Positions 1 to 22,932 of a stretch of DNA of 22,932 nt are shown here, in pieces (positions within the stretch are counted from its first letter, which is position 1; every line of letters begins with the position of its first letter). Source of the DNA: a virus. The translations under genes and the position numbers were made by a program. The stretch spans positions 1 through 22,932 of IMG/VR virus record IMGVR_UViG_3300042445_000806; one strand, written 5' to 3'. A model generated the notes under the pieces. That model searched no databases, had not been told where the DNA came from, and saw nothing but the letters and a program-made list of their open reading frames with translations.

Positions 1-1062
1 TGTTGCTGGGTCTAGAACAACACCACTGCTCATCAATGGAATGTATGGGCAGTAGAATGCGGCTGCATCTGATTCGCTAGAACCCTTATAACCGATAAGG
101 ATCTTTGCTGTGTCAGCGGCGTATGTGTTGACATAAATCTTCATTGCGCCGTTTAGCGTACCAACAAACTTGGTGTTTGTAGGTGCTTCAAATGTACCTT
201 CTGTAGTACGTGCAAATGCGCTAGTAGTTGCAGACTGTAGAACAGTCAACATCTGTGGGCTAACAACAGCCCAGTTACCAGCACCGCGACGTGTACGTTG
301 AGCGATACGGTTTGCAACTCTGTTGATTAGAACTGCCAATGCGGCATGCTCGTCACCAACGAATGTTGCTGTACCAGAAACAGCGGCTTGGTTAAAAGTC
401 TCTTGGTTCTGTGAACCTGCTAGATTCAATAGAGAACCTAGAACTTCTTGGTCGATTTCAGCAGTGATTTCTTGAGCCAAAGCAGCCATGATTTCTGCTT
501 CGATGTCAATACCTTGTTGGGCTTGTGCATCTTGAGCAGCCTCGAACGTCCAACGTGCAGACAATTTACGAGTTTTTGCTTCAACTGTTTGTTTCAAGAT
601 CTGAATGCTCATCTTGTTTCCAGCGGCACCTTCTAAGGATGCTGTGGCACCGGCCTTACCATTACTTGATGAACCGCCACCTGAATACTGTTCAGCAATT
701 TTGAATGGGCTTAGAGCCTCTTCACCTGCTACAGTAGTCTGTGCGCTGTCTGATGTATTGGTCACAGCATCGCTGTAACGAACACGTAGGGTATGGATTT
801 GACCAACTGGGCCAGTCATAGGCTGTACACCAACTAACTCGTTAGCAATAACGGTTGGCATGACGCGACGAATAACTGGTAGGATAACACGATTAAGTGT
901 TGCAACGTTACCGGCAGAAGTGGATCCAGCAGTAGCAGATTCTGATAGATACTTACGAGTATTCTCGAGTGTAACTCCCATTACTGACTTCTTGGTTCCT
1001 GAAAGGCCTTCTAATAGTGCCTCTTTAGTTTCTTGCCAGCGGCTTTCTAGTAGTTCTGACAT
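1..1062 (-). CDS. 23: major capsid protein gp23 (partial, N-terminal 354 codons)
   Basis: This is the precursor of the T4-type major capsid protein, which forms the hexameric shell lattice of the prohead. The minus-strand frame opens with ATG at 1062 and stays open to the window edge, so the C-terminus is missing; T4 gp23 has 521 residues. Translation begins MSELLESRWQETKEALLEG and continues through a family-like body with QPMTGPVGQIHTLRVRY, KLSARWTFEAAQDAQAQQGID and AAFYCPYIPLMSSG. A strong ribosome site, AAGGAG, lies 6-7 bases before the ATG and overlaps the gp22 stop. Residues 39-41 (L-S-E, before SATAG) fit the L/I-x-E consensus cut by the gp21 protease, so a propeptide of about 41 residues is inferred. 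The gene sits directly downstream of gp22 and gp21, as in T4. Identification is firm; the cleavage position is an inference. Confidence 0.96.
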   Translation of the reverse strand, partial: MSELLESRWQETKEALLEGLSGTKKSVMGVTLENTRKYLSESATAGSTSAGNVATLNRVILPVIRRVMPTVIANELVGVQPMTGPVGQIHTLRVRYSDAVTNTSDSAQTTVAGEEALSPFKIAEQYSGGGSSSNGKAGATASLEGAAGNKMSIQILKQTVEAKTRKLSARWTFEAAQDAQAQQGIDIEAEIMAALAQEITAEIDQEVLGSLLNLAGSQNQETFNQAAVSGTATFVGDEHAALAVLINRVANRIAQRTRRGAGNWAVVSPQMLTVLQSATTSAFARTTEGTFEAPTNTKFVGTLNGAMKIYVNTYAADTAKILIGYKGSSESDAAAFYCPYIPLMSSGVVLDPAT

Positions 1063-1071
1063 AATATCTCC

Positions 1072-2163
1072 TTATTTGATTCCAGCAAGACGGCGAATAT
1101 TGATTACTTCCGCTTGACTGTTAGCACTACTAATGCTATGATTTTCTTTATTGCCTGTGATTTCTTTTGCCTCGACAAGTGCCTTCTTCTTCTCCGGTGT
1201 GCTACCTTGCAATACAGCAGGTAGATACTTGTCAAAACTACTACGTAGTTTTACAGTTTGCACACTTTCTAATAATTCAGACATAATTTCTTTCTGATCC
1301 TTGCTTAGAGGATTCAAAAGTTCGCTCATGACTTCTTTACGCTCTGCTACTGATTTGGCTTGAGAAACTTCTTTCTCTTTGCTTTCAACCAGTGCTTGCT
1401 TTTCTGAAATAACGTCACGTGCTTCTGCTAGTGCCTGTTCTTTTTCTGCGATTACTTTTAATAGTTTGCTTGTTTCTGATTTCTCATTCATCAAACTATT
1501 CTGATATTCAGAAGTAAATGCTTCAAAAATCTTACGACCGAAATCGTTTTGACGAGCAGAGTCAATATCTTCTTTAAGTTGATGGATCTCTTTGGTTAGA
1601 CCTTCTGATACCACTGATTCAACTAGACCTGCTGCCTGTTTAATAAATTTACCTTTTAATACAGTAAATTGTTCTCTTGCTTCTTTTACTAGGCGTACTT
1701 TAGTTTCTGCCAAGTCTTTCTTATCTTCGTAGAAGTCTGCAATTTCTTTAGCCAGTGCTTCGACAACGAAATTCTCTAGTTTAGCAAAGTTCCCTGCCAT
1801 GACTTTTTGGTCACCGTGAAGTTCTGTAACTTCTTTTGCAAGAGATTCAAGAACAAATTCATTTAATTTACTTGAGTGTTCACGTATTGCAACAGCATAC
1901 TTGGCTTTAGCCTCTGCTAACTGTTTACGATCTTCGGTAAATTCTTGAATTTCTGAACTTAGACGATCCGATACCATTTGGTCAATGGCTTCGATCATCA
2001 CTGATTTGTCGTGTTCGTACTTTTGTGCGAACTCTTCGCGTAGTTGCTGTGTAACTAGTTCACGGTTTTCTTGGATTTTTGAATTCCAAGCCGTTTCGAT
2101 GTCTGCTCTGATTTCCTCGGAAACCACGTTGTTCTCGAATAATGATTTTAGCGCATCCAACAT
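1072..2163 (-). CDS. 22: prohead core scaffolding protein gp22
   Basis: This is the main internal scaffold of the prohead, around which gp23 assembles and which the gp21 protease later degrades. The 363-residue protein is highly charged and almost entirely predicted helix/coiled coil, with no hydrophobic core or signal peptide. The N-terminus (MLDALKSLFENNVVSEEIRAD) and the C-terminal block (KEIMSELLESVQTVKLRSSF followed by DKYLPAVLQ) are recalled as typical of gp22 in marine T4-like phages. The middle holds four related segments near residues 61-80, 101-120, 130-149 and 181-200, each with a pattern like xVxExLxKEIxxxxED. A GGGAG ribosome site precedes the ATG. The stop is 9 bases before the gp23 start, so the two are probably co-translated. 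Abundant Glu-containing L/I-x-E triplets would be gp21 sites. Confidence 0.92.
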   Translation of the reverse strand: MLDALKSLFENNVVSEEIRADIETAWNSKIQENRELVTQQLREEFAQKYEHDKSVMIEAIDQMVSDRLSSEIQEFTEDRKQLAEAKAKYAVAIREHSSKLNEFVLESLAKEVTELHGDQKVMAGNFAKLENFVVEALAKEIADFYEDKKDLAETKVRLVKEAREQFTVLKGKFIKQAAGLVESVVSEGLTKEIHQLKEDIDSARQNDFGRKIFEAFTSEYQNSLMNEKSETSKLLKVIAEKEQALAEARDVISEKQALVESKEKEVSQAKSVAERKEVMSELLNPLSKDQKEIMSELLESVQTVKLRSSFDKYLPAVLQGSTPEKKKALVEAKEITGNKENHSISSANSQAEVINIRRLAGIK

Positions 2164-2179
2164 GTAATTTCTCCCTTGG

Positions 2180-2809
2180 TTACTGGAGCCTGCCTATTAT
2201 TTTTAATAGGCTTTCCTTAATGTATTGCTGTGCCTTTTTGTCGCCTTGTACTTCCTGTGCTGTTAAAAATGCCTTGTAACCACCCCTGGAATTCATCAAA
2301 TGCTCATATATAGGCGTTGGATATGCGCCCGGGGCCGACGGTTGTGCTACCACATCTACTGTGATAATTTCAAATTCTGATACTTCACCGGATCCGTCAT
2401 CTTTGACGTTTCCGGATCCGCGACTACTGACACCTAGTTTTACACCGCTTTCTAACATAGTTTTAACTAGTTGTCCCATTGGCGTTGGTAAAACTTTCAT
2501 CTTACCGTAGCCATTAGGACCTTCCATCCACATTTCTGTAATCATGTGGCTAACGCGGTCTAGATTAATTTTTAGGTCATCAGGATGATCCACTTCCCCG
2601 AGAACTGAGTAACCACCAGTGATCTGATCATTGAGCGTTTTGACAGCCCTGCTAATCTCGCTCACAGGATACACTCGCTGATTTTGATTAGTGATTCCAC
2701 CTTGGATGAAAATGCCTTTCATGTAAAGGTTCTTTCCATCCGTGCCCTCGCTTTCAACCACCATACGTGCTTGGTCAAAACTTAGGTTTTCTCGAAGATA
2801 TAGGCTCAT
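2180..2809 (-). CDS. 21: prohead core protein protease gp21
   Basis: This is the maturation protease packed in the prohead core. It cleaves gp22, gp23 and other core proteins at L/I-x-E sites before DNA packaging. The length (209 aa) matches T4 gp21 (212 aa). The herpesvirus-assemblin-like serine protease features are visible: GEVDHP with the candidate catalytic His75, and GVKLGVSSRGSG with the candidate nucleophile at Ser128 or Ser129. The segment NQNQRVYP before the His is also typical. The C-terminal 30 residues (TAQEVQGDKKAQQYIKESL) may be a removable tail. The start is ATG at 2809, after GAGGATCT. It is 14 bases downstream of the acidic core gene and 16 bases upstream of gp22, in one unit. 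Assignment is firm from motifs plus neighbours. Confidence 0.93.
   Translation of the reverse strand: MSLYLRENLSFDQARMVVESEGTDGKNLYMKGIFIQGGITNQNQRVYPVSEISRAVKTLNDQITGGYSVLGEVDHPDDLKINLDRVSHMITEMWMEGPNGYGKMKVLPTPMGQLVKTMLESGVKLGVSSRGSGNVKDDGSGEVSEFEIITVDVVAQPSAPGAYPTPIYEHLMNSRGGYKAFLTAQEVQGDKKAQQYIKESLLKIIGRLQ
2192..2211 (-). promoter_or_regulatory. perfect hairpin at the gp21/gp22 junction
   Basis: An 8-bp perfect inverted repeat (GCCTATTA / TAATAGGC) with a 4-base loop lies in the last codons of gp21 (coding SLLKIIG), about 30 bases before the gp22 start and upstream of its ribosome site. No U-tract follows on the minus strand, so it does not look like an intrinsic terminator. It may be an RNA processing or stability element, or chance within AT-rich codons. 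Confidence 0.35.
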
Positions 2810-2823
2810 CTATAGATCCTCTA

Positions 2824-3657
2824 TTACTTGCCTACAATGCTCTTGGTATTGACGCCATTGTCGCCGCTACCTTTCTTTTCAGCGCCATGACCCTTTGTTG
2901 GGTGCATTTTTGTCGCTGTTTTTGAACCTGGAACATTAACATTTCCAGTATTCAAATCCTTTGTTGCTGGATTAGCCAATCCGCCTTGTGTACCGCCTTT
3001 GTTGCTTTCGCCACCTTTTGCGATATTAGCAGTTGTTCCAGTATTACCTAGTGGATTCTTACCTGCTACTGTGGATTTGTTACCAACACCGTTGTCACCC
3101 ATTTTTGCTGGTGCAACTTTTTCTACGTATTCACGCATACTTTCTTTAGCAAATGGATTCTCTTCGTCGTCGCTTTCTTCGTCGTCGCCTTCTTCCTCTT
3201 CACCATCATCTTCAGCACCTTCTTCATCATCCATGCTGTCCATGTCGTCAGAGTTTCCACCCATCTTTGCTTCAAATTCTGCTCTTAGTTCGTCTAGTGC
3301 ATCCTTGATGTCCATTACGTCATCTTTAGTTGCTGGAGCGTCACCTTCTTCGTCGCCCATAGACATTTCATCGTCCATGCCGCCGTCCATGCCGCCATCT
3401 GTAACAGCATCAATCATTGAATCGGCTTGATCTCCACCTACTGCTTCTAGATCAAAGTTTTCTTCGACGTCTTCTTCTACATCTTCTTCTACGTCGTCTT
3501 CTGTTGTTTCATCTACTTGAAAGTCATCGTCAAGTAGGTTTTCGTAAATTTCGCGAGATTTTGCCACTACTAAATCGTGGAAAACTTCCTCGGCTTTTGA
3601 TTGTTCACCGTTAATTAGGTGTTCGAGCATCTGCTCGAAACGTGTGCGATCAGTCAT
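2824..3657 (-). CDS. acidic prohead core protein (gp67/gp68-like)
   Basis: The 277-residue protein sits between the portal region and gp21, where T4 carries the small internal core genes 67 and 68. The N-terminal 45 residues (TRFEQMLEHLINGEQSKAEE, then VFHDLVVAKSREIYENLLDD) resemble the conserved head of the core-protein family seen in marine T4-like phages. Residues 45-170 are extremely acidic, with runs of Asp/Glu and short tandem EEDVEEDVEE repeats. The tail (about 185-277) is low-complexity and rich in Gly, Asn, Lys and Thr. It has no catalytic motif or membrane segment. A very strong AGGAGG ribosome site precedes the ATG. Role inferred: minor scaffold/internal core protein, probably cleaved by gp21. 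It is much longer than T4 gp67 (80 aa) or gp68 (141 aa), mainly because of the low-complexity parts. Confidence 0.7.
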   Translation of the reverse strand: MTDRTRFEQMLEHLINGEQSKAEEVFHDLVVAKSREIYENLLDDDFQVDETTEDDVEEDVEEDVEENFDLEAVGGDQADSMIDAVTDGGMDGGMDDEMSMGDEEGDAPATKDDVMDIKDALDELRAEFEAKMGGNSDDMDSMDDEEGAEDDGEEEEGDDEESDDEENPFAKESMREYVEKVAPAKMGDNGVGNKSTVAGKNPLGNTGTTANIAKGGESNKGGTQGGLANPATKDLNTGNVNVPGSKTATKMHPTKGHGAEKKGSGDNGVNTKSIVGK

Positions 3658-3693
3658 GTTAATCCTCCTGTGTAAGTTGCAAGGCTGTCGATG

Positions 3694-3701
3694 TATTTAA
3701 T
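3694..3701 (-). promoter_or_regulatory. possible late promoter element (ATTAAATA)
   Basis: On the minus strand this reads ATTAAATA, two mismatches from the T4 late element TATAAATA. It is 37 bases before the acidic core gene, inside the only sizeable gap (3658-3740) of the head cassette. The position fits a promoter for the core-protein/gp21/gp22/gp23 group, but the match is weak and the region is AT-rich. Confidence 0.3.
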
Positions 3702-3740
3702 TCTCACTGACAAAAACCGGTAGATATCGGTGTAAAATCG

Positions 3741-4325
3741 TCAATTTAAATAATTTATTTGTTTAACAAATGCGTTATAGTCAATATTGGTTAGATTACC
3801 TGTTTTAAAGTTAGGATCAAATGTGTCTGCAGATCCTACTCTAAAATATTTTGTACCAGCAAATTCTTTTAATACTGCTTCTGTTTGTCTAAGCCAGTTA
3901 CCGTAAAACGTTGCTGGCTCATGTGTTTTTTTATAGTTAGGTGTGCCTGAGTAGATGTTGTTAACTTTTTTATTTCCTTCTAAACCTTGATAGTCAAAGC
4001 CTAGAATGTATATTTCATCGTAGCCATGTGTACTGGCTAACCATAGTGCTGTAGGTCCTGAACTCCATCCTTTACTGGGTTGAAACACATTCAATTTGGG
4101 AGTATTTTTAAATCTATTATTGAAATTAGTGTATACTTGTACCGTGTCCAGCACATTGTTTTCCACTAATTCTAGAACCATTTTTACATCCACTGCTATT
4201 AAATGATCGGGCAAAAAGTCTCTGTACAGTGCATTACATCCGTAAACTGTACCATATTCTTTTAACTTTTCACAATTGATTGTTAGGCGACTGCGTCCGT
4301 TGCCCAGTACAAAAGCACGTTTCAT
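3741..4325 (-). CDS. putative GNGxSR-type transferase (GT42/DUF115-like), function unknown
   Basis: This is a 194-residue protein of unproved function. The visible pattern is a nucleotide-binding-like N-terminus (residues 1-12, VLGNGRSR), then GCNALYRDF and DHLIAVDVKM, then a Gly-rich SSGPTALWLASTHGYDEIYI strand-helix-strand leading to LGFDYQG, and finally a His region (YKKTHEPATFYGNW). The order NGxS...CNxxY...D...SSGxxA...GYxEIYxxGxDF recalls bacterial GT42 sialyltransferases such as CstII and the related DUF115/MptE-like Rossmann proteins. That comparison is from memory and no alignment was made. It lies 7 bases downstream of the 79-aa gene with no clear ribosome site, so it is probably translated by coupling. 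Position inside the head cassette suggests either a morphon insertion or a capsid/nucleotide-sugar function. Similar proteins are recalled from other marine T4-like phages. Confidence 0.55.
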   Translation of the reverse strand: MKRAFVLGNGRSRLTINCEKLKEYGTVYGCNALYRDFLPDHLIAVDVKMVLELVENNVLDTVQVYTNFNNRFKNTPKLNVFQPSKGWSSGPTALWLASTHGYDEIYILGFDYQGLEGNKKVNNIYSGTPNYKKTHEPATFYGNWLRQTEAVLKEFAGTKYFRVGSADTFDPNFKTGNLTNIDYNAFVKQINYLN

Positions 4326-4332
4326 TTAAAAT

Positions 4333-4572
4333 TTAAATTGCTTCTGCTGGAGGTGCCGCATACATACGGGCTATAAAGTCCATTTCTGCCTGCGTTTCTT
4401 TGATATGTAGATCTGATGCTCTTCTTAGTTCATTGATTTGACCTAAGGACAATCGTGTTTTCCTTGTATCTTGACTATCTAATACATCAGTGTCGCGATA
4501 AGTCATGAAACGATCATCCTGCTCGGGTTCGGCAGTTTCGCGATTAAAATAAAACAGTTCTCGTAAAATCAT
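4333..4572 (-). CDS. conserved small protein beside gp20
   Basis: A 79-residue soluble protein encoded 8 bases downstream of gp20. It has no recognised catalytic motif. The segment TRKTRLSLGQINELRRASDL (residues 37-56) followed by a helix ending in ARMYAAPPAEA is a pattern recalled from small proteins encoded next to gp20 in T4-like cyanophages. The N-terminus (MILRELFYFNRET) is also typical of that group. No good ribosome site precedes the ATG, so translation is probably coupled to gp20. The product is predicted to be a helical virion or assembly protein; its role is unknown. Confidence is high that it is a real gene, and low for any function. Confidence 0.75.
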   Translation of the reverse strand: MILRELFYFNRETAEPEQDDRFMTYRDTDVLDSQDTRKTRLSLGQINELRRASDLHIKETQAEMDFIARMYAAPPAEAI

Positions 4573-4580
4573 ATCAATAT

Positions 4581-6269
4581 TTATGCTTGTGCAGTAGGAT
4601 CAGGAGTGGCGCCGTCTTCCGCTGGAGGTGCCATGTCTGCTGGCGCTTCTTCTGTGCCTGCGGCCGCACCAGCATCTTGATCTATACTTGTTGGGCTAAC
4701 ACCTGCTGTACGAAGTTCTCCAGCAGAGTCTGCTGTAGGTGTACCTTCACCGTTTTCTTCTTTCCACATTTTTTCGTTTTCCATTAGGTCTTCGTCAGTC
4801 ATGCCTAAGAAACGTTTTAGTGCAAATCGTTTGCTGACAAACGGCAGTGCTGCCATTTGTGTAAATGTACTGATACGTTGATTATCTAATTCTGCTTGAC
4901 GATATGCGGCAAAGTTTTGTGGACTTTGGAACATCAAATCAAACAAACTGAAGTCAATGTTTACACCTTTGTTGTGCAAATACAGTTTAAATTCTGTATT
5001 GAATGTTTCCATCATAGCACCCTGCAAGCGTTCGCAGTACTTATTGAATCTTAATTCTTGAATAAATGCAGTGCCTACGCGGCCATCATTGTACTGTGCT
5101 TGGCTGTCATCCGCACCAGTAGGTAGATATGAACTTGGAATACGCAAGGCACGCATTAACTTGTTGGTAAAATAACGCAAGTCGTCAATTTCACCTAAAT
5201 TTGTACCGCCTGGTAATGTATCAACTTTACTGCCACGACCTTCTGCTGTCTGTGGAAAGAAGTAATCTTCGTTGATCCTCAATGGATTGTAACTGCTGTC
5301 AATGGCACTACCACCGCCAGTGCTACTAGGAATACGTCTTTGATGTATTTCGTTTTTGACACGCTCAACAAAACTCATGGCCAAGTGACTTGGCATGTTA
5401 CCTACATCAATGTAGAAAATTCTACGCTCTGGAGCACGTTGGATACGATAGATAATAATAGCATCTTCAAGCAATTCTTTTTGCTTGTAGACTTTAAATA
5501 CTGATTCAAGTAGACTATTACCAAATGGGTAGTTGTTGTCTAGTCCTTCTGATAAAGAAATATGTACAACGTGTTTGGCATCAATGGCATATTCGTTTTG
5601 ACTTGTGCTGAAACGTGAACCACTTTGTTGCGGGTATGCACCAGTCATACCTCTTGCGCCACTGCCACCTTGTACATAGGCAGCGCCGCCAGGTTGTTGA
5701 TTTTGATTGTTAGGACTAATCTGTGTTACAACAAGATCTTGAAAGTTTACGTTGATGTCGCGCACAACATATTGTTCAGGTTTTTTACCTTCGCTTTCAT
5801 TGACAATAATTTTAACAACTTTGCTGGGATCAACATAAAACCATTTCTGTGTTTCAGGATCTCGGATAAAAAATCCGTCGCCGTATTTGAACAAATTACG
5901 TGCAATACGAAACATTCTGTTGTTTAGTTGCTGTAGTTTAGTCCACTGTTGCAAGTACTCTTTGAGAATTTTGATTTCTGAATTAGTAGGACGACCTTTG
6001 AACTTTAATGTAAAAGGTGTACCGTTTTCTTTGTTCTTTTGTGTGGTAAATTCTGCAAGAATGTCCAAGGCAGCATTGACTTCACTGTCCCAGTCCATGG
6101 TATCATACTGCATGTAACGCTCAACACGATTGGGACTACCAGTGTATACATCAGGAAGATAACTGCTGTAGTTTGTTTTTGCAGGACCTGCACGGCCACC
6201 AACACCCGAAATTGGGCTTACATTGCTTGATTGTGTGTTAACTGGGGAAAAGTATTTTTTCCAACTCAT
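4581..6269 (-). CDS. 20: portal vertex protein gp20
   Basis: This is the dodecameric portal at the unique vertex through which DNA is packaged. The 562-residue product is close to T4 gp20 (524 aa). Family-like segments include VERYMQYDTMDWDSEVNAAL with DILAEF, the stem/core region with RNLFKYGDGFFIRD, IIIYRIQRAPERRIFYIDVG, and LMRALRIPSSYLPTG followed by QELRFNKYCERLQ. The C-terminal 60 residues are low-complexity and rich in Ala, Pro, Glu and Thr, longer than in T4. GAGGATTCTG gives the ribosome site before ATG at 6269. It is 26 bases downstream of the tape-measure candidate and precedes the small conserved gene. Recognition is firm. Confidence 0.96.
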   Translation of the reverse strand: MSWKKYFSPVNTQSSNVSPISGVGGRAGPAKTNYSSYLPDVYTGSPNRVERYMQYDTMDWDSEVNAALDILAEFTTQKNKENGTPFTLKFKGRPTNSEIKILKEYLQQWTKLQQLNNRMFRIARNLFKYGDGFFIRDPETQKWFYVDPSKVVKIIVNESEGKKPEQYVVRDINVNFQDLVVTQISPNNQNQQPGGAAYVQGGSGARGMTGAYPQQSGSRFSTSQNEYAIDAKHVVHISLSEGLDNNYPFGNSLLESVFKVYKQKELLEDAIIIYRIQRAPERRIFYIDVGNMPSHLAMSFVERVKNEIHQRRIPSSTGGGSAIDSSYNPLRINEDYFFPQTAEGRGSKVDTLPGGTNLGEIDDLRYFTNKLMRALRIPSSYLPTGADDSQAQYNDGRVGTAFIQELRFNKYCERLQGAMMETFNTEFKLYLHNKGVNIDFSLFDLMFQSPQNFAAYRQAELDNQRISTFTQMAALPFVSKRFALKRFLGMTDEDLMENEKMWKEENGEGTPTADSAGELRTAGVSPTSIDQDAGAAAGTEEAPADMAPPAEDGATPDPTAQA

Positions 6270-6295
6270 TCAGAATCCTCGATTGTGTTCACAAA

Positions 6296-8803
6296 TTATG
6301 TTATTGATTTGCCTCGGAGTTTTCTAGTATTAGAATCTGTCTCTTTGGTGTTTGTCAATATTCCATTGGCAGCAGTATTTAACCTATCTAACTTGTCACC
6401 GATGCTTTCTAGAGCCGCTCTTTCAGTTGTACGATCCAATTCTTCGAATCGTTTCTTAAAAAGACTAAATCCTTCGTTAAATATTTTAAATTCGCCACTT
6501 AATGAATTGATGCCTTTGGTTATTTTACTCAATCCTGTTTCATCTAAATTTTTAAAAGAAGTAGTTAATGCATTAACTTCTCCTCTTAGTAATCTCATCT
6601 TTCCAGTACTAATTTCAATGTTCTTATTGGCAGTTTCTGGTATTATTAATTTGTTATAGTCTAACTTGTCCAGGGCCAAAGTCAATTCTTTTATCTGTAC
6701 TATTGATGCGGCTCGCATCTTCATAGCCTCTTTGGAAGTTGCATCTTCTGGTAGATATGGAAGTGCAGTGTCAGGAGCAGGTGCCGAAGCAGGTGCCGCA
6801 GCCTGGCCAGGAGTTTTTTTGGCATATGCGGCTGGATCTTTGTTGTATTCAGCAAGATCGGGTTTATCCCAAGGTCTACCAGTGGATGGATTTATTTCCA
6901 TACCTTTGTAAGGACCTTCTTGCGGGAATGGATAGTCTTGACCAGCATTTCCTGACATGGTCAGTAAGGTTAAAGGAACAGATAATCTGGCGCCAGCGCC
7001 TAACACGTTTCTTGGATTTATTGGAAGTTTTCCACTTCTTCCGGGTGTCTTACCGCCGGGTTTGTTTCGGTCTGGGCCATCAGGTATATCAATATCTGGG
7101 CCGCCATTCATATTCCTCATAATAGCACGGGCCAAGGCCATTTGTACTATTGTCGATCCGAACAGTGCTAAAAATCCTGCACCTAATGCTGCATACGTCC
7201 ACGGGCTGGTAAACATTTCAGATAATATTGCTTTGAATGCTGGAGCGACTAATTCTCCTAACTTTTTAAAAGCAAAATTCAATGCGGCAGCAACTCCTCC
7301 AGGACCGTTGAGTATGGCTACAAACTGTTCTAAAAATCTAGTAAGAGCAGGTATTACTTTTTGAATGTTATCAGCAACTAATTTAAACACTGGCATTAAT
7401 GCCTTTAACAGTTGTTCTCGTAGGGCCATTAATTGTTTGTCAAGATTTAACATGTTTTTACTTGTGTCTTTTAATGCTTTGCCTTGAGCAACTTGGGCGG
7501 CGGCCGCTTCTTGACCAAATTTGTCAAGTCCTATCATAGTGGACGCGGCTAGGCCAGTTTTGCTATTTAGATTTAACATTTGTCCAGTAGTGACACCGGT
7601 TGTTTCCATCAATTTACCCATTCTTATGGACTCTTCTCTAATAACTTTATTGGCTTCTTCTTGAGATACTGTGCCTTTCCTTAATTGCATTGACAGTTTC
7701 ACCAATGCAGGAGAATTCCTTGCTATGTCCATGGCCAAGTCATTGCTGGCACTAGGTACACCGTTGTTCAGCATTAAATCGGCCATAGCGTCTGCATAAT
7801 CTTTGCCTACCTCAGGAACCTTACTCAGTGCTGCCATGAACGATTGTGTTTCTTTTCCCATTGAGCCGAGTTGTCGATAAAATAATTTTAATCGCTTATC
7901 CGACATTTGTTCAGCCAACGCTTTTTGGGCTTCTTGGCGAGTCATACCATGCACACGGGACAGCATATCTAACTGTAACAAATGTTCTTTAGTGCTTTCA
8001 TTTAATTCATTCTGGTTCATGTTTTGAGCACGACCAAGACGAGTCTGCATTGCAAGATACCCTGCGGTCAAGTCAGCAGTTTCTTCCATGCTGAATCCTA
8101 ATCTTGCTAAACCTTGTTGAAATGGTCCTTGTAGACTTTTGTTAACCGCAGTAAAAATTTTAGCACCAGCAGTGGTATTTCCACCTAGTTGTGCCAGTGC
8201 TGAACTGTTTTCAGTAATGGCTTTTACAAACACTTCTAATGGCAACCCGGCACGAGCAGCCATGTCTCTCATAGTGTTAATACCACTGCCAAAATCTGCA
8301 CCAACTGTACTTAATTTCCTGAACATGTCTATCTGTTCCTGCATGGCTTTGCCCACAGCACCAATAATTGGCCCAATTATTGGGATGCCGCTAAGTGCAT
8401 CAGTAAAATCAGTAACTTTAGGTGTTGCAGAACTGAACGCAAAGTTAAGAGTTTTGCCTATGACATTCCCAATGCTGTTTAAGACGCCGACTACGTCTCT
8501 AAGACCATCCATGAATTTTTTTCGTTTTTCTTTTTCTTCTTCTATGCGTTTGTTAAGTTGATCTCTGCGTTCTATTTCCTCGGCTATGGATTTTCGATTT
8601 TTGTTATTTTGTTCAAGATTTTTTTGTTGTTCTTTAGTTGTACGTTTTAGTGCTTCTTCATATGCTCTTTGTATTTTGGCTGCTTCACTTTTATTTGAAT
8701 TAGTGGCCAAAGTGGCTTGAAGCAACGCATACAGTGTTGCTTCAGTTGCGGCATTTTCTAACAAAATCGGTTGCCCGCCTAATTCACCAGTGACTTCAGC
8801 CAT
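6296..8803 (-). CDS. candidate tail tape measure protein (gp29-like role)
   Basis: The 835-residue protein is the largest in the left half. Residues 40-100 form a strongly charged coiled coil, 135-150 a small hydrophobic Gly/Ile/Pro patch (SGIPIIGPIIG), 170-470 a mostly helical body, and 535-560 a clear hydrophobic stretch (YAALGAGFLALFGSTIVQMA) that could span a membrane. Residues 565-690 are Pro/Gly-rich linker and the end is again helical/coiled. A long helical rod with an internal transmembrane-like patch is typical of tail tape measures, which set tail length and may exit into the host membrane. It sits directly opposite gp26, and in T4 the tape measure gene 29 follows 26-51-27-28. A GGGTGA ribosome site precedes ATG at 8803. 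The call rests on architecture and context, not on a recognised domain; another virion protein is possible. Confidence 0.6.
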   Translation of the reverse strand: MAEVTGELGGQPILLENAATEATLYALLQATLATNSNKSEAAKIQRAYEEALKRTTKEQQKNLEQNNKNRKSIAEEIERRDQLNKRIEEEKEKRKKFMDGLRDVVGVLNSIGNVIGKTLNFAFSSATPKVTDFTDALSGIPIIGPIIGAVGKAMQEQIDMFRKLSTVGADFGSGINTMRDMAARAGLPLEVFVKAITENSSALAQLGGNTTAGAKIFTAVNKSLQGPFQQGLARLGFSMEETADLTAGYLAMQTRLGRAQNMNQNELNESTKEHLLQLDMLSRVHGMTRQEAQKALAEQMSDKRLKLFYRQLGSMGKETQSFMAALSKVPEVGKDYADAMADLMLNNGVPSASNDLAMDIARNSPALVKLSMQLRKGTVSQEEANKVIREESIRMGKLMETTGVTTGQMLNLNSKTGLAASTMIGLDKFGQEAAAAQVAQGKALKDTSKNMLNLDKQLMALREQLLKALMPVFKLVADNIQKVIPALTRFLEQFVAILNGPGGVAAALNFAFKKLGELVAPAFKAILSEMFTSPWTYAALGAGFLALFGSTIVQMALARAIMRNMNGGPDIDIPDGPDRNKPGGKTPGRSGKLPINPRNVLGAGARLSVPLTLLTMSGNAGQDYPFPQEGPYKGMEINPSTGRPWDKPDLAEYNKDPAAYAKKTPGQAAAPASAPAPDTALPYLPEDATSKEAMKMRAASIVQIKELTLALDKLDYNKLIIPETANKNIEISTGKMRLLRGEVNALTTSFKNLDETGLSKITKGINSLSGEFKIFNEGFSLFKKRFEELDRTTERAALESIGDKLDRLNTAANGILTNTKETDSNTRKLRGKSIT

Positions 8804-8825
8804 AATAATTTTTCACCCAAAATAT

Positions 8826-8846
8826 GCGCATATAAATACTATGCGC
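8826..8846 (+). promoter_or_regulatory. late promoter TATAAATA within an inverted repeat
   Basis: TATAAATA at 8831-8838 is an exact match to the T4 late promoter element recognised by gp55-type sigma. It lies 34 bases before the gp26 GTG start. It is framed by a 7-bp inverted repeat, GCGCATA (8826-8832) and TATGCGC (8840-8846), with 7 bases between the arms. The first arm overlaps the first two bases of the element. An operator or chance symmetry are both possible. Confidence 0.75.
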
Positions 8847-8851
8847 TATTT

Positions 8852-8859
8852 TATTTATC
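8852..8859 (-). promoter_or_regulatory. late promoter element GATAAATA for the head cassette
   Basis: On the minus strand this reads GATAAATA, one mismatch from TATAAATA, and lies 49 bases before the tape-measure candidate. Predicted starts of this promoter and of the plus-strand one both fall near 8843-8847, so the two late promoters overlap face to face. It could drive the whole minus-strand head cassette. Confidence 0.55.
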
Positions 8860-8872
8860 GGAGTTAAAAATC

Positions 8873-9730
8873 GTGGAAAATATCAGACAAAATCCTTTGC
8901 ACAAGTATTTTAGACAACCTAAAATATATCTTAGATTGCCTAGTTCAGGAAATTTCTATCCTGAAGGAGCATTGGAGAAAACAGAAAACGGAGAATACCC
9001 TGTGTACTCTATGACTGCAAAAGATGAAATTGTAATGAAAACACCTGATGCGTTAATGAACGGTCAGGCAACTGTAGATATAATCCAAAGTTGTATACCC
9101 AATATTAAAGATGCTTGGAAAGTTCCTAGCATTGATCTTGATGCTATACTGGTAGCAATACGTATTGCTACCTACGGAGAGATGTTGGATGTCAATGCCA
9201 TGATTCCAGGCTTAGACGAAGAGCGCACCTACGAAACTGATTTAAGATTAGTATTGGATAAACTGATTAATTCTACATTTGACACTGTTTGTAAAATCGA
9301 TGATACGTTTGAAGTTAGAATACGTCCGTTAAACTATGCAGAGTTTACTAAAAATTCTACTCGTAGTTTAGAAGAGCAACGTATAATTCAAATTGTTAAC
9401 GATGACAAGTTAGACGATGCAGACAAACTTGAAAAGTTTGCTGTGAGTTTTAGAAAATTAACAGAAATTACTATCAACATGGTGAGTTCCGGTATTATGT
9501 CTGTGATTACACCCGAAGGTACAGTAGATGATCCTGCGTTTATTCAAGAATTTGTCAACAATGCAGACAAAGATATACTAAAAAGTATCATTGCGCACTT
9601 AGACGAGCAAAAAAAGAAATTCAACATTGAACCTTTTAAAGTACGTTCTTCTCCAGAAGAAATCGAAAAGGGTGCGGCAGCAGAATTTGAAGTACCTATT
9701 ACATTGGACAGTTCAAATTTTTTCGCGTAA
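8873..9730 (+). CDS. 26: baseplate hub assembly protein gp26
   Basis: The 285-residue product resembles the gp26 / T4 base plate protein family of marine T4-like phages. It has the N-terminal PLHKYFRQPKIYLRLPSSG, then YPVYSMTAKDEIVMKTPDAL and the segment VDIIQSCIPNIKDAWKVPSIDLDAIL (positions 67-92 approximately), which is the most recognisable block. T4 gp26 (208 aa) is needed for hub formation. Translation starts at GTG 8873 with GGAG nine bases upstream. The last codons are AAT TTT TTC GCG before TAA at 9728-9730. The run of six T and a hairpin across the stop form a likely -1 frameshift site into the next frame. This would make gp26 the short partner of a frameshifting tail-assembly chaperone pair. 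Identity is firm; the chaperone role is inferred. Confidence 0.88.
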   Translation: MENIRQNPLHKYFRQPKIYLRLPSSGNFYPEGALEKTENGEYPVYSMTAKDEIVMKTPDALMNGQATVDIIQSCIPNIKDAWKVPSIDLDAILVAIRIATYGEMLDVNAMIPGLDEERTYETDLRLVLDKLINSTFDTVCKIDDTFEVRIRPLNYAEFTKNSTRSLEEQRIIQIVNDDKLDDADKLEKFAVSFRKLTEITINMVSSGIMSVITPEGTVDDPAFIQEFVNNADKDILKSIIAHLDEQKKKFNIEPFKVRSSPEEIEKGAAAEFEVPITLDSSNFFA

Positions 9731-9745
9731 GGCTCCTTAGCCTTA
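9715..9745 (+). other. candidate programmed -1 ribosomal frameshift signal
   Basis: Two overlapping slippery heptamers occur in the gp26 frame: A AAT TTT (9715-9721) and T TTT TTC (9718-9724). The second allows perfect re-pairing in both sites. A 7-bp perfect hairpin follows, TAAGGCT (9728-9734) / AGCCTTA (9739-9745), with loop CCTT. It starts 3 or 6 bases after the heptamers and contains the gp26 stop codon. The -1 frame is open from the slip through ATG 9766 to the stop at 9952-9954. A fusion of 360 residues would result (284 from gp26 plus 76). The P2 E/E+E' site T TTT TTG is a close parallel. Confidence 0.75.
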
Positions 9746-9765
9746 GTCTGAATGAAGCACTAGAC

Positions 9766-9954
9766 ATGATTAAGGGGCTTGATAATCAAGTTAAAGAAAT
9801 CAAAAACGAGATATTCAGGCTGTGTTGGTACATGCGCGGTAGTGTGACCATTGATGAAGGGTTTGCCTTGACATATGATGACAGAGTCATCATCTCAGAC
9901 ATCATTAAAGACAATTTAGAAACTACTAAAAAAACACAGATGCCGTTCTTTTAA
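9766..9954 (+). CDS. small gene in the -1 frame after gp26 (gp51-position; tail-chaperone extension candidate)
   Basis: The free-standing frame gives 62 residues (MIKGLDNQVKEIKNEIFRLC, then WYMRGSVTIDEGFALTYDD and ending in LETTKKTQMPFF). A similar small protein is recalled after gp26 in other T4-like marine phages. It occupies the place of T4 gene 51, the hub assembly catalyst, but is far shorter than T4 gp51 (249 aa), so homology is not claimed. There is no good ribosome site before ATG 9766. The frame is open upstream to the gp26 slippery run, adding RVRLLSLSLNEALD. LNEALDMIKGLD reads as continuous amphipathic helix, suggesting that the true N-terminus lies upstream and that the product is normally a -1 fusion to gp26. 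Its last four bases overlap the convergent gene's stop. Confidence 0.75.
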   Translation: MIKGLDNQVKEIKNEIFRLCWYMRGSVTIDEGFALTYDDRVIISDIIKDNLETTKKTQMPFF

Positions 9955-9959
9955 ACGGC
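9942..9959. terminator. hairpin at the convergent gene ends
   Basis: A 6-bp perfect inverted repeat, GCCGTT (9942-9947) / AACGGC (9954-9959), with loop CTTTTA spans the overlapping stops of the plus-strand gene ending at 9954 and the minus-strand gene ending at 9951. It could stop transcription from both sides. The stem is short, and only the minus strand has a T-rich run nearby, after about 10 bases, so this is tentative. Confidence 0.35.
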
Positions 9960-10889
9960 CACTGCTACTCGTCTACGGCCTCGTCGCGGCGCAGAAACTT
10001 TAACGCTGGATTGAGGAGCAGGTGCAGCCGCTGGTTTTGGATTAGCCATTTGATTCTGTGCATTAGCCGCTGCCGCTTTCTGTTTTTCAGCCCTTATCTG
10101 TGCAGGTGTTTGTGCAACAGGTGTTGATGGCGCAGGATTGGCTTTCATTTGTGCCTGTGCCGCATTTGCAGCCTGTGCTTGTTTAGTTGCACGAATTTGT
10201 GCAGGAGTCATATTGCTGGTATTAACAGGTGCAGTAGTTGTTGCGGCAGTTTTAGAGGCCGCGGCAGGATTTTGCAATGCTGTTTGCGCAGCCAAAACAA
10301 TCTTCTTAAGATCTTTCTTATTCATCTGCGGAATAACTTGTAACAATGCAGGAATATTAAATGGCTGATTTGACGGATTTGTAGGTGTTTGTGTATTAGG
10401 TGCTTGTGCGCCAGGAGTTGACTGTTGTGCTTGATTAGGCTGAGTTGACTGTGGTGCAGTCTGTGTCGCAGTATTACCACCAGCACCTGCTGTGGAGGCT
10501 ACAGCGCCTCCAGCACCACCAGAACCTTTAATATATTCTTGTGCAGTTTTATTAAGAATAGCAAACACTGAATCTTTGTCAGCACTGCCAGTGAGGTTAG
10601 GCGGTACATTTTGTGTAGGAATGCCGTTCTTCAACATAAAGTCTTTGAGATCACCGAGTGTTGCTTCGGCTTCAGGACGACCAGCAGTTCTCAAATATCT
10701 TTGATATTCTTTATAATAACGATTAGCAAATTGTCCAACATCTGCTTTACTGTCTAATTGCCCAGCCCATGTCTTTAATCCAGCGGCACTTAATGCGGCT
10801 GCACCAATACGCTTCGCGGCTTGTCCTAGCATACCAGCAGGCCCTTCAGCAATCTGTTTATTTTCAGAAAGAATTTCTATCGCTTTCAT
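9951..10889 (-). CDS. low-complexity Ala/Gln/Pro/Thr-rich protein, function unknown
   Basis: The 312-residue product has a folded-looking N-terminal third: an amphipathic start (MKAIEILSENKQIAEGPAGM), a Gly/Ala helix, then a helical block with FANRYYKEYQRYLRTAGRPE and LGDLKDFMLKNGIP. Residues 122-175 are Gly, Thr, Gln and Pro linker. A short helical block (176-207, NIPALLQVIPQMNKKDLKKI) separates it from a second disordered part. That part holds two copies of a ~25-residue repeat beginning TPAQIRA (near 228 and 261). The extreme C-terminus is basic (PRRGRRRVAVAV). The MK-x-x-EIL-type start is common among T4-like marine phage proteins. AAGGATAG is a good ribosome site. No family is recognised; a virion or nucleic-acid-binding role is only a guess. 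The stop overlaps the convergent small gene. Confidence 0.7.
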   Translation of the reverse strand: MKAIEILSENKQIAEGPAGMLGQAAKRIGAAALSAAGLKTWAGQLDSKADVGQFANRYYKEYQRYLRTAGRPEAEATLGDLKDFMLKNGIPTQNVPPNLTGSADKDSVFAILNKTAQEYIKGSGGAGGAVASTAGAGGNTATQTAPQSTQPNQAQQSTPGAQAPNTQTPTNPSNQPFNIPALLQVIPQMNKKDLKKIVLAAQTALQNPAAASKTAATTTAPVNTSNMTPAQIRATKQAQAANAAQAQMKANPAPSTPVAQTPAQIRAEKQKAAAANAQNQMANPKPAAAPAPQSSVKVSAPRRGRRRVAVAV

Positions 10890-11405
10890 TCACTTCTATC
10901 CTTAAGATACAATATTTAGTATCAATATAGATGAACTACGTTCATCTGTTCTTCGCTTGCGCTCGAACTATTCGACTTCTTTTATTAATTATAGGAATTT
11001 ATTAAGTGCGAAGCACATTAAATATTATCTAGATTGTGTAGTCACACTTCGCCCTGGCGGGCAAAGTTATTTTGAACATTATCTGAGTTGAGCAGTTCAC
11101 TTAGCGTTGGCACTATAGTATTTCTACTTGCTTAGGCGGTCATCCGGTACCTAATCGTGCTGTCTTATATGACGGCGGTATACAAACATACGCTAACATG
11201 CGTGTATACGTGGGGCGTATTTCCCCTCTTTTAGCCTTTTATAATTGTCTTAAACAGCAAAACCGGTTGTATGTAGGCATATCCGATCTACGTCCTGTTA
11301 AGGATAGTTGCTGAGTACTGTTGCGGCACAGATTTCCGTCCCTGAGACCCGAGGTCCAGTTGTTCTTAGACACTTGATATAAGCCAGTGCAAGCCAAAAA
11401 CCGCT
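10890..11405. ncRNA. gene-free, inverted-repeat-rich region; candidate structured RNA
   Basis: About 516 bases without a convincing reading frame, in a window where other gaps are under 90 bases. Visible hairpins include AGATGAAC/GTTCATCT (10929-10947, 8 bp, 3-base loop); GTGC/GCAC (11006-11016); and ACTTCGCCC/GGGCAAAGT (11046-11067), which is fully paired only on the minus strand, where the odd pair is G-U. Others are TGAAC/GTTCA (11073-11099), GTATACA/TGTATAC (11178-11209), GGGG/CCCC (11212-11226, followed by TCTTTT on the plus strand) and nested GTAG/CTAC inside ACAG/CTGT (about 11254-11298). I recognise no tRNA, tmRNA, RNase P or group I intron core. Transcription, strand and boundaries are not shown by the sequence. 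It lies downstream of the GIY-YIG gene on the minus strand, so it could also be a long 3' leader. Confidence 0.4.
10913..10920 (-). promoter_or_regulatory. weak late promoter-like element upstream of the Ala/Gln-rich gene
   Basis: The minus strand reads ACTAAATA, two mismatches from TATAAATA, 24 bases before the gene start at 10889 and just before its AAGGATAG ribosome site. Placement is good but the match is poor. The 8-bp hairpin at 10929-10947 lies just upstream. Confidence 0.25.
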
Positions 11406-11840
11406 TTATTTTGCCTTAGATTGTTCTAACAGCCGTTGCCTAAGTATGTTTGAACCGCCTACTCTAACGTTGATAATACCGTTATAGTAGTCATCGCTTT
11501 CCAGTACTCTGCGTTCAAACTGTTCTCTTGCCTCCAGATATGACATTTCTGCCTTGGACATGCAAAGATATAGTATTTCTCTTGTGAAATTTTCCGGACC
11601 TAGTGCGTGGACATCTGCATTGAGCCTATCAGATGAACCATAGTAGTCGCGCCAATCGCTTTCTACTACACTTCTTCTTTTAAGTTTTTTGCCTTTGAGT
11701 GGTGGTTTGGTGCGTTTAAACTGTGCTAGTTTTTTGCCTATGTATTTTTGTCCGGTTTGTAGATTCGTAATAAGATACACAAAGCCAATATAGCCTTCTG
11801 GAATCTCTTCTACAGGTTGATTTTGATACGTCCACAGCAC
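11406..11840 (-). CDS. GIY-YIG family nuclease
   Basis: A 144-residue single-domain protein with the GIY-YIG endonuclease core. The first motif is G-F-V-Y (residues 19-22) and the second is K-Y-I-G-K-K (32-37). A basic loop (residues 38-57) and SDWRDYYGSS follow, then the FTREILYLC strand. YLEAREQFERRVL contains the candidate metal-binding Glu103, and Asn120 lies in YYNG. It lacks the extra DNA-binding modules of free-standing homing enzymes such as the T4 Seg proteins. A similar GIY-YIG gene near gp46 is recalled from cyanophages, so it may be a resident rather than an invader. It follows the 101-aa gene by 4 bases, at the end of the gp55-gp47-gp46 unit. Cleavage target is unknown; homing, repair or host DNA breakdown are all possible. 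Confidence 0.85.
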   Translation of the reverse strand: MLWTYQNQPVEEIPEGYIGFVYLITNLQTGQKYIGKKLAQFKRTKPPLKGKKLKRRSVVESDWRDYYGSSDRLNADVHALGPENFTREILYLCMSKAEMSYLEAREQFERRVLESDDYYNGIINVRVGGSNILRQRLLEQSKAK

Positions 11841-11844
11841 AATG

Positions 11845-12150
11845 TTAATTAGTGTTTGTGTCGTCCTTAGCCTGTTCTTTTTGGCGTTGCCTGTCTATTT
11901 TTCGTTGCCTGCGTTCGCTGGGTTCTGTGGGCTCAATACCCAACATAGGATTCCCGTGCATTTTAATTCTTGTTTCTTGTATTTCTCTGCGCCTGTGTTT
12001 AATTAGTGGTGAAATGTCGTTGAGAGCCGCACGAGCATCTCTGGCACTTTGAATATATCCAAAGTTTTCAAATTTCTCGTTGGCTGTACAGTATCTAATA
12101 AATGCCTTGACAATTTTGTCATGCAAACTATCTTCTATTTCGTCACTCAT
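11845..12150 (-). CDS. conserved hypothetical protein downstream of gp46
   Basis: A 101-residue soluble, mostly helical protein. The N-terminal part (LHDKIVKAFIRYCTANEKFE) resembles a small protein encoded beside gp46 in T4-like marine phages, recalled without an alignment. The C-terminal third is strongly basic and charged (RRQRKIDRQRQKEQAKDD), which could bind nucleic acid. No catalytic motif is visible. It overlaps the end of gp46 by 8 bases and is 4 bases before the GIY-YIG gene, indicating coupled translation within the recombination unit. Function unknown. Confidence 0.7.
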   Translation of the reverse strand: MSDEIEDSLHDKIVKAFIRYCTANEKFENFGYIQSARDARAALNDISPLIKHRRREIQETRIKMHGNPMLGIEPTEPSERRQRKIDRQRQKEQAKDDTNTN

Positions 12151-13924
12151 GAATTTCTATGTCGTTGCTATAACTAGTAAAACCGTTTTCTTTAATAACT
12201 CTTAATACATTGTTTACTCTACCAATCAATTCATCTCTGTGACTGATCAAGTAAATGTTTTTATGTCGTTCACGACCCATCTTTTTCAATATACCTAGAC
12301 TGCCTTCAACACCGGCAGCATCCATTCCACTGTCGATAAGTTCGTCAATGAATAACAAGTTAATATTTTGATATAAACTTTCCCATACATCACGGAAACT
12401 CCATGACAATCCAAGTATTAGTCTATTACGTTCACCACGACTCAAATTATCAAAGTCTAGATCCTGGCCCAACTGTGTAATTTCAACACTCAAGTCGTTT
12501 TGGAATACTACGCTGTGCGGAAGACCGACCTTGTCAAGATAGTAGGTTAATCTGTTGTTAAGATAAGCAAGATTCTGATCAATGATTTTCTTACGAATAA
12601 ACGAATCTTTGTTAGTCAACAGTTTTAATAAAAATTCTTGATGGTCTTTCATCAAAGTTAAACTATTAACGGAGTCCCACGAAACATCTTGCAGTGCAGT
12701 ATTCTCTAAATCTTCTATTTGTTCTTGATAGGTATCAAGTTCATTGCGTTTATTTTCTAACTGAGTACCTAGATTTTCTAAATTACTGCGATGGTTGTAT
12801 GCTTCGTCCAATGTGTCATAGAAAGACACAGGGCGCCCGTTGATATCTCCAATACCATCCAGTTCTTTTATTACAACTTCTAATTTTCCAGCAACATCGG
12901 ACATGTATATATCTGCTTCAAGTAAATTCTTTTCAGCAGACTTAATCATTTCTTCATGCTTGTGGTCGTGCAGGTCTTGCTCACAGGCAGGGCATTTGTT
13001 ATCTGCTAATTTTGTAATTTCTTTTTCATATTTTTTAACAGTCTTATCTGCCTGCATCAGCGCAGTTTCTAAAGTAGCACGTTCTTTGTTAAGACTTTTA
13101 ATTTTAGCCGCGTGGTCGTCATAGGTTTTTAAAAGAGCATGTTGATTAATTTCATGCTCAATGTCTACACCAGCAAGTTCGTCGATGGCTTTTTGAATTT
13201 TTGTAATATCTGTTTCTTTATTTTTCTGCCATGCACTTTGCTTCAACTTTAAACTGTTGATACTTTCCTGAATTCTATCATTGCTTTTCTTTACAGCATC
13301 GATTTTAGCACTTTCTTGTAGAATGTCGTCTTTGCTGATTCTAATCTGTTCCTTGAGCATTTCTGCTTTTTCACTGAGCAGAGTAATGCCTAGTAGTTGT
13401 TCAATGATGGCACGTTGGTCATTGGCCTTCATTGAAAGAAACGGTTCAGTATAGGTGTTTAAGGCAACAATGTGTTTGAACATGTCGTGACTCATACCAA
13501 ACAGTTCGTCGATGTCTTTTTGTGTTTCTCTACTATCGCCCTGTCCTTCATCGTCGACATCTTGATCGTCAATTACTTGATCGTCGATATAGAATTTAAG
13601 CACATTTGGCTTACGTCCACGTTCGATGCGATAAAGTTTTCCATCTTTTTCAAATTCAACAGTGACCAACATGTTTTTACCGTTGATCTTATTGATCAAA
13701 TTGTCTTTTTTAATGTTTGTAAGTGCTTGGCCAAACAATGCATAACTCAGCGCATTGACAATAGTGGTCTTGCCAGTGCCGTTACGACTTCCGCTGTCAT
13801 CTCCGCCCTGGTCTAGATTCTCACCCAGCACTAACGTCAACTGCTCTGTGCAGAAATTAACCGCTTGTGTGGCATTTCCCACACTCATGAAGTTTTTTAC
13901 AGTTAAATCTTTTAATTTTATCAT
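12143..13924 (-). CDS. 46: recombination endonuclease subunit gp46 (SbcC/Rad50-type ATPase)
   Basis: This is the ATPase partner of gp47; together they resect DNA ends for recombination-dependent replication. The 593-residue protein shows the full SMC/Rad50 plan. Walker A is GSRNGTGKT (residues 45-53), preceded by LVLGEN with a short insertion. Long coiled coils flank the zinc-hook CPAC (311-314). The ABC signature is LSRGE (494-498) and Walker B is INLLFIDEL (521-529), with a following D-loop (SGMD). VSLISHRDEL-like switch His appears as LISHRDEL near the end. Length is close to T4 gp46 (560 aa). Residues 114-131 form an Asp-rich loop. The start at 13924 is 3 bases after the gp47 stop, so the subunits are translationally coupled. 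Firm assignment. Confidence 0.97.
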   Translation of the reverse strand: MIKLKDLTVKNFMSVGNATQAVNFCTEQLTLVLGENLDQGGDDSGSRNGTGKTTIVNALSYALFGQALTNIKKDNLINKINGKNMLVTVEFEKDGKLYRIERGRKPNVLKFYIDDQVIDDQDVDDEGQGDSRETQKDIDELFGMSHDMFKHIVALNTYTEPFLSMKANDQRAIIEQLLGITLLSEKAEMLKEQIRISKDDILQESAKIDAVKKSNDRIQESINSLKLKQSAWQKNKETDITKIQKAIDELAGVDIEHEINQHALLKTYDDHAAKIKSLNKERATLETALMQADKTVKKYEKEITKLADNKCPACEQDLHDHKHEEMIKSAEKNLLEADIYMSDVAGKLEVVIKELDGIGDINGRPVSFYDTLDEAYNHRSNLENLGTQLENKRNELDTYQEQIEDLENTALQDVSWDSVNSLTLMKDHQEFLLKLLTNKDSFIRKKIIDQNLAYLNNRLTYYLDKVGLPHSVVFQNDLSVEITQLGQDLDFDNLSRGERNRLILGLSWSFRDVWESLYQNINLLFIDELIDSGMDAAGVEGSLGILKKMGRERHKNIYLISHRDELIGRVNNVLRVIKENGFTSYSNDIEIHE

Positions 13925-13927
13925 CTG

Positions 13928-14932
13928 TTATAGGTTATTATAGATTGCAAGCAACACTTTGGAATCGTAGTTGTCGCTTTGAATGTTGGCGATTTGATTG
14001 CTGACAATTTGATCCACACTTTCAAAATGTTCAACATCGATGTCGTTGTTGATTTCCACTTCCTTCTTTTCAGGAATAAGTGTAAGTTCACGCAGATCAC
14101 CGTTTGCTAAAAATGTTTCTTTGATGTAACTGGCTTCTTCGTAACTGATGTCAATGTCGATGCCTACTCTTAGATAAGTTTTGCTTTTGATAAGGTCATC
14201 GCCTTCGTCGATTAGTTGACTCAGTTTGACAGTTTTAAACTTAGGTGCATCGGGCCAAACTTTATACTGCGGCTTTCCACCGTGTTCTAAAATCATCATA
14301 CCACGGTCATCGTCCCATGCATCTGCATAGTTATGTGGAAATGCATTACCAATGTAAACAATGTTCTGCTTGGCTTGACGTTTGTGAAAGTGTCCGCTGA
14401 ATACATACTCGGGATTTTTAAAGTTACTGGCCTGTAGTTCGCCGTGATCTGGCATCTGTACCATGGCGTTCATCATAAACAATGGAAGTTCAAAGTGTCC
14501 AAAAACATATCGACTCTTTAACTTCTCCATCTTTTTCCATTCTTCGCCTATTAACCAAGGCACCATAGTTGTATCTCCTATGGTGGTAATCTCATTTACA
14601 ATGGTAACTCCGGGAATGTGACGTCCCCAGTCTACCGAATGTACATCACGCTTGTCTTTGTAATACAAGTCGTGATTACCTGGAAAGAAATAGAACTGAT
14701 CAAAGGCTTTGCCTAGTTTTTCCAATGCTTTAACACTGGAAACCATAGTTAGCATGTTGAGACTGTTACGATTATGATGCCAATCGCCTAGGAAGATGCC
14801 AGTGTCACAGCCATCTTTCTTTGCTTCAGCAATGAACCAGTCTACAAAATCTTCGCAGTCTTGATTATGTGTGGAACTATTTGATTTTAACCCAAAATGG
14901 ATATCTGTAAAGGCAGCAATTTTTTTAAACAT
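13928..14932 (-). CDS. 47: recombination endonuclease subunit gp47 (SbcD/Mre11-type nuclease)
   Basis: This is the metal-dependent nuclease of the gp46/gp47 complex. The 334-residue product carries the phosphodiesterase motifs in order: FTDIHFG (Asp10, His12), LGDWHHNR (Asp50), PGNHD (Asn86, His87), FGHFELP (His146) and SGHFHKRQ (His181, His183). Length is almost identical to T4 gp47 (339 aa). The C-terminal third would hold the gp46-contacting region. AGGACTT before ATG 14932 is the ribosome site. It lies between gp55 and gp46 and is expected to be expressed with them from the promoter upstream of gp55. Firm assignment. Confidence 0.97.
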   Translation of the reverse strand: MFKKIAAFTDIHFGLKSNSSTHNQDCEDFVDWFIAEAKKDGCDTGIFLGDWHHNRNSLNMLTMVSSVKALEKLGKAFDQFYFFPGNHDLYYKDKRDVHSVDWGRHIPGVTIVNEITTIGDTTMVPWLIGEEWKKMEKLKSRYVFGHFELPLFMMNAMVQMPDHGELQASNFKNPEYVFSGHFHKRQAKQNIVYIGNAFPHNYADAWDDDRGMMILEHGGKPQYKVWPDAPKFKTVKLSQLIDEGDDLIKSKTYLRVGIDIDISYEEASYIKETFLANGDLRELTLIPEKKEVEINNDIDVEHFESVDQIVSNQIANIQSDNYDSKVLLAIYNNL

Positions 14933-14967
14933 AAGTCCTAGTAGTGTAGCAAAAATTTAAAGTAATG

Positions 14968-15810
14968 TCAATCCTCAGCGGGTGTTTCGACTGAAGCATC
15001 GACTTCTCGTTTCATAGCATTTGAATATTCGTGGTTAACCATTCTAGTATTACTAGGGTTCATGCCGTTCATTTCAAGGATGTCGTCTCGGATGTTTTGC
15101 ATTTTCTTTTCAATATTGATGACACGCACGAACGAGTTAGTAACTGCGGCGGTAAAATATGCAAACGGGTTATCACTTTTTGACTCATCGAATTGTAATC
15201 CAATTTGTGTAAGTTGAAGAATTGCCTGACCTTTCATTTCTTCATTGTAAGTATATCCGCGGACGTTGCCTCGAGTAGCGTAACGTTCACAAAGTTTAAT
15301 ATACATACGGGCCAACGTGTTGGTGATCTGTCCGTGCTCTTTGCTGAACTTACCAGTTTTTACACCACCTGTCCAGTGACTTTTACCTACACATTCTAAG
15401 TTATCGTTTTCGTCAAACTTCCAATGTTGGAATGCCGGAAAGTTTACCTTTGCCTTGGCATCTGCCGCACTTTTAACACTCTTTTTTCTTCCTGGTTCGT
15501 CAGGAATATGCTCGTAGGTCATGATCCTAAAAACTACATCTGTTTTCTCGATCTTTTTATAATCGACTTCGAACTCTGCAAGTTTGACCTTTGGGTCAAC
15601 AGCCTTGGCTGCTTCAAAGGCCTGCTGGGACAAACGCTTTGCTCGAACACGTTTGGCTTCTGCCACTGTGCGTATGTTGATTTTTTCAATACTTGGCAAG
15701 ATTAAATCGTATTGATGGTATTCTTGTTTAGTAAAACTTGAATACGAATTTTTACTTTTGTGTATTTCTGCCAATAAATCTTTGTTGTTTAAGTAGTTAA
15801 CTTTTTTCAT
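14968..15810 (-). CDS. 55: late-transcription sigma factor gp55, with an enlarged middle region
   Basis: This is a divergent sigma-2-type factor that directs host RNA polymerase to the late element TATAAATA. It matches T4 gp55 at the N-terminus (YLNNKDLLAEIHKSK versus the T4 YVNNKELLQAI) and over residues 160-240. That region includes LARMYIKLCERYATRGNVRG, YTYNEEMKGQAI, FDESKSDNPFAYFT and NSFVRVINIEKK. The T4 protein is 185 residues; this one is 280. About 110-120 extra residues lie between positions 22 and 158, with a basic helix (AEAKRVRAKRLSQQAFEAAK) and a segment FPAFQHWKFDENDNLECVG. An AGAGGAG ribosome site lies rather far (about 13 bases) before the ATG. A sigma70-like promoter is directly upstream. 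Identity is firm; the role of the extra region is unknown. Confidence 0.92.
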   Translation of the reverse strand: MKKVNYLNNKDLLAEIHKSKNSYSSFTKQEYHQYDLILPSIEKINIRTVAEAKRVRAKRLSQQAFEAAKAVDPKVKLAEFEVDYKKIEKTDVVFRIMTYEHIPDEPGRKKSVKSAADAKAKVNFPAFQHWKFDENDNLECVGKSHWTGGVKTGKFSKEHGQITNTLARMYIKLCERYATRGNVRGYTYNEEMKGQAILQLTQIGLQFDESKSDNPFAYFTAAVTNSFVRVINIEKKMQNIRDDILEMNGMNPSNTRMVNHEYSNAMKREVDASVETPAED

Positions 15811-15835
15811 TTTTATTGTGGAACTCCTCTATGCT

Positions 15836-15864
15836 ATAATAAACTCAGTAGATAATAAAGTCAA
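15836..15864 (-). promoter_or_regulatory. sigma70-type promoter for gp55
   Basis: On the minus strand TTGACT (15859-15864) and TATTAT (15836-15841) are separated by exactly 17 bases, close to the bacterial housekeeping consensus TTGACA-17-TATAAT. The predicted start is near 15829, about 20 bases before the gp55 ATG. It fits early expression of gp55 and the gp47/gp46 genes by host polymerase. Confidence 0.7.
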
Positions 15865-15870
15865 TAAATA
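15863..15870 (+). promoter_or_regulatory. late promoter element AATAAATA for the baseplate cassette
   Basis: AATAAATA differs from the T4 late element by one base. It is 22 bases before the first baseplate gene and gives a short leader containing the CGGAG ribosome site. It shares two bases with the -35 hexamer of the opposing gp55 promoter, so the two cannot easily be occupied together. A TGnTATAAT extended -10 motif also lies on the plus strand at 15833-15840. Confidence 0.55.
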
Positions 15871-15892
15871 TATGTAACGGAGATAGCCAAAC

Positions 15893-16762
15893 ATGACACA
15901 GGGTATTAATAAATTTTTAGAAGGTGCTGATAATTTCGGTACCAGCATCGGCGGCAACCTGGGCGGTCTTGTTAAGTCGGGGGTAGGACTTGTACAAGGA
16001 GCCAGAAAGTTATTTGGCGCCCCAGGCAGTAGCACAGTGGCTCCAGGTGCAGAAGGAGACGGTGTCTACGGTCAAGGTCAAGCCAAATTTGTATCAAATG
16101 GTCCTAAAGACTGGCGGGTACGATTAAGTTTACCCCCAATAGACAGTTTATTTGATCTTCAACTAGGTGGACAAAGTTATGGAACTTACCAAGGTCCTAT
16201 ATTAGGTCCGCTTATAAACAGTAACGGCTTTATTTTTCCTTATACACCTTCAGTAACTTTAACACATTCAGCAAACTATTCTTCAATGGATCCTATACAT
16301 AATAATTATCCGTTTGCAGCCTATGAAAACAGTAAACTAGATAAAATTACCATTGTAGGAGATTTTTACTGTGAAACTTCTTTTGATGCGGCATACTGGA
16401 TCGCTGGTGTACATTTTTTTAGAACTATGACTAAAATGTTTTTTGGTGAAGGTGCGTATTCAGGGTCACCCCCTCCGATCATTAAGTTAAGCGGTTACGG
16501 GGACTTTGTTTTTAATCAAGTACCAGTAGCAGTTACACAGTTTTCAGTGGAAATGCCCAAGGACGTCGATTATATTCCTACTAGTTTTCTAGTACCAACC
16601 GAGTTAAAATCAGGCACTGGGGTAGGTTATGTTCCTGTAAAAAGTGTTTTTACAGTGACGTTGTTGCCTATGTACAGCAGGGAATCTGTTAGAAAGTTTA
16701 ATTTAAGTGATTTTGCTGGTGGAAAATACCTAAATCCAACTGATGGAAAAGGATTCATCTAA
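15893..16762 (+). CDS. baseplate tail-tube junction protein (gp48/gp54-like)
   Basis: The 289-residue protein opens the baseplate cassette. The first 60 residues are Gly-rich, and the body is beta-rich and tail-tube-like. It includes FVSNGPKDWRVRLSLP, GFIFPYTPSVTLTHSANYSS, DFYCETSFDAAYWIAGVHFF and the segment IKLSGYGDFVFNQVPVAVTQ with EMPKDVDYI. These features match, from memory, the proteins annotated as tail tube initiator or tube cap in marine T4-like phages. In T4, gp54 and gp48 sit between the hub and the gp19 tube and start tube polymerisation. Which of the two it corresponds to cannot be decided here. CGGAG precedes ATG 15893. Its stop overlaps the next start (TAATG). Confidence 0.65.
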   Translation: MTQGINKFLEGADNFGTSIGGNLGGLVKSGVGLVQGARKLFGAPGSSTVAPGAEGDGVYGQGQAKFVSNGPKDWRVRLSLPPIDSLFDLQLGGQSYGTYQGPILGPLINSNGFIFPYTPSVTLTHSANYSSMDPIHNNYPFAAYENSKLDKITIVGDFYCETSFDAAYWIAGVHFFRTMTKMFFGEGAYSGSPPPIIKLSGYGDFVFNQVPVAVTQFSVEMPKDVDYIPTSFLVPTELKSGTGVGYVPVKSVFTVTLLPMYSRESVRKFNLSDFAGGKYLNPTDGKGFI

Positions 16763-17064
16763 TGTCTGCACAATACCCTAACACTAGTCCATGGGCCAAG
16801 ACTAATCTAAGTCCAAGTTTATTAGGATATTTTAATATTAGACCTGTGGCCGCACAGGACGATGATATCCTTTATGTGATCGAACCTCAGTTTAATTACA
16901 GACCAGATTTATTGGCCAATTATCTCTACGGCACTCCAAAGTTATGGTGGGTGTTTGCACAGCGAAACATGGACGAAATTAGAGATCCTATTTTTGATTT
17001 TAGATCGGGCATAGAAATATTTCTTCCTAAAAAAAGCGGACTATTTAAATTGTTAGGATTGTAA
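16762..17064 (+). CDS. 53: gp53-like baseplate wedge protein (short form)
   Basis: The 100-residue product contains the core motif of the gp53 family: DDILYVIEPQFNYRPDLLAN, then YLYGTPKLWWVFAQRNMDEI and RDPIFDFRSGIEIFLP. That motif is LysM-like and ends in a beta strand. T4 gp53 has 196 residues and helps lock the wedges around the hub; here only the core domain remains. Translation is coupled to the preceding gene through the overlapping TAATG. It is followed after 3 bases by the large hub gene. Assignment to the family is good. The missing extra residues relative to T4 may be normal for marine relatives. Confidence 0.8.
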   Translation: MSAQYPNTSPWAKTNLSPSLLGYFNIRPVAAQDDDILYVIEPQFNYRPDLLANYLYGTPKLWWVFAQRNMDEIRDPIFDFRSGIEIFLPKKSGLFKLLGL

Positions 17065-17067
17065 CAA

Positions 17068-20000
17068 ATGGCCACAGCACAACAGGCTATGGGAGCCGAG
17101 AATTACGAAAAGTTTCGTAATTTTATAAAAACAAAAGAAAGCGGCGGCAATTATGCTAGTCTTCAGAATGTTAATTTAAAAGACAAAGCAGGTAATGTCA
17201 TTGCTAGGAATGTTGACGCTGGCTACAGAGGTGCATATCAAATAGGTGCCGAATATGCACAAGGTCAAGGGTTGATCAAATCAGGTATAGAAACAGATTA
17301 TCGTAAGTTAGGCAGCAATCCGATTGAAAAAGCCGCCAATCACAAAGCCTTGATGGACAACGATAATAACTGGAATAACCCTCCAGGTAGTGTAAAAAAC
17401 TTTTTAGCAAGTCCAAAAATTCAGGATCAAGCATTCGATAAAGGTACGCAAAAAAACTACCAACAACTGGTGGCTGAAGGTCTGATAACACCAAATACTC
17501 CTCCAGATCAAGTAGCAGGAATCCTTGCCGCATCTCATGCCGCAGGCGTAAAAGGATACAAAGAATTTTTAGCAGATCCAACTAAAGCAGATGGCGCAGG
17601 CACTCGAGTATCTACATATCTAACCGGAGCCCAAGCCGCTGTTAACGGAAAAGCACCACCACCTTCAGGAAATGCAGCCAAACAAAACGGCAAGCCTGCA
17701 GAAGATAAACCTCCAACAGATCCAAAAGTATTGAATGGCACTAACAGATCGTTACAGGAAACTAGAATCGGCAACACAGTTTACATAGGTGGCACGGCTA
17801 AAAAGAAACCACCGATCCCTCTGCCATTCCCTAATGTGTTGTCATCATTTTCCAGTCATAATGCCATCATAACACTGAGTTGCATCAGCCGCACCATGCA
17901 TAGTAATCCTAAACAGTCTTATAAAAACGGAAACATTGGAACTGTAGTTTTACGTAGTTCAGGAGCCGGAGATCTAGCAGGCCAGACGGCAATAACGACA
18001 AAAGAAAATCCAACAGGAAAATATGACTTTGGCATCAACAACGTTGAAATAAATTCACAGATAACGTATAACCGTGAAACACAAGCATCAAATGCTTATA
18101 CTATAAGTTTTGATGTTCTTGAACCTTATAGCATGGGACTGTTTATGCAGGTCTGCCAGAACGCGGCCCAAAGCCAAGGGTGGTCCAGTTATTTAGGTGA
18201 TACAACATTTTTATTAACTTTTGAATTTATAGGCTATGACGCCGACGGAACTCCTACAAGAATACCAAACACCACCCGCCATATTCCACTCGCGTTTACA
18301 ACTATGGCAATGACCGCAACTGGCGGCGGATCTGTTTATAGAGTAACGGCCCGTCCCAGCAACGAAACGGTTTTCTTAAATAATTTTAAATTATTTGAAC
18401 ATGACATTTCTGTTGAAGGATCGACAGTTCAAGAAGCGTTGCAATCGGGCGAGCGCAGTTTGCAGACTATTGTTAATAAAAGACTGCAAGAATATGCATC
18501 TAAAAATCCAGCCTCCACTGCCTTCGACGAAGTAATAATAATTTTTCCTAAAACACAAGACGTATCTGAATTACAAGGAACTAATCAAGAAGGAAATAAC
18601 ATAGGATTAGAACTTCGTGCCGAAGACGGCACTATTAGTACTATTAAGGTAAACCCTGAAGACGGTACACGATATGATGCTTCAGGGCTAAGTTCGCAAG
18701 CGCCGGGAGTTAGCCCCGAAGTAGCAAAAATAAATCCTAACTCCGCAGAATCATTCGTACCAAAAGTAAGTAGAAAATTTTCTGCAGCCAACTTAATACA
18801 AGACAGTGATGATTTAAACGCTATTGGTAAAAGTGTTTTACAGTTCGATTCTACTATGTCTGCAGAAAGTGGATCTAACAATCAAAATGATATTCAACTA
18901 GATCCAGCAAATCCTATATCTAGAAAGAGAGTTACCTACGATAAAAGCAAAAGACAGTTTACATATAGTCAAGGTACTAGTATTGTTAATGCTATTTCCA
19001 GCATACTGCTACATAGCAAATATTGCAGAGCAGGATTAGACGCACAAAAAGTAGACCCAAAGGGAATGATATCTTGGTTTAGAATAGAATCAGAAGTGCA
19101 TTTTCAACAACCTAAAGAAGGCAACATTGGAGATAACACCGTACCTAAATTGTTAGTTTTTAAAGTTGTTCCTTACTTTGTACACAGTGAAAGAAATACT
19201 GCGAACCAAGCGGCTCCTGCTGGACTTGCTGAATTGTCAACAGAAGTTGCCAAGGTATATGACTATCTTTACACAGGAAAAAACACAGAAGTTTTAGGTT
19301 TTAATATTGAATTCCCACAAGCAATGTTTAACTCTGTGGCCAAAGGTTCCAACTTAGATGATGCGGCATTAACAGACAACGGCAGAAACGCTGCCACACC
19401 TGATTCGCCCACAGCCAAAATTGCCGCGGATAATAGTTCTTACTGGGGCGAAAGCAATGGTCCAAAAATGACATCTAATCCGCCAACACCTGAAAGTAAT
19501 AACAATGGTGGCACTAACTATGCAGATCAAAGAACACGGGTTGCCGAAGCCTTCCAACGAGCATTGAATGACAGTGAAACAGATCTAGTAAATATTCCTA
19601 ATTTTACAATAATGGGCGACCCGTATTTCCTTGCCGATAGTGGCTTGGGTAATTTTAGCAATACCGGATCGGGGTCATTTAATGTCACAAAAGATCTGGC
19701 CATGGATTATCAAAGCGGAGAAGTAGACATAGCAATTACTTTTAGAACACCAATAGACTACAATAGTTCTACAGGGTTGATGGATTTTGGAGATACACAA
19801 ATAGTTAGACATTTTAGTGGCCTGTATAGAGTCCTTGAAGCAAGACATCGATTTCAAAACGGCAAATTTACTCAAGAGTTATCATTACAACGCCGACGTA
19901 ATCAAACTGCTGAAAGCACAAATAAACCTGTGCCAGTAACTGGACAAACACCTGGCGATTTTGTAGTAGATAATACCGCAGGTGTAGCATTTTCAGGTGC

Positions 20001-20292
20001 CGCACAAAACGATGCTAATGATCGTACTCCTGCAATTGAAGGACCCGCCGCTGGTTCACCACCTGGAGACAGCGCACCTAATCAGCGAGTAGCAGCCTTT
20101 AATAGATCTGATCTAGCCAACGATAGCGGAGATTCGGGATCAGCAACTGCCAATCCAACTGCGCCAGGGTCGATTGTAAAATCATTAGTCGACGGCCTTG
20201 GAATAATAAGAAATAAAGTAGTGTCTACATTGTTTAAACCTACAAATAGTAAAAATGAAACTCAAAATACAAGCGAATTTAACAACCAATGA
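17068..20292 (+). CDS. large baseplate hub protein with N-terminal lytic-transglycosylase-like domain
   Basis: The 1074-residue protein appears to have three parts. Residues 1-190 resemble an SLT-type peptidoglycan hydrolase: FIKTKESGGNY with the candidate catalytic Glu24, and GAYQIG at 55-60. Residues 190-235 are a Pro/Lys/Asn linker. Residues 240-945 are a long beta-rich hub-like body. It starts LPFPNVLSSFSSHNAIITLS and includes YDFGINNVEINSQITYNRET and LVFKVVPYFVHSERNTANQA. Residues 946-1074 are disordered and Asn/Pro/Ala-rich. The gene lies where a gp27-type hub is expected, just before the gp5-like spike, and no other gp27 candidate is present. The inferred role is hub plus local cell-wall opening during injection. 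Catalysis and the gp27 relationship are inferred; no alignment was made. Confidence 0.7.
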   Translation: MATAQQAMGAENYEKFRNFIKTKESGGNYASLQNVNLKDKAGNVIARNVDAGYRGAYQIGAEYAQGQGLIKSGIETDYRKLGSNPIEKAANHKALMDNDNNWNNPPGSVKNFLASPKIQDQAFDKGTQKNYQQLVAEGLITPNTPPDQVAGILAASHAAGVKGYKEFLADPTKADGAGTRVSTYLTGAQAAVNGKAPPPSGNAAKQNGKPAEDKPPTDPKVLNGTNRSLQETRIGNTVYIGGTAKKKPPIPLPFPNVLSSFSSHNAIITLSCISRTMHSNPKQSYKNGNIGTVVLRSSGAGDLAGQTAITTKENPTGKYDFGINNVEINSQITYNRETQASNAYTISFDVLEPYSMGLFMQVCQNAAQSQGWSSYLGDTTFLLTFEFIGYDADGTPTRIPNTTRHIPLAFTTMAMTATGGGSVYRVTARPSNETVFLNNFKLFEHDISVEGSTVQEALQSGERSLQTIVNKRLQEYASKNPASTAFDEVIIIFPKTQDVSELQGTNQEGNNIGLELRAEDGTISTIKVNPEDGTRYDASGLSSQAPGVSPEVAKINPNSAESFVPKVSRKFSAANLIQDSDDLNAIGKSVLQFDSTMSAESGSNNQNDIQLDPANPISRKRVTYDKSKRQFTYSQGTSIVNAISSILLHSKYCRAGLDAQKVDPKGMISWFRIESEVHFQQPKEGNIGDNTVPKLLVFKVVPYFVHSERNTANQAAPAGLAELSTEVAKVYDYLYTGKNTEVLGFNIEFPQAMFNSVAKGSNLDDAALTDNGRNAATPDSPTAKIAADNSSYWGESNGPKMTSNPPTPESNNNGGTNYADQRTRVAEAFQRALNDSETDLVNIPNFTIMGDPYFLADSGLGNFSNTGSGSFNVTKDLAMDYQSGEVDIAITFRTPIDYNSSTGLMDFGDTQIVRHFSGLYRVLEARHRFQNGKFTQELSLQRRRNQTAESTNKPVPVTGQTPGDFVVDNTAGVAFSGAAQNDANDRTPAIEGPAAGSPPGDSAPNQRVAAFNRSDLANDSGDSGSATANPTAPGSIVKSLVDGLGIIRNKVVSTLFKPTNSKNETQNTSEFNNQ

Positions 20293-20325
20293 ATATACAT
20301 ACATTTTTAAACATCAAGGATCACT

Positions 20326-21699
20326 ATGACTACACCTGAAAGATCATCCGAAGGAAGACATAAATTCAAGGGTGGCCCGTATCTTGCAAGAGTGGTAAGT
20401 AACGCGGATCCTAAGTACATGGGAACACTCTATGTACAATTACTACGACGAGAAGTGGGTAACACTTATAATCGTGAAGGTCAAACAATACCTGTAAGAT
20501 ATCTAAGTCCCTTCTATGGGGTTACAAATGCAGACAGCACTGATAAAAATAACAATTTTAACGGAACACAAAAAAGTTACGGGTTCTGGGCAGTACCGCC
20601 AGACGTAGGATGTACAGTACTGTGTGTGTTTATAGAAGGCGACATTAAGCAAGGATTCTGGATAGGGTGTGTGCAGGACGAATTTATGAACTTCATGGTT
20701 CCTGGATTAGCCGCAACAGAAATTCATAATGATCCAGGTGGCAAGGGTAAAAAAGTAGTTGCAGAGTGGAATAAAAAAACAAACGATACTGTACAGTCAG
20801 ACACAACACTAATTAAAAAACCAGTACATCCTTTTAACTCGGTGTTAGGACAGCAAGGTTTAGCCACAGACGAAACTAGAGGACTTACTACATCTAGTGC
20901 TCGACGAGACTTGCCCAGTATGGTGTTTGGCATTTCTACACCTGGACCAGTTGATCGACGCGGCGGCGCAAAAACAGGATCTATCGGTCATTATGAAAGC
21001 AAAGTGTCGGGCGCATTTGTAAGCAGATTAGGCGGATCCACGTTTGTCATGGATGACGGCGATCCAACATTGTTGCGTAAAACTCCAGCCAGTGAAGGCC
21101 CACCAGAATATGTTAATGTTGAACTTTCAAAAGACGGAGATCCAACATTACCTCACAACGAGTTAGTAAGGATTCGTACTAGAACAGGACATCAAATTCT
21201 ACTACACAACACTGAGGATTTAATTTACATTGGTAATGCCAAAGGTACTACATGGATAGAATTGACAAGTAACGGTAAGTTAGATATCTATGCCGCTGAC
21301 AGTGTCAGCATCCACACTAAAAACGATTTGAATATCACAGCCGACAGAGACATTAACATGAGTGCTGGCGGCAAAGTCAATATATTATCTGGCGATAAAA
21401 TGCATTTAGATAGTGGCGCAGACATGGAAGTTGTCAGCGCCGCTGACACTAAAATAACTACCAGCGGTACTACACATATAAACAGCGGTGGTAATCATTT
21501 AGAAACAGCCAGTCAGATTCATATGAACGGCCCAGACGCAGCCACGGCTGGTTCAGGAAATAAACCAGGCAGAGTTCCACAAGCAGAACCTTGGAGCGGC
21601 CACGAAAACTTAAATCCCAAAGGACATACTCCTGATGCCAAGCCTACAGATGGCAAGTTGTCAGCAACACTTGACACATTTAAGAAAATTGGAAAATAA
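20326..21699 (+). CDS. 5: gp5-like baseplate spike without lysozyme domain
   Basis: The 457-residue product combines an N-terminal OB-fold-like domain (YLARVVSNADPKYMGTLYVQ to about residue 125, with VPPDVGCTVLCVFIEGDIKQ and GFWIGC) and a central linker. The C-terminal part is a triple-stranded beta-helix needle. The needle shows eight-residue repeats from about residue 325 (SVSIHTKN, DLNITADR, DINMSAGG, KVNILSGD, KMHLDSGA, DMEVVSAA). These resemble the T4 gp5C octads. T4 gp5 has a lysozyme domain between these parts; none is visible here, and the hydrolase-like domain is in the preceding protein. AAGGATC is the ribosome site. The last 60 residues are Pro/Gly/Lys-rich. Identity as the spike is strong. 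Confidence 0.85.
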   Translation: MTTPERSSEGRHKFKGGPYLARVVSNADPKYMGTLYVQLLRREVGNTYNREGQTIPVRYLSPFYGVTNADSTDKNNNFNGTQKSYGFWAVPPDVGCTVLCVFIEGDIKQGFWIGCVQDEFMNFMVPGLAATEIHNDPGGKGKKVVAEWNKKTNDTVQSDTTLIKKPVHPFNSVLGQQGLATDETRGLTTSSARRDLPSMVFGISTPGPVDRRGGAKTGSIGHYESKVSGAFVSRLGGSTFVMDDGDPTLLRKTPASEGPPEYVNVELSKDGDPTLPHNELVRIRTRTGHQILLHNTEDLIYIGNAKGTTWIELTSNGKLDIYAADSVSIHTKNDLNITADRDINMSAGGKVNILSGDKMHLDSGADMEVVSAADTKITTSGTTHINSGGNHLETASQIHMNGPDAATAGSGNKPGRVPQAEPWSGHENLNPKGHTPDAKPTDGKLSATLDTFKKIGK

Positions 21700-21707
21700 A
21701 TACTGCT

Positions 21708-22142
21708 ATGAATATCGAAAAAAATCTCGTTTCTAGAATCAATGTACCGTCCTCAAAAAGCACCACCATTGTGGGCAGTCGTACCTATAGGGGAATCAGC
21801 ACAGTTGCAGACTCGGGTACGTTTCCCTTATATGATATTTCATTAATAAAACAAGATATTACTAATCATTTTCATATTCGAAAAGGTGAAAAATTAGAAA
21901 ATCCAAATTTCGGAACAATTATTTGGGATGTTTTATTTGAACCATTGACTGAAGAAATAAAAGAGTTAATCATTGATGATGTAACTGCTGTTATTAACTA
22001 CGATCCCCGTGTTCGAGTGGTGGATATCACAGTAAGTGAATATGAAAGCGGCCTACAAATAGAATGCGATTTAACTTACTTGCCCTATAACATATCAGAA
22101 AGTCTGCGTTTTAGATTCGACGAAGCCAATAGTATTCTATAA
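21708..22142 (+). CDS. 25: baseplate wedge protein gp25
   Basis: The 144-residue product is close in length to T4 gp25 (132 aa), the small conserved wedge protein that links the baseplate to the sheath. Typical segments are LIKQDITNHFHIRKGEKLEN, PNFGTIIWDVLFEPLTEEIK, and DDVTAVINYDPRVRVVDITV with the Pro-Arg motif, ending in SLRFRFDE. It starts 8 bases after the gp5 stop; the nearby AATAAATA is too close to be a useful promoter. No good ribosome site is obvious in the gap, so coupling with gp5 is likely. Firm family call. Confidence 0.9.
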   Translation: MNIEKNLVSRINVPSSKSTTIVGSRTYRGISTVADSGTFPLYDISLIKQDITNHFHIRKGEKLENPNFGTIIWDVLFEPLTEEIKELIIDDVTAVINYDPRVRVVDITVSEYESGLQIECDLTYLPYNISESLRFRFDEANSIL

Positions 22143-22167
22143 ATTAACTACCCACATTTTCTTACAC

Positions 22168-22175
22168 GATAAATA
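22168..22175 (+). promoter_or_regulatory. late promoter element GATAAATA upstream of gp6
   Basis: GATAAATA is one base from the T4 late element and lies 17 bases before the gp6 ATG in the 50-base gap after gp25. The inferred start near 22180 leaves a short leader with GAGGG as ribosome site. Confidence 0.5.
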
Positions 22176-22192
22176 ACATGTGAGGGCCATAT

Positions 22193-22932
22193 ATGGGTAG
22201 CATAGATAGACAAAATCGATTAATTGCCGCGGAAGACTGGACAAAAATTTACCAGAGTTTCCGTAATGCAGACTTTCAAAGTTACGACTTTGACAACTTA
22301 CGCCGTACGATGATTGCGTACCTGCGTGAAAATTATCCTGAAGATTTCAACGATTATATTGAGTCAAGTGAGTACTTGGCTCTTATTGACCTTATTGCAT
22401 TTTTAGGTCAAAACCTGGCATTTAGATTTGACTTAAATGCTCGAGATAACTTCCTTGAACTAGCAGAACGCAGAGAAAGTGTGCTACGTCTAGCACGTCT
22501 GCTATCCTATAATCCTAAAAGAAATATTCCAGCCAACGGCTTATTAAAGTTTTCTGCTGTAAGTACCACCGAAGAAATTATTGATAGTAACGGTAGAAAC
22601 TTATCAGGGCAAACTGTTCTGTGGAATGATCCTAGTAACAGTAATTGGTATGAACAATTCATTAAGATTATTAATTCGTCAATGAACGAAATAATACAAT
22701 TTGGTCGTCCTCAAGACAAAAAAGTTATTGGCGGCGTAGCAACAGAACAATACAGAATTAATGGGTTAAACACAGAAGTTCCTGTATACAGTTTTACTAA
22801 AAACATTGATGGTCGAACCATGGACTTTGATATTGTTTCTACAGTATTTAAAGATTCTGATTCAATATACGAAGAACCCCCATTCCCCGGCAACAACTTG
22901 GCATTTTTGTACAGGGACGACGGCGGCGGACC
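22193..22932 (+). CDS. 6: baseplate wedge protein gp6 (partial, N-terminal 246 codons)
   Basis: The frame opens at ATG 22193 after GAGGG, and an in-frame TGA just upstream (22181) fixes this start. It runs off the right edge, so the C-terminus is missing; T4 gp6 has 660 residues. Characteristic segments are EDWTKIYQSFRNADFQSYDF, SSEYLALIDLIAFLGQNLAF and RFDLNARDNFLELAERRESV followed by RLLSYNPKRNIPANG. These match the N-terminal region of gp6, the dimeric backbone of the baseplate wedge. It follows gp25, whose product binds gp6 in the core bundle. Firm assignment; only the first third is seen. Confidence 0.93.
   Translation, partial: MGSIDRQNRLIAAEDWTKIYQSFRNADFQSYDFDNLRRTMIAYLRENYPEDFNDYIESSEYLALIDLIAFLGQNLAFRFDLNARDNFLELAERRESVLRLARLLSYNPKRNIPANGLLKFSAVSTTEEIIDSNGRNLSGQTVLWNDPSNSNWYEQFIKIINSSMNEIIQFGRPQDKKVIGGVATEQYRINGLNTEVPVYSFTKNIDGRTMDFDIVSTVFKDSDSIYEEPPFPGNNLAFLYRDDGGG

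Follow-up and report, generated by a model that had tools for sequence, protein, structure and literature searches.

The closest described relatives of the phage protein analyzed here fall into three groups of enzymes. Maf_flag10 proteins (PF01973/DUF115, PDB 5mu5) are encoded next to assembly genes and act on flagellin, i.e., their acceptor is an assembly subunit (excerpts of PMC3426422), and a Clostridium Maf has been reported to use Kdo (sections of PMC11339370). The GT42 enzymes CstI and CstII (PF06002) form a second group, in which His188 is the general base of CstII (PMC4202792, in part). The third is represented by the MptE-like 6-hydroxymethylpterin diphosphokinase 8sd5. Glycosylation of phage particles is also on record, since virions of mycobacteriophages carry sugars on capsid and tail subunits (Freeman 2023, as cited in excerpts of PMC12619734). 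Those mycobacteriophages belong to a different phage group from the viruses described below.

Here, we describe a 194-aa protein encoded in the head operon of a T4-type virus. The analysis covered one virus record, 22,932 bases long and hereafter called the window. The protein is a relative within the GT42/DUF115 (CstII-Maf-MptE) superfamily that lacks the GT42 general base. Similar to Maf, it combines this fold with a gene adjoining assembly genes, whereas Maf has two more domains (sections of PMC11339370) and the phage protein is a single domain. With CstI and CstII it has the fold, profile similarity and pocket positions in common, yet His188 and Arg129 are not conserved in the phage family. 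With 8sd5 it shares the fold core, without a sequence-profile match. The fixed place of the gene in the head operon suggests, short of proof, that these phages sugar-coat part of their own particle. A limited literature search, in which absence is not proof, returned no paper on this gene; the consulted portions of PMC4360716 and PMC7029224 do not mention it, and those of PMC12619734 cover glycosyltransferases of other large aquatic phages.

The gene and its head operon

A preliminary description made from the bare sequence had put a putative transferase at positions 3741-4325, and this location is correct. The gene lies on the minus strand as an intact ORF, with its ATG at 4325 and its stop ending at 3741, while the plus strand of the same stretch contains many stops. 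In the minus-strand order, the large ORF is followed by the portal gene gp20, the 79-aa ORF, the 194-aa gene, the acidic 277-aa gene, the protease gene gp21 and the core protein (Table 1). The earlier placement, with gp20 on one side and the core protein on the other, is accurate but coarse, since the 79-aa ORF, the acidic gene and gp21 are also located there; the head-gene setting as such is borne out, with the cassette genes kept around the gene in related loci. A relative of the core protein in one PA5oct-like phage is annotated as scaffolding protein. The 79-aa ORF sits at the position of gp67, which makes gp67 a candidate identity by position only, and searches of Pfam and PHROG gave no match for the acidic protein.

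Seven nucleotides separate the stop of the 79-aa ORF from the start codon of the 194-aa gene, and a pattern search revealed no evident Shine-Dalgarno sequence ahead of this start. Downstream, a hairpin with a T run comes first and then, 43 nt ahead of the acidic gene, a late-promoter-like TTAAATA block. Both elements precede the acidic gene in the loci inspected, with and without the 194-aa gene. Judged by sequence, the hairpin and T run may end the gp20 transcript, and the TTAAATA/GACAGCCTTG block is perhaps a late promoter. The block that follows TTAAATA and ends in GACAGCCTTG ahead of the acidic gene is much alike in most of the related loci inspected, among carriers and non-carriers.

Table 1. 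Positions of the head-operon features in the window and of the Kdo-pathway genes in two carrier genomes.
Feature	Position	Strand	Basis
Large ORF	6296-8803	-	
Portal gp20	4581-6269	-	PF07230, E 2.2e-109
79-aa ORF, directly upstream of the 194-aa gene	4333-4572	-	phrog_13986, E 3e-6; neighbour kept in related loci
194-aa putative transferase, GT42/DUF115 superfamily	3741-4325	-	ORF, AF2 model, fold, GT42 profile, conservation
Intergenic stretch 3' of the 194-aa gene	3658-3740	-	ACCG...CGGT short hairpin and T run, then TTAAATA block
Acidic 277-aa protein, next gene after the 194-aa gene	2824-3657	-	same place in related loci
Prohead protease gp21	2180-2809	-	PF03420, E 7.5e-28
Core (scaffold-position) protein	1072-2163	-	phrog_10922, E 6e-78
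KdsA and KdsB, genome G002	L346:5295-7254		
KdsA and KdsB, genome G007	L347:2457-3873		

Fold and profile relationships

Taken alone, the 194-aa protein gave nothing useful in a PDB search (best E 0.51), and its matches to PF06002 (E 0.079, 12.9 bits with a cut-off of 25) and to phrog_4603, "alpha-2,3-sialyltransferase" (E 0.0011), are only suggestive of GT42. Profiles gave a clearer result. With 33 rows, nine of the ten PDB matches belonged to GT42 (best E 0.016); with 43 rows, nine GT42 sequences came on top with E-values from 3.9e-7 to 1.7e-5, and the first match outside GT42 was an engineered protein (E 0.021).

The AlphaFold2 model (pLDDT 94.8, pTM 0.91) leads to the same superfamily. Its top structural match in VIA-align is Maf 5mu5 (Z 13.2, 169 residues, rmsd 3.6), and the GT42 enzymes CstI and CstII range from Z 9.8 to 11.0, with CstII 1ro7 at 11.0 over 174 residues and CstI 2p2v at 10.8. 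The Pasteurella sialyltransferase 9c08 (Z 9.6) and GT29 enzymes (up to 7.9) score lower. In Foldseek, the GT42-like 9c08 is the top PDB match (E 4.9e-4), and 20 viral models fall under E 0.001, most of them nameless, with one DUF115 and one MptE-like protein. Retaining Kdo transferases are absent from the matches listed for the model, which proves nothing. The GT42/DUF115 class named in the preliminary description is therefore right, and the match to an unrelated fold that it had named as a refutation did not come out.

A nucleotide or pterin enzyme of the MptE type, a diphosphokinase instead of a sugar transferase, has very little probability in our estimation. This reading draws on the alignment of 8sd5 (Z 9.9 over 133 residues), on thiamine pyrophosphokinases reaching Z 8.8, on weak matches of the PF01973/MptE-like Pfam model in 7 of 33 family members (best E 0.021) and on a divergent copy that a 270-kb record carries close to a QueD gene. 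Yet the alignments with Maf and CstII are longer, and the 43-row profile returned GT42 but neither MptE nor thiamine pyrophosphokinases up to E 10, for which reason these are disfavoured as nearest relatives. A search of the window record with PF01973 itself gave no match at E 1.

A conserved pocket without the GT42 base

The motifs GNGRSR (residues 8-13), CNALY (30-34), D46, SSGPTA (88-93) and GYDEIYILGFD (101-111) occur in the order that had been noticed beforehand. They are more than chance, since 33 homologues show little or no variation in their columns, which is largely true of 43 and also of 161 cassette members. Invariant residues among the 33 homologues include G8, N9, G10, R13, G25, Y28, N31, Y34, R35, D46, G86, W87, G109, D111, N122, N123, Y125, Y131, N143 and W144. 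When distant members are added (43 rows), G8, N9, R13, C30, N31, Y34, R35, G90, A93, D111, N123 and Y131 are still invariant. The lid carries the family motif NNxYxxTxxY. The gene is under purifying selection (rough dN/dS of 0.02-0.20 in nine pairs, those with dS above 1 being near saturation).

In the 43-row alignment, CstII residues Asn31, Ser132, Gly133 and Asp154 are paired with N31, S89, G90 and D111; G86 falls opposite Arg129 and residue 141 opposite His188, and the lid part is uncertain. Asn9, Asn31 and Asp154 of CstII are presumably part of the CMP site. The pocket columns N9, N31, S89, G90 and D111 are conserved in 159 to 161 of the 161 cassette members, and the pocket residues also in 75 relatives from another gene setting. 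G86, aligned to the acceptor-site Arg129, is glycine in 161/161.

The late His expected near residues 139-146 is missing, as histidines occur at 41, 100 and 135 only and none at 139-146. The H135 column is His in 15/161 cassette and 28/75 other members, and residue 141 is mostly Phe or Tyr (F80 Y58 H21 N2 among the 161 cassette members; F59 Y5 H4 plus others among the 75). The most often conserved histidine, H100 (122/161 cassette, 65/75 other members), lies in the helix after SSG and not at the place of CstII His188. No invariant or near-invariant His is found across the 33-row and 43-row alignments. Loss of key positions in homologues thus holds for the CstII-type His and not for the nucleotide pocket.

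Because the pocket is retained and the GT42 base is not, a dead scaffold is less likely than an enzyme that uses a different base, and we consider enzyme activity of the 194-aa protein quite probable; the invariant D46 might, as a guess, be the catalytic base, with E52 and Y131 as further candidates. A former enzyme that now serves as an assembly or structural factor of the head, binding without transfer, seems improbable to us. The missing base, the position among head genes and N-terminal extensions that vary and, in 53/160 cassette members, bear a basic tag would all fit such a factor, but the pocket is kept in nearly all of the 161 cassette and 75 other-setting members, as expected of an enzyme, and heads are built without the gene in 13/58 loci (see below).

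The basic tag, of the MSKIDKRQYSKQEW type, lies in an N-terminal extension before the enzyme domain, as in L048:4673-5383, and is absent from the window's protein. A search with one pattern found no such tag in other ORFs of the loci searched.

Distribution and evolution of the head-operon gene

Among viral contigs, 355 relatives were found, of which the best 80 were kept. Once four contigs out of bacterial bins are counted in, 84/84 loci have two or more of the other cassette genes and 54 have all five, most of the remainder being short contigs. A profile scan gave 67 new loci, likewise selected by the gene, and 67/67 are in the cassette; the scans kept the best 80 of about 600 matches. As the 84 loci had been selected by the 194-aa gene itself, a sample centred on gp21 was taken to count presence (80 loci, 58 of them spanning gp20 to gp21). 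The gene lies between gp20 and gp21 in 45/58 of these loci. In the other 13 the site is empty and the 79-aa ORF adjoins the acidic gene, so presence in the T4-type head cassette is not constant.

No family member was detected by profile in the scanned stretches of the PA5oct, CBB and Phosso head cassettes. The PA5oct annotation lists, from mass spectrometry, both genes that separate portal from protease as encoding virion proteins; the first corresponds to the 79-aa ORF by a weak match (E 1e-4), the second to the acidic gene by place only. Among the best 25 of 2487 gp20 matches, almost every isolate is a jumbo phage, and records with the 194-aa gene reach 330, 270 and 251 kb. The carriers are aquatic T4-type phages, often jumbo.

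In a gp20 and gp21 tree of 112 tips, of which 15 lack the gene, Fitch parsimony counts 7 changes of presence, compared with a mean of 14.3 and a minimum of 12 in 200 shuffles. Distances of the 194-aa gene track those of gp20 and gp21 (Spearman 0.63 for 97 tips, against 0.14 at best in 500 permutations). Both results led us to drop a recent mobile insertion as an explanation. Based on the tree, the distances and the empty loci, we regard the gene as an old, place-bound and dispensable member of the operon.

The family corresponds to PHROG 30607 (E 4e-29), which has a function-less label. The cultured members found all come from the Pelagibacter phages HTVC008M and Mosig (3/50,697 records, annotated as hypothetical). 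They share 38-47% identity with the 194-aa protein but are encoded outside the head operon, where their neighbours are UvsY and UvsW, or genes of gp59-like and ssDNA-binding proteins.

Sister copies in glycan islands

The family comprises 237 unique sequences, 162 in the cassette and 75 elsewhere, and a tree of 71 sampled sequences separates the two sets with no misplaced tip (support 0.997). A set of 80 contigs found with one non-cassette member shows the setting of these sister copies. The island copy lies upstream of a UvsW-like helicase (75/80), with a SprT-like gene in 80/80, p291 in 79/80, p375 in 78/80 and a GT61 homologue (E 5e-20) in 40/80; m337 is counted in 79/80, a number that includes cross-hits to p291. 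The p375 protein is without Pfam match and m337 has only a weak "putative glycosyltransferase" match.

The p291 gene adjoins the island copy directly upstream (L253:4961-5833; 79/80 of L253-L332). It encodes a short protein with an invariant HP motif, whose Pfam matches are weak and below cut-off. Its model (pLDDT 94.6) has the retaining Kdo-transferase fold: KpsC, WbbB and KrkA, all of them retaining Kdo transferases, make up the best 24 Foldseek matches, and KpsC aligns with Z 14.6 over 238 residues, the first unrelated row having 11.0. The sequence profile of p291 found no retaining Kdo transferase. In the island of G002, nine scanned proteins include GT25 members (E 1e-12 and 2e-14), GT8-like proteins below cut-off and a cytidylyltransferase-like/mannose isomerase fusion.

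The islands give context to the capsid or surface decoration that the preliminary description had considered as a possible role. They also bring up a close rival reading, in which an active transferase of the same kind modifies the host surface (LPS or capsule) for rival exclusion or release and the head operon merely provides late expression. We rate this as rather unlikely, although several observations agree with it: GT61, GT25 and Kdo-transferase-fold genes share the islands of the sister copies, lipooligosaccharide is among the molecules that GT42 enzymes modify (PMC4202792, in part), and glycosyltransferases of Pelagimyophages have been interpreted as modifiers of the host O-chain (passages of PMC7029224). 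Against it, the head copy forms its own clade in the 71-sequence tree and is kept inside the head operon. In addition, two genomes (G013 and G014) have an island copy besides the cassette copy, which makes a second role for the head copy more likely.

Two further arrangements were seen. In the 270-kb genome G001 a second, divergent family member lies near a QueD-like gene and tail-fibre-like ORFs (L345:3717-5846). A tandem pair of family members occurs at L092:4283-5621, on a contig that was binned as an archaeon and is probably viral.

Sugar-donor genes

Two cassette carriers, G002 (330 kb) and G007 (98.5 kb), encode KdsA near KdsB, a few kb from the helicase. KdsA passes the equivalog cut-off in both, whereas for KdsB the best models are of the kdsB type and below their own cut-offs; one ORF separates the two genes in G002. 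Such genes are rare. CMP-sugar synthetases were found in 2/23 long records, and in 1/35 further records, that one a bacterial bin and the other 34 virus records giving none. NeuB was found in 0/23 long records, DAHP_synth_1 matched in 4/45 records, one of which is the same bacterial bin, and both KdsA and KdsB are without match in the records of 270, 251 and 196 kb. Gram-negative hosts make CMP-Kdo. A NodU-like carbamoyltransferase is also encoded near KdsA and KdsB in G002.

Proposed function

We propose that the protein would act as a small soluble glycosyltransferase, read late in infection as the last gene of the portal transcript. The pocket formed by GNGxSR, CNA, SSG and GFD would bind a CMP-activated ulosonic acid, preferably of the Kdo type, and the NNxYxxTxxY lid would close over the bound donor. 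The sugar would then pass to a head protein, either ahead of prohead assembly or in its course, much like the transfer by Maf to flagellin. The parts of this model differ in strength. We lean towards a CMP-linked donor. For a head protein as acceptor the chances seem not quite even, and the combination of activity, a CMP-linked donor and a head acceptor, irrespective of the sugar, is put forward tentatively. Kdo as the sugar is possible but doubtful; it is favoured because of the p291 fold next to the sister copy and because of KdsA and KdsB in two carriers. A head acceptor is preferred because a separate clade stays in the head operon despite the island copies, and because Maf does likewise with flagellin.

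The unchanged capsid proteins and the loci that do without the gene speak against a head acceptor. A special capsid protein in carriers was rejected as a candidate, since the major capsid protein is alike in length and Ser/Thr content (18.6 vs 18.9%) when 88 carriers are compared with 8 non-carriers, 8 of undecided state being left out. More broadly, the reading of a CMP-donor transferase acting on the head has to contend with the missing GT42 base, the absence of the gene from 13/58 loci and from the PA5oct, CBB and Phosso head cassettes, and the rarity of donor genes. In the full scenario, a widespread aquatic T4-type jumbo lineage would use an enzyme integrated in its head operon to decorate the phage head with Kdo or a related ulosonic acid; some members would make CMP-Kdo by KdsA and KdsB, and a sister enzyme arisen by duplication would work for a surface-glycan island carried by the phage. 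This scenario is unlikely to be correct in all its parts.

If the head-acceptor model is true, a single gene of fixed position makes virion glycosylation in T4-type phages testable, and related loci without (L111, L112) and with the gene (L113, L109) offer natural controls. The GT42/DUF115 superfamily would gain a branch without the known catalytic His, and the phage-borne CMP-Kdo genes a possible use. Even if the acceptor is guessed wrongly, a large nameless enzyme family of uncultivated phages has been described.

Elsewhere in the window, beside gp46/gp47-like genes, a GIY-YIG ORF at 11406-11840 matches SegE (PF19835, E 1e-36). The top PHROG match of this ORF is phrog_447, whose NAD synthetase label looks wrong.
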